Of a stretch of DNA of 50,333 bases, positions 1 to 50,333 are shown piece by piece. Position numbers and translations under genes: made by a program. The notes beneath the pieces were generated by a model. The model saw only the letters and a program-made list of their open reading frames with translations, did not search any database and had not been told where the DNA came from. Source of the stretch: Flavobacteriales bacterium (GTDB lineage: Bacteria; Bacteroidota; Bacteroidia; JACJYZ01); contig JAGQZQ010000013.1 of assembly GCA_020435415.1 (NCBI GenBank), forward strand, positions 1 to 50,333, read 5' to 3'. Position 1 is the first letter of the stretch. Every line of letters begins with the position of its first letter.

Positions 1-629
1 ATATGGCAAAGCAAGAGGTGGTAGCTATTTCCGATCAGCCTGTTCATGTTTTTGCCGGTGACCTATCCGTTGCTGAGGATAGGAACCGTATTATTTCTCA
101 GGCACTTGAAAAATGCGGACATATAGATATTTTAGTTACCAACACCGGTGGTCCACCTGCAGGTTTGTTTGAGACGCATGATGATTCGGTATGGGAACAG
201 GCGTTTCAGCAGTTGCTTGTGAGTGCGGTTGCGCTGATTCGCGGATTTCTACCCGGTATGAAAGAACGCAAGTGGGGTCGAATTATCACGATTACTTCGC
301 AAGCTGTGAAGCAACCGGTGAACAATCTTATTCTGTCCAATGCAGTGCGGTCTTCAGTTGTTGGTCTAATGAAAACCCTGGCCAATGAACTGGGGCCTTA
401 TAATATCACGGTTAATAATGTCATGCCTGGTTTTACTGAGACAGAGCGCTTGTTGTCCCTGATAAAATCAACCCCCGGCTTTGCAGATGCAAAAAACGAA
501 ATACCGCTTGGACGCTTTGCCAAACCGGAGGAGTTTGCGGCAGCAGTCGCTTTTCTTGCCAGCGAAAGGGCATCCTATATTAATGGTGTGTCTTTGCCAG
601 TGGATGGTGGTTGGGTTAAAGGGATTTAG
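1..629 (+). CDS. SDR family oxidoreductase, 5' end cut by window edge
   Basis: This is the C-terminal ~208 residues of a short-chain dehydrogenase/reductase. The Rossmann TGxxxGIG segment is missing, so the gene begins before the window; the ATG at base 3 is internal. Visible SDR features are the NTGGPP loop (the NNAG equivalent), a serine in the ITSQA strand, NELGPYNITVNNVMPG, and the C-terminal LPVDGGW. The catalytic YxxxK is not conserved. Aligning the following helix (VVGLMKTLANEL) puts Ser at the Tyr position and Arg at the Lys position, within LSNAVRSS. This resembles the known divergent group of BKR-like SDRs that lack a perfect catalytic tetrad. Substrate unknown. It could be a reductase with altered chemistry or a non-catalytic fold. 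Confidence 0.85.
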   Translation, partial: MAKQEVVAISDQPVHVFAGDLSVAEDRNRIISQALEKCGHIDILVTNTGGPPAGLFETHDDSVWEQAFQQLLVSAVALIRGFLPGMKERKWGRIITITSQAVKQPVNNLILSNAVRSSVVGLMKTLANELGPYNITVNNVMPGFTETERLLSLIKSTPGFADAKNEIPLGRFAKPEEFAAAVAFLASERASYINGVSLPVDGGWVKGI

Positions 630-683
630 GGATATTCTTTGCTTATTGGAAAGCTAAATTTTATACTTCCTGGTGTGTTTAAA

Positions 684-717
684 CTTTTGGATCATCCTGG
701 TTAATTTCTTACATTTG
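684..717 (+). promoter_or_regulatory. Candidate Bacteroidota promoter for the lipoprotein gene
   Basis: A perfect -7 type box TACATTTG lies at 710-717. A TTTTGG element about 20 bp upstream fits the Bacteroidota -33 TTTG / -7 TAnnTTTG arrangement. The GTG start at 746 follows 28 bp after the box. Assigned from motif match only. Confidence 0.5.
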
Positions 718-745
718 AATTCCGTAACCAAAACAAGCAATATTT

Positions 746-1456
746 GTGAAGAAGCCAATCATTCAAGTACTATGCCTGGCAGTTGTCTTTGCGCTGGGAG
801 GCTGTGAGAAAGGAAGCCTGTTCGGTCTTGGTGGACAGGACAGTAACCTGGATCCCATTAATCCGAACGATCATACCAACAATACAGATCAGGTTGATAG
901 CTGTCAGTTCCGTACCCAAACGATGGGTGGCTGGGGCTCTAAGCCACATGGCAATAATCCGGGTGCCTACCTTGCTGCGAATTTTGCATTGGCCTTCCCG
1001 AATGGCCTCACTGTTGGTTGTGATTATACCCTTACCCTTACAAATTCACAGGCTGTCTCCGATTTTCTGCCACAAGGCGGACCTTCGACAGCATTGAATG
1101 CCAACTATACCGATGTAACTGACGGCCTGGGGAACCTTTGCGGTCAACTCGTTGCCGCAACCATCAGTGTCACCATGGATGACTACGATGCCAATTTTTC
1201 TCAAAGCCCTAACCGCCTTGGAGATGCTACCATTATCGGTGGTGCCCTGGATGGACTGACGGTTGACGAGGTCCTGGCCGAAGCCAATAAAATTCTGGGT
1301 GGTTGCCAAAGTGATTATACTTTATCTGATGTCCATGCTGCGTTGACCTCGATCAACGAGAATTATGTGGATGGTAAAAAGAATAACGGTGATCTGAACT
1401 GCCCCGGTGGCGGTGGTTCCGACGATCCGGACGACCCGGGTGATATTTACAGTTAA
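746..1456 (+). CDS. Predicted surface lipoprotein of unknown function
   Basis: The 236-residue product starts at a GTG. It has a short charged N-terminus, a hydrophobic core and a lipobox ending LGGC (Cys20), so it should be an acylated lipoprotein. The mature part (about residues 52-215) has the RTQTMGGWGS...GNNPGAYLAANF pattern. This pattern recurs in exported Bacteroidota proteins and includes an FPNGLTVG strand, a SDFLP segment and a conserved late Cys followed by a helix ending NENYVDG. No enzyme motif is visible. The tail is Gly/Asp/Pro rich and disordered, and no T9SS sorting domain is present. It is preceded by a TAnnTTTG promoter and followed by a strong terminator, so it is probably monocistronic. 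The export call is firm; function is unknown. Confidence 0.75.
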   Translation: MKKPIIQVLCLAVVFALGGCEKGSLFGLGGQDSNLDPINPNDHTNNTDQVDSCQFRTQTMGGWGSKPHGNNPGAYLAANFALAFPNGLTVGCDYTLTLTNSQAVSDFLPQGGPSTALNANYTDVTDGLGNLCGQLVAATISVTMDDYDANFSQSPNRLGDATIIGGALDGLTVDEVLAEANKILGGCQSDYTLSDVHAALTSINENYVDGKKNNGDLNCPGGGGSDDPDDPGDIYS

Positions 1457-1484
1457 TTTGTTTTGTGTGACCAATGCAATGCAT

Positions 1485-1516
1485 AAAGCCGGCTTCGATT
1501 TGAGGCCGGCTTTTTT
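1485..1516 (+). terminator. Rho-independent terminator
   Basis: AGCCGGC (1487-1493) pairs with GCCGGCT (1505-1511) around an 11-base loop and is followed by a run of six T. It lies 30 bp after the lipoprotein stop codon. Confidence 0.85.
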
Positions 1517-1610
1517 AATGGAAAAGGTTGGTGTCTGATTTGTTATTTCCAAAAGAGATGTGTTCGGCATTATGCGCTTTAATTGGTAACTTCGGCGACG
1601 TATTCTGTAG

Positions 1611-3881
<2,271 letters not shown>

Positions 3882-3901
3882 TGTCAATGCAAATAGCAAA
3901 T

Positions 3902-3932
3902 AAAAAGCCCCTTCAACTGAAGGGGCTTTTTT
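3902..3932. terminator. Bidirectional rho-independent terminator
   Basis: A run of A followed by GCCCCTTC (3907-3914), a four-base loop AACT, then GAAGGGGC (3919-3926) and TTTTTT. The A-tract and T-tract make it usable in both directions between icd (+) and the subtilisin gene (-), which converge here. Confidence 0.9.
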
Positions 3933-3972
3933 GAAGCATACATGGGTGCTGGTTAGGTAAGCACCCTGGTCA

Positions 3973-6795
3973 CTACTCCACGACCACCTGCTTCATTAAC
4001 GACCACTGTTCACTCTTGATGTTAATGAAGTATATCCCCTTTTCTATACCCGGAAGTTCAATGTTCATAGATGATTGAGGGATAATGTATATTTGACGGT
4101 GCATGATGGTTTGTCCAATCATGTCAACAAGAGTCAATTCCCATGTACCGCTTGCATGATCCCCGAAAGAAAGTGTAAACTGCCCGTGGTTGGGATTAGG
4201 GAATAATCTGAAGGACGCTTCGGAAGGGGTGTTGGGAACCCCCACCGGAGCCCAGTATACTGAATCAGACAAAGAAGAACATCCGTTTCCGTCCTCAATG
4301 CTTACCTGGTAATATCCTGCCTGAGAAGGTGAGTAGCTGATGTTGGTGGCTCCGGAGATCAACCCCGCATTGAGATACCATTGATATGTATAGCCACTTT
4401 GGTCGCAAGATAACACGGATGTGCCCGAGGTGATGGTGGCTGCCGGTACGTTGAATACATCCGCAGTGACAGGTGTTCTTGCACTTTCACAACCAAAGCC
4501 CTGCACTTCCCAGTTGTAAAAGTAGTAATAATAGGTGTTGGCGGAAGCACTGGTCCCGGTAATGGAAACAATGTCATTGAGGGTATATGGGAAGCTGGCG
4601 CCGTCAGAGTTGCGGTAAAGGTCAACCGTATTTCCGCTTACTTTAATAAACATCCCATGTCCAGGTTCTATAACGAAATCCAAAGTAACCCGACTGTCTC
4701 CAGCCGGAATGTCAACAGTTTTGGAATGAAGCACATTGCCACCCTGACCATCCAGAACTTCGATGGTCCGGTTACCGGCAGTATTGGCATATACTTTTAC
4801 AGATTTCAATGTAAACTTTGCCAGGGCATCAAAGAACAAACCGTGATCTGAATTAGCGGTGAAATACCCACCTCCACCAATTGAATTCGCCTGTGGTTCC
4901 ATATCCTGCGGACTGACAGTGTTAAGTGCCGAGACATAATAGGTAGTGGTAGTGGTGGGTGTGGGTGCGTAGTTGGTGCCGCTGAAAATGAGGTTGCCTC
5001 CGGTGGCGGCATCATACCAATTGTATGATGCCCCCGATCCACTTCCAGATGCGGTTAAGGAAGCCTGTGTGCCTTCGCAAACCTGATCGCCCTGTACGGT
5101 GGGGGCAGTTAGTATGTTTACAGTGATGGATGCGGTTTTTACATCGGTGCCATTGCTGTTGGTGACCGTAAGTGTTACGGTATATGTGCCCGCAGAACTG
5201 TATGTGTGTGTTGGATCTGCTTGACTGGATGTTCCACCGTCGCCAAAATTCCAGCTCCATGATGTGGCGCTGGTGGAAATATCGGTGAATGTAACCGTAC
5301 CATCGCAATTGTTCATCGATGAGGTGAAGTTCGCCGTTGGTTGTGTTCCCTGGGCTGCACATTCCGCTGCAGCACGTGCATCAATACGGCCCGATCCGAG
5401 TTTACCGGCATAGGACGGATTAAGATTGTCAATGTTTACAGCGGTGCTGGTGATGCACTGTTTTACCTGAGCCGGTGTCAAATTGGGGTTGATGGAAAGT
5501 AGAAGCCCGGCAAGTCCGGAAACCAGTGGGGCGGACATGGAGGTGCCCGTATTATTGTAGTAACTGCTCGGGTAGCCGGTACTATATATGTTGGTTCCGG
5601 GTGCACTTACATCCACCCACGTTCCGTAAGTAGACCCGGAGTTTTTGGTGTCATTCTCTGTGGTATTGGCAACCGCTATGACTTCGCTATACATGGCCGG
5701 ATAGTTGCTGGTTTGTCCGCCACTGTTTCCGGCGGAAGCTACCAGCACAACCCCGTTGTTGTATGCATTGGTGATGGCATTTTGGTCTGTGGTGCTTGAA
5801 TTAGTGCTTCCGAACGACATACTGATGACGTTTGCGCCATTTTCTGCAGCATAGGTGATGGCTTGTGTTGTATTTCGAAGACATACGCCACCACATTCAT
5901 ATCCGGTTTTCAAGGGCATGATGGAAACACCGGCGCCAATCGAAGCAATGCCGTTGTTGTTATCTGTTGCGGCGCCGGCAATTCCTGCGGTATGGCTTCC
6001 ATGATTCCAGTTGTTGCCGGATGTTGATTCGGGACTGGGGTCATTGTCACTGTTCCCGAAATCCCACCCCCGGTAATCATCCACAAATCCATTGTTGTCA
6101 TCATCGATGCCATTGCCGGCTATTTCATCGGCGTTACTCCAGATGACCGGTTTAAGATCACTATGTTCTACGGATATGGCGCCATCTACGATAGCAACCA
6201 CAATATTGGGATCACCGCGGCCGATATCCCATGCCTCTCCGGCCCTGATCTTAAACAGGTGCCACATGTTATTGCTGCTGTATAAGGGATCGTTGGGTGT
6301 GTAATGTAAATGGTGAACCGGAATGCGTTCAGCGTATTCAATGGTTGGATCCTTTTCCAATTCCTGAATAAGATCCATGACCTTGTCTGTATTCGAGAAA
6401 GTGACTTCGAAAGTACGTGAAAGCTTGTCGCTTTTCGAGAAATAGAACGGGCTGGAAAGTGCCTGAATGTTATATGTTTCTTTAAGGGGAACCAGGCAAG
6501 GCAGGTTTTCGATGGCCAATCTTTCGGTGTTGCGGGTCCTGAATTGACAAGGTGCGTCATCTTTCAGTTTTACATAAATGCGACCGATTTCATAATCTTC
6601 CTCGGAAGTTTGACTCTGGGCAGATGCCTGAAATGTGTTTGCAATTACGATCAGGAACACCATTGTGATCGTAAGTAATCTTCGTTGAAATACTTCAATA
6701 ACCCTCAGCAGGTTATTCACGGAATCAATGTCTGTCTTAAGTGCCTGACTTTCGGGCAGACACGCCTCTGTTTTTTTGTGAATAAATGTTCTCAT
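3973..6795 (-). CDS. Secreted subtilisin-like S8 protease with PKD and T9SS sorting domains
   Basis: This 940-residue secreted serine protease has an N-terminal signal (hydrophobic MVFLIVIANTFQASA at about 45-59) and a propeptide. The S8 domain has catalytic Asp204 (IVDGAI), His268 (NHGSHTAG), oxyanion Asn357 (SAGNSGG) and Ser419 (GTSMSAP). A PKD domain follows at about 487-570 (WNFGDGGTSS...HTYSSAGTYTVTLTV), then Ig-like modules. The last ~75 residues form a type A T9SS sorting domain (RLFPNPNHGQFTLSF ... GIYFINI ... KQVVVE). The product should be secreted across the outer membrane and cut at that domain. The first ATG gives an unusual 44-residue extension before the hydrophobic core; Met45 (codon at 6663) is an alternative start. 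Likely role is extracellular protein degradation. Confidence 0.93.
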   Translation of the reverse strand: MRTFIHKKTEACLPESQALKTDIDSVNNLLRVIEVFQRRLLTITMVFLIVIANTFQASAQSQTSEEDYEIGRIYVKLKDDAPCQFRTRNTERLAIENLPCLVPLKETYNIQALSSPFYFSKSDKLSRTFEVTFSNTDKVMDLIQELEKDPTIEYAERIPVHHLHYTPNDPLYSSNNMWHLFKIRAGEAWDIGRGDPNIVVAIVDGAISVEHSDLKPVIWSNADEIAGNGIDDDNNGFVDDYRGWDFGNSDNDPSPESTSGNNWNHGSHTAGIAGAATDNNNGIASIGAGVSIMPLKTGYECGGVCLRNTTQAITYAAENGANVISMSFGSTNSSTTDQNAITNAYNNGVVLVASAGNSGGQTSNYPAMYSEVIAVANTTENDTKNSGSTYGTWVDVSAPGTNIYSTGYPSSYYNNTGTSMSAPLVSGLAGLLLSINPNLTPAQVKQCITSTAVNIDNLNPSYAGKLGSGRIDARAAAECAAQGTQPTANFTSSMNNCDGTVTFTDISTSATSWSWNFGDGGTSSQADPTHTYSSAGTYTVTLTVTNSNGTDVKTASITVNILTAPTVQGDQVCEGTQASLTASGSGSGASYNWYDAATGGNLIFSGTNYAPTPTTTTTYYVSALNTVSPQDMEPQANSIGGGGYFTANSDHGLFFDALAKFTLKSVKVYANTAGNRTIEVLDGQGGNVLHSKTVDIPAGDSRVTLDFVIEPGHGMFIKVSGNTVDLYRNSDGASFPYTLNDIVSITGTSASANTYYYYFYNWEVQGFGCESARTPVTADVFNVPAATITSGTSVLSCDQSGYTYQWYLNAGLISGATNISYSPSQAGYYQVSIEDGNGCSSLSDSVYWAPVGVPNTPSEASFRLFPNPNHGQFTLSFGDHASGTWELTLVDMIGQTIMHRQIYIIPQSSMNIELPGIEKGIYFINIKSEQWSLMKQVVVE

Positions 6796-6866
6796 TGTAA
6801 CTCTGTTTTGAAGTGTTTGTAGTCATACTTGAAGCTTGGGAGATCCAGTGTATAATCAATTTGAAA

Positions 6867-8165
6867 TCATCGTATTAATGCTACATGGCCGGTTCGTCGC
6901 CATTTCTCACCGTAACAATCAATGGCCTTAACTAACCATACATACACATCTTCCTGGGCGATTTCCGCTCCATTATTGGCGGTTCCTGCCAGTTGGCGAA
7001 ACCAGTGTCTGTTTCCAAATTGGTCCAATTTCATGATAAAGGTCGCATTGATGCCTCCTGCTACGATCGTTGTATCCGAAAACAGAACACTATCCGAGAA
7101 CATTCCGGTCAGATAAAAATCCTCACCGTCGGTAGCAATTCCATTGGTCTTGTCTGCATTAATCCCACCTATCGGTTTGGACCATTGCAAGCCTCCGTTT
7201 GGGTCATAACATAACAGGACCATGTCAAGACTTCCTTTGCTTTCATATTCGAGGTCGTCTATCTTCGAAGCAAACTCACCTGCCACCAGAATGCGGTCGT
7301 TGTTATTGGTTGAAACCTTTAGTCCGTGAACCTCGGCCGGGCCGGTCTGTGTTTGAATCCATTGGAGAGATCCTGCTTTGCTGTATTTCGCAACAAACAG
7401 GTTGTGGTTATTGCCATAGGCATGAAGTACCTGTATACCGAATTGTGCGCCATCATTATAGCTCCCGGTTACATAATAGGCATCCGGGCCAATGGAAATA
7501 TCTGATCCGTTGTTGGCATTTCCAGTACACATTCGCCCCCATAAGATTGTTCCGGTTACATCAACTTTCAGGATGTAAAAGGTCTTACCGGTGGGGTTAC
7601 TGAGGGTTACGTTGTCTTTTGAAATGGTGCCATAGAATTGCCCGGTTAATATGGCAGTAAAGTCGGAGTCTATTTCGATATCTTGTGCCTGACTGTATAT
7701 GGCGCCGGGAATCAGGTTCATCGAGATGTATTGACCGGATTTGGAATAGCGTGCAAAGAAAAGAGTTTGGCTCGTTGTCCCTGTTGTAAACAGTGTGTCT
7801 TCAACAAAGATTGAGTCGTTAACGCCTCCCGTTATCCAGATGTTTCCAGCCGGATCAATGGCTATGGCATTGGCCTGGTCATTCAGTTTGCCGCCGAAAG
7901 TGGTATGCCATAGTTCGTTGCCAAGCGAGTCGTGTGCGAAGAGAAAGATGTCATTGTTGCCGTGACTTACGATGGTGTCTGGGCCAACAACCAGGGTGTC
8001 CTGGAAATAACCGGTGGAGTAAATATTTCCTGAATGATCCATTACTACGCCTTTTGTTTCGGCATCATCGGCGTGTTTACAGGAGTTTACCCAACGGAGT
8101 TCCTGTCCTTCAACATGAAAGAAACCAATACATATAAGCCCTACGGTAATACAGATCTTTATCAT
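6867..8165 (-). CDS. Secreted SBBP-type beta-propeller repeat protein
   Basis: The 432-residue product has a signal peptide (ICITVGLICIGFFHVEG) and about seven repeats. Their rhythm is GVVMDHSGNIYSTGYF, AIAIDPAGNIWITGG, GIATDGEDFYLTGMF, each followed by FLFAHDSLGNELW-like strands, which is the pattern of SBBP beta-propeller repeats. Such proteins are exported structural or binding modules without known catalysis. The C-terminus ends EDVYVWLVKAIDCYGEKWRRTGHVALIR and lacks the T9SS sorting domain that similar proteins often carry, so the tail may be altered. It lies 71 bp upstream of the subtilisin gene on the same strand and may be co-transcribed with it. Confidence 0.75.
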   Translation of the reverse strand: MIKICITVGLICIGFFHVEGQELRWVNSCKHADDAETKGVVMDHSGNIYSTGYFQDTLVVGPDTIVSHGNNDIFLFAHDSLGNELWHTTFGGKLNDQANAIAIDPAGNIWITGGVNDSIFVEDTLFTTGTTSQTLFFARYSKSGQYISMNLIPGAIYSQAQDIEIDSDFTAILTGQFYGTISKDNVTLSNPTGKTFYILKVDVTGTILWGRMCTGNANNGSDISIGPDAYYVTGSYNDGAQFGIQVLHAYGNNHNLFVAKYSKAGSLQWIQTQTGPAEVHGLKVSTNNNDRILVAGEFASKIDDLEYESKGSLDMVLLCYDPNGGLQWSKPIGGINADKTNGIATDGEDFYLTGMFSDSVLFSDTTIVAGGINATFIMKLDQFGNRHWFRQLAGTANNGAEIAQEDVYVWLVKAIDCYGEKWRRTGHVALIR

Positions 8166-8526
8166 TAACCCAGACTTCCAAAAAGCAATTTATTGAATAG
8201 TAAATCGACTCACTTGCATTAAATTACCTTAAAAGACAGAGAAATACAAGAAAAGTCAATGTGACGATTTTGTGAACGTAGCTTGAATCAACATCTAAAC
8301 TTCGGCTGATACGATAAAATTCTTTTGTTTGATTTATTAAGCCGGTGTAGGGTGATTTGGATTGGAGAAGCTCAGGAAGGGGGTAGGATTTTACCCTGTG
8401 TATGGATTAGTATTCTATGTAGATGACCATCCAAATGCTGCAACTCGCCATTTACCCTTTTTAAAGGGGAAGGTGATTCCGTAGATATATAGCAAGTAAG
8501 GATGTGTCATTATAATCGCCATAATC
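8166..8526. other. 361-bp intergenic region between divergent genes
   Basis: No gene, tRNA or conserved RNA is recognised. It holds a small hairpin GGGTA-N6-TACCC (8381-8396) and a near-palindrome CCCTTTTTAAAGGG (8455-8468), about 60 bp before the next start codon. It must contain promoters for both flanking genes, but no clear TAnnTTTG box was found. Confidence 0.5.
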
Positions 8527-9081
8527 ATGAAAACTACAATAAAAACGCTGAAGAGTCTGGTAAGGGCTTTAAGCATGTGTAAGGGAGATATGTGTGTCGT
8601 AGATATTATGCAACAGTCAGAAATCCCGGTATCAGAGGTCGAAGCATATTGTTCGTGGAACAGCGAACGATATACGAGAAACCTGATTGCAAAAACAGAA
8701 GATGTAGAAGTGTTGTTAATTTGTTGGGAGGCAGGACAGAGTTCTCCCATACATGATTTTGATTCTCATGAAGCATGGGTGCATCCCATATCCGGGCGGT
8801 TGAGGGAAGAAAAATTTATTCCAGGAATCGAAGGTGAAGGTCTGGTTAAAGCAGGATCCATGAGTGTATGGGAAAATGATTTTTCATACATGCGTAACGT
8901 TAGTGCGCACCGGTTTACCAATATTTTTGGTGCCAGAACCATAAGTATCGCGGTTTTTGCTCCACCGATCACCCACATCAGGGTGTATGATGAAGAAACC
9001 GGAACAGCGACCAGTCAGCCCGTCTCATACGATAAGACATTTGACCTTCTGAGCAAGGAGACCAGCACTCAAAGTGTATAG
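8527..9081 (+). CDS. Cysteine dioxygenase-like cupin with altered metal site
   Basis: The 184-residue product aligns with cysteine dioxygenase (CDO), which oxidises cysteine to cysteine sulfinate using Fe held by three His. The aligned core is SPIHDFDSHEAWVHPISGRL, then SAHRFTNIF, then ISIAVFAPPI and VYDEETG. Aligned without gaps, the HxH pair reads HDF, so the second iron His is Phe. The cross-linking Cys (Cys93 in mammals) is Ala. The SxHxY segment near the end reads SIAVF, losing His and Tyr. Only the first His and the third His (AHRFTN) remain. It is therefore CDO-fold, but probably not a normal CDO. It may bind a different metal or ligand, or be non-catalytic. Downstream genes are signalling proteins, so co-function is unclear. 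Confidence 0.7.
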   Translation: MKTTIKTLKSLVRALSMCKGDMCVVDIMQQSEIPVSEVEAYCSWNSERYTRNLIAKTEDVEVLLICWEAGQSSPIHDFDSHEAWVHPISGRLREEKFIPGIEGEGLVKAGSMSVWENDFSYMRNVSAHRFTNIFGARTISIAVFAPPITHIRVYDEETGTATSQPVSYDKTFDLLSKETSTQSV

Positions 9082-9234
9082 TTGACTGATCGCAAGTCTA
9101 ATCTCTGGTAACCTTCCCTCGTGATTAGTGCACCGGAATTCACCCTCCGAAACACGTAAACTACCTCCATGCAAAACATAGCAATGCCTCGTGCAACGTT
9201 AAACTAAGTACCTAAACCAATATCCATTTGCGTC

Positions 9235-9840
9235 ATGAAAAAGGTAGAAAATATGACGGTATACGTCGTCGACGATAACCGAACAAACCTGGAAGTTATC
9301 AAGCACAAACTCAGGGCAAACCTGGGTTGTAAGGTGCGGATTTTTACCACAGCAGAAGAATGTCTGCGAAATGTTGCCTGGCGGGCACCGGATCTGGTAT
9401 TGTCTGATTATAATCTGGATGCCAGTTACTCTCATAAGATGAATGGCGATCGGATGCTTGTTCAGTTGAAGGCACGGCATCCTAGTCTTCCTGTGATCAT
9501 GTATTCCTCAGTGAATAGTGTGGATTTAACAGTTAACCTGATGAAGCGGGGAGCAGTGGATTTTATTCCCAGGGACGAACGCTTTCTGAAAAGAATGGTA
9601 GGCGCGGTTTCCGGACAGATTGAATACATGCTCAGTGGATACAGGGAACAACGGGCTATTGCAGGTTTTGTTTCCCTGGTGGTGTTACTGCTGAGCGGAT
9701 TGGTTGTGGTAAGCTATGCGTTTACCAATTGGCTGCCGTACTACGTTGCATCCGCCCTGTTTGTTGGAATGGGCGGTGCATTGGTGATTCCGTCGATCAC
9801 CCTGTCATTTAAAAGGAGGTTTTTCCAGGCGGGACATTAG
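9235..9840 (+). CDS. Membrane-anchored receiver-domain protein (REC-TM) 1
   Basis: The 201-residue protein has an N-terminal response-regulator receiver domain (residues about 7-135): acidic pair Asp13-Asp14, phospho-acceptor Asp58 (LVLSDYNLD) and Ser91. Arg113 (FIPRDE) stands where Lys is usual. There is no DNA-binding or enzymatic output. Instead two hydrophobic helices follow (about 142-163 and 167-188), ending in a basic KRRFFQ tail. The product should therefore sit in the inner membrane with the receiver in the cytoplasm. It is the first of three consecutive REC-TM genes that share an EECL...PDxVLxDY...MNG pattern. A TCCATTTG box ends 4 bp before the ATG. Its partner is probably the hybrid kinase/Hpt system downstream. 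Confidence 0.85.
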   Translation: MKKVENMTVYVVDDNRTNLEVIKHKLRANLGCKVRIFTTAEECLRNVAWRAPDLVLSDYNLDASYSHKMNGDRMLVQLKARHPSLPVIMYSSVNSVDLTVNLMKRGAVDFIPRDERFLKRMVGAVSGQIEYMLSGYREQRAIAGFVSLVVLLLSGLVVVSYAFTNWLPYYVASALFVGMGGALVIPSITLSFKRRFFQAGH

Positions 9841-9876
9841 ATTTATGAACGGATTGTTGAACCAAACCTGTGCGTT

Positions 9877-10386
9877 ATGAAAAGAAAAGAAACATATAAC
9901 ATTTTTGTTGTGGAGGACTCGGATGTGTACCGGACTATTCTGATGGAGGCTCTGGGGCGCGCAAATGATAATGACTCGCAGTATGTACTCTACCCATTTT
10001 CATCCGGGGAAGATTGTATCAATGATCTTCATATTTCCCCCGATGTGGTGGTGTTGGATTATCATTTGAACGGGAATGGTTATGAATCCAATATGAATGG
10101 CCTGATGCTATTAAGGAAGATGAAGCAGCTCTGGCCAAATGTAGAGGCTATCGTTCTAAGTTGCCAAAAGGATGTAAGCATTGTAAAGGAGTTTGTTAGG
10201 TCCGGAATCAACAGGTATGTTAAAAAGGATGGTCCCGGAAGCGCAACAAAAGTGAAGGATCTGGTCGGGAATATCATTCATGCAAAAATGGTACACCAGA
10301 GAAGATTTCGGAAGTATGCCACATTGTTAATATTAGCAGTCATTACCGTCTGTGCAGCGTTTGCATGGACCTTCTTAACCAAATAA
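9877..10386 (+). CDS. Membrane-anchored receiver-domain protein (REC-TM) 2
   Basis: The 169-residue protein consists of a receiver domain (Glu13-Asp14, phospho-acceptor Asp61 in VVLDYHLN, Ser95, conserved Lys117) and one C-terminal transmembrane helix (about 147-167). The helix is preceded by a basic HQRRFRKY stretch that would keep the receiver on the cytoplasmic side. It resembles a tail-anchored protein with no separate output domain. It starts 36 bp after REC-TM 1 and ends 10 bp before REC-TM 3, so the three are almost certainly one transcript. The receiver is intact in all phosphorylation residues, unlike REC-TM 1, where the Lys is Arg. Confidence 0.87.
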   Translation: MKRKETYNIFVVEDSDVYRTILMEALGRANDNDSQYVLYPFSSGEDCINDLHISPDVVVLDYHLNGNGYESNMNGLMLLRKMKQLWPNVEAIVLSCQKDVSIVKEFVRSGINRYVKKDGPGSATKVKDLVGNIIHAKMVHQRRFRKYATLLILAVITVCAAFAWTFLTK

Positions 10387-10396
10387 AGGAGGAATT

Positions 10397-10948
10397 ATGG
10401 AAGCCATAGCAGCATACAGGCCTTTTCGGATAACTCAGGAAAGAGAGCGGGAAGCGGATTATAAGATATTCATTGTTGAAGATTCTGCTGCTGCAGGTGC
10501 TCTGCTGGCACATTATCTGGAGCGTTTACCCCGCTGTAAAGACCAAAGCAAACCACGTTGTGAAATTCACACATTTGAAAGTGGTGAGGAATGTTTGAAA
10601 CATCTTTATCTACACCCGGACATCATTGTGCTGGATTATTTTCTGGATGAGAAAAACGAATCAGCCATGGACGGTTTGGCTATTCTACGCCGTGTAAAGA
10701 AGGAATCGCCATCAACGGAAGTAATAATGATGAGCGGCCAACAAGAAGTTATGGTCGTTGCAGAATTGTTTAACAACGGAATCCGTGAATATATTTCAAA
10801 AGAACATGCCTGTCATGTGCGGGTTGAAGAGGCTGTTCTGAGAATATTTGAGGAGAAAAGACACAGAAAAAGACGACAGAATCAGATGATTATCGGAGGC
10901 GTTCTTTGCTTTATTGCCGGATTGATTTTGGGAGGATGGTTTGTGTAA
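10397..10948 (+). CDS. Membrane-anchored receiver-domain protein (REC-TM) 3
   Basis: This 183-residue protein has a ~20-residue charged N-terminal extension and a receiver domain (Glu28-Asp29, phospho-acceptor Asp80 in IVLDYFLDE, Ser113, Lys135). A very basic linker (EEKRHRKRRQ) leads to a single C-terminal membrane helix (about 162-182) that runs to the last residue. A canonical AGGAGG Shine-Dalgarno lies before its ATG, which is unusual in this phylum and suggests efficient translation within the operon. It is a paralogue of the two preceding genes: all share FxSGEECL, PDxxVLDYxL and MxGLxIL. The topology predicts a cytoplasmic receiver held at the inner membrane. Function is inferred only as a phosphorelay target or phosphate sink. 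Confidence 0.87.
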   Translation: MEAIAAYRPFRITQEREREADYKIFIVEDSAAAGALLAHYLERLPRCKDQSKPRCEIHTFESGEECLKHLYLHPDIIVLDYFLDEKNESAMDGLAILRRVKKESPSTEVIMMSGQQEVMVVAELFNNGIREYISKEHACHVRVEEAVLRIFEEKRHRKRRQNQMIIGGVLCFIAGLILGGWFV

Positions 10949-11089
10949 CATTGCATATCTTGGCATATGCTCCAGATAGGTTTATGAGGGTATGGAATGA
11001 TAACCATACTGATCTCAATTCGTAAATATATTAACCGGGCATGTACCATATTTGCAAATCCTCCATTTTCTCACCAAACAAATGAATAT

Positions 11090-11791
11090 ATGCTGTTAAG
11101 AACGGCCATTATTGACGACGATAAAGTGTTTTGCGATATACTCTCCCATTATATCAGCAAGATTGATTTAATGGAATTGGAGGCTATTTACCACGACATT
11201 CCCACCGTCTTGAATGATAATCGTGCATTCAAAAATCTGGATTTGGTATTTCTGGATGTTGAACTTCCGGGAATGACAGGAATTGAATTTCTGGAAACCC
11301 TTGAAAACCCGCCTCAGGTAATCATTGTTTCAGGAAAGAAGGAATACGGTGCAGATGCGTTTGATTATAACGTGTTGGACTACCTGAAAAAACCAGTTTC
11401 GTTTTCCCGTTTTGTAAAGGCCGTTAATAAGATTCAACAAAAAAATGCGGCACCGATGCCTGTGGATGGACTTTCCGACGGACACTTGTTTGTTCGTTGC
11501 GATGGCCTTTGGAAACGACTTGCATTTGAAGAAATACAATTGATCAAAGGGCATAATAATAGCGTTGTCGTTAAAACAGAAAAGGAAAGTTTTCATAGCC
11601 CAATGCGTATGAAAGAAATATTTGAACGATTACCCGCAGGTGCTTTCATGCAGGTTCACCGGTCCTACATTGTAAATCTGAATAAGATCGACAAAGTTGA
11701 TGGAGAAATTCTGGAAATCAATAAAAGAACCATACCTGTAAGCAGAACCTACATTCGTGAATTGTATGAACGATTGCATATAGAAAGGTAA
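11090..11791 (+). CDS. LytTR-family response regulator 1
   Basis: A receiver domain (Asp-Asp-Asp acidic cluster in AIIDDDKVF, phospho-acceptor Asp56 in LVFLDVELPG, Lys in YLKKPVSF) joins a C-terminal LytTR DNA-binding domain. The LytTR part contains EEIQLIKGHNNSVVVKT, the FMQVHRSYIVNLNKID signature and ISRTYI-like end (VSRTYIREL). The product is 233 residues, normal for the family. I chose ATG 11090 because the longer reading from 10997 adds a 31-residue non-homologous lead, and a CATATTTG promoter-like box (11047-11054) lies inside that lead. Its stop overlaps the next ATG by one base (TAATG). It is the only clear transcriptional output of this signalling locus. Confidence 0.9.
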   Translation: MLLRTAIIDDDKVFCDILSHYISKIDLMELEAIYHDIPTVLNDNRAFKNLDLVFLDVELPGMTGIEFLETLENPPQVIIVSGKKEYGADAFDYNVLDYLKKPVSFSRFVKAVNKIQQKNAAPMPVDGLSDGHLFVRCDGLWKRLAFEEIQLIKGHNNSVVVKTEKESFHSPMRMKEIFERLPAGAFMQVHRSYIVNLNKIDKVDGEILEINKRTIPVSRTYIRELYERLHIER

Positions 11792-12180
11792 TGGCTAATA
11801 AAGTTTACATATCAGAAAGCGATCTCATTTGTGTGATTTACCAGGGAAATCAAACCTATGAAAGTGTGACCTCCGTGACGCGACAAGTCATTGCGGCAGC
11901 AGAGAAACTCCGGTTGAGGCACAAGGAGGTGAAAATTCTGAATTCACTGAAGTACATCAAGGGTACAACAGCAGAATCCCGAAAGGCTGTGGCTGATGCA
12001 TTGATGCTGGATACGTATGATAAGATTGCCTTGTATGGCGGTAACATGTTTTTTAAATACCTCACCAAACTCATTGTGATCGCCACCAAGAAAAGTGCAA
12101 AAGTCAAATATTTTGATTCAAAGGAGACTGCCAGTAAATGGCTGCTGATGAATAAAGTCAATACAGCCCTGAAAGAATGA
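11791..12180 (+). CDS. SpoIIAA/STAS-like protein
   Basis: This 129-residue soluble protein has the alternating beta-alpha pattern of SpoIIAA/STAS-like domains: CVIYQGNQTYESV, a long helix rich in Lys/Arg, VKILNSLKYIKG, a helix, KIALYGGNMFFKYLTKLIV, and a closing strand VKYFDSKETASKWL. Members of this fold act as small regulatory partners, often as anti-sigma antagonists or membrane-associated scaffolds. There is no conserved phospho-Ser signature that I can assign. It is translationally coupled to the LytTR gene by a one-base overlap and lies 42 bp before the kinase gene. This suggests a role as an accessory switch in the same pathway. Family level is moderately sure; role is inferred. Confidence 0.7.
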   Translation: MANKVYISESDLICVIYQGNQTYESVTSVTRQVIAAAEKLRLRHKEVKILNSLKYIKGTTAESRKAVADALMLDTYDKIALYGGNMFFKYLTKLIVIATKKSAKVKYFDSKETASKWLLMNKVNTALKE

Positions 12181-12222
12181 GCTCGACGTAAACTGCACAA
12201 CCCAAATGAGGAGTCAACATCC

Positions 12223-14172
12223 ATGACCATCAAAACCACATATAGCGACCTTGAGCAATACAAGAAACGTGTGGAGCACCGGTTGAACGAACTTATACCG
12301 GTTTTTGCCAGGGCAACAATTGGTGACTTCTCAAAGGATGTTCCATTTACTGAAAACGAAGATGAGTTCTCGGAACTTTATGTAGGTGTTCAGGTAATGC
12401 TGGATGTTATCCGTGATAAACTTGGAAAGCTTGGTAAATGGAATGATGAACTTGCCGACAGAATTGCGGAAAAAACCAGGGCGTTTGAAGAAGCACAGTA
12501 TCTGACCCATATTGGAAGTTGGGAGTGTGATGTGGAAAAGGGGAAACTCGATCTGTCCGATGAAATGTACCGGATTTACGGACTCCAGAAACAAACCAAG
12601 CCTATTGATTACGGCACATTCCTGCAGTATGTTCATCCTGATGATCGTGAACGTGTTGGTGACTGTGTCAATCTTTCTCTTAAGTCTCTTAAACCATTCA
12701 ACATATTTTACCGGATTGTCAGAGATGATGGTTCTGTGCGCATTCTTCAGGGAAGAGGAAAGGTAGAAGCCGATTGGGATGGAAACCCGGTACGTGTTCT
12801 GGGTACTGGTCAGGATGTCACCGATTTGAAACGTGTGGAAGATGAGTTGATTTATGCCAGGAATAACCTGGAGAAAAAGGTGAAGGAACGAACGACCAAG
12901 CTTAAAAGGGCTCTGGAAGACCTTCGTAAAGAGATGGCCAGGAGGGAAGAGGTGCAAGCCAAGGCAGAAAGGTTGGCGGCTATTGTTGAAGGTACCTACG
13001 ATGCCATTTTGAGCAAAACCCTGGATGGCACCATAACCAGTTGGAATAAGGCTGCACAGCGACTTTATGGGTATTCTCCTAAAGAAGCCATTGGGAAAAA
13101 TGTTGCGATCATCGTGCCTGATGAAAGGAAGGACGAGTTGGAGAACATCCTGTTGCGTCTAAGCCAGGGGAAGATGATCAAACGGCTGGAGACGATCAGA
13201 AGGCACAAAAACGGACACCTCGTGTATGTTAGTCTTACGATATCTCCAATTTACAACAGTGCCGGTGAGGTGATCGGGGCATCCAGTATCGCCAAAGATA
13301 TTACCCGGGAGGTTGCAGCACAGCATCAAATGAAAAAGAGCCAGATAAGGCTTAATAACTTCATGAACGCGGCCAGGGATGTATTTGCCATATATGACCA
13401 CGAACTTCGCCTGGTTGATATAAACAAAGCGGGTGTAAAACTGCTTGGAGAAAGAAGCAAGAAAAATCTGATCGGGAAGCATATGAATGAGATTTTCCCT
13501 TCCATAAAAGGAACCGAGCATCAGGCATTGTACGAGAAGGTCCTGTTAAAAGGACGCAGCAAAAGACTGGAGACTTTTCTCTCTCATGATGTTTTCGGTA
13601 ACCGGTTTTTTGCCATTGAGATATTTAAGCTTGATGAAGGAATTGGGGTGATAAGCCGTGACATAACACAGCAAAAGCAAAGTGATCAGGCCCTAAACGA
13701 AAGTGAGCGGAAGTACCGAACCCTGGTGGAAACGATGAATGAAGGAGTTCTTATCGTCAATAATGATGACGTGATAGAATTTGTCAATGAAACGTTTTGC
13801 AGGCAATCTGGTTATCCAATGGATGAACTGGTGGGCCAGAAGGCCATGGATTTATTGCTGGATGAAGATGAACGTGAGCGAATGAAGCATATGATTCTGA
13901 AGCGTCAGGATGGAGAGGCCAGTCAGTATGAGATCAGAATAAAAACAAAATGGGGACAGAAATTATGGATGCTTGTTAATGGTTCTCCTGTGTATAGCAA
14001 TGCCAATGAGGTTATAGGTTCGGTGGGTTTGCATACCAACATTAATCAACGTAAGCAACATGAGGCGGAGCTGGATGCATTGGCCAGGTTTCCGGCTGAG
14101 AACCCTAGTCCTGTTATGCGGTTCTCTATGAGGGGGCAGGCATTGATATATGTCAACCGTGCATCTCGTTGA
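12223..14172 (+). CDS. Multi-PAS hybrid histidine kinase, N-terminal part (frameshifted)
   Basis: These 649 residues begin with a HAMP-like helical segment (about 15-80, with no membrane helix). Four PAS domains follow: about 95-205 (IGSWECDVEKG...HPDDRERV), 245-365 (TYDAILSKTLDGTITSWN), 370-480 (ARDVFAIYDHELRLVD) and 490-605 (MNEGVLIVNNDDVIEFVN). The start of a fifth PAS is visible (ENPSPVMRFSMRG...YVNRAS). The frame then hits TGA. The fifth PAS resumes in the next frame immediately downstream, so this is one kinase gene of about 1226 codons interrupted by a single-base shift between about 14155 and 14172. It should be cytosolic and sense a small ligand or redox state. It has GAGGAG upstream of the ATG. 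Confidence 0.85.
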   Translation: MTIKTTYSDLEQYKKRVEHRLNELIPVFARATIGDFSKDVPFTENEDEFSELYVGVQVMLDVIRDKLGKLGKWNDELADRIAEKTRAFEEAQYLTHIGSWECDVEKGKLDLSDEMYRIYGLQKQTKPIDYGTFLQYVHPDDRERVGDCVNLSLKSLKPFNIFYRIVRDDGSVRILQGRGKVEADWDGNPVRVLGTGQDVTDLKRVEDELIYARNNLEKKVKERTTKLKRALEDLRKEMARREEVQAKAERLAAIVEGTYDAILSKTLDGTITSWNKAAQRLYGYSPKEAIGKNVAIIVPDERKDELENILLRLSQGKMIKRLETIRRHKNGHLVYVSLTISPIYNSAGEVIGASSIAKDITREVAAQHQMKKSQIRLNNFMNAARDVFAIYDHELRLVDINKAGVKLLGERSKKNLIGKHMNEIFPSIKGTEHQALYEKVLLKGRSKRLETFLSHDVFGNRFFAIEIFKLDEGIGVISRDITQQKQSDQALNESERKYRTLVETMNEGVLIVNNDDVIEFVNETFCRQSGYPMDELVGQKAMDLLLDEDERERMKHMILKRQDGEASQYEIRIKTKWGQKLWMLVNGSPVYSNANEVIGSVGLHTNINQRKQHEAELDALARFPAENPSPVMRFSMRGQALIYVNRASR

Positions 14173-15901
14173 TTGTCTTGATCGGAGCCATGAACTCCGT
14201 AAACAATGGAACTCTTTGATCAATAAGGTTTATATCCGTAATCAGGTTACAAAGGAGGAAATGGTTATTGAGAACCGTAATTACCTGTTTACCATTGTGC
14301 CGATAAGGGATGGGCATTATGTAAACCTTTACGGTACAGATATTACGATGGCGAAGCAGGCAGAAGAAGAGGTAAAACGTCTCCTTTTTGTTTTGTCTCA
14401 GACCGATAATTCTATTATGATTGCCGACGCCGATGGTACTATACGTTGGGTAAACGCAGCATTTAAGCGTATCAGTGGGTATTCTCTGGAGAATGTGAAG
14501 GGAACGCATGGAGAGATACTCAGGCATGGTAAATCAACAGGCCTGGATCCCAGGCACCCATATTTCAAAAGGATGATCAAGACACGACGCTCGGTGTCGT
14601 ATGAATGCAAGAACTTTGCGAAGTCCGGGAAAGAGTATTGGACCCTGACCACCATTACTCCGGTATTGAATGACAAGGACGAGATTGAGGGTATTGTGGC
14701 CATGGATTCTGACGTGACCGAAAAGAAAAAGGCAGAGAAAGCATTGCTGAAGGCGAAGAAAATTGCGGAATCCTCTGCCAAGGCCAGGGAGATGTTCCTT
14801 GCCAATATGAGTCATGAGATCCGGACGCCGATGAACGCCATCATGGGTATCATTCAATTGTTAAGGGAAACCTCTATCAATTCGCAACAAAATTATTATT
14901 TAAAGTCCATGGAATTTGCGGGGGAGAACCTGATGCGAATTATCGATGACGTATTGGATTTATCTAAAATTGAATCCGGAAAATTAAGTATAGAAGAGCA
15001 GGGGTTTGATATAGTGGAAATGGTCCGTGACCTTGTAAACTCTGTGGCATACCGGGCGCATGAGCAAGGTATTGAGATGAAACTAGACCTCGACATCGAC
15101 ATTCCACCGGTGGTGGTGGGAGACCCTGTTCGTATCAATCAGATACTTCTCAACCTGGTCAGTAATGCGATCAAATTTACACATGAAGGAGGTGTGCAGC
15201 TGTCTGTGAAGGTGCATTCACAGGATCAGGATAAATGTCTTCTTCGCTTTATGGTGGCAGATTCGGGAATTGGTATTCCTAAAGAGAAACAGGAACAAAT
15301 TTTTGAAGAGTTTGAACAGGCACATAAGGGAAATACAAGAAAATATGGCGGTACCGGACTTGGCCTGTCGATCGTGAAACGACTTACAAGCATGATGGAT
15401 GGTCGGATGAAATTGCAGAGTAAAGAAGGTAAAGGCACAACGTTTACCATTGATCTTCCTTTCAGAATAACTGATAAACCTTTGAGTGAAAATGCAACAG
15501 AGGATATGGGAAGATTACGGGATGTTCTTTCTGATAAATGCATTCTCCTGGTTGAAGACAATAAGCTTAATCAAATGGTTGCATCGGATTTTCTGGCTTC
15601 TATGGGAATAAAGGTCAGTATTGCCAATGATGGACAGGAGGCTATGGAGTGGCTGAGAAAACAACAGGCAGATCTTGTTTTGATGGACATCCAGATGCCT
15701 CGTATGGATGGTTATGAAACCACCAGAATGATAAGGGAAGAATTGAAAAGTCCTGTGCCAATCATCGCAATGACAGCGCATGCCATCAATGGGGAAGAAC
15801 GTCGTTGTAAAGCGGCGGGAATGAATGACTACATCAGTAAACCATTGAAGAAAATAACACTATACAAGAAAATAGCTCAATTGATCTCTAAAAAAACATA
15901 A
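14150..15901 (+). CDS. Multi-PAS hybrid histidine kinase, C-terminal part (frameshifted)
   Basis: This piece continues the kinase from the previous reading frame. It has the rest of PAS 5 (RNYLFTIVPIRDGHYVNLYG) and PAS 6 (about 80-190, NSIMIADADGTIRWVN). The HisKA domain carries phospho-accepting His222 (NMSHEIRTPMNAIMG). The HATPase domain has N box NLVSNAIKF, G1 DSGIGIP and G2 GGTGLGLSIVKRL. A C-terminal receiver follows with Asp513 (LVLMDIQMPRMDG) and Lys in YISKPL. All catalytic motifs are intact. The apparent ATG at 14150 is inside the broken PAS domain and is unlikely to be a natural start. It ends 4 bp before the Hpt gene. If the shift is real, only this half could make a kinase, without most of the sensor. 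Confidence 0.88.
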   Translation: MSTVHLVDCLDRSHELRKQWNSLINKVYIRNQVTKEEMVIENRNYLFTIVPIRDGHYVNLYGTDITMAKQAEEEVKRLLFVLSQTDNSIMIADADGTIRWVNAAFKRISGYSLENVKGTHGEILRHGKSTGLDPRHPYFKRMIKTRRSVSYECKNFAKSGKEYWTLTTITPVLNDKDEIEGIVAMDSDVTEKKKAEKALLKAKKIAESSAKAREMFLANMSHEIRTPMNAIMGIIQLLRETSINSQQNYYLKSMEFAGENLMRIIDDVLDLSKIESGKLSIEEQGFDIVEMVRDLVNSVAYRAHEQGIEMKLDLDIDIPPVVVGDPVRINQILLNLVSNAIKFTHEGGVQLSVKVHSQDQDKCLLRFMVADSGIGIPKEKQEQIFEEFEQAHKGNTRKYGGTGLGLSIVKRLTSMMDGRMKLQSKEGKGTTFTIDLPFRITDKPLSENATEDMGRLRDVLSDKCILLVEDNKLNQMVASDFLASMGIKVSIANDGQEAMEWLRKQQADLVLMDIQMPRMDGYETTRMIREELKSPVPIIAMTAHAINGEERRCKAAGMNDYISKPLKKITLYKKIAQLISKKT

Positions 15902-15905
15902 TGTT

Positions 15906-16256
15906 ATGGGACTGGATGTGCAAAGACTCAAACAATACCTCGAATGTGATGATGCATTCGTGGTGATGGTGATTGACCGGTTTATGAAGGAATCACGGGA
16001 AATCATAGAACACCTCGAGCAAAGGCTTATCGAAGAAGATGTGAATGGAATCAGAAGTTCTGCTCATAAAATGCTTAGCTCTACACGTATCATGGGTATG
16101 GACAACGTGACGCGTCTTTTCGAAAATATTGAAACCGATGCTGAGAAAGGAAAACCCATTAATCAGCTTCAGGGCGAGATTGAGCAGGCGAGAGAATCAT
16201 GGTTGCAGATGATGGAAGAGATGGAGAAGGTAAAGGAAGAATTATCCGGCGCATAG
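15906..16256 (+). CDS. Histidine phosphotransfer (Hpt) domain protein
   Basis: This 116-residue all-helical protein has the Hpt signature SAHKMLSSTRIMG, with phospho-accepting His54 and the conserved Lys two residues later. It has no catalytic domain of its own. In a phosphorelay it would take the phosphoryl group from the hybrid kinase receiver, whose gene ends 4 bp upstream, and pass it to other receivers. The stand-alone receivers in the same locus (three REC-TM proteins and the LytTR regulator) are the obvious recipients. The ATG at 15906 gives a normal Hpt length; no other in-frame start fits. It closes the signalling locus. Confidence 0.88.
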   Translation: MGLDVQRLKQYLECDDAFVVMVIDRFMKESREIIEHLEQRLIEEDVNGIRSSAHKMLSSTRIMGMDNVTRLFENIETDAEKGKPINQLQGEIEQARESWLQMMEEMEKVKEELSGA

Positions 16257-16390
16257 TTCAAGGGATTTATCCGCTTGTTTCGATAGCCTTTCGCCTTGCA
16301 ATTCGGTTCTTCGGTGGAACCAGTGAATATTGTCTTTCCCGTACCGGGTCAAGCACCCCAATCTGATCCTTTTCTGAATTTCCCAATCAT

Positions 16391-16452
16391 CCGATAAAGC
16401 TCATTATCGGGTATTTAGCCGATATTTTTATTTATCGGGTATTTATCCGATA
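16391..16452. promoter_or_regulatory. Operator array: five alternating CCGATA/TATCGG half-sites at 14-bp steps
   Basis: Hexamers start at 16391 (CCGATA), 16405 (TATCGG), 16419 (CCGATA), 16433 (TATCGG) and 16447 (CCGATA), exactly 14 bp apart and alternating in orientation. They form two 20-bp near-identical palindromes, TATCGGGTATTTAGCCGATA and TATCGGGTATTTATCCGATA, plus one extra half-site. The last half-site overlaps a -7-like box (GATATTTG, 16449-16456), which ends 4 bp before the satD start. That position predicts repression, possibly by SatD itself. Confidence 0.8.
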
Positions 16453-16460
16453 TTTGGTGT

Positions 16461-17081
16461 ATGACAAGTGTGATCACCGGAGATATCATCCATTCAAGAA
16501 CTTTGCAGAATCAGGACCCCTGGCTGATTCCTCTCAAGAAATTATTCAACGAATACGGAAAGACGCCAAAAGTATGGGAAATCTATCGGGGCGATAGCTT
16601 TCAGGTAGAAGTGAAGGATCCTGCAGATGCATTGCTCACAGCAATCCGGATAAAGGCCACAGTGAAATGTGTGAAGGGAATAGATGTGCGAATGGGAATA
16701 GGAATAGGGGGGAAGGATTATGAAGCTAACAGGGTATCCGAATCAAACGGCGAAGCGTTCGTGCATTCCGGCGAAAGGCTTGAAAGTATGAAGAAGGAGA
16801 AGCAAAACCTTTCGGTGAAAACCCCGTGGCCAGCCTTTGATGAGGAAATCAATCTCCACATACGTCTTGCATTGATTGCCATGGATAACTGGAGTCAGGG
16901 AGCTGCTGAGTTGATGACAATATCATTGGCAAACCGCACTTTAGGGCAACAGGAAATAGCGGAAAAGTTGGGCATAGCGCAATCATCTGTAAGTGAAAGG
17001 CAAACACGGGCGCACCATGCGGAGATCATGGATCTTGAAGCATGGTATCGAGAGAAAATAAATAAGTTGATACGTCAATGA
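16461..17081 (+). CDS. SatD family protein with C-terminal helix-turn-helix
   Basis: The 206-residue product has the SatD N-terminus: ITGDIIHSRTL, then VWEIYRGDSFQVEV, ALLTAIRIKA and IDVRMGIGIG. This region resembles nucleotide-cyclase-like ferredoxin folds. It is followed by a DNA-binding helix-turn-helix at about 160-185 (LGQQEIAEKLGIAQSSVSER). It is paired with a DUF3307 membrane protein through an ATGA start/stop overlap, an arrangement seen elsewhere for these families. The five-site CCGATA array ends 8 bp before its start codon, so autoregulation through the HTH is the simplest reading. The short leader leaves no room for a normal ribosome-binding site. The molecular role of SatD is poorly defined (first linked to acid tolerance in streptococci). 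Confidence 0.82.
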   Translation: MTSVITGDIIHSRTLQNQDPWLIPLKKLFNEYGKTPKVWEIYRGDSFQVEVKDPADALLTAIRIKATVKCVKGIDVRMGIGIGGKDYEANRVSESNGEAFVHSGERLESMKKEKQNLSVKTPWPAFDEEINLHIRLALIAMDNWSQGAAELMTISLANRTLGQQEIAEKLGIAQSSVSERQTRAHHAEIMDLEAWYREKINKLIRQ

Positions 17082-17788
17082 TGCTGCTCGTAAAACTTTT
17101 TCTGGCGCATTTGATCGGTGACTTCATATTGCAACCCGATCAATGGATACGGGAAAAAGAGGAGAAGAGATTAAGGTCTCCCAAACTTTACCTGCATACA
17201 CTGCTTCACGGAGCCCTCGCCTGGTTGTTTGTATGGGAGTTTGCTTTCTGGTTGCCCGCAGTAGTCTTAGCTATTTCCCACGGTCTGATAGACACCGTCA
17301 AGCTGAGCTTTCAAAAAGATAACCGGAAGCGGGAGTGGTTTATGATCGACCAGTGTCTTCACCTCGTTGTTCTGATTGTTGTATGGTATGCATATACCAG
17401 GCCGTTGTTGTGGGAAATAAACTGGTTTACAGATGACGTGCTCATTTATATAACGGCAGTTGTGATGCTGACACTCCCGGCCTCTGTTTGTATCAAAGTA
17501 TTTATCTCAAAATGGGCACCCCAGACAGAAGAGCATAATGATGAGTCGCTTCAGGATGCGGGGAAATATATAGGAATACTTGAGCGGCTGTTCGTTCTTG
17601 CTTTTGTAGTAACAGAGCATTGGGAGGCCATCGGCTTTCTGATTGCGGCCAAATCCGTATTTCGATTCGGTGACCTTCGCCAATCTAAAGACCGCAAACT
17701 CACAGAGTATATTCTGATTGGAACCTTGTTGAGTTTTGCGATGGCATTGACAACAGGCGTTCTTGTGAGGTACTGCATCGCTCATTAG
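17078..17788 (+). CDS. DUF3307 family membrane protein
   Basis: This 236-residue polytopic membrane protein has about six or seven hydrophobic helices. The DUF3307 hallmark is at the N-terminus, LFLAHLIGDFILQPDQW, followed by the HTLLHGALAWLF helix and the ISHGLIDTVKLSF segment with its conserved His and Asp. A second His-containing helix, FMIDQCLHLVVLIV, follows. The conserved His/Asp residues inside membrane helices suggest a metal- or lipid-handling role, but no activity is known. It overlaps satD by four bases (ATGA), implying translational coupling and control by the CCGATA array. Confidence 0.88.
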   Translation: MMLLVKLFLAHLIGDFILQPDQWIREKEEKRLRSPKLYLHTLLHGALAWLFVWEFAFWLPAVVLAISHGLIDTVKLSFQKDNRKREWFMIDQCLHLVVLIVVWYAYTRPLLWEINWFTDDVLIYITAVVMLTLPASVCIKVFISKWAPQTEEHNDESLQDAGKYIGILERLFVLAFVVTEHWEAIGFLIAAKSVFRFGDLRQSKDRKLTEYILIGTLLSFAMALTTGVLVRYCIAH

Positions 17789-17905
17789 TTTATGGGTGTC
17801 CGGGACGAAAGAATTGTCCCCTATTTGCAAAATTTGTGGCGCTTCACCCCCTGTCTTTTCAATGGATCTTATTATATTGATAATCCAACCTCTAAACTTT
17901 TAGCT

Positions 17906-18493
17906 ATGAAAAATCTCCTCCTTTTCTCCGTGATCGTTGCCATGATAACCGGTTGTGCAGATTCCGATAGCGGCTCGGATTGTTCAAAAGAAGTAGAATT
18001 GCTGAAAAAGGAGTTGGAGCTTACCAAACGTGAACTTGCGCTAAGAGAAAAATCTGATGGTTCGGCTTCCGGTTCGGAAACACCTGCAGAGAAAAGAAAG
18101 AAGAACATTCCTTCCGCGGATGAAGTGACCCCTTCAAAGAAAAAGGTATCTGCAGAGGAAACCAGTGCCAGCAGTGGTCAGAAAGATCCGGCATGGGTAG
18201 TGTCACAAATATTCAAGGCGGCCAAAAGCGGAAGTTTCGGTGTACTATCCGGGTTGTGTGATCCACACGGACATGGTGATGCGGAAACCAAAGCACTATG
18301 CAATATCAGAACTGCTCCTGCAAATGTCAGGCAGGATTTTGTGACACAGTTTAAGTATGGTCAGGTTGTGGGCAAGCCGGTAATTCGTGGGAACGAGGCC
18401 AGTGTTACCATGATGACGGGCCCCAAGGGCCGCACGCCAAAAACCATGAAGCTGGTGAACCGCGATGGGAAATGGTATCTGAGCAGTTATTGA
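17906..18493 (+). CDS. Predicted lipoprotein with coiled coil and DUF4878-like domain
   Basis: The 195-residue product has a lipobox MITGC, a coiled-coil stretch (KEVELLKKELELTKRELAL) and a Ser/Lys-rich linker. Its compact C-terminal domain runs from about residue 95 (PAWVVSQIFKAAKSGSF...) to MKLVNRDGKWYLSSY. The closing pattern resembles NTF2-like DUF4878 domains, which end in a similar W-Y motif. I start it at ATG 17906 because translation from 17792 would place 38 non-signal residues before the signal peptide. It converges with the DUF4407 gene, with only 8 bp between stops. Function unknown; envelope localisation is likely. Confidence 0.72.
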   Translation: MKNLLLFSVIVAMITGCADSDSGSDCSKEVELLKKELELTKRELALREKSDGSASGSETPAEKRKKNIPSADEVTPSKKKVSAEETSASSGQKDPAWVVSQIFKAAKSGSFGVLSGLCDPHGHGDAETKALCNIRTAPANVRQDFVTQFKYGQVVGKPVIRGNEASVTMMTGPKGRTPKTMKLVNRDGKWYLSSY

Positions 18494-18501
18494 TTCTGGA
18501 G

Positions 18502-19437
18502 TCAGGCGGGTGCTGTATTCGCTGATCCGAAATCCACATTGACCCCCAATCGGGCCAACCGCTCTTTTGTGTCGCTATCCATTTTGGCTATTTTTTCTAT
18601 ACGATAGTTGGTGAATGCATGTTCGTGTACCTCCAGCAGATCATCATAGGGTCCTCTGGGAGATAGCAGCTTGACCAGAACGGGTGACATCTCCAGGATC
18701 AGGAATAGAAGCATAACAAAGATACCGGCGGTGGCAATGACCGGGTTGCGTTCGGAAATGGTTGCCAATGCAATCAACCGTTTGTCAAACCCATCGTATG
18801 CACCGCGCTGAATGTTTTGTTGCATGCTGTCTACCATCATATGCAGTTTGGTCAACTGCATACGCTGTTCTGAAATTAGCGGAGAATTATGTGCAGTGAT
18901 CGTGTCAAGTTCTGTTTGTGCCTTATCAGCATCAGCTTTTTTTAGTGGGTAAATCTGAGCCAGACCGCGACGTGAGGAACCGCCTGTACCATCTGCTTCT
19001 ATCCTGGCTTCATGGTCCAGAGCGTTGCGTTCGGATGTTGCAACATCAATCTGACCTTGCAATGCCGTAATGCTATTCTCAAGCAATGATATATCACCTG
19101 CATAACGCTGTGCAAGGGCCTCCTCCTGTTTCTTGATATCATCGTGTTTCATGATCTCCATTTCGTAATCAATGGATGTATGAAAGATGGTTAACTCCAG
19201 GGGTTTTGAGATGGTGATGGCAATCATTGCGGCCAGGAACAGCCTGGGAATGGCAAGCCTCAGTTCTCGCCAGCGACTTCCGTTCTTCTTCATGCTTGAG
19301 ACAATGAAACGATCAAGGTTAAGGATCATAAGTCCCCAGACAAGTCCGAAAAGAACGGCGGCGCTCAATCTCAGATATACCGGAAGGTCATTGAAAACAA
19401 AGTACAAGGCATAGGCACTCGAGATCATTGCAAACAA
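18502..19437 (-). CDS. DUF4407 membrane protein, main part (5' end frameshifted)
   Basis: This 311-residue reading has membrane helices at the start (AMISSAYALYFVF, LSAAVLFGLVWGLMIL, LFLAAMIAITISKPLEL). A long coiled-coil periplasmic region follows (about 85-215), then one helix (VIATAGIFVMLLFLILEM) and a cytoplasmic tail, which is the DUF4407 layout. The apparent start (a TTG) is inside the family domain. The expected N-terminus, with GIGATVFFTG directly before GLFAMISS, is readable upstream in this frame, and the earlier residues are in a neighbouring frame (see next entry). One missing base near 19465-19469 explains it. DUF4407 proteins have no established function. Confidence 0.85.
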   Translation of the reverse strand: MFAMISSAYALYFVFNDLPVYLRLSAAVLFGLVWGLMILNLDRFIVSSMKKNGSRWRELRLAIPRLFLAAMIAITISKPLELTIFHTSIDYEMEIMKHDDIKKQEEALAQRYAGDISLLENSITALQGQIDVATSERNALDHEARIEADGTGGSSRRGLAQIYPLKKADADKAQTELDTITAHNSPLISEQRMQLTKLHMMVDSMQQNIQRGAYDGFDKRLIALATISERNPVIATAGIFVMLLFLILEMSPVLVKLLSPRGPYDDLLEVHEHAFTNYRIEKIAKMDSDTKERLARLGVNVDFGSANTAPA

Positions 19438-19556
19438 GCCGGTGAAAAAAACCGTTGCGCCGATGCCAAGTATTTGTTATGCTCCGAAGGCGATTTTTTC
19501 AGAAGGTACGGGTTGCTGCCTGAGCACCACCAGAAGAATCGGTTCACTTTTGTCAT
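19425..19556 (-). pseudogene. Displaced N-terminus of the DUF4407 gene
   Basis: From ATG 19556 the minus strand encodes VNRFFWWCSGSNPYLLKKSP and then SEHNKYL, the usual DUF4407 N-terminus, before the frame runs into 13 unrelated residues and TGA. Switching frame right after NKYL (around 19467) gives GIGATVFFTG and then the main protein. Restoring one G (TTGGC to TTGGGC in gene sense) would rebuild a gene of 18502-19556. Confidence 0.8.
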
Positions 19557-19800
19557 GTATCAATAACGCAGGTAAACCGCAATTTATGTTTTGAAAGAAA
19601 GCGCAAGGGTTAAGGATTGTTAATTTTTGTGAACTGTGCCCGGGGATGGATTTCGGTAAGTGACAAACGGATTAGAGTCAAAAGCGACCGAATATTCATT
19701 TAATCCAACCGCTTATCTATCAGGCTAGAAAAAAGTTTGTACCCGTCTTAAATTGTATCGTTTTATATAAGAATGAGAATTTCACCAAAGCGCACCACAC

Positions 19801-20085
19801 ATGCTATCAGGAAATCGGAATCCAGCCAATTCGGGAATTCAAACGGAATTATTTTACAAATCCCTAACGCAAATGATCGAATCATGTCAGCAGGCGATGG
19901 AAGAATGTGAGCTTTCGCTGCGCGAGGTGATGGAGAATGGTGGATTCGGTTCAGATATCGATCATGAAAAGTTTCGGAAGCAAATGCAACATCGGTTCCT
20001 GTTTGTAAAGTCCCGCCTGAGGAAATCGTTCAAAGCGGCAAATCATTGTCACCAAAGTCTGATAACCGGAAAGAACAGCATATGA
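19801..20085 (+). CDS. Small hypothetical protein, helical
   Basis: The 94-residue product is soluble, with no signal or membrane helix. It is mostly predicted helix: a segment with paired Cys (SLTQMIESCQQAMEECELSLREV) is followed by a basic helix (FLFVKSRLRKSF) and a His/Cys tail (ANHCHQSL). I do not recognise the family. Codon use looks like the neighbouring genes, and the surrounding bases have no competing longer frame, so it is probably real. It stands alone between the divergent DUF4407 gene and the sulfur cluster that ends facing it. Confidence 0.5.
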   Translation: MLSGNRNPANSGIQTELFYKSLTQMIESCQQAMEECELSLREVMENGGFGSDIDHEKFRKQMQHRFLFVKSRLRKSFKAANHCHQSLITGKNSI

Positions 20086-20171
20086 ACAGTGCCTGATCGT
20101 TTATGCTTTCCTGCGGTTCGGCGGGGCACAGTTCTTTTGTAATTCCTCTTGCCTGAATGCCGAATAAGATT

Positions 20172-20486
20172 TTATGAGATTTTGCTTTGCAAGCTTACCC
20201 AGCCGCCGCCATTATGTACTTCCTGGAACCCTTCGGTTTTCAGGATTCTTTTCGCCGATGCGCTTCTCATCCCTGATGCGCAACAGGTAATGACGGGTTT
20301 ACCCGTTTTAATCTTGGATATGTTTTGGTGTAAGTTATGGAGCGGCAGATTTACGGCCCCCTTAATATGTCCACTCCGGAATTCACCAACGGTTCGTACA
20401 TCAATAATTTGTGCCCCGTCTTTTACCAGCTGTTTGAAGTCGACCTTAGGCCCGATTCCCAATATGTTCTTTAGTATTTGTATCAT
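20172..20486 (-). CDS. Rhodanese-like sulfurtransferase A
   Basis: The 104-residue single rhodanese domain follows a short hydrophobic-tipped N-terminus. IIDVRTVGEFRSGHIKGAVNLPL is the classical entry and CCASGMRS is the active-site loop with the persulfide-carrying Cys. Such proteins move sulfane sulfur between persulfide donors and acceptors such as thiols or sulfite. It is the last gene of the sulfur operon, two bases after rhodanese B. The double Cys in the loop is shared by both small rhodaneses here, suggesting duplication. Cytoplasmic. Confidence 0.9.
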   Translation of the reverse strand: MIQILKNILGIGPKVDFKQLVKDGAQIIDVRTVGEFRSGHIKGAVNLPLHNLHQNISKIKTGKPVITCCASGMRSASAKRILKTEGFQEVHNGGGWVSLQSKIS

Positions 20487-20488
20487 GA

Positions 20489-20746
20489 TTAAAGTGTTTG
20501 GTTCTTATAATTCACATCCATCCAACTACCTCCGTTTTCGCAGTTAATGCCATAACCTTTTAAATAGGATGTGGCTTTTTCACTTCGCATGCCGCTGGCA
20601 CAACATAAGACCACCGGTTGTGACATTGATTTGATCTCATTCAATCGCTCTGGCAATTCCTGGAGCGGAATGTTGATGCTTCCTGCCACGTTACCACCCA
20701 TAAATTCTCCCGGGGTACGTACATCGATAATCGTTTTTTTATTCAT
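20489..20746 (-). CDS. Rhodanese-like sulfurtransferase B
   Basis: The 85-residue minimal rhodanese has IIDVRTPGEFMGGNVAGSINI at the start and the active loop CCASGMRSEKA with the catalytic Cys. It lacks the N-terminal extension of rhodanese A, and its C-terminal helix is short (NGGSWMDVNY). It overlaps the DUF6132 gene by 8 bases and is followed two bases later by rhodanese A, so all are translated from one message. Likely role: accept sulfane sulfur produced by, or destined for, the MBL-rhodanese fusion in the same operon. Confidence 0.9.
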   Translation of the reverse strand: MNKKTIIDVRTPGEFMGGNVAGSINIPLQELPERLNEIKSMSQPVVLCCASGMRSEKATSYLKGYGINCENGGSWMDVNYKNQTL

Positions 20747-20957
20747 GGTTCTGGTCTTTGGTTTCTGTTTGATGATTATTTATGCCACTTAAGATCAGAG
20801 CGCCCATGGCTGCTCCATACAATGTACTGTTCAGTGGTTGCGATGTGATAGAACAAGTGCCGGAGCCACATCCTATGAAATGATAGTAGAGGTAGCCCCC
20901 AATGGCACCGGCTATCATTCCTGTGAGGGTGAACTTATATTTAAGGAGAAATCTCAT
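20739..20957 (-). CDS. DUF6132 family small membrane protein
   Basis: The 72-residue product has two hydrophobic segments, FTLTGMIAGAIGGYLYYHF and LYGAAMGALILSGI. A Cys pair sits between them in GCGSGTCSIT, the DUF6132 pattern. These proteins occur in sulfur-handling operons of Bacteroidota next to rhodanese genes. The two Cys could carry sulfur or bind a metal at the membrane, but that is inference. It overlaps the preceding gene by four bases (ATGA) and the following one by eight. Confidence 0.8.
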   Translation of the reverse strand: MRFLLKYKFTLTGMIAGAIGGYLYYHFIGCGSGTCSITSQPLNSTLYGAAMGALILSGINNHQTETKDQNHE

Positions 20958-22309
20958 TTCTGGAATGTTGTTACGGCCTCACTCAGGTCGTATACAGGAA
21001 TGGTGCCGCCTGTGGTTGATTGAATGATGCTGGCACCTGCTGCACTGCGGTAACCACCCGCACAGTGCACAACGATCGGCTTGTCTAATGGGATTTCGTT
21101 GCTACGTTCTCTTAACTCGTATAATGGTATATGTAATGCATCCGGGAATATTTTTCCGGTATTTACCTCCGATTTGTTGCGGATGTCAACTATGGTAAAG
21201 GCCCTGCTGTTGTTTTTCAATTCTTCACTGTTAAACACATCCATCCGGGTATTGCCATGATGAACCGTAAATGCCTGAAGTATCTGATGCTCGTAGCCGA
21301 TTTTAGCTGTACGTTCAATTAACTTTTTCAGCTCGGTTTCATTTTTAGCAACGAGGTAAAATTTTTCTCCCGGATTTATGATACTGCCCAGCCATGTTTC
21401 AAACTTTACATCATTCATCAGGTTGATGGCGTTCTTGATATGAGCTTTCTTGAATTGGCTCTGAGGGCGGGTGTCAATGATGGTGACAGAAGGGTTGAGC
21501 GTGTTGGTGCAGCCTTCGCAATTAACGGATTCACGTATCTCAACGTTTGCAATGGCCTCCGAAAAGTTCTCCGCACCTTTTTTATTGACTCCCACATCAA
21601 AAGGAAAGTATTTGGGAATAAAGGGTTGATCTGCAAGCAGCCGACTAACAAAATCATCTTCGCTCATTTCCTGTAAACTCCAATTGCTTATTTTCTCTGC
21701 CCCTATGGTACTGCTGTTTTGCACGCTTAAACCTTTTCCGCATAAACTGCCAGCGCCGTGTGCCGGATAAACCAATACCTCATCGGGTAAGGTCATTAAT
21801 TTGGTACGAAGCGAGTGGTACATCTGTTTGGCAAGTGTCTGGCGTGCTTCTGTGATAGCTCCTGCGTTTTCCCTGAGATCAGGTCTGCCGCAGTCTCCGA
21901 TAAATAATGTATCACCCGTGAAAACCGCTGTTTGTATGCCGTTCTCATCCAGAGCAACTATGCTTATGCTATCAGGTGAATGACCAGGTGTGTTCAATGC
22001 GGATAGGGTGATGCCCCCCAGTGTGATATGATCGTCTTCATCAAAACTTTTGTGAGGATATTCAGCGCCTAAAAGTTTGCTCGCATATATCGTCGCCCCC
22101 GTTGTTTTGTGAATTTCCAAATGACTGCTTACAAAATCCGCATGTGGATGTGTCTCAATGATGGTCGTTATGGTGGCGTTATGTTGTTTGGCGAATTCGT
22201 AGTAGGGTTGGGGATTTCTTGAAGGGTCTATTAATGCTACTTTACCATTGTTTATAATGGCATATGAATAGTGCGCTAAATTCTTGTCTTCAAATTGTTT
22301 GATTTCCAT
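20954..22309 (-). CDS. CstB-like MBL-fold persulfide dioxygenase fused to two rhodanese domains
   Basis: The 451-residue fusion has a metallo-beta-lactamase domain (about 1-235) with THPHADFVSSH (His54, His56, Asp58), GHSPDS, FTGDTLF and PAHGAG. This is the pattern of Fe(II) persulfide dioxygenases (ETHE1/CstB). A first rhodanese-like domain (about 265-345) lacks the active Cys (FYLVAKNE). A second (about 355-450) has an intact loop HCAGGYRSA. PDO plus dead rhodanese plus active rhodanese is the CstB architecture, which turns persulfide into thiosulfate. A predicted regulator site lies 57-70 bp upstream and a GAACTTTG box ends 4 bp before the ATG. The family call is sure; the CstB-type reaction is inferred. 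Confidence 0.92.
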   Translation of the reverse strand: MEIKQFEDKNLAHYSYAIINNGKVALIDPSRNPQPYYEFAKQHNATITTIIETHPHADFVSSHLEIHKTTGATIYASKLLGAEYPHKSFDEDDHITLGGITLSALNTPGHSPDSISIVALDENGIQTAVFTGDTLFIGDCGRPDLRENAGAITEARQTLAKQMYHSLRTKLMTLPDEVLVYPAHGAGSLCGKGLSVQNSSTIGAEKISNWSLQEMSEDDFVSRLLADQPFIPKYFPFDVGVNKKGAENFSEAIANVEIRESVNCEGCTNTLNPSVTIIDTRPQSQFKKAHIKNAINLMNDVKFETWLGSIINPGEKFYLVAKNETELKKLIERTAKIGYEHQILQAFTVHHGNTRMDVFNSEELKNNSRAFTIVDIRNKSEVNTGKIFPDALHIPLYELRERSNEIPLDKPIVVHCAGGYRSAAGASIIQSTTGGTIPVYDLSEAVTTFQK

Positions 22310-22365
22310 GACTCAAAGTTCTTATGATATGATTACAAAGTTCTGGTTCAGAGGACTACCTTGCA

Positions 22366-22379
22366 GTTACTTTTGTTAC
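22366..22379. promoter_or_regulatory. Candidate Crp/Fnr-type operator B
   Basis: The minus strand reads GTAACAAAAGTAAC, close to the perfect palindrome at 23037-23050 (GTAAC-N4-GTTAC, one mismatch). It is centred about 62 bp upstream of the expected transcription start of the MBL-rhodanese gene, a typical class I activator position. Confidence 0.55.
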
Positions 22380-22384
22380 AACTG

Positions 22385-22765
22385 TCAGTTCAGAGATTTC
22401 TCGAAAAAGAACATCTTGATGGCGATCAGTACAAGAAAGACAGCAAACGTCTTTTTTAGGATGTCCTGGGGAATCTGGTTGGCGAATTTCGCCCCGATAA
22501 AACCACTGACAAAAAATGTCACCCCCAGGATGAGCGCGGACCTCATATCTACATTGCCTTCCTTATAATACTGCCATGCCGCTAGTGCTCCTACCGGCAT
22601 CACCATCATCAGGAGGGCTGTTCCCTGAGCCATTTGCTGCGAAAAGCCTAACAGCATTACCAAGGCTGGTATAATGATAATAGCGCCACCCAGTCCCATG
22701 ATGCCACTTAGAAGTCCGGCTGCAATGCCTATCAGGGCAATTATTATGGTTTGTTGCCACTCCAT
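22385..22765 (-). CDS. TSUP/TauE-SafE family transporter, half-size
   Basis: The 126-residue membrane protein has about four helices: IIIALIGIAAGLLSGIMGLGG, then IIIIPALVMLLGF, LLMMVMPVGALAAW, LILGVTFFVSGFIGA and TFAVFLVLIAIKMFF. The GLxGGxxxIP motif of TSUP anion exporters is present once. Full-size TSUP proteins are about 250 residues with two such halves, so this probably works as a homodimer. TauE/SafE relatives export sulfite, sulfonates or thiosulfate, which fits removal of the products of the persulfide enzymes encoded next to it. I start at ATG 22765; the longer reading from 22870 runs over the preceding gene. It lies 4 bp after the YgaP-like gene. Confidence 0.85.
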   Translation of the reverse strand: MEWQQTIIIALIGIAAGLLSGIMGLGGAIIIIPALVMLLGFSQQMAQGTALLMMVMPVGALAAWQYYKEGNVDMRSALILGVTFFVSGFIGAKFANQIPQDILKKTFAVFLVLIAIKMFFFEKSLN

Positions 22766-22769
22766 GCTC

Positions 22770-22973
22770 TTATTGTTTTTTACAAGTGGAAAACCTGAAC
22801 GGTAAATACAAAGGACAGAAGCTGACAAAGCTTGTGAATAGGAATCTGCCAGCGAGTACGAGGAGTACAATAGCCAGTGTGCCGGAGATCAGATTGGTGA
22901 GGTAGAGAGCAATAACAGCAATAGCGAGCAATGCTCTTATCACTCTGTCTGAAGAACCCATGTTTTTTTTCAT
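22770..22973 (-). CDS. YgaP-type transmembrane domain protein (DUF2892)
   Basis: The 67-residue protein has a basic N-terminus (MKKNMGSSDRVIR) and two hydrophobic helices (ALLAIAVIALYLTNLISG, LAIVLLVLAGRFLFTSF). It ends FCPLYLPFRFSTCKK, with two Cys as in the DUF2892 family, the membrane part of the YgaP rhodanese. Start at ATG 22973; the longer TTG start at 23009 lies inside a -7-like box (GAATTTTG, 23007-23014). That box puts operator A near position -42. It is the first gene of its sub-operon, followed 4 bp later by the TSUP transporter. Confidence 0.82.
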   Translation of the reverse strand: MKKNMGSSDRVIRALLAIAVIALYLTNLISGTLAIVLLVLAGRFLFTSFVSFCPLYLPFRFSTCKKQ

Positions 22974-23036
22974 TGCCGGAATTATTGGTGAAAGAATCTT
23001 GTTGTACAAAATTCCGACAATGTCATGGGAGATGCA

Positions 23037-23050
23037 GTAACATTAGTTAC
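23037..23050. promoter_or_regulatory. Candidate Crp/Fnr-type operator A
   Basis: A perfect 14-bp palindrome GTAACATTAGTTAC spans the last codon region of the Crp/Fnr gene. It fits a GTA-N8-TAC dyad, like those of Crp-family regulators. It lies about 42 bp upstream of the predicted start of the YgaP-like/TSUP transcript, a class II activator position. Its partner is at 22366-22379. Confidence 0.6.
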
Positions 23051-23676
23051 AAATCACTCAGAAGCTTTATCTGGTTATGGTAGAGAAGTAGCTTCTTGTC
23101 GTTTTCCAGCTTCTTGAGTAACCGTGAAATCACCACCCGGGATGTTGCCAATTCGTTTGCGATTTGTTCATGGGTAAGGTTGATCAGCGATGAACCGGTG
23201 GCCCTGGATTTTTCCTTGAGGTAATGAACCAATCGTTTGTCCAGTTTCTGAAAAGCAATCTGGTCAATGCTTTTCAGTAGTTCATTGAACCTCATGCGAA
23301 TGGTTTTCATGACAAAGCTTTTCCACGTAGGGTACTTTGTCATCCATTCATCCATCACGGAAATGGGAATGGCGAGAAATTCCACGTCATCTTCCGCTAC
23401 CGCTCTGATCTCACTCGGGAATTGTTGCATACAGCACGTAAATGTCATCGCGCAACTCTCGTTTGCGGTGACGTAGTATAGCAATAACTCTTTCCCTTCT
23501 TCATCTGTCCTGGAAATTTTGAGTGTGCCTTTTTGCAATAACGGAATGACCCGTACTGTTTGACCGATGTCCAGAATAACAGTTCCTGCCTTTACCGAAA
23601 CTGTTTTTGCCTTTGTCTCGATTTCGTGTAATAGTTCGGGCTCAAAAATGTGTTTGTATTGTTCAATAATGTCCAT
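23047..23676 (-). CDS. Crp/Fnr family transcriptional regulator
   Basis: The 209-residue product has an N-terminal cyclic-nucleotide-binding-like beta barrel (about 15-115) and a long dimer helix. Its C-terminal winged helix reads LTHEQIANELATSRVVISRLLKKLE. No cAMP-binding RTA motif is visible. Three Cys, Cys75, Cys81 and Cys82 (ESCAMTFTCCM), lie in the barrel and could respond to persulfide or metals, as in other sulfur-responsive Crp proteins. It sits directly upstream of the sulfur operon. GTAAC-type palindromes lie before both of that operon's sub-units, so it is the likely local activator. It starts 19 bp after the LytTR gene and may share its transcript. Effector unknown. Confidence 0.9.
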   Translation of the reverse strand: MDIIEQYKHIFEPELLHEIETKAKTVSVKAGTVILDIGQTVRVIPLLQKGTLKISRTDEEGKELLLYYVTANESCAMTFTCCMQQFPSEIRAVAEDDVEFLAIPISVMDEWMTKYPTWKSFVMKTIRMRFNELLKSIDQIAFQKLDKRLVHYLKEKSRATGSSLINLTHEQIANELATSRVVISRLLKKLENDKKLLLYHNQIKLLSDL

Positions 23677-23695
23677 TTGATTTGTTGAGGAAGGG

Positions 23696-24439
23696 TTATA
23701 TGCCTCTGCTTTCCATTATTTCAATAAACTCGGCGCGTTTTCTGCGGGCCAGGTCAACAGTGGAACCATTGTTCATTTTTATGAAGCCGCCATCTGTCTT
23801 TTGAAATGAGTCAATTTTATTCAGGTTTATGAGGTGGGATTGATGGCAACGGTAGAATTCCCGTCCGAGCATGTTCTCATATTTGCCTATGTTTTGTGAT
23901 ACCAACAGTTTTTTTCCATTGTCCAGGTGGAAGGTGGAGTATTTGCCATCGGCCTCGATGCGAACAATATTTGAAACAGGAATGAAATGAATGCTTTCCG
24001 TGGTATGTATTGTTAATGTCGAGGGTGTTGTGCTTTCAATATTATCCAGAAGTTTATCCAGTCGGTCAGCGTGATTAAGATTCCTGTTTTGCCTGATTCT
24101 TCCTATGGTGTCAGTCAGTTCATCTATGTCTATGGGTTTGAGCAGATAATCGAAGGCGCTGAATTTAAAGGTCTTGATAGCATAATGGCCATATGCTGTG
24201 CAGAATACCACTTCGAAATTCCTGGTATTTACCTGCTTTAATACCTCGAATCCGCTACCATCCGGCATCGCGATATCCAGGAATACGAGTTCGGGTTCTA
24301 ACGAGTTTATTTTCAGGATCGCATCAGAAACGGTATGGGCTACCCCCACAATGTTCGTTTCCTGGCAACATTCTTTCAGCATCCAGGTGAGCGAGTCTGT
24401 GGCGGATCGTTCATCATCAACCAATAGTATTTTAAGCAT
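23696..24439 (-). CDS. LytTR-family response regulator 2
   Basis: The 247-residue product has a receiver domain (Asp8-Asp9, phospho-acceptor Asp55 in LVFLDIAMPDG, Lys in YLLKPID) and a LytTR DNA-binding domain with IVRIEADGKYSTFHL, FYRCHQSHLINLNKID and VDLARRKR. This is the ordinary AlgR/LytR form, which binds direct repeats to control a few genes. No sensor kinase gene of the usual LytS type lies within view on either side. It is only 19 bp upstream of the Crp/Fnr gene, so it may belong to the sulfur-regulation cluster, or be an orphan. Confidence 0.92.
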   Translation of the reverse strand: MLKILLVDDERSATDSLTWMLKECCQETNIVGVAHTVSDAILKINSLEPELVFLDIAMPDGSGFEVLKQVNTRNFEVVFCTAYGHYAIKTFKFSAFDYLLKPIDIDELTDTIGRIRQNRNLNHADRLDKLLDNIESTTPSTLTIHTTESIHFIPVSNIVRIEADGKYSTFHLDNGKKLLVSQNIGKYENMLGREFYRCHQSHLINLNKIDSFQKTDGGFIKMNNGSTVDLARRKRAEFIEIMESRGI

Positions 24440-24746
24440 TCATTTGCATTTTTGGTGCCTTTCTGATCGGTAGAAACAATCCTGTTCATGTGCCTCAGGC
24501 CTACCTCATTGAATCGTGAAGGTCCGTAATTTTTGGCTCAATTCCATGATGTCTCATGATACATAAAAAGGATACTGACCGGTAGAGAGCGGTTGCGATC
24601 GGCAGGAATAATGGTATGGGTATGTGGAGATATAATCGTGTCAAAGGGTCAGCACATAAAAAAATAAAGGTGTTGAAGTTTTCTCCAATGTCTTCATTTT
24701 CACAAACCCTGGTGATAGTATACAGGAAACCAAACATCAGGCATAT
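24440..24746. other. 307-bp intergenic region without recognised gene
   Basis: Lies between the mnmE stop and the LytTR start, both on the minus strand. A short open frame (24501-24737, minus) has a hydrophobic, Cys-rich and improbable composition and no homologous pattern. No RNA gene was seen. A promoter for the LytTR/crp transcript is expected here but not identified. Confidence 0.5.
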
Positions 24747-26096
24747 CTACTTCCCGATGCAGAACCGCCCGAAAATACTCCCCAATAAATCATCAGTGGT
24801 GATCTCTCCTGTAATGCTGCCCAAGTGATGAAGTGCCCCCCGTATATCAGCTGCCACCAGATCACCGCTTAAGCCATTATTCAGTCCTTCGCGCACGCGT
24901 TCAACAGCTTCTGCGGTTTCCTTCAGTGCCTGGGCGTGACGGATGTTGCTTACCACCGTTTGTCCTTCGGTTGCGGAAAGCGTTGTGGCTATCTCTGCAA
25001 GCCGGTCAAGTAATGTGTCCATGCCCTGACCATGCTGTGCTGAAATGTGAATGGCATTCGGGATCTTCTTTTCAGATGCCAGGTCCGTTTTATTGGCAAC
25101 CGGGATCAGCAGCGCATCCTGGTGAATATCTTTACGAATAGCATCGAGCTCTGCTTTAACCCCATTCTTGTTCGTAAGAGAAGTGTCAAACACATAGAGT
25201 ACCACAGCACTGGTTGCAATCTTTTCTGTGGCGCGCTCCACACCGATGCGTTCTACCACATCAGCGGTTTCACGTAATCCTGCGGTATCCATCAATCGGA
25301 AAGTGACGCCGTTGAGTGTAAAGCGTTCTTCAATCGTATCACGGGTGGTGCCTGGGATGTCACTTACAATAGCCCGTTCTTCCTTTAATAAAGCATTCAG
25401 AAGCGTGGATTTTCCGGCATTAGGTTTTCCCGCAATGGCCACTGGGATACCGGTACGTATGGCATGACCTTGCCGGAATGATCCTGCCAGGTCGCAACAC
25501 TTTCGGTGGATCTCATTCAAAAGGGATAACAATTGGTGGCGGTTGGCAAACTCCACATCTTCTTCACTGAAGTCCAACTCCAACTCTATAAGTGAGGCAA
25601 ACTCGATCAGCCGGTCCCGAAGTGCCGTTAATTCATCCCTGAATCCTCCACGCATCTGATGCATGGAGATTTTGTGTGCCATGGCATTCTCTGCGGCAAT
25701 CACATCGGCAACCGCTTCTGCCTGGGAGAGATCCATCTTGCGATTTAAAAACGCCCGGCGGGTGAATTCCCCGGCCTCTGCCAGGCGTGCACCGTGTAAC
25801 AGGGCCAGTTCAATCAGGCGTTGGTGAATGTATGGGGATCCGTGTATCGAGATTTCCAGTACATCCTCACCTGTATAGGAGGCAGGTGCTTTGAATGCTG
25901 TGAACAATGCTTCATCCAGTACCTCATCGCCATCTTTCAGTTTTACCAGTCGGCATGTTCTTTCTGTAAAAGGAGATATGCCCGGAGAGAGTTGTCGCCC
26001 AATATTCCAGGCTTCCGGGCCTGAAATCCGGATGAGAGATACGGCAGCTCCTGCCGAACCGGTAAGGGGTGCAATGATGGTGTCGTTAATCAACAT
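24747..26096 (-). CDS. mnmE: tRNA uridine-5-carboxymethylaminomethyl(34) synthesis GTPase MnmE
   Basis: The 449-residue enzyme works with MnmG to modify U34 of certain tRNAs. The N-terminal folate-binding region is seen (IIAPLTGSAGAAVSLIRISG). The helical domain contains the G domain with P-loop GKPNAGKSTLL, switch DIPGTTRDT, DTAGLRET and NKTD. The invariant C-terminus FCIGK includes the catalytic Cys. Length and all motifs are normal. I start at ATG 26096: the longer reading begins with a TTG at 26105 that belongs to a TACTTTTG promoter box. The gene is divergent from def. Confidence 0.96.
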   Translation of the reverse strand: MLINDTIIAPLTGSAGAAVSLIRISGPEAWNIGRQLSPGISPFTERTCRLVKLKDGDEVLDEALFTAFKAPASYTGEDVLEISIHGSPYIHQRLIELALLHGARLAEAGEFTRRAFLNRKMDLSQAEAVADVIAAENAMAHKISMHQMRGGFRDELTALRDRLIEFASLIELELDFSEEDVEFANRHQLLSLLNEIHRKCCDLAGSFRQGHAIRTGIPVAIAGKPNAGKSTLLNALLKEERAIVSDIPGTTRDTIEERFTLNGVTFRLMDTAGLRETADVVERIGVERATEKIATSAVVLYVFDTSLTNKNGVKAELDAIRKDIHQDALLIPVANKTDLASEKKIPNAIHISAQHGQGMDTLLDRLAEIATTLSATEGQTVVSNIRHAQALKETAEAVERVREGLNNGLSGDLVAADIRGALHHLGSITGEITTDDLLGSIFGRFCIGK

Positions 26097-26102
26097 AGAA
26101 TG

Positions 26103-26110
26103 CAAAAGTA
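26103..26110 (-). promoter_or_regulatory. -7 promoter box abutting mnmE
   Basis: The minus strand reads TACTTTTG, a perfect TAnnTTTG, ending 6 bases before the mnmE ATG. Transcription would begin at or within a base or two of the start codon, giving an almost leaderless message. Confidence 0.6.
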
Positions 26111-26120
26111 CAGGTAAATG

Positions 26121-26181
26121 GTTTAAGGTTTAATGTTTAAGGTTGTTCCTGCCAACTGCCTACTGCCTACTGTCTACTACC
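26121..26181. repeat. Short tandem repeats between mnmE and def
   Basis: GTTTAAGGTTTAATGTTTAAGG (26121-26142) is a run of 7-8 bp GTTTAA(G/T)G units. It is followed by four TGCC(A/T)AC / TGTCTAC units in 26150-26181. Such low-complexity intergenic blocks are familiar from other Bacteroidota genomes. They lie between two divergent promoters. Confidence 0.7.
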
Positions 26182-26220
26182 TCATTCTCCTCCTTCAGCA
26201 ATCGACTAACGACTATTTCT

Positions 26221-26228
26221 TACATTTG
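26221..26228 (+). promoter_or_regulatory. -7 promoter box abutting def
   Basis: TACATTTG, a perfect TAnnTTTG, ends 7 bases before the def ATG at 26236. It supports that start over the upstream ATG at 26143 and implies a very short leader. Confidence 0.6.
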
Positions 26229-26235
26229 CCGAACG

Positions 26236-26796
26236 ATGATACTTCCGATAGTGGCATATGGTGATCCGGTGCTTAAGAAAAGGGCCGAGGATATTGAGGC
26301 AGACAGTGAAAACCTGCAGGTCCTGATCCGTGATATGTGGGATACCATGTATGATGCTGCAGGGGTTGGGTTGGCTGCACCTCAGGTGGGTCGGTCCGTG
26401 CGTTTGTTTATGGTGGATGCGTCGCCCTTTGAGGAGGATGATGCTTCTCTGGCCGATTTCAAAAAGATATTTATTAACCCACAAATTATTGAGGAGTCGG
26501 GCAACCCGTGGAAATTCAATGAAGGATGTTTGTCTATCCCAACCATAAGGGAAGATGTGGAACGGCAACCTGTGGTCCGGATCGCGTATCTGGATGAAGA
26601 ATTTAACCAACAGGAGGAAACTTTTGAAGGCATTGCAGCCAGGATCATACAGCATGAGTATGATCATCTGGAAGGTGTACTCTTTACGGACCGTATCAGT
26701 CCTCTGAAAAGAAAATTGTTAAAGCGAAAATTGACTGAAATATCCCGCGGAAACGTGGATGTCAAATATAAAATGAAGTTTCCTGTCAAACGATAA
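26236..26796 (+). CDS. def: Peptide deformylase
   Basis: The 186-residue metalloenzyme removes the formyl group from nascent polypeptides. All three motifs are present: GVGLAAPQVG, EGCLSIP (metal Cys) and HEYDH (two metal His and catalytic Glu). The start at 26236 gives the usual MILPIVAYGDPVLKKRA N-terminus. Reading from 26143 would add 31 residues made mostly from intergenic repeat sequence. A TACATTTG box ends 7 bp before the ATG. It is followed 12 bp later by a TPR lipoprotein gene, probably co-transcribed. Confidence 0.97.
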   Translation: MILPIVAYGDPVLKKRAEDIEADSENLQVLIRDMWDTMYDAAGVGLAAPQVGRSVRLFMVDASPFEEDDASLADFKKIFINPQIIEESGNPWKFNEGCLSIPTIREDVERQPVVRIAYLDEEFNQQEETFEGIAARIIQHEYDHLEGVLFTDRISPLKRKLLKRKLTEISRGNVDVKYKMKFPVKR

Positions 26797-26808
26797 TAGA
26801 TCTTTCAA

Positions 26809-27402
26809 ATGAAAAATCAACACACCCTTCTGTATAATCTGTATGTATGCTGTTTTTTTTTCGGGATGCTGACCTTGGGGTCCTGCGGAGGAAGCGAACC
26901 AGGCCAGGATCTTCTGGGTAGGGTGGAGCGCCTTGAAAGTTTTGTGTATAAGAAGGATGCAGGAGTATTTAATGCGGATTCTGCGCGGGCATTGGTGGAT
27001 GCATACATCGCTTATGTGGATGCCAGCCCTAAGGACAGTTTGGCGCCGGAGTACCTTTTTAAGGCAGGCGAAGTGGCTACTTCCCTGCAAATGGGAGAGA
27101 AAGCCATTGAAGTGTATCATCGGTTGTACACTGATTACCCTGAACATGATAAAGGTCCGATGGGGTTGTTTCTGGAGGCATTCACCTATGATAATTTGTT
27201 GAAGGATTACGACAAGGCCAAGGTGTTGTATGAGTCGTTTATTGAAAAATATCCCGGACACTCGTTTGCAGATGATGCACAGGGAAGCCTTGATAACCTG
27301 GGTGTGCCTGTTGAAGAACTGATCAGGAAATGGGAAGAGCAGGAGGGAAACAGTCAGGCTCAGGGAGCTGGCATGCCTTCAGATGATGCGCCTGCTAACT
27401 GA
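26809..27402 (+). CDS. TPR lipoprotein
   Basis: The 197-residue product has a hydrophobic signal and a lipobox LGSC, then a short coiled coil (LLGRVERLESF). Three TPR-like helical pairs follow (ARALVDAYIAYVDASPKDSLA, AIEVYHRLYTDYPEHD, DKAKVLYESFIEKYPGHSFA). The tail is acidic and disordered. The YPxHxxA ends of the repeats are like YbgF/CpoB or BamD-type envelope proteins, but the length is shorter and the partner is unknown. It lies 12 bp after def and its 3' end overlaps the convergent cdaA gene by 8 bases. A structural or assembly role in the outer membrane is likely. Confidence 0.8.
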   Translation: MKNQHTLLYNLYVCCFFFGMLTLGSCGGSEPGQDLLGRVERLESFVYKKDAGVFNADSARALVDAYIAYVDASPKDSLAPEYLFKAGEVATSLQMGEKAIEVYHRLYTDYPEHDKGPMGLFLEAFTYDNLLKDYDKAKVLYESFIEKYPGHSFADDAQGSLDNLGVPVEELIRKWEEQEGNSQAQGAGMPSDDAPAN

Positions 27403-28192
27403 AATCTTCCAGCAAGTGTTCTCTTAGCTGGTCAATCGTTAATTGCGTAAATATTTCCCCTTCCTTTGCATAGGAGATTTCTCCCGTTTGCTCAGAGACA
27501 ATAATGGCAATGGCATCTGATTGTTCCGTTACCCCCACAGCTGCGCGGTGACGCATGCCCAGGTGAACCGGAAAAGAAGTGTTCTCGGTGACGGGTAGCA
27601 CACATCGTGCGGCTTTGATCTTATCTTCCGAAATGATGGCAGCACCGTCGTGCAAAGGATTATTCTTGAAGAATATCGTCTCGAGCATTGTCGGTGAGAT
27701 ATCCGCATTTATGAATTCTCCTGTATTCATGTAGAACTTGAGCTCCGAACGCCTGGTGATTACAAGAATGGCACCTGTTAACGTGGAGGACATCTTCTTG
27801 CAGGCCTCAATGATCGGATCGATGTTCAATCCGGTGCTGCTTTCTTTCTTCCCGACAAAAGGAAGAAATATTTTAAACAGGAGGTTTCGACGGTAAAATC
27901 CCCTGCTTCCGATAAACAAGAGGAAGCGTCTGATCTCTTGCTGGAAGACAACGATCAGGGCGATAACACCTACGCCAATGAACTCTCCCAGGATCTTCGA
28001 CAGCAATTTCATCTGGGCTGCATCTACGATGGTCCATAACAAAACCACGGCAAGAATGCCCGCAAAGATGTTGATGGCAACGGTGCCTTTGACCAGGTTG
28101 TAAAGGAGGTACAACAAAAAGGCTACGAGGAGGATGTCCAATGCATCCAGCCATCTCAGGGTGATAAAGAGTATGGTTTCAGGTATCATCAT
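27395..28192 (-). CDS. cdaA: Diadenylate cyclase CdaA (c-di-AMP synthase)
   Basis: The 265-residue enzyme makes cyclic di-AMP from two ATP. It has three N-terminal membrane helices (ALDILLVAFLLYLLYNL, INIFAGILAVVLLWTIV, FIGVGVIALIVVFQ). The DisA_N catalytic domain follows, with NPLHDGAAII (DGA motif), GMRHRAAVG (RHR motif) and IIVSEQTGEIS, which is the CdaA/DacA type. The gene follows folP with a four-base ATGA overlap, the usual order in this phylum. No CdaR-like regulator is next to it. Products of c-di-AMP signalling control osmotic balance and envelope stress in related groups. Confidence 0.95.
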   Translation of the reverse strand: MMIPETILFITLRWLDALDILLVAFLLYLLYNLVKGTVAINIFAGILAVVLLWTIVDAAQMKLLSKILGEFIGVGVIALIVVFQQEIRRFLLFIGSRGFYRRNLLFKIFLPFVGKKESSTGLNIDPIIEACKKMSSTLTGAILVITRRSELKFYMNTGEFINADISPTMLETIFFKNNPLHDGAAIISEDKIKAARCVLPVTENTSFPVHLGMRHRAAVGVTEQSDAIAIIVSEQTGEISYAKEGEIFTQLTIDQLREHLLEDFS

Positions 28193-29001
28193 GAACAGGC
28201 TTCGTAAATGGTGATGGCCTGCATGGCCTCCTTAACATCATGAACGCGTAACAACTTTGCTCCCTGTTCCAGGGCGATCATGTGCAAGGCGGTCGTGCCA
28301 TTCAATGAACCTTCTGTGTCGGTTTGAAGCAGCTTGCTTATAGAAGATTTTCTGGAAATGCCTGTCATGATAGGTAATTCGAAGCAACGAAAATAGGACA
28401 AATTTCTTATGAGCTCAAAATTATGCTCCGGGCTTTTACCAAAGCCGAAGCCGGGATCCAGGATGATGTCTGCAACACCGTGTCTTCTGAAATGGTCTAT
28501 CCGTTCTGAAAAGAAGGAAGCGACTTCCAGGGTTACATTGTGATATGTAGGGTTGGATTGCATGGTCTGAGGCGTGCCCTGCATGTGCATCATTACGTAT
28601 GGTACTCCCAGCTTGCCGACCACCTCCGCCATATGCTCATCATACCGGCCCGCATAAATATCATTGATCATATCTGCTCCGGCTTCCACACAGGCCTTTG
28701 CTACGGTCGACCGGGCAGTGTCGATGGAGATCACAGCATCAGGTAATGCAGAACGTATGGCTTCTATGGCAGGTAAAAGCCGGTCCAGTTCTTCTTTTTC
28801 ACCTGGCATTTCTGCTCCTGGACGGGAGGAGGCTGCTCCGAGGTCAAGGATGGAGGCTCCGGCTTCAAGGAATGATCGTGCCCGTTCCACTATATCGGTA
28901 TCTTTTACACGGGAGGTAACATGAAAGGAATCGTTGGTCAGGTTCAGGATGGCCATGACCAGAGGCTTGTCAGACAACATCAGGCTGCCATGTATACGCA
29001 A
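28189..29001 (-). CDS. folP: Dihydropteroate synthase
   Basis: The 270-residue enzyme condenses p-aminobenzoate with dihydropterin pyrophosphate in folate synthesis. Motifs are ILNLTNDSFHV (normally ILNVTPDSF), LDLGAASSRPGAE, ISIDTARS, DMINDIYAG and MMHMQGTPQTMQ. Further on are ILDPGFGFGKSPEHN, GISRKSS and RVHDV near the end. The Pro-to-Asn change in the first loop is a mild variant. The TTG at 29001 is chosen because it preserves the first strand expected in the family; ATG 28980 is the alternative. It is co-translated with cdaA through a four-base overlap. Confidence 0.95.
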   Translation of the reverse strand: MRIHGSLMLSDKPLVMAILNLTNDSFHVTSRVKDTDIVERARSFLEAGASILDLGAASSRPGAEMPGEKEELDRLLPAIEAIRSALPDAVISIDTARSTVAKACVEAGADMINDIYAGRYDEHMAEVVGKLGVPYVMMHMQGTPQTMQSNPTYHNVTLEVASFFSERIDHFRRHGVADIILDPGFGFGKSPEHNFELIRNLSYFRCFELPIMTGISRKSSISKLLQTDTEGSLNGTTALHMIALEQGAKLLRVHDVKEAMQAITIYEACS

Positions 29002-29074
29002 CCATTTATGTGTCGAAAAATATGTAACTTTCGGGCTCGTAATGATGTAATTTACAGATCGTTTCGCTAAGTCA

Positions 29075-29650
29075 ATGATGGAGAAAACCTTAAGGCAGTA
29101 CGATCAGGTCACTGCCAGGAGCAAAGATATATTTCTTAAGAAGATGAAGGATTATGGGACTGCATGGCGTATCCTGCGACCTTCGTCAATCACCGACCAG
29201 ATATTCATAAAAGCCCAGCGCATCAGGAGTATTGAGGAGAAAGGAGAGCAAAAGGTAGCCGATGATGTGGACGGAGAGTATATAGGCATTCTCAACTATT
29301 CCGTGATTGCCTTGATACAGCTGGAACTGGGTTTGGGCGAAGAAAATGAACTGGCATTCGAAAAAGCCGCATCTTTATATGAGGGCTATATCAATCAGTC
29401 CCGTGAATTAATGATGAACAAGAATCATGACTATGGTGAGGCATGGAGGGATATGCGGATATCATCCATCACTGATCTGATCCTGATGAAGATTCTCCGT
29501 GTCAGGCAGATTGAAGATAATCAGGGTAAAACGATCATCTCCGAAGGACTGGATGCCAATTATCTGGATATGATCAATTATGCCATCTTCGCGCTGATCC
29601 GGTTAGGTGAAATGCAGCCGTCGTCTGTTTCAAAACCCTCTGCCACATGA
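29075..29650 (+). CDS. DUF1599 domain protein with two internal repeats
   Basis: The 191-residue product has two tandem copies of one helical unit. Copy one (about 13-70) contains KKMKDYGTAWRILRPSSITD and IFIKAQRIRSIEE. Copy two (about 105-165) contains NKNHDYGEAWRDMRISSITD and ILMKILRVRQIED. Each is followed by a D(G/A)xYxxxxNY segment. DUF1599 units are annotated as a nucleotide-modification-associated domain (Nmad1) in other contexts. No phage genes surround this copy, and it looks like a normal chromosomal member. It overlaps the next gene by four bases and begins a long plus-strand run. Function unknown. Confidence 0.85.
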   Translation: MMEKTLRQYDQVTARSKDIFLKKMKDYGTAWRILRPSSITDQIFIKAQRIRSIEEKGEQKVADDVDGEYIGILNYSVIALIQLELGLGEENELAFEKAASLYEGYINQSRELMMNKNHDYGEAWRDMRISSITDLILMKILRVRQIEDNQGKTIISEGLDANYLDMINYAIFALIRLGEMQPSSVSKPSAT

Positions 29651-30918
29651 AAATTCTGGCCTACCTGAGCCGTCTTCTGGTCGGTTCACTGTTTATCGTT
29701 TCCGGTCTTATCAAAGCCAATGACCCGCTCGGTTTTTCCTATAAGCTGGAAGAGTATTTCATGGAGTTCGGTATGGATTTTCTGATACCGGCTACCCTCG
29801 TTATTGCGATATTTATTTGTGTGATTGAGGTGGTTCTGGGCGCTGCCGCGCTGTTTGCGATAAAGATAAAACCGGTGTCGTGGCTTCTTCTTGTCATGAT
29901 CGTCTTCTTCACCTTCCTGACCTTTGCTTCATGGGTGTTTGATATTGTGCGTGATTGCGGCTGTTTCGGAGATGCATTAAAGCTCACGCCGTACCAGTCG
30001 TTCATGAAGGACGTTGTTTTGCTGGTTTTCGTCCTGATCATCTTTCTCACGCGAAAGCATATTCAACGGGAAACACCAAAGCAGAATGTCATCTCTCTGC
30101 TGATGGCGACTGTTCTGGTTGCCGTGTTCTGTTTGGGTATCCTGAACAATACCTGGGCATTTCCCATTTGGTTCACGTTGGTGATGATGGCCGTCTTGTG
30201 GGGTTTGAACATGGCGTTGGGTGAGCAGAAAGCGGACCGCCCGATCCTCATTGTGAGCACCATCCTTTCGCTTGTATTTACCCTTTATTGCCTGTGGCAT
30301 CTTCCGGTGAAGGATTTCCGGGCGTATGCCGTTGGAAAGAATATCCCGGAAGGAATGGTCGTCCCGGAAGGAGCAGCGCAGGATGTGTATGAGACTATAC
30401 TTATGTATAAAAATAAAAACACCGGTGAGGTAAAAGAATTTACGATTCAGAATTACCCTTGGCAGGATACAGCTAATTGGGCGCACGCGGAAACGATTAA
30501 CAGGCTTATTTCCGAAGGCTATAATCCTCCCATCTATGATTTCACCATTACCAGTGATGATGGCGATATCACCGAAGAGGTGCTGGCCAATCCCGGTTAT
30601 TACTTTGTGGTGGTGGCGTATGATCTCGATTATGCTGACATGGGCTGCCAGGAAAAATTGAATGCGCTGATCAATGCTGCCGAGAAGGAAAATGTTACGG
30701 CTTTAGGGCTGACCGCCTCTTCCGGAAAGATCAATGATTTCCGCCATGAGGTGCAGGCCATGTATCCTTATTACATCACAGACGGTAAAACGCTTAAAAC
30801 GATCATTCGCTCCAACCCGGGCTTACTTCTGATAAAAGAGGGAACCATTTTGGCCAAATGGCACTATAACGACATACCGGAATGGCCGGAGGTGAAAAAG
30901 ACGTTGATTAAGAAGTAG
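29647..30918 (+). CDS. DoxX/BT_3928-type membrane protein with thioredoxin-like domain
   Basis: This 423-residue protein starts with DoxX-like membrane helices and the hallmark FIVSGLIKANDPLGFSYKLEEYF. A Cys pair, DCGCFGD, sits between helices, and more helices run to about residue 230. The soluble C-terminus (about 240-423) has a thioredoxin-like fold without a CxxC (YFVVVAYDLDYADMGCQEKLN..., LKTIIRSNPGLLLIKEG). It matches the conserved BT_3928 family seen in nearly every Bacteroidota genome. A redox or quinone-linked role has been suggested for DoxX proteins; not demonstrated here. It overlaps the DUF1599 gene by four bases. Confidence 0.87.
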   Translation: MKILAYLSRLLVGSLFIVSGLIKANDPLGFSYKLEEYFMEFGMDFLIPATLVIAIFICVIEVVLGAAALFAIKIKPVSWLLLVMIVFFTFLTFASWVFDIVRDCGCFGDALKLTPYQSFMKDVVLLVFVLIIFLTRKHIQRETPKQNVISLLMATVLVAVFCLGILNNTWAFPIWFTLVMMAVLWGLNMALGEQKADRPILIVSTILSLVFTLYCLWHLPVKDFRAYAVGKNIPEGMVVPEGAAQDVYETILMYKNKNTGEVKEFTIQNYPWQDTANWAHAETINRLISEGYNPPIYDFTITSDDGDITEEVLANPGYYFVVVAYDLDYADMGCQEKLNALINAAEKENVTALGLTASSGKINDFRHEVQAMYPYYITDGKTLKTIIRSNPGLLLIKEGTILAKWHYNDIPEWPEVKKTLIKK

Positions 30919-30925
30919 CAAATAC

Positions 30926-32005
30926 GTGCTTTTACGATTCCTGATAAAACGAATATTATACGGGGTGCTTGTCTTGTGGGGCGTAGTCACCGTGGTATTC
31001 CTTTTGTTTAACGTGTTGCCCGGCGATCCTGCCCGGATGATGCTGGGGCAGAGGGCTGATGGAGCGTCGATAGAAGCGATCAACCGTGACCTCGGCCGAG
31101 ACAAGCCTCTATTTCAGCAGTACCTGATGTACGTTAACGATCTTTCCCCGATCTCCTTCCACGATACTGATCATCCTGACAATTTCCTTTTCCTGCATGC
31201 GGATAAATATGAATCATTTTCCGAACTGATCCATATGGGGAGCAAGGTGATTGTTTTTAAGACACCATATCTGCGAAGGTCCTATCAAACCAAGCGCAGG
31301 GTTTCAGAAGTACTGATGGATGCCCTTCCAGGCACTACTGTTCTGGCTGTTACCGCCATTCTTTTTGCCACTTTTTTCGGGGTGATCCTTGGGATTATTT
31401 CAGCAGTAAGGAGTCATACGCTTTATGATAACATGTCCCTCGTGCTTTCTGTGCTGGGCATGTCACTGCCTTCCTTTTTCTCAGGAATTATCATTGCATG
31501 GCTTTTTGGTTATGTGTGGAGTGATACAACCGGCCTGAATATGACCGGTAGTCTTTACACATTGGATCCTTTTCAAGGCGAGATACTTGATCTGAAGAAT
31601 CTGATACTGCCGGCACTTACCCTGGGTATCCGGCCACTGGCTATTATCACTCAGCTCACAAGAAGTTCGTTGTTGGATGTATTATCGCAGGATTATATTC
31701 GAACGGCATCAGCCAAAGGGCTGAGTTATTATAAGGTAATCACGCGGCATGCATTAAAGAATGCAATGAATCCCGTGATGACAGCTGTTTCGGGATGGTT
31801 TGCATCCCTCATGGCAGGCGCTATCTTTGTGGAAATTATTTTTGGCTGGAAAGGTCTCGGGAAGGAGATAGTGGATTCCCTTGATAAATACGATTTTCCT
31901 GTAGTGATGGGCTGTGTTTTGGTTGTGGCAGTTACGTTTGTCATTATCAACATGGTTGTGGATATATTATACGGTATACTGGACCCTCGGGTCAGGGTAC
32001 GGTAA
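30926..32005 (+). CDS. ABC transporter permease, DppB/OppB type
   Basis: The 359-residue permease begins at GTG 30926, 8 bp after the preceding stop. It shows LIKRILYGVLVLWGVVTVVF, then FNVLPGDPARMMLGQ, and six membrane helices. The EAA loop that contacts the ATPase reads YIRTASAKGLSYYKVITRHAL. The C-terminal part (FVEIIFGWKGLGKEIVDSL) is typical of peptide/nickel permeases. An insert of about 60 residues lies between the first helix and the rest (about 60-125). No ATPase, second permease or binding protein lies nearby, so the partners must be encoded elsewhere. Confidence 0.93.
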   Translation: MLLRFLIKRILYGVLVLWGVVTVVFLLFNVLPGDPARMMLGQRADGASIEAINRDLGRDKPLFQQYLMYVNDLSPISFHDTDHPDNFLFLHADKYESFSELIHMGSKVIVFKTPYLRRSYQTKRRVSEVLMDALPGTTVLAVTAILFATFFGVILGIISAVRSHTLYDNMSLVLSVLGMSLPSFFSGIIIAWLFGYVWSDTTGLNMTGSLYTLDPFQGEILDLKNLILPALTLGIRPLAIITQLTRSSLLDVLSQDYIRTASAKGLSYYKVITRHALKNAMNPVMTAVSGWFASLMAGAIFVEIIFGWKGLGKEIVDSLDKYDFPVVMGCVLVVAVTFVIINMVVDILYGILDPRVRVR

Positions 32006-32021
32006 TTAATGTTTTAACTTC

Positions 32022-32783
32022 ATGAGACAACAATTGGTAGCCGGCAACTGGAAGATGAATAAAAATCTTCAGGAAGGATTGCAGCTGGCGAGGGAGGTCA
32101 TTCAACAAGCCGGGCAATATAACCAGGTGACGGTATTGCTTGCACCCCCTTACATACATCTTCCAGGCATTTTTGAAATGCTTGGAGGCAACGCTAATTT
32201 AAAACTTGCCGCACAAAATTGTCATGATGAGGCCCACGGAGCTTATACGGGTGAGGTCTCGGCATCCATGTTATCATCTGTCGGTTGTAGCCATGTAATC
32301 ATTGGTCATTCTGAACGCCGGCAATACGCCGGTGAAACCGATGCCATACTTGCACGTAAAGTAGATCGGGTATTGGAAAATGATCTTGTTCCTATCTTTT
32401 GTTGTGGAGAAGACCTGCAGCAGCGTGAGTCAGACAAGCATCAGGAAGTTGTTCAATCTCAATTAAGCAAAGGATTATATCACCTTAGCTCGGAGGATAT
32501 GGCAGGTATGATCATAGCATATGAACCGGTTTGGGCAATAGGCACCGGTAAAACGGCAAGCCCTGAACAGGCACAGGAAATGCACGCATTTATACGTCAA
32601 TCCATTTCTGATCGTTATGGGAGCAATGTTGCCCAACAGGTGACAATATTATACGGTGGCAGCTGCAATCCTGGCAATGCAAAGGAATTGTTTGCCATGG
32701 AGGATGTAGATGGAGGATTGATAGGTGGCGCATCACTGAAGGCCTCTGATTTTTCTGAGGTGATTCAGGCACTGCATCCCTAA
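32022..32783 (+). CDS. tpiA: Triosephosphate isomerase
   Basis: The 253-residue glycolytic enzyme interconverts dihydroxyacetone phosphate and glyceraldehyde 3-phosphate. The active-site residues are in place: AGNWKMN with Lys11, IIGHSERR with the catalytic His, and AYEPVWAIGTGKTA with the catalytic Glu and loop 6. The phosphate-binding segments YGGSCNPGNA and GGLIGGASL are also intact. Length is normal. It follows the permease by 16 bp and precedes prmA by 13 bp, in a same-strand run that is probably one transcript. Confidence 0.97.
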   Translation: MRQQLVAGNWKMNKNLQEGLQLAREVIQQAGQYNQVTVLLAPPYIHLPGIFEMLGGNANLKLAAQNCHDEAHGAYTGEVSASMLSSVGCSHVIIGHSERRQYAGETDAILARKVDRVLENDLVPIFCCGEDLQQRESDKHQEVVQSQLSKGLYHLSSEDMAGMIIAYEPVWAIGTGKTASPEQAQEMHAFIRQSISDRYGSNVAQQVTILYGGSCNPGNAKELFAMEDVDGGLIGGASLKASDFSEVIQALHP

Positions 32784-32796
32784 ATACATTGGGTAA

Positions 32797-33633
32797 ATGA
32801 ATTATATGGAGGTTATATGTCAGGTAGCCCCAAGGGAACCTTGGGCTGACTTGCTCATTGATGAGCTTGCTTCCATGGGCTTTGAGTCATTTGAGGAAAC
32901 TGAGTTGGGTTTTAACGCATATGTTGCGGGAAATGAACTTGGATTTGATCTTCAAAGACACCTGAAGGAAATCGATGATGAAAGGTTTACCTTTTCCTAT
33001 GAGATCCGGGAAGTTGGAGGGAAGAACTGGAATGAAGAGTGGGAGAAGAATTTTCATCCGATCTGGGTAGAACAAAAATTGCTAATCCGTGCTCCTTTTC
33101 ATTCTGCCAGTCCCGATGGTGAGGAACTGGTGATAATGCCGCGCATGTCCTTTGGAACAGGACATCATGCCAGTACTTGGCTCATGCTGGCGGAAATGAT
33201 GACCGAAGATTTCACCAACCAGGAAGGCCTGGACATGGGATGCGGTACCGGAATACTTGGGATATATGCTTCAAAAAAAGGTGCAAAATCTGTATTGGCT
33301 GTGGATAACTATCCGGATGCAGTATCCAATGCGAAAGATAATATCCTTGAAAATAGGGTCACAGGTGTGATTGCAGAGGTTGGTGACATCGACCGGTTGG
33401 AGAATACCCACTTTGATTTTATCTTAGCCAACATCAACCGGAATGTGCTTTTGGAACATATGCCAGTATATGCAACATGCCTTAGAGAAAACAGGTCTTT
33501 ATTCACAAGTGGTTTCCTGGTGAAAGACCTGCTTGAAATCTACCACAGGGCACTGTCATTTGGGCTTCAATTGAGGGCAATCCGGGAAAAACAAAACTGG
33601 GTGATGGCCCGTTTTGAAAAAAGACCGGTGTAG
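32797..33633 (+). CDS. prmA: Ribosomal protein L11 methyltransferase
   Basis: The 278-residue enzyme uses S-adenosylmethionine to methylate ribosomal protein L11. It has the L11-recognition N-terminal domain and linker (about 1-105, ending IWVEQKLLIRAPF). The methyltransferase domain contains MSFGTGHHAST, LDMGCGTGILGIYASKKGA (SAM-binding motif I), VDNYPDAVSNAKDN and the motif IV LANINRN. Length and order match PrmA. It lies 13 bp after tpiA and is followed 2 bp later by a very large exported-protein gene, so it is part of the same run. Confidence 0.93.
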   Translation: MNYMEVICQVAPREPWADLLIDELASMGFESFEETELGFNAYVAGNELGFDLQRHLKEIDDERFTFSYEIREVGGKNWNEEWEKNFHPIWVEQKLLIRAPFHSASPDGEELVIMPRMSFGTGHHASTWLMLAEMMTEDFTNQEGLDMGCGTGILGIYASKKGAKSVLAVDNYPDAVSNAKDNILENRVTGVIAEVGDIDRLENTHFDFILANINRNVLLEHMPVYATCLRENRSLFTSGFLVKDLLEIYHRALSFGLQLRAIREKQNWVMARFEKRPV

Positions 33634-33635
33634 GT

Positions 33636-36600
33636 ATGCAAGGATATATTCGATCAATTTTTCTTTTTCTCGTCATTTTTTTATCAGCCATGCAAATGCA
33701 GGCTCAAAAAAGAAGGTTCTCTGCAGAACCGGCGAAATTCTTTGAGGAGATGCATCAGTTTCTGACGGAGACCAATCAGGATCAGGCGGATGATATCATG
33801 GCTGAATTCAGGGTGATGTGGGACATGGGACCCCTGGATGAAAAGGAACAGGAAAAGATTTACGAAAAGGCAAACAAGGCCCTCGAGAAAAGACTGAAAG
33901 ATGCCCCGGTTCAGATCAAACAGCGGTATGGTCCGGATACCAAAAAGATCAATGAAATTCACCGGGAAGTCATCTACCTTACCTCTAATAAAATGCTGGA
34001 TAAGCGGATGAAGGCATATCCGCACTTTATGGCTTACATGTACACCCTCATCAATTTTGTGATTACCGAACAACCCGAATCCAGTTTTGATTCTTTCATG
34101 GCCAGCATCATGAAGATGCTGGAGAACCGTACCGCCCGGAAATTCAATTCCTTTCTGGAAGTTTGCGATAATCTTTTCTCCGAGAATGCACTTTATGCTT
34201 CCCATACAACCCGGTGGATTGCAAGCAACAACGATTACGTGTTTGACTATGACTCATTGCCCAAGATCGTTTTCAAAGGAGCAACACTGACCTGCTATAC
34301 AAAGCGTGATAGTGCGGTGATACTGAATACCCAAGGCACCTTGTATCCTACCGAAAATACTTTTATGGGGCAGGGAGGGACCGTAACATGGCAAAGAGCA
34401 GGAATCCCGGTGGATGAGGTTAAAGCCGAACTGAGCAATTACAGCTTTTCAATCAATAGTGCCCATTACAAGGCTGATTCAGTAACGTTTTACAACAAAA
34501 AGTACTTTGATTTCCCATTGCTTGGAAGCCTTGAGGAAAAAGTGCTGGCAGATGTAACCGAAGAAAAAGCATCCTATCCAAGGTTTGTTTCTTACCAGAC
34601 AGAATTCCAGATCAAGGATATTATCAAGAATGTGGATTATATCGGCGGGTTTTCCATGAACGGAGGAAAAGTGATCGGGTCAAGTAACGCTGTGAATGAT
34701 GCCCGGCTCATTTTTCGACGGGAAGGACAACAGTTCCTCATTGCCAATGGCAAATCCTTTGTTATCAGAGAAGATCGCATCGTTTCGGATTACTGTGCCG
34801 TTACCATATACCTTAAAAATGATTCCATATTTCACCCCGGACTGTCTTTCAAACTTGCGACGGATGACCGTGAGTTGACTTTGTACCGGGAAGACCGGGG
34901 TGTTTCGCAAAGTCCATACACCAATACCTTTCATGATGTGGACATGAACTTTGATGCACTCTACTGGAAGATAGATGAGCCTCTGATAGATTTCCGACCG
35001 CTGAAAGGAAGTACACGTGATAAGGCGATGTTTGAGTCTACCAATTATTATAAGGAATCCCATTTTGACAGACTTCGTGGTATAGACAATAGCCACCCCC
35101 TGATTTATATCAAGAAATATGTGGATAACTATGGCGAAGTGGTGCATACCAAAGTGCTGGCTGAACAAATGCATATGGCAGAGAGCCAGGTAAGAGCTAT
35201 GCTTATCAATTTGTCTATCGAGGGATTTTTGATTTACGACTTTGACGATGAAACAGCAATCGTGAAAGACAAGCTTTATCGCTATCTCAATGCCAAGGCA
35301 GAGAAGGTGGATTACGACGTTTTACAATTCAACTCGGTGATTAGCGGCGCTAGCAATGCAACTTTAAGTCTTCTGAACTACGACCTGAAGATGAGGGGCG
35401 TGGCTCGTATTCTTCTTAGCGATTCACAAAGTGTTTATATCTATCCGCAAGATCAGGAGCTGACCATGTCCGAAAACAGAGATTTCAAGTTTTCAGGAAA
35501 GGTCAATGCCGGCAGATTCGAATTCTTTGGAAAGGATTTCTCCTTTGAATATGATATGTTCAAGATTAATATGGCCAACATCGATTCCATGCGGATGTCG
35601 GTGGAGACAGGAAAGACAGATGAATATGGCAGACCCGAGCTGCAAAGAGTGCGCACTGTTATTCAGGCGCTGGAAGGAGAGCTGTTGATCGACCATCCGG
35701 CCAACAGATCAGGAGTGAAGCCATTTAAACAATACCCGGTATTTAAAAGCTTTAAGGATTCTTATGTTTTCTATGATAAGCCAAGTATACAACATGGTGT
35801 CTATACAAAGGACCGGTTTTATTTCCATCTTGAGCCATTTGCAGTTGACAGCTTGAGCACGTTTGATCCGGAGGGCCTTGAACTGAAAGGGAGATTTGTG
35901 TCTGCCGGAATTTTCCCGGAGTTTGAGGAACAACTTACGGTACAACCGGACTATTCATTAGGCTTTGTGCGAAATACTCCAACACCAGGCTTTCCTGCAT
36001 ATGGAGGGAAAGGGCAATATTATAATGTGATTGATCTCAGCCATAAAGGGCTTAGGGGAGATGGAAAACTAGAGTATGTGACTTCCACTTCAATTTCCAA
36101 GGAGTTTATTTTTCTGCCCGATTCCATGAATACGATTGCGCAAACCTTTGACAACAAGGAACAGGGTAAACCCCTTGAGTTTCCACAGGCTCATGGAGAT
36201 AGTGTGAAGCTTCACTGGAGGCCATACAAGGATATGATGACCATCAAGGATCGTGCAACACCCCTTGAGTTCTTTAATAAGCAAGCTACCTTGAAAGGCT
36301 TGGCAACATTGCAACCTACCGGGCTCACCGGTGGTGGAACCATTACCTTCGGAGAAGCGGAACTTGACTCTAAGTTGATGAAGTATAATCAAAATGACTT
36401 CACTGCGGATACAGCGGATTTCAGACTTGCGGCATTGGAGTTGGATGCATTGGCTTTCTCTACGGTGAACGTAAACGCAAAGGTTGATTTTATTGAGCGT
36501 AAGGCAGTCTTCAAATCAAACGGAGGAGGATCCGTTGTGGAATTCCCGGTGAATATGTATGCTTGTTATATGGACCAGTTTACCTGGTATATGGATCAGG

Positions 36601-38204
36601 GTGAGATCGAAATGAGTGCCGGAAAGAATGAAGTGATTTCTACCGATGCAGGGGAGGATGTGAAGCTCGAAGGATCCCGGTTCATATCTTATCACCCCAA
36701 GCAGGATTCACTCAGCTGGGTTGCTCCACGGGCCAGATATAGCCTGAAAACGAATATTATTGAGGCTGAAGACGTGAAATTGATTGCCGTGGCTGATGCA
36801 ATCATATATCCAGGCAATGGTAGGGTGATTGTTGAGAAAAAGGCTAAAATGAATCAGCTTGACAGCGCGAGGGTTCTTGCCAACAAGATTACCAAGTACC
36901 ATAAGATTTACAATGCACAGGTTAATATCGCCGGAAAGAAATCCTATTCCGGGTCCGGAGATATCGATTATGTGGATGAACTGGAAAACAAACAGACCAT
37001 TCACCTCGATAATATTTCGGTAGACTCGACGCAGCAAACTGTTGCTCATGGTGAGATTGCTGCTGATGCCGGATTCTCCCTCAGCCCGTTTTTTGATTAC
37101 AAAGGCAGGGTTGAGTTGGCGGCAAGCAACCAGTATCTTACCTATGCAGGAGCGTGTCAGATCAAACATGAGTGCGCTCAGATAGGCAAGAGTTGGTTCA
37201 AGTTCAAGTCTGAAATTAATCCGGGAGATATATATATACCTGTGGATAGCGGAACTGTGAGCGAAAACAATATCAAGTTGGTGTCCGGAATTTTTATGGG
37301 GGGAGATTCTACAGCGGTGTATTCTGCTTTCCTCACCCCATTAAAGGATCGGCGAGATGATCCGGTGGTGCAAGCCTCAGGATTTCTGTATTATCATAAG
37401 GAATCCGGTGAATACCGGATCGGGTCCAAGGAGAAATTGGTGGAACAGAATCTTCCGGGAAATTATATTACCCTGAATACCAAAGATTGTATCACATATG
37501 GTGAGGGTAAGTTAGATCTGGGTGTAAACCTGGGACATGTGAAAGTTAATGCTGCCGGCAGTGTAACACATTATCTGATCCCCGATTCTGTGTTGGTTCA
37601 AACAACCATGTCATTTGATTTCCATTTCTCCAATAATGCCGAAGATAAAATGACGGCGGACCTTAAAACGTTTGCCGAACTTACACCAGTGGATCTCAGT
37701 AAGAAATCCTTTGAGAAGGCTGCCAGGGAATATGTGCCGCAAAAGGATGCAGACAAGATGTTTTCGGAAATTAACCTCTACGGTGCTCCAAAAAAATGGC
37801 CGTCTGACCTTGTACACAATTTCTACTTTGCAGATGTGAAAATGAAGTTCGACAAGAATACCCATACGTTTGTGTCCCTGGGAGATCTTGGTCTGGCCAG
37901 TATCAGGAAAGATGCTTTGAATAAGTATTATGGCGGTTGTATGGAATTTGAGAAGCGCCGCAGCGGTGACCGGTTTAATGTTTACCTGGAGGCTGAAGGT
38001 AATACATGGTACCTGTTTATTTATCAGCGCGGACTTATGCAGATCATGTCTTCCAATGTAGAGTTCAATAAAATACTGATGGAGTTGAAGCCGGATGATC
38101 GCAGGGCCAAAACAGAGAAGAATGAAGGGCCTTTCCAATATATGCCGCTAACTTCCGAACGGAAGCGACGTGAAATATTGGAGAAGTGCGGTATTATCGA
38201 ATAA
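33636..38204 (+). CDS. Large exported protein of unknown function, beta-rich
   Basis: The 1522-residue product has a signal peptide (SIFLFLVIFLSAMQMQAQ). Its N-terminal helical region (about 30-190) is followed by long beta-rich stretches. A winged-helix-like helical insert lies at about 497-555 (HTKVLAEQMHMAESQVRAML, then IEGFLIYDFDDETAI). From about 1000 the repeated pattern of short strands (SLKTNIIEAEDVKLIAVADA, VIVEKKAKMNQLDSA) looks like the OstA/LptA-type periplasmic jellyroll. I know no named domain for the whole, and there is no T9SS sorting domain. It begins 2 bp after prmA, and plsY follows 34 bp later. An envelope-biogenesis role is plausible but unproven. Confidence 0.75.
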   Translation: MQGYIRSIFLFLVIFLSAMQMQAQKRRFSAEPAKFFEEMHQFLTETNQDQADDIMAEFRVMWDMGPLDEKEQEKIYEKANKALEKRLKDAPVQIKQRYGPDTKKINEIHREVIYLTSNKMLDKRMKAYPHFMAYMYTLINFVITEQPESSFDSFMASIMKMLENRTARKFNSFLEVCDNLFSENALYASHTTRWIASNNDYVFDYDSLPKIVFKGATLTCYTKRDSAVILNTQGTLYPTENTFMGQGGTVTWQRAGIPVDEVKAELSNYSFSINSAHYKADSVTFYNKKYFDFPLLGSLEEKVLADVTEEKASYPRFVSYQTEFQIKDIIKNVDYIGGFSMNGGKVIGSSNAVNDARLIFRREGQQFLIANGKSFVIREDRIVSDYCAVTIYLKNDSIFHPGLSFKLATDDRELTLYREDRGVSQSPYTNTFHDVDMNFDALYWKIDEPLIDFRPLKGSTRDKAMFESTNYYKESHFDRLRGIDNSHPLIYIKKYVDNYGEVVHTKVLAEQMHMAESQVRAMLINLSIEGFLIYDFDDETAIVKDKLYRYLNAKAEKVDYDVLQFNSVISGASNATLSLLNYDLKMRGVARILLSDSQSVYIYPQDQELTMSENRDFKFSGKVNAGRFEFFGKDFSFEYDMFKINMANIDSMRMSVETGKTDEYGRPELQRVRTVIQALEGELLIDHPANRSGVKPFKQYPVFKSFKDSYVFYDKPSIQHGVYTKDRFYFHLEPFAVDSLSTFDPEGLELKGRFVSAGIFPEFEEQLTVQPDYSLGFVRNTPTPGFPAYGGKGQYYNVIDLSHKGLRGDGKLEYVTSTSISKEFIFLPDSMNTIAQTFDNKEQGKPLEFPQAHGDSVKLHWRPYKDMMTIKDRATPLEFFNKQATLKGLATLQPTGLTGGGTITFGEAELDSKLMKYNQNDFTADTADFRLAALELDALAFSTVNVNAKVDFIERKAVFKSNGGGSVVEFPVNMYACYMDQFTWYMDQGEIEMSAGKNEVISTDAGEDVKLEGSRFISYHPKQDSLSWVAPRARYSLKTNIIEAEDVKLIAVADAIIYPGNGRVIVEKKAKMNQLDSARVLANKITKYHKIYNAQVNIAGKKSYSGSGDIDYVDELENKQTIHLDNISVDSTQQTVAHGEIAADAGFSLSPFFDYKGRVELAASNQYLTYAGACQIKHECAQIGKSWFKFKSEINPGDIYIPVDSGTVSENNIKLVSGIFMGGDSTAVYSAFLTPLKDRRDDPVVQASGFLYYHKESGEYRIGSKEKLVEQNLPGNYITLNTKDCITYGEGKLDLGVNLGHVKVNAAGSVTHYLIPDSVLVQTTMSFDFHFSNNAEDKMTADLKTFAELTPVDLSKKSFEKAAREYVPQKDADKMFSEINLYGAPKKWPSDLVHNFYFADVKMKFDKNTHTFVSLGDLGLASIRKDALNKYYGGCMEFEKRRSGDRFNVYLEAEGNTWYLFIYQRGLMQIMSSNVEFNKILMELKPDDRRAKTEKNEGPFQYMPLTSERKRREILEKCGIIE

Positions 38205-38238
38205 ATCATAAATTGCGCTACAGAGTAACGGATTCGTG

Positions 38239-38898
38239 ATGCGTTTTGAATTTGATTTTCTTCCCTTCCTACTGGCTTATTTGTTGGGATCTATTCCAAC
38301 ATCAGTCTGGGTAGGTCAGGTATTCTACGGCATAGACATTAGAGATCACGGCAGCGGTAATGCAGGAGCCACCAATACCATGAGGATACTTGGTAAAAAG
38401 GCAGGGATTCCGGTATTGCTGTTCGATGTTGCCAAAGGCATTGCTGCCGTATATATACCTTTTCTTCTGCCGCAGTATACTCCGGGAAACGATGAATTCG
38501 TTAGTGTGCAATTGATCACCGGATTGGGTGCTCTGATAGGACACATTTTTCCCGTCTACGTTGGCTTTCGAGGTGGTAAGGGTATAGCCACACTGTTAGG
38601 GGTAGTGATTGCGATGCATACCCCTGCTGCTATGGTTGCCATAGTTGTGTTTACAGTTGTTCTTCTGATTACAGGTTATGTTTCTCTTAGCTCCATCATC
38701 GCATCATTGTCCTTTCCAATTTCGCTGATCACCTATTTTCAGCCCAACCAATCGGCGGTTATTCTGTTCTCTTTTTTTGTGGTTATCATGGTACTGATCA
38801 CTCACCAGAAGAATCTGGAGCGGTTGTTGCGTGGTCAGGAGTCCAAGGCCAGGTTAAGAAAGAATACCCAGCAATTGGATGAGGATGATGATAAGTAG
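38239..38898 (+). CDS. plsY: Glycerol-3-phosphate acyltransferase PlsY
   Basis: The 219-residue membrane enzyme transfers an acyl group from acyl phosphate to glycerol 3-phosphate, the first step of phospholipid synthesis. It shows AYLLGSIPTSVWVG, then the catalytic loop RDHGSGNAGATNTMR, GHIFPVYVGFRGGKGIAT, and further helices. The C-terminal tail is acidic (LDEDDDK). The in-frame GTG at 38236 directly precedes the ATG at 38239; I choose the ATG. Length is normal. It is the last gene of the run that includes tpiA, prmA and the large exported protein. Confidence 0.95.
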   Translation: MRFEFDFLPFLLAYLLGSIPTSVWVGQVFYGIDIRDHGSGNAGATNTMRILGKKAGIPVLLFDVAKGIAAVYIPFLLPQYTPGNDEFVSVQLITGLGALIGHIFPVYVGFRGGKGIATLLGVVIAMHTPAAMVAIVVFTVVLLITGYVSLSSIIASLSFPISLITYFQPNQSAVILFSFFVVIMVLITHQKNLERLLRGQESKARLRKNTQQLDEDDDK

Positions 38899-39031
38899 TT
38901 ACACGCACTATTTTTCTCCATGAACCTCGTAAAATTCTAAGTATTAACCATTTTGGTGTTTTTGCGTAGAAAGGCTCAATAGCTACGGAATGCGTAATTT
39001 CGAAATGGTGGGACATGAGGTATATGATTGG

Positions 39032-39049
39032 TAATCAAATATTTGATTA
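39032..39049. promoter_or_regulatory. 18-bp perfect palindrome upstream of the giant SPOR protein gene
   Basis: TAATCAAATATTTGATTA is perfectly self-complementary over 18 bp. It lies 49 bp before the ATG at 39098, in the otherwise gene-free 38899-39097 stretch. It is a likely dimeric repressor or activator site; the binding protein is unknown. Confidence 0.6.
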
Positions 39050-39097
39050 GGTATTTATTCAAAATTAACCATAAGGTATTTTCTGATCGCCCTCGGA

Positions 39098-42000
39098 ATG
39101 AGCCTCCTGCTTTTGTTGGTTCATGTGAACGTATGGGCACAGAAGGGAAAGAAAGGCGACAGCGGTGATTCTCAAAAGGCAGCTGCCGATGCTTTCTTTG
39201 ATCAGGAGGACTATGGTTCTGCGCATCCCATCTATTCACAGCTTCTCAGCCTGGATCAATACAACACCGACCTGAATTATCGCTTCGGGGTTTGTGAGTT
39301 ATTTGTGAACCGGGACAAGGAAAAGGCGCTACCATTCCTGAAATATGCCTCAACCCAGGCCGACGCTCCACTAGAGTCACACTTCTTTCTTGGAAAGGCA
39401 TATCACCTCAATTATCGCTTCAATGAGGCCCTTACCTCCTATTATACCTTTAAAGAAAAGGCGACAAAGGCTCAACTGGAGAAGTACGATGTTACCCATC
39501 AAATGGAAATGTGTCGTAATGGTAAAACCCTGTTGAGTCAAATTAGAGACCTTCTCGTTTTAGAACGTAAAGAGGTAAACCAGGCAGATTTTTTCCGTTC
39601 ATATGACCTGGATGCATCTTTTGGAGGCAAGGTCATTCCCATGACCGAGGAGTTTCAGGGGCGAAAGGATAAGGGTGGCAATGCTCAGCCGGTAATGTTT
39701 ATTACAGCCTCGAAAGATGAGATTTTCATATCCAGTTATGGAGATCAGTCCGACAACCTTGATTTATACAGAATTGCAAAGACGGTTTCCGGTGAATGGG
39801 GTAAGCCTGAAAACCTTGGAAGTGTCATCAATACACCTTTCGATGAAGCATATCCCTTTCTTCATCCCGATGGGCGAACGCTGTATTTTGCGTCCACAGG
39901 GCATAATTCAATGGGTGGTTTCGATATCTTCCGATCTACCTACAATGAGGAAAGCCATACATGGATGCCTCCGCAGAATGTCGATTTTGCGATTAACACT
40001 CCAGCCGATGATATCCTATTTGCGGTTGATGAAGCGGACAGTGTTGCTTTTTTTGCATCCAACCGGGCAAGCGTTGGAGGAAAAATGGGGGTATTTAAGA
40101 TCAGGGTAGGGCAATTGCCATCAACATACTCGGCTTCTTCAAGACCCGGAGGTATTTCTTCAGATCGCGATAGCCTGGCCCTGTCATCTGGTGAAATGAA
40201 GAAAAAAGCCATGCTGGAGGTCAACAATTCCCCTGATCTGATGGCTATGCTGGAAGCCGAGCGGAACAAGAACAATAAAAACCCGGAACCCTCTGCAGAC
40301 AAAACGCCAGAGAAAGAACCTCCTGTTGATATTACATCCTATGCAGACCTTACACCGGATAAGATCATTGATTTGGCGTATGCCGATGCGGATAGGCTTG
40401 GTAATGAGTCCAAGGTGCTGAGAAGAGATGCTGATGCGGCATCTATGATTGCCGAACAGAAAAGATTAAAAGCAGAAGAGTATGACCAAATGGCCAGAGC
40501 AGCAGAAAGCCGCGTAGACAGTGAAACAGATCCTGTCAAAAAGGAAGGCCATGAAAATGAAGCGGAGGCACTAAGACAGGCTGCGGCAAAACTGCGGAAG
40601 GAATATGCCGTTGCCCTGAAGATCAGTCAGCAATTGGATGGTGATGCGGATGAGAAAAATCAGAATGCCAAACAGGCAACCGAAAATGCTCAGATCATCG
40701 AGAAAGCCCTGAAATCTAATTCTACGGACGAGGCCCTGACCATTCTGGCGAAACAGAAAGCCAAGTTGGAGGCGCGTTCAGAAAAAGAAACGGACTATGC
40801 CTCCATTGCTAAGAATGCAGTCTCTGAACTAAGTGCATCAAAAGGAGAAGAATTGGTGAAGAAAACAGCCTATCTGGAGGCTCTGGAAAAGGATGCGGTT
40901 GACCTTCAAAAAGATGCGGCCATTTTGAGAGATGAGGCGGGAAATGCCAAAGATCCTGACCTGAAGAAAGAGTTGCTGGCGCAGGCCGGAGAGTTGGAAA
41001 AGGAATCTGAGAACAAAACACAACAGGCCCAGGCTACCAGAGAAGAGTTGCAGCAACTTCAGGACGAAGGTGGATCAGAACAGGGTGACCAGGACCTTGC
41101 GGAAAATATTGTGGAGGAGATCAGGGGGTATGGTCAAACGGACAGTTTAGCCATGGTTGATGTTCCCTCTGAGAATGCACCCGAAAGGCAAGATGTGAAG
41201 ACAGAAAAGCCGGATGTAGCAACTGTGGAGGAGGTAATACCTGAGGAGACATTTCCCGAAGATTCTCCGGAGGTGAAGGAGGAGGAAGTTATCGAAGAGC
41301 CTGTTCAGGAGGAGGTGATATCAACGCCTCCGGTTGTAGATTCAGATACGAAGGAATCCGAACTGGATACAGCCAGGGTTGAAGAAACTCCTGTTGTGAA
41401 GAATGATTCTCCTCCATCAACAGGTGGAGACCCGGCCCTGAGATCGTACGATGATGAGACGCTATCCGCCAGGGTAGAAGAGGAAAAGGTGTTCATTAGT
41501 GAAAGTGAGAAATCTATCCCTTCCATGAAGGAGGAAGCAGAAATCCTGCGTTCGACAGCTGAAAGTATTCCCGATCCTAAGAATCGCCAGGCACTGATTG
41601 ATCAGGCGGTTAAACTGGAAACAGATGCAAGTAAAAAAGAGCAACAGGTAAATGAGGCAAGATCGAGAATCTCCACTCTTGAAAAGGAGCAACAGCTCAG
41701 GGCAGATGGTCTGTCGGCATATAATCCGGAGCCTGCTGATGAAGTAGCCCAGGATACCCGGGAAGTGGTGCCCGATGTTTCCGAGGATCAAACGGAGGGG
41801 AATGTTCCGGCGGATACAATAGCTAAGGCTCGGACTGAAGATGAGGTCGTAGTAGAAACCGAGTTGGTGGACCAACCGACAATTGATACAGCCTCCTTGG
41901 CTTCCAGTGAACCGCCAGTGGAAGAAATAATGCCGGATAATGCGGACGTTGTGTCCACGGAAGTGGTCCCTGATATACCGGAGGTAGAAGTGCCGGATAA

Positions 42001-44569
42001 ACCTGCGGTGCAAAACGCGCCCGTTGAAGTGCAAGATACACCCGTTGTAGTAGAAGATGCACCCGTACCTGACACCCCGGTAGCTGATGTGCAACCTGAC
42101 CCAGCACCAACCCGGTCCGATGCCAAAATTAAACCCTCCGAGTTTCCCGCTACAAAAAGCAGGGAGCAAATGGTAAGGGATGCGGAGATGTATAAGGCAC
42201 AGGTTGCTGAGCAGGAACGTGCCGCAACCGTTTTGCGAGAGCAAAAAGCAGCATTGGAAACCCAGCAGAATACCGCTTTTGAAGCGATGGCCAAAACCAA
42301 GACCAAAGAAAACGAACAGTTGTATCTGGATAAGTTGGATAACATCGCAACGAAACAGGAGATATTGGATAAACAGGTACAGTTTAACAAAGCCAAGAGT
42401 GACCTGCTTAAAGAAGAAGCCAATGCAAATCTTTATGCGGCAAATCTTCCTCCTGCTTATGATGGCACCAAAGCAGCTCCGGGTACGGAACAGGAGCGTA
42501 TCCGCCGCCTGAACGAACTAGACATCGCTAATGGTAAGCTGAATGAATCAAGAAAGCTGCGAGATGAAGCCGATGCACTGACTGATGAGATGCTTGATAC
42601 GCGTTCCGCAACAAAAAGAGAGGAACTTGCCCAGCAACGTACTGCTAAAATGGATGAAGCCATGGCCGCCGAAGATGAAGGAGATCGAATTATGGCAGCA
42701 GTCTTTGAGAACCGGGCAACCGGCAAGCCTTTGTTAGCATCAGCAGAAAGAACTTCAGACGATAATACGGCATCTGCCGCTGAGAAATCTGAAAACAAGG
42801 AAGATATTCAGGCGCCACCACCGCCCCCGGCTTTAAAAATGAAACATGATGCCAACAGCGTTCGTGCTGTGGTTGATGATGCAGAGTATGCTACCTATAC
42901 CGCGCTTGTAAAGGATGCTATGCGTTTGGATGAGCAGGCTGCAGCTGAAAGACAAAAAGTGGTTAACCTCAGGAAACAAAAAGAGGAAAACCGGAAGGAG
43001 GCAGCTGTTCTGGATGAGAACACCCCGACATTCGGGGAAACCGCACTTAAAGAACAACAAAGAGCTGAGTCCAAAAGATTGATTGCGGAAATACCCGAGC
43101 TCGAACGTCAGGCCAAGCAAGCTGAAATCATGGCCAGGCAATACCGTCAGGATGCGGCAACCCGTGTCAGGGATGCCGATGCATTCATGGACGACCTGAA
43201 TGCCAATAAGTATAAAGGATCCATCACAAAAGGAACAGGAGATCAGTCTCTGGATTATGCTACTCTGCCCGTTGGAAAGCGTACCACAGGTCGTGGTGGC
43301 GAATTAAACGAGCCGAAGAACCTGCCACCGGTTGGGGCGCTTGGAGGTTCTGTCGCAGAAGAAACAGCTACATTCTCGTTGGAAGGAAATAGTATCTACA
43401 GCGCATCCAATCCTATTCCGATTGATCCGAAACTTCCCGACGGCCTGATATTTAAAGTTCAGATAGGTGCATTCAGAAATGCGATACGCCAGGATCTTTT
43501 TGGGGGTACAAAACCGGTTGCAGGAGAGCGCACACCCAGTGGAATGATCAGGTATACGGCAGGTTTGTGGAGGGATTTCTCGCCAGCAAATAATGCCAAA
43601 CAGGATATTCGTAATAAGGGATTCAGGGATGCCTTTGTTGTGGCATTTTACAATGGTAAGAGAATTCCGATCTATGAGGCAATGGCGATTGCCAAAAATG
43701 AAAAAACCGGTGAAGAGGTTCTGGCGTCATTGAATGGAAGTAATCCGTCAGGAGGCAACCGTCAACCCTCAACGACGCCATCAACTTCAACAGGTGGAAG
43801 GAATTCTGGCGGTGATGTCACAGCCAATAATTCAGGCAGAAATACCGGAAGTAGTACGGGAAGCACAACTCAGTCAAACAACAATGCGCCGGTAAAAACG
43901 AATGGCGAACTGACCACTTTCAAAGGACTTGTATACACGGTGCAGGTTGGTGTTTATAGCCGTGCAGTCACCGCTTCGGATCTCAATAATATAACGCCGG
44001 TATACACCGAGACAATGTCTAACGGATTGACCCGTTATACCAGCGGAAAGTTTGACAATATCAATGCAGCCTCCGCTGCTAAACAGGAAATTGTGAATAT
44101 GGGAATCAAAGACGCATTTGTTATCGCCTACCGGGATGGGAAACGGATATCGTTGAATGATGCAGCTTCTCAAAGATCTACCGGAACAAACAGAAGCACC
44201 AATACAGGTACGACATCTCCAACAACTACACCTTCACCTTCAAGTAGCAACGAAACAGTGAGTGTTTTTGAAGAGATCAACCCTCTGGAAACAGGAGTGG
44301 TATTCAGGGTGCAGATCGGTGCATATCAACAGGAAGTTCCTACCGAAGTGGTGAATCAATGGTCACGCCAGGTTCGTATGAAGATTAAGACTTACAGAAC
44401 GGAAACAGGTATCACTCTTTTTACTGTGGGTGAGCTTGTTAATTATGATGCCGCTTCGGCTGTGAAAAAAGAATTGACCTCCAAGGGCATGGAAGGCGTG
44501 TTTGTCACGGCTTACGAGAATGGTAAGCCGATAAGTCTGCAACGGGCAATTGATCTTACGTCAAAATAA
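39098..44569 (+). CDS. Giant exported TPR-PD40-coiled-coil protein with three SPOR-like repeats
   Basis: The 1823-residue protein has a hydrophobic N-terminus (LLLLLVHVNVWAQ) and TPR helices (about 25-130, SAHPIYSQLLSLDQYNTDL). A PD40/WD40-like propeller segment follows (about 190-330; PFLHPDGRTLYFASTG and GGFDIFRSTYNEE). Next is a very long acidic coiled-coil and low-complexity region (about 400-1400, with Pro/Val/Glu-rich stretches). Three SPOR-like repeats close it, at about 1448-1525, 1608-1690 and 1733-1815. Each starts with VQ(I/V)G(A/V)(F/Y), and each ends DAFVVAFYNGKRI-like. SPOR domains bind denuded peptidoglycan, so it may link wall and outer membrane. The TPR-PD40 start recalls PorE-like T9SS parts, but no OmpA domain is present. 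The start codon is uncertain (see findings). Confidence 0.85.
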   Translation: MSLLLLLVHVNVWAQKGKKGDSGDSQKAAADAFFDQEDYGSAHPIYSQLLSLDQYNTDLNYRFGVCELFVNRDKEKALPFLKYASTQADAPLESHFFLGKAYHLNYRFNEALTSYYTFKEKATKAQLEKYDVTHQMEMCRNGKTLLSQIRDLLVLERKEVNQADFFRSYDLDASFGGKVIPMTEEFQGRKDKGGNAQPVMFITASKDEIFISSYGDQSDNLDLYRIAKTVSGEWGKPENLGSVINTPFDEAYPFLHPDGRTLYFASTGHNSMGGFDIFRSTYNEESHTWMPPQNVDFAINTPADDILFAVDEADSVAFFASNRASVGGKMGVFKIRVGQLPSTYSASSRPGGISSDRDSLALSSGEMKKKAMLEVNNSPDLMAMLEAERNKNNKNPEPSADKTPEKEPPVDITSYADLTPDKIIDLAYADADRLGNESKVLRRDADAASMIAEQKRLKAEEYDQMARAAESRVDSETDPVKKEGHENEAEALRQAAAKLRKEYAVALKISQQLDGDADEKNQNAKQATENAQIIEKALKSNSTDEALTILAKQKAKLEARSEKETDYASIAKNAVSELSASKGEELVKKTAYLEALEKDAVDLQKDAAILRDEAGNAKDPDLKKELLAQAGELEKESENKTQQAQATREELQQLQDEGGSEQGDQDLAENIVEEIRGYGQTDSLAMVDVPSENAPERQDVKTEKPDVATVEEVIPEETFPEDSPEVKEEEVIEEPVQEEVISTPPVVDSDTKESELDTARVEETPVVKNDSPPSTGGDPALRSYDDETLSARVEEEKVFISESEKSIPSMKEEAEILRSTAESIPDPKNRQALIDQAVKLETDASKKEQQVNEARSRISTLEKEQQLRADGLSAYNPEPADEVAQDTREVVPDVSEDQTEGNVPADTIAKARTEDEVVVETELVDQPTIDTASLASSEPPVEEIMPDNADVVSTEVVPDIPEVEVPDKPAVQNAPVEVQDTPVVVEDAPVPDTPVADVQPDPAPTRSDAKIKPSEFPATKSREQMVRDAEMYKAQVAEQERAATVLREQKAALETQQNTAFEAMAKTKTKENEQLYLDKLDNIATKQEILDKQVQFNKAKSDLLKEEANANLYAANLPPAYDGTKAAPGTEQERIRRLNELDIANGKLNESRKLRDEADALTDEMLDTRSATKREELAQQRTAKMDEAMAAEDEGDRIMAAVFENRATGKPLLASAERTSDDNTASAAEKSENKEDIQAPPPPPALKMKHDANSVRAVVDDAEYATYTALVKDAMRLDEQAAAERQKVVNLRKQKEENRKEAAVLDENTPTFGETALKEQQRAESKRLIAEIPELERQAKQAEIMARQYRQDAATRVRDADAFMDDLNANKYKGSITKGTGDQSLDYATLPVGKRTTGRGGELNEPKNLPPVGALGGSVAEETATFSLEGNSIYSASNPIPIDPKLPDGLIFKVQIGAFRNAIRQDLFGGTKPVAGERTPSGMIRYTAGLWRDFSPANNAKQDIRNKGFRDAFVVAFYNGKRIPIYEAMAIAKNEKTGEEVLASLNGSNPSGGNRQPSTTPSTSTGGRNSGGDVTANNSGRNTGSSTGSTTQSNNNAPVKTNGELTTFKGLVYTVQVGVYSRAVTASDLNNITPVYTETMSNGLTRYTSGKFDNINAASAAKQEIVNMGIKDAFVIAYRDGKRISLNDAASQRSTGTNRSTNTGTTSPTTTPSPSSSNETVSVFEEINPLETGVVFRVQIGAYQQEVPTEVVNQWSRQVRMKIKTYRTETGITLFTVGELVNYDAASAVKKELTSKGMEGVFVTAYENGKPISLQRAIDLTSK

Positions 44570-44578
44570 ACCAACACG

Positions 44579-44965
44579 ATGAAAACGTTCATAGGAACGA
44601 TTGGTAGGTTCACTTTTGTTATGCTTCTTGCTTGTATATCACTTGCTGGACATGCCCAAAAAATCTCGGAGAAGGAAGCGCAGGTTATTGCAAGCGAATT
44701 GGCGGATAAATACCTCAAGGAGTTTCTTGAAACTTATGAAGGCAAGGAGTTGATGGGTTTTCTGAAATCCCAGGATAAAAAGATCAAACTTCAATCCAAA
44801 TATTATAACCAGACGGTTCTGGATAACAATGAAGATGGACATCTGGTAGTGGCCTTCGTTTATGTGAAGCCTTTGAACCTGGTAAAATTTCCTGAGCGTT
44901 TTTGCGTCATTATGGAAGGTGACGGAAGCAATGCTACAATGGTCACCGACGGATCCTGTCAGTAG
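44579..44965 (+). CDS. Small exported hypothetical protein
   Basis: The 128-residue product has a signal peptide (IGRFTFVMLLACISLAGHAQ). A mature ~100-residue domain follows, made of a helix (EKEAQVIASELADKYLKEF) and strands (LVVAFVYVKPLNLVKFPERFC) that end in a Cys. Two Cys (ERFC, DGSC) near the C-terminus may form a disulfide. No family is recognised. It starts 9 bp after the giant SPOR protein gene, so the two are probably co-transcribed and the small protein may act with it in the periplasm. Function unknown. Confidence 0.65.
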   Translation: MKTFIGTIGRFTFVMLLACISLAGHAQKISEKEAQVIASELADKYLKEFLETYEGKELMGFLKSQDKKIKLQSKYYNQTVLDNNEDGHLVVAFVYVKPLNLVKFPERFCVIMEGDGSNATMVTDGSCQ

Positions 44966-44991
44966 GCCAATCTACCGATTCTCCTTTTTAC

Positions 44992-44999
44992 TAACTTTG
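44992..44999 (+). promoter_or_regulatory. -7 promoter box abutting the M48 protease gene
   Basis: TAACTTTG is a perfect TAnnTTTG and ends 4 bases before the ATG at 45004, again suggesting an almost leaderless message. Confidence 0.6.
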
Positions 45000-45003
45000 A
45001 GCT

Positions 45004-45801
45004 ATGAATACAAAAGTATGGTTGGTTGTTGCGGGAATGACATTCATTACCGCCGCATGTAATAAGGTGCCCATCACGGGACGTAAGCAAATGAATCTTT
45101 TGCCGGAGAGCACTTTGGTGGGAATGAGTCTCACCAACTACCGAGATTTTTTAAAGCAAAACCCGCCTGTTGCGTCCGGACAAACAGATGCACAGTTGGT
45201 GTCGAGAGTTGGAAATAAAATAGCCACAGCTGTGAAGGCTTATATGAAAAGCCAGAACCTCACAGACCGGATCAAGGATTATCAATGGGAGTTTAACCTG
45301 GTGAACGAAAATACGGTAAATGCCTGGTGTATGCCTGGCGGAAAGGTAGTTGTTTATTCCGGTCTTCTTCCTGTGACAAAAGATGAAACAGGGCTGGCTG
45401 TGGTGATGGGACATGAAATAGCACATGCTATTGCGCGCCACGGCAACGAACGTATGAGTCAGGGGCTTCTGGTGCAACTTGGAGGGATCGGATTGTCGGT
45501 AGCAATGTCCGAGAAGCCAGAGGAAACGCGCAATCTCTTTATGCAGTCTTATGGTGTAACATCCACGCTGGGAGTTTTGGCTTATTCACGCAAACATGAA
45601 CTGGAAGCCGACAAAATGGGATTGATCTTCATGGCCATGGCAGGTTATGATCCTTCCCAGGCAGTAAGCTTCTGGGAGCGTATGGCACAAACAGGTGGGG
45701 CGAAGCCACCGGAGTTGATAAGCACACACCCCAGTGATGCAACCAGGATCAAAGAAATTAAAGCGTACCTTCCGGAAGCAATGAAGCATTACAAAAAGTG
45801 A
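45004..45801 (+). CDS. M48 family metalloprotease lipoprotein
   Basis: The 265-residue zinc protease is anchored by a lipobox ITAAC. The short N-terminal PITGRKQMNLL motif is typical of the BepA/LoiP/YcaL group. The zinc site is HEIAHAIARHG (two metal His and catalytic Glu). The downstream metal Glu is in RKHELEADKMG, and the C-terminal STHPSDATRI is conserved in the group. Length matches small periplasmic M48 peptidases. Such proteases trim or degrade misassembled outer-membrane proteins. It has its own TAACTTTG promoter box 4 bp upstream and is followed 36 bp later by nfeD. Confidence 0.93.
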   Translation: MNTKVWLVVAGMTFITAACNKVPITGRKQMNLLPESTLVGMSLTNYRDFLKQNPPVASGQTDAQLVSRVGNKIATAVKAYMKSQNLTDRIKDYQWEFNLVNENTVNAWCMPGGKVVVYSGLLPVTKDETGLAVVMGHEIAHAIARHGNERMSQGLLVQLGGIGLSVAMSEKPEETRNLFMQSYGVTSTLGVLAYSRKHELEADKMGLIFMAMAGYDPSQAVSFWERMAQTGGAKPPELISTHPSDATRIKEIKAYLPEAMKHYKK

Positions 45802-45837
45802 TGTGATCAGTCTCTTGTTAGTGCTAACGACATTTAC

Positions 45838-46302
45838 ATGACCCTTACCACCATACTCATTCTGTTATTACTTGGCCTGGGCCTGGTGATTCTTGAACTA
45901 CTGGTGGTGCCCGGAACCACCGCCGTAGGAGTGATTGGTGGATTGATGCTTATTGCAGGCATCTGGTTTACCTACAACAAATACGGAAGTACAACCGGGC
46001 ACATGGTTTTGGGTGGTGCGCTCATAGTGATTACAGTTATGTTCCGATTGGCATTAAGGGCAAAAACGTGGAAGCGTTTGTCTGTCCAGGAGGAAATTAC
46101 CGGTAAAATGAATGTGCTGGAAGAGGGGGAGGTGAATGCAGGTGATTCAGGGAATGCAGTTTCCAGGCTGGCGCCGATGGGCAAAGCGCGTATTAACGGA
46201 CAGTTATACGAGGTGCAAAGCAAGGACGGATGGGTTGATGCCGGAATGAATATCCGGGTGGTAAAAGTGGATGGAAGTAAAATCATAGTTACTTCCGTTT
46301 GA
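45838..46302 (+). CDS. NfeD family membrane protein
   Basis: The 154-residue protein has hydrophobic helices (TILILLLLGLGLVILELLVV, TTAVGVIGGLMLIAGIWF, VLGGALIVITVMFRLAL). A C-terminal OB-fold domain (about 95-154, GDSGNAVSRLAPMGKARING and WVDAGMNIRVVKVDGSKI) completes the short NfeD form. NfeD proteins partner with flotillin-like proteins, and floA lies 60 bp downstream. The two likely form or shape a membrane microdomain. The protease-containing NfeD form is absent; this is the short one. Confidence 0.87.
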   Translation: MTLTTILILLLLGLGLVILELLVVPGTTAVGVIGGLMLIAGIWFTYNKYGSTTGHMVLGGALIVITVMFRLALRAKTWKRLSVQEEITGKMNVLEEGEVNAGDSGNAVSRLAPMGKARINGQLYEVQSKDGWVDAGMNIRVVKVDGSKIIVTSV

Positions 46303-46309
46303 TGCCTGC

Positions 46310-46330
46310 GGTCATTGAAAAAAAATGACC
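46310..46330. repeat. Perfect inverted repeat before floA
   Basis: GGTCATT (46310-46316) and AATGACC (46324-46330) form a 7-bp perfect dyad with a 7-base A-rich spacer. It lies just after the nfeD stop. Its right arm overlaps a CATCTTTG (46330-46337) -7-like box. No T-run follows, so it is more likely an operator than a terminator. Confidence 0.5.
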
Positions 46331-46362
46331 ATCTTTGATTCTTAATCTAAAAAATTCCTAAA

Positions 46363-47328
46363 ATGGAAGTAGGCATTGTTATCGCCATTGCAGTGGCATC
46401 CCTGATTGGGTTGTGGATTCTCTTTTATTTTATTCCGGTGGGATTGTGGTTTTCAGCCGTTCTGTCCAACGTGTATATTTCATTGATCCAGCTCATTTTT
46501 ATGCGCTGGAGGAAAGTGCCACCAGCCGTAATCGTTAAGGCCATGATCACTTCCCATAAGGCGGGTCTTAAGCTTGTGACCAACGAATTGGAGGCCCACT
46601 ACCTTGCCGGAGGTAATGTGAATAATGTGGTGAATGCCTTGATTTCGGCAGACAAAGCCAATATCAGTCTGGATTTTAAAGCAGCAACTGCCATTGATCT
46701 GGCGGGAAGGGATGTTTTCGAGGCGGTACAGATGTCTGTAAACCCTAAGGTGATCGACACACCTCCGGTGACTGCTGTTGCAAAAGATGGTATTCAGTTG
46801 ATTGCAAAAGCGAGGGTAACCGTAAGGGCCAATATTCGTCAATTGGTTGGTGGTGCGGGTGAGGACACCATTCTGGCTCGTGTAGGAGAAGGCGTAGTGT
46901 CATCCATCGGATCCGCGGGTTCTCATAAAGATGTCCTTGAAAACCCCGACTCCATTTCTAAAGTTGTACTTGCCAAAGGACTTGATTCCGGAACGGCATT
47001 TGAGATCTTGTCTATCGATATCGCAGATGTGGATATCGGCAAGAACATTGGTGCGGTCCTTCAGATAGATCAGGCTGAAGCCGATAAAAGTATTGCTCAA
47101 GCTAAAGCGGAAGAAAGAAGAGCCATGGCTGTTGCACTGGAACAAGAGATGGTAGCCAAGGCGCAGGAGGCACGTGCAAAAGTGATCGAGGCGGAAGCAG
47201 AAGTACCCAAAGCTATGGCGGAAGCGTTCCGCAGTGGTAACCTTGGAATCATGGACTACTACAAGATGAAGAATATCCAGGCGGATACAAATATGAGGGA
47301 TTCAATCTCTGGTTCAGAGGACGAATAA
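46363..47328 (+). CDS. floA: Flotillin-like protein FloA
   Basis: The 321-residue protein has a hydrophobic N-terminus ([20 protein letters not shown]...). The SPFH/flotillin-like domain (about 80-220) has [20 protein letters not shown] and [20 protein letters not shown]. The C-terminal coiled coil ([29 protein letters not shown]) ends at the Met-Arg-rich tail. It matches FloA, which forms functional membrane microdomains that organise signalling and cell-wall proteins. It lies 60 bp after nfeD. A perfect bidirectional terminator follows 18 bp after its stop. Family call is sure. Confidence 0.94.
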
Positions 47329-47346
47329 TAATCTTAGATATTGAAT

Positions 47347-47383
47347 AAAAAAAAGCAGGCGCTCATTTACGCCTGCTTTTTTT
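47347..47383. terminator. Bidirectional rho-independent terminator
   Basis: GCAGGCG (47355-47361) pairs with CGCCTGC (47370-47376) around an eight-base loop, flanked by A-run and T-run (47377-47383). It terminates floA (+) and, in reverse, the carbonic anhydrase operon (-), whose stop is at 47397. Confidence 0.92.
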
Positions 47384-47396
47384 ATGCCTTGTTAAT

Positions 47397-48041
47397 TCAG
47401 ACTGCCACCGGATCGATCTTAAAGACGTCTTCCAGTTCAGAGTCATCGCTGCATGTGACGTTAAGATCCTTGATCAATCCGTTACGGATGTCATAAACCC
47501 AACCATGCAGCGCCGGTTGTTTTGCCCTTCGCCAGGCATTCTGAATAATGGAGGTCTTGCTCAGATCAAAAACCTGCTCCATGACATTCAGTTCAACAAA
47601 CCGGTTACCGCGTGCTGCTACGTCGGTGATCGCGTCGAGTTCGTCCCTGTGAATGCGGTATACATCCTTGATGTGACGAATCCAGTTGTCGATCAGTCCG
47701 AATTGTGTTTTTTGCATGGCGGCCAGTACCCCTCCGCATCCATAATGCCCGCAAACGATTACATGTTTAACCTCCAGCACATTCACCGCGTAATCGAGTA
47801 CGCTCAACATATTCATATCGGTATGTACAACCATATTGGCTATGTTGCGGTGCACAAATACTTCACCTGGACGGGTACCAGTGATTTCATTGGCAGGGAC
47901 GCGACTGTCGGCACATCCGATCCACAGCAATGGAGGTTTCTGTCCTTCTGCAAGTTTGTTGAAATACTGGTCGTCTTCATTCAGCTTTTCTTTTACCCAT
48001 TGTTGATTGTTATCGAGCAGGGTTTGATAAAATTTATCCAT
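47397..48041 (-). CDS. can: Beta-carbonic anhydrase
   Basis: The 214-residue zinc enzyme interconverts CO2 and bicarbonate. The zinc ligands are CADSR (Cys43, Asp45), His99 and Cys102 in GHYGCGG, the plant/bacterial Can type. EVFVHRNIANMV and MLSVLDYAVNVL are also typical. I start at ATG 48041; the longer reading from 48104 runs back into the upstream transporter gene. It lies 16 bp after the SulP gene on the same strand, so carbonic anhydrase and transporter should be made together. That is a known pairing for bicarbonate supply. Confidence 0.96.
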   Translation of the reverse strand: MDKFYQTLLDNNQQWVKEKLNEDDQYFNKLAEGQKPPLLWIGCADSRVPANEITGTRPGEVFVHRNIANMVVHTDMNMLSVLDYAVNVLEVKHVIVCGHYGCGGVLAAMQKTQFGLIDNWIRHIKDVYRIHRDELDAITDVAARGNRFVELNVMEQVFDLSKTSIIQNAWRRAKQPALHGWVYDIRNGLIKDLNVTCSDDSELEDVFKIDPVAV

Positions 48042-48057
48042 GATACTCAGTTTTGTA

Positions 48058-49785
48058 TTAGTTAATAGATTTGATTCGTCTTCTCGCGGAAGAATGACCG
48101 CCATTGCGGTTTGATTTCTCTTCCACCATAGTCAGAACACCGGATACCCAAACTTTGCAGGTTGAAAATTGTTCGAATACCTGAGATTCGGGTAACAGGC
48201 CCGGAATGATTCCAACGGCTTTCATTTGTTTGATCACTTGAGGATGAAGGCCTGAAAAAGCTACGGTAATTTGCCTGTCATTCAGTTCTTCAATAGCCTC
48301 TTCCAGGGCATATAAACCGGTTTGATCAATAAACGGTACGCGTTCCATGCGGAATATTACCACACGAACATCAGGTATGGACTTGGCTAATTCCTGGAAT
48401 TTCGATGTGAAACCGAAGAACAATGGACCATAGAGGTGTTTTACGTACACCTGTTCCTTAAGGGTGGCAGGCATATCCGCTTCATCTTCCCAAGCCTGGG
48501 TTGATTCGTGCGCCTGTAATGACCCTACTTCCGTTTGTGTGTCAGCCGTATCGCCCATTTTTTTCATGAAAAGAAACGTTGCCAGTACCATACCGACTCC
48601 CACTGCCACCAGCAGGTCTGCAAAAACCGTCACTACAAGCACGGTGAGCATGATCACCGCATCAGTACGCGGAACTTTAGCAATATGCCGGAAACCTTTA
48701 TAGTCCATGATACCGATTCCCACTGTGATAAGTATACCTGCAAGCACGGCCAACGGAATCTCGGCGGCATATCTACCTGCCCCCAAAAGGATGACCAAAA
48801 GAAGAACACCATGCACCACACCCGACAAACGACTTCGTCCTCCAGATTTCACATTTACAACTGTACGCATGGTGGCGCCAGCTCCCGGAATTCCGCCGAT
48901 GATTGCGGCGACCATATTGCCTATGCCCTGACCGATCAACTCCCGGTTGCTGTTGTGTTTGGTTTTGGTAATGTTGTCAGCAACTATGGAGGTGAGCAGT
49001 GAATCGATGGTGCCCAGAAGAGCTAGGGTAATGGCAGGAACGGCAATGGTACCCAATAGGGACCAGTCTAATCCGGTAAACTCGGTCAGCCTCAATTGTG
49101 GCAAGCCTTTCGGAATATCACCGATCTTTGGGATGTCCATCGGGATAAATGCCGGTATCAGTGACACCACAATCAATGCTACCAGGGTACTTGGAACGGC
49201 TTTGGTGACCTTTGGGAAAGTATAAATGATTCCGATGGTAGCCGCTGCAAGCAGAGTGGCATGAACGTTCATGTTGCCCAATGCTTCGCCGATATTTATA
49301 AAAACAAGAGGGATGCTTTTAGGAGAACTTTGTCCGAAAAACGGAAACAGCTGGAGCAGAATGATAATTGCTCCTATGCCGCTCATAAACCCTGACACCA
49401 CCGGATATGGGATGTACTTTACATATTGTCCCACACGCACAACTCCCAATGCGATCTGCATGGCTCCCGCAAGTAAGAAGGTAGCCAATATGGCTGGAAG
49501 TGCAGCCTCCAGGTTACCCATGGTTGCGATCATAGAGGCGATGAATGTACCGGAAACCACAGTCATCGGACCGGTTGGACCGCTGATCTGGGTGCTGGTA
49601 CCACCGAATATGGCAGCAAAGACCCCAATGGCAATGGCGCCATAGAGCCCTGCTTCAGCTCCCATACCTGATTGCATACCAAATGCAAGCGCGAGAGGAA
49701 GGGCTACAACACCGGCGGTTACCCCACCGAATAAATCGCCTTTAAAGTTTGAACGGTCATACTTGAGTTGCTGTAGCATGGACAT
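48058..49785 (-). CDS. SulP family anion transporter with STAS domain (likely bicarbonate)
   Basis: The 575-residue transporter has about 10-14 membrane helices. The SulP signatures are GVVALPLALAFGMQSGMG and SGPTGPMTVV. The core has IPYPVVSGFMSGIGAII and GTIDSLLTSIVADNIT, and the conserved GQGIGNMVAAIIGGIPGAG with the TM3/TM10 half-helices. A C-terminal STAS domain (about 450-560) includes VVIFRMERVPFIDQTGLYAL. SulP proteins move sulfate, bicarbonate or other anions. The gene lies 16 bp before a carbonic anhydrase, so bicarbonate uptake (BicA-like) is the best guess, though sulfate cannot be ruled out. Its upstream region is short (108 bp). Confidence 0.92.
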   Translation of the reverse strand: MSMLQQLKYDRSNFKGDLFGGVTAGVVALPLALAFGMQSGMGAEAGLYGAIAIGVFAAIFGGTSTQISGPTGPMTVVSGTFIASMIATMGNLEAALPAILATFLLAGAMQIALGVVRVGQYVKYIPYPVVSGFMSGIGAIIILLQLFPFFGQSSPKSIPLVFINIGEALGNMNVHATLLAAATIGIIYTFPKVTKAVPSTLVALIVVSLIPAFIPMDIPKIGDIPKGLPQLRLTEFTGLDWSLLGTIAVPAITLALLGTIDSLLTSIVADNITKTKHNSNRELIGQGIGNMVAAIIGGIPGAGATMRTVVNVKSGGRSRLSGVVHGVLLLVILLGAGRYAAEIPLAVLAGILITVGIGIMDYKGFRHIAKVPRTDAVIMLTVLVVTVFADLLVAVGVGMVLATFLFMKKMGDTADTQTEVGSLQAHESTQAWEDEADMPATLKEQVYVKHLYGPLFFGFTSKFQELAKSIPDVRVVIFRMERVPFIDQTGLYALEEAIEELNDRQITVAFSGLHPQVIKQMKAVGIIPGLLPESQVFEQFSTCKVWVSGVLTMVEEKSNRNGGHSSARRRIKSIN

Positions 49786-49893
49786 AATAAAGTATTCTTG
49801 TTGCTTGATAAAGTATCGGAAACTGCATTGTATACTCTGTGGCAGGGTGAAGTATATAAGCCTGACTGATACTGGCAGTGTATTGAAAAAGGG

Positions 49894-50292
49894 TTAGCTT
49901 AATTCAGGCGGGGGGGTAGAGACTGTAAAATCAGGTTCAGAATGCTCTGAAATGTGATGCAGAAAGCAACGGACATTGTCCCGGTGCTGAGCCCACATCA
50001 ATTGGATATGATGATCGGTAACTTCCTTGGTTTCCTTCTCCAGGGCATCTTCCTCGGAATCCTTTTCCTGGGGCTCAGGATAATCACTATCGTGATTGGT
50101 ATTGTCCAGATATGGGTCGGTGGGTGTGTTTGTCGCCCAGGAAATCAATGTGACAAGTCCATTCTCAACTTTTGGGAGGTTGTGCCGTTCGTTCGCGAAG
50201 GATACCCATGCCACGCTTTGTTGCAGAAGCGCTATGCCCAGCAATAAGGTTATAATACGTAAGCTTCGCGATATACTATAGTGGCGTGTCAT
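49894..50292 (-). CDS. Small exported hypothetical protein
   Basis: The 132-residue protein has a signal-type N-terminus (RIITLLLGIALLQQSVAW). A mature region with a short ordered part (PKVENGLVTLISWATN) is followed by a very acidic segment (DSDYPEPQEKDSEEDALEKE). The end is His/Cys rich (VTDHHIQLMWAQHRDNVRCFLHHIS). I recognise no family. Start at ATG 50292: the longer TTG reading begins inside the TACCTTTG promoter box. It is on the same strand as SulP/can, 108 bp upstream, and may have its own promoter. Acidic and His stretches could bind metals, but that is speculation. Confidence 0.6.
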   Translation of the reverse strand: MTRHYSISRSLRIITLLLGIALLQQSVAWVSFANERHNLPKVENGLVTLISWATNTPTDPYLDNTNHDSDYPEPQEKDSEEDALEKETKEVTDHHIQLMWAQHRDNVRCFLHHISEHSEPDFTVSTPPPELS

Positions 50293-50298
50293 GCAATA

Positions 50299-50306
50299 CA
50301 AAGGTA
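50299..50306 (-). promoter_or_regulatory. -7 promoter box abutting the last gene
   Basis: The minus strand reads TACCTTTG, a perfect TAnnTTTG, ending 6 bases before the ATG at 50292. It decides that start and implies a very short leader. Confidence 0.6.
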
Positions 50307-50333
50307 AGAAATCAAATGTGTCCTGTGCGGATG

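Follow-up and report, generated by a model that had tools for sequence, protein, structure and literature searches.

A response regulator usually has a DNA-binding or enzymatic domain at its end, unless it is a receiver on its own. Three consecutive genes of a Flavobacteriales bacterium (assembly GCA_020435415.1), here called RT1, RT2 and RT3, raise the question of how a receiver might act whose only further element is a C-terminal membrane helix. The genes head an operon of eight frames on the plus strand (9235 to 16256; Table 1) within contig JAGQZQ010000013.1, positions 1 to 50,333; this entire stretch of 50,333 nucleotides is referred to as the window. Open reading frames were called mechanically, and hydrophobic segments were defined by the Kyte-Doolittle (KD) mean of 19-residue windows.

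Table 1 Features of the receiver-TM operon (positions refer to the window)
Feature	Position	Strand	Basis
RT1, receiver and two C-terminal hydrophobic helices, 201 aa	9235..9840	+	Pfam REC 2.2e-16
RT1 membrane helix 1 (predicted), residues 141-159	9655..9711	+	KD mean 2.77
RT1 membrane helix 2 (predicted), residues 174-192	9754..9810	+	KD mean 1.83
RT2, receiver and one C-terminal membrane helix (predicted), 169 aa	9877..10386	+	Pfam REC 2.8e-11
RT2 membrane helix (predicted), residues 149-167	10321..10377	+	KD mean 2.36
RT3, receiver and one C-terminal membrane helix (predicted), 183 aa	10397..10948	+	Pfam REC 4e-13
RT3 membrane helix (predicted), residues 165-183, reaches C-terminus	10889..10945	+	KD mean 2.36; AF2 pLDDT ~95-98
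REC-LytTR DNA-binding response regulator	10997..11791	+	Pfam LytTR 1.3e-20, REC 8e-15
SpoIIAA-like/DUF7793 protein, 129 aa	11791..12180	+	Pfam SpoIIAA-like 1e-6
Hybrid histidine kinase, PAS-repeat half, no membrane helix	12223..14172	+	Pfam PAS; KD scan
Hybrid histidine kinase, PAS-HisKA-HATPase-REC half	14150..15901	+	Pfam HisKA, HATPase_c, REC
Free-standing Hpt protein	15906..16256	+	Pfam Hpt 3e-9

The three receivers were recognised by the Pfam model Response_reg (PF00072) with 44.0-60.4 bits at a cut-off of 30.2, and the receiver fold is present in the AlphaFold models of RT1 and RT3. A DNA-binding or enzymatic output domain was not found, as Pfam returned REC only and NCBIfam receiver-containing models only; in particular, no sigma-54 AAA+ or Fis-type DNA-binding domain follows the receiver in the Pfam results. 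Pfam and the hydrophobicity scan thus bear out the coordinates and the content of the original prediction, three adjacent receivers followed by nothing but hydrophobic helices. That prediction had also held the phospho-acceptor Asp to be kept in all three proteins, and it is found as D58 in RT1, D61 in RT2 and D80 in RT3. The set of acidic pair, phospho-Asp, Thr/Ser and Lys is complete in RT2 (Lys117) and RT3 (Lys135), and complete except for the Lys in RT1, which carries Arg113 instead, again as predicted. Among 104 distinct receiver-TM proteins the phospho-Asp and the second acidic residue are each conserved in 103, Ser/Thr in all 104 and the Lys in 103, the single Arg being that of RT1. A base-call error does not explain it, because a paralogue elsewhere in the genome also has Arg. 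Of the 41 receiver matches of this genome RT1-RT3 were the only helix-ending ones found, the 30 best-ranked matches having been checked singly (none of the 30 ends in a helix) together with three lower-ranking short frames.

Insertion of the C-terminal helices is favoured by the Wimley-White octanol sums, which amount to about +10.1 and +5.5 for the two helices of RT1, +10.9 for RT2 and +8.6 for RT3. The same Kyte-Doolittle scan detected no hydrophobic segment in the LytTR, SpoIIAA-like, kinase and Hpt proteins encoded alongside. The basic residues noted ahead of the helices at this locus proved to be a family trait: over the 104 receiver-TM proteins the 12 residues that precede the helix have a mean net charge of +3.0, as opposed to +0.4 beyond it, and therefore the receiver is predicted to be cytoplasmic. 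RT2 and RT3 fit the predicted tail-anchored type, with a single C-terminal helix, a basic flank on the receiver side and no other hydrophobic segment; RT1, having two helices, is not strictly of this type. A sortase-type tail was dropped as an explanation, since the sequence starts without a hydrophobic signal and its domain is of a cytoplasmic type. We infer from hydrophobicity and models that the helices of RT1-RT3 are membrane-inserted. Since this topology evidence comprises only hydrophobicity and models, one could also imagine that the helices stay out of the membrane and pack into a soluble oligomer, but the hydrophobicity of the 19-residue windows (KD 2.4-2.8, octanol sums +8.6 to +10.9) and the strong positive flanks on the receiver side make this highly improbable.

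The AlphaFold model of RT3, built from a 57-row alignment, has a mean pLDDT of 91 and contains one unbroken helix from residue 139 to 182 (pLDDT 92-98); in the model alpha5 and the membrane helix therefore form one rod. The same rod spans residues 117-162 in the AF2 model of RT1, followed by a less certain helix at 169-199 (pLDDT ~45-71). The two helices of RT1 are predicted to form a hairpin with both ends in the cytoplasm, which would bring the FKRRFF tail back inside. Between the conserved Lys and the start of the helix the central 80% of the 104 receiver-TM proteins have 30-34 residues; counted in the same way, the distance is 28 in RT1, 32 in RT2 and 30 in RT3. Juxtamembrane residues are conserved within three orthologous groups, in which the membrane core is variable. 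The motifs read NKRYKxGV in Prolixibacteraceae, SELHK..TIN.AYK.TI in Chitinophagaceae and A..YK.L in the third group; the groups were chosen by short motifs in or near this region, so the motif letters are no independent evidence. Small-xxx-small or GxxxG motifs are not enriched in the helix (3 observed versus 2.6 expected), and a dimerising GxxxG helix was dropped as an explanation.

A continuous rod invites the idea that the helix itself carries the signal, i.e. that phosphorylation shifts the dimerisation or tilt of the alpha5-TM rod, and that a further membrane protein reads this change, either within the bilayer or on its far side. The unbroken helix in the RT1 and RT3 models and the fixed spacing would suit such an output, as would the short conserved tails that follow the helix in some orthologous groups, one of which (group A) was itself selected by its PGW tail. 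Nevertheless, a variable membrane core without enrichment of small-xxx-small motifs, the end of RT3 at its helix with no tail left, and the existence of close relatives that have no helix altogether speak against it, and we regard it as improbable.

The architecture is not confined to this locus. A search of 60 genomes of the class with RT2 found family members in most of them. In 40 regions read from this search 35 receiver-TM genes were present, including RT1-RT3, the rest lying in 20 further genomes; a single-protein RT2 search of genome contigs found no relative. For a wider survey the pattern K[YEQ][GK]A[YFV][DT]Y[VI][VSL]K, which is confined to the receiver, was run on 84,980 species genomes. 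It was made from a 9-row alignment, as a 30-row alignment was too diverse for a pattern search. The search gave 518 relatives, and analysis was confined to the 80 best of them. A receiver-TM architecture was found in 75 of the 80 matched frames, or in 76 with locus L076 read by hand, so that proteins combining a receiver with a C-terminal TM helix, which the original prediction had proposed to look for, do exist elsewhere. As the pattern covers the receiver only, the helix in 76 of these 80 frames points to more than chance. All of the best 80 come from records named as Bacteroidota, among them Prolixibacter, Sunxiuqinia, Puteibacter, Taibaiella, Edaphocola, Chitinophagaceae, Flavobacteriales, Fulvivirga and MAGs, and a second class of this phylum has members as well (L158, L161). 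Loss of an output domain by truncation was dropped as an explanation, since more than 100 homologues end likewise; those relatives that are longer (~450-500 residues) belong to the NtrC type and end differently. Five helix-less members (L052:10507-11004, L068:6247-6708, L051:8421-8858, L144:7947-8438, L168:1459-1893) end in a short basic-hydrophobic tail, e.g. KSLLKSIFSFL or RKPSLLKSIFNFF, which is possibly amphipathic and membrane-binding.

The EECL and MNG patterns shared by RT1-RT3 had been taken as a sign of a local family expansion. The patterns are indeed shared, but GEECL and MNG are motifs found throughout the family and are therefore no sign of local duplication. Mutual identity of the three proteins is 25-31% (36% in the best local RT2-RT3 alignment) and no higher than with proteins of other families, and RT1 stands elsewhere in the tree. 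A recent local triplication was dropped on these identities and the separate tree positions; RT1-RT3 are instead ancient and distinct members of a single family. In a tree of 126 receivers, whose root was not inferred so that gains and losses are indistinguishable, the TM label needs at least four changes on starred branches, and a single origin of the TM tail was dropped for this reason. By parsimony, with many forks unresolved, the label requires 15 changes versus 42.5 with shuffled labels. RT2 forms a pair with a soluble receiver of locus L034, and one of L035 falls into the group of RT3; at each of these loci a hybrid kinase, an Hpt and a SpoIIAA-like/DUF7793 protein are encoded as well. 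With the nearest relatives of RT2 and RT3 being soluble and lying in matching operons, the helix has repeatedly been gained or lost while the module was conserved. RT1 lies apart, and its nearest relative in the same genome is a soluble receiver on contig C40 (L219:4921-5331), the paralogue with Arg in place of Lys. The gene next to this soluble receiver encodes a hybrid kinase that is a membrane protein and has an Hpt domain fused to it.

Within the operon the REC-LytTR regulator is the sole transcriptional output. The SpoIIAA-like protein downstream of it has counterparts of the same type in the syntenic loci L034 and L035, and DUF7793 occurs in L038. The two kinase frames overlap at 14150-14172, where a PAS domain is split. 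In the kinase homologues of L061 and L056 both frame edges align to one chain only a few residues apart, and judging from this alignment the two frames apparently represent one frameshifted gene, the split being either an assembly error or a real frameshift. The operon Hpt is one of four Hpt domains found by a search of the genome. No match to the Bacteroidota promoter consensus was present in 8301-16600. Just downstream of the operon, a SatD-family gene is followed by a DUF3307 gene with a four-base overlap (16461-17788). The window further contains a second REC-LytTR regulator on the minus strand (23696-24439) and a frame of 1522 residues (33636-38204) with no Pfam match at E 1e-5.

To describe the genomic context, runs of genes on the same strand were collected with up to four genes on each side. 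The loci are not independent, and therefore counts refer to members made non-redundant at 70%. An Hpt, free or fused to a kinase, is present in the run of 28 of 58 non-redundant members versus 4 of 329 distant control ORFs; the recurrence beside Hpt proteins and hybrid kinases that the original prediction had named as a check was thus seen. Hpt and kinase occur together in the run of 22 of the 58. In 22 of 26 loci a free Hpt lies directly upstream of the receiver-TM gene. For roughly half of the members the run contains neither kinase nor Hpt. No recurrent gene for a membrane partner adjoins the family; the neighbours other than kinase and Hpt have unrelated housekeeping roles, and those that recur (e.g. 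aminotransferase, S41 peptidase, pantothenate kinase, MFS, IlvD) are each conserved in one lineage. Two loci have a special composition. In L040 an H-NOX gene (11653-12192; HNOB, 5e-48) stands beside a hybrid kinase, a LytTR regulator and two receiver-TM genes, and its H-NOX-like haem-NO protein is a possible gas-sensing input to the module. In L036 (4779-5981) a hybrid kinase is followed by two genes for SiaC partner-switch proteins, in alternation with one receiver-TM gene and one that encodes a receiver only.

Among the 23 non-redundant kinases in the runs, 19 are hybrids with a receiver of their own and 16 have no predicted membrane helix. Such soluble kinases, together with the tight operon linkage of receiver-TM genes to Hpt, would be in keeping with receivers that mainly dock kinase and Hpt at the membrane for assembly of the relay, with docking regulated by phosphorylation. 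A docking site had been proposed in the original prediction, beside a local phosphate sink, and both roles are plausible in principle. Nevertheless, the other 7 of the 23 kinases are themselves membrane proteins and the receiver-TM is still kept, e.g. in L057 and L058, which also led us to drop a strict pairing of soluble kinases with tethered receivers. Furthermore, soluble receivers take the same place in the syntenic operons L034 and L035, and we give the docking role little chance.

A role as phosphate sinks would leave RT1-RT3 without partners: they would drain or buffer the phosphate of the Hpt, the LytTR regulator would respond more slowly or only to strong signals, and the helix would hold the receivers near a membrane source of the signal. 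Sinks are known among single-domain regulators, e.g. DifD with the phosphatase DifG (PMC12802240). At this locus the missing output domain and the presence of three receivers beside one Hpt and one LytTR regulator fit such a role, and the Arg of RT1 could uncouple phosphorylation from switching. The basis for an uncoupling of this kind is given by mutants of CheY Lys109. Arg is also a common replacement at the place of the conserved Lys in pseudo-receivers (PMC12632262). From its sequence RT1 may accept phosphate but switch poorly, which makes a sink role easier to accept for RT1 alone than for all three. In the family, however, many operons comprise a hybrid kinase, an Hpt and a single receiver-TM that has no further response regulator beside it (L105, L114, L129, L152, L061), so that there is no second regulator to drain, and a sink would need neither a conserved juxtamembrane segment nor a fixed spacing between Lys and helix. 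We consider the sink role unlikely.

The reading that we prefer, with about even confidence, is that RT1-RT3 stand at the end of an Hpt relay as single-domain response regulators tethered to the membrane, where they act by phosphorylation-dependent contacts. The operon kinase, which has no predicted membrane helix, would pass phosphate via its own receiver to the free-standing Hpt, and the Hpt would hand it to the LytTR regulator and to RT1-RT3. Phosphorylation would alter the alpha4-beta5-alpha5 face of the RT receivers. As alpha5, the conserved juxtamembrane segment and the part within the bilayer would make up a single helix, this face would have a fixed position on the cytoplasmic side of the inner membrane and could there bind or release a membrane partner. 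The linkage of RT1-RT3 to the Hpt is visible in the operon; phosphotransfer between them and an output by protein contact are what we infer. A soluble precedent is the single-domain response regulator EpsW, whose target EpsZ is a membrane enzyme that it activates directly (PMC12802240). Where an operon has only one receiver-TM, this speaks for the receiver-TM as the last receiver in the relay. As helix-less relatives hold the same place, the output probably comes from the receiver surface and the helix sets the location; fixed spacing and juxtamembrane conservation argue against a loose tether. This tethered-contact reading is weakened because no partner gene recurs beside the family, because kinase and Hpt are missing from the run in about half of the members, because the kinase frame is split in this assembly, and because three receivers in one operon are more than a single output requires. 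The farther-reaching proposal of a phylum-wide output class, in which alpha5 becomes a TM helix and, with no output domain involved, transmits phosphorylation at the end of an Hpt relay into the inner membrane or through it, appears improbable to us.

Membrane-bound transcription factors of the ToxR/CadC type have a regulatory domain held by a following TM helix, as in RT1-RT3. Unlike these, RT1-RT3 have no DNA-binding domain or periplasmic sensor, and in the cytoplasm they have a phospho-receiver. Among solved receivers the closest are of the NtrC family (NtrC1, NtrX, LuxO), with NtrC1 ranking first both by profile (1.2e-22) and by fold (top match 4l4u); in contrast to that family RT1-RT3 lack an AAA+ or DNA-binding domain and have a membrane helix where the linker would begin. 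Like EpsW and DifD, which are of the CheY/Spo0F type, consist of a receiver only, are phosphorylated by kinase or Hpt and act by contact or as a sink (PMC12802240), RT1-RT3 have no further domain, but those proteins are soluble, whereas RT1-RT3 have a C-terminal membrane helix that continues from alpha5. Within open-licence papers on membrane-bound or tail-anchored receivers we found nothing relevant except four archaeal proteins with another anchor. In these, MetOD3-REC-MetOD2, a response regulator likewise has a predicted membrane anchor, but it lies in another domain and the four members belong to one genus (PMC5847659), whereas the RT type is tail-anchored and widespread in Bacteroidota. 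The receiver-TM architecture thus appears undescribed in the open-licence literature, although an earlier mention is possible.

The receiver-TM architecture looks like a widespread way of bringing a phosphorylation signal to the inner membrane. Seen in more than 100 sampled Bacteroidota proteins and linked to Hpt, it would let cytosolic phosphorelays act on the envelope, and the compact operons of hybrid kinase, Hpt and receiver-TM make the question testable in cultured species.
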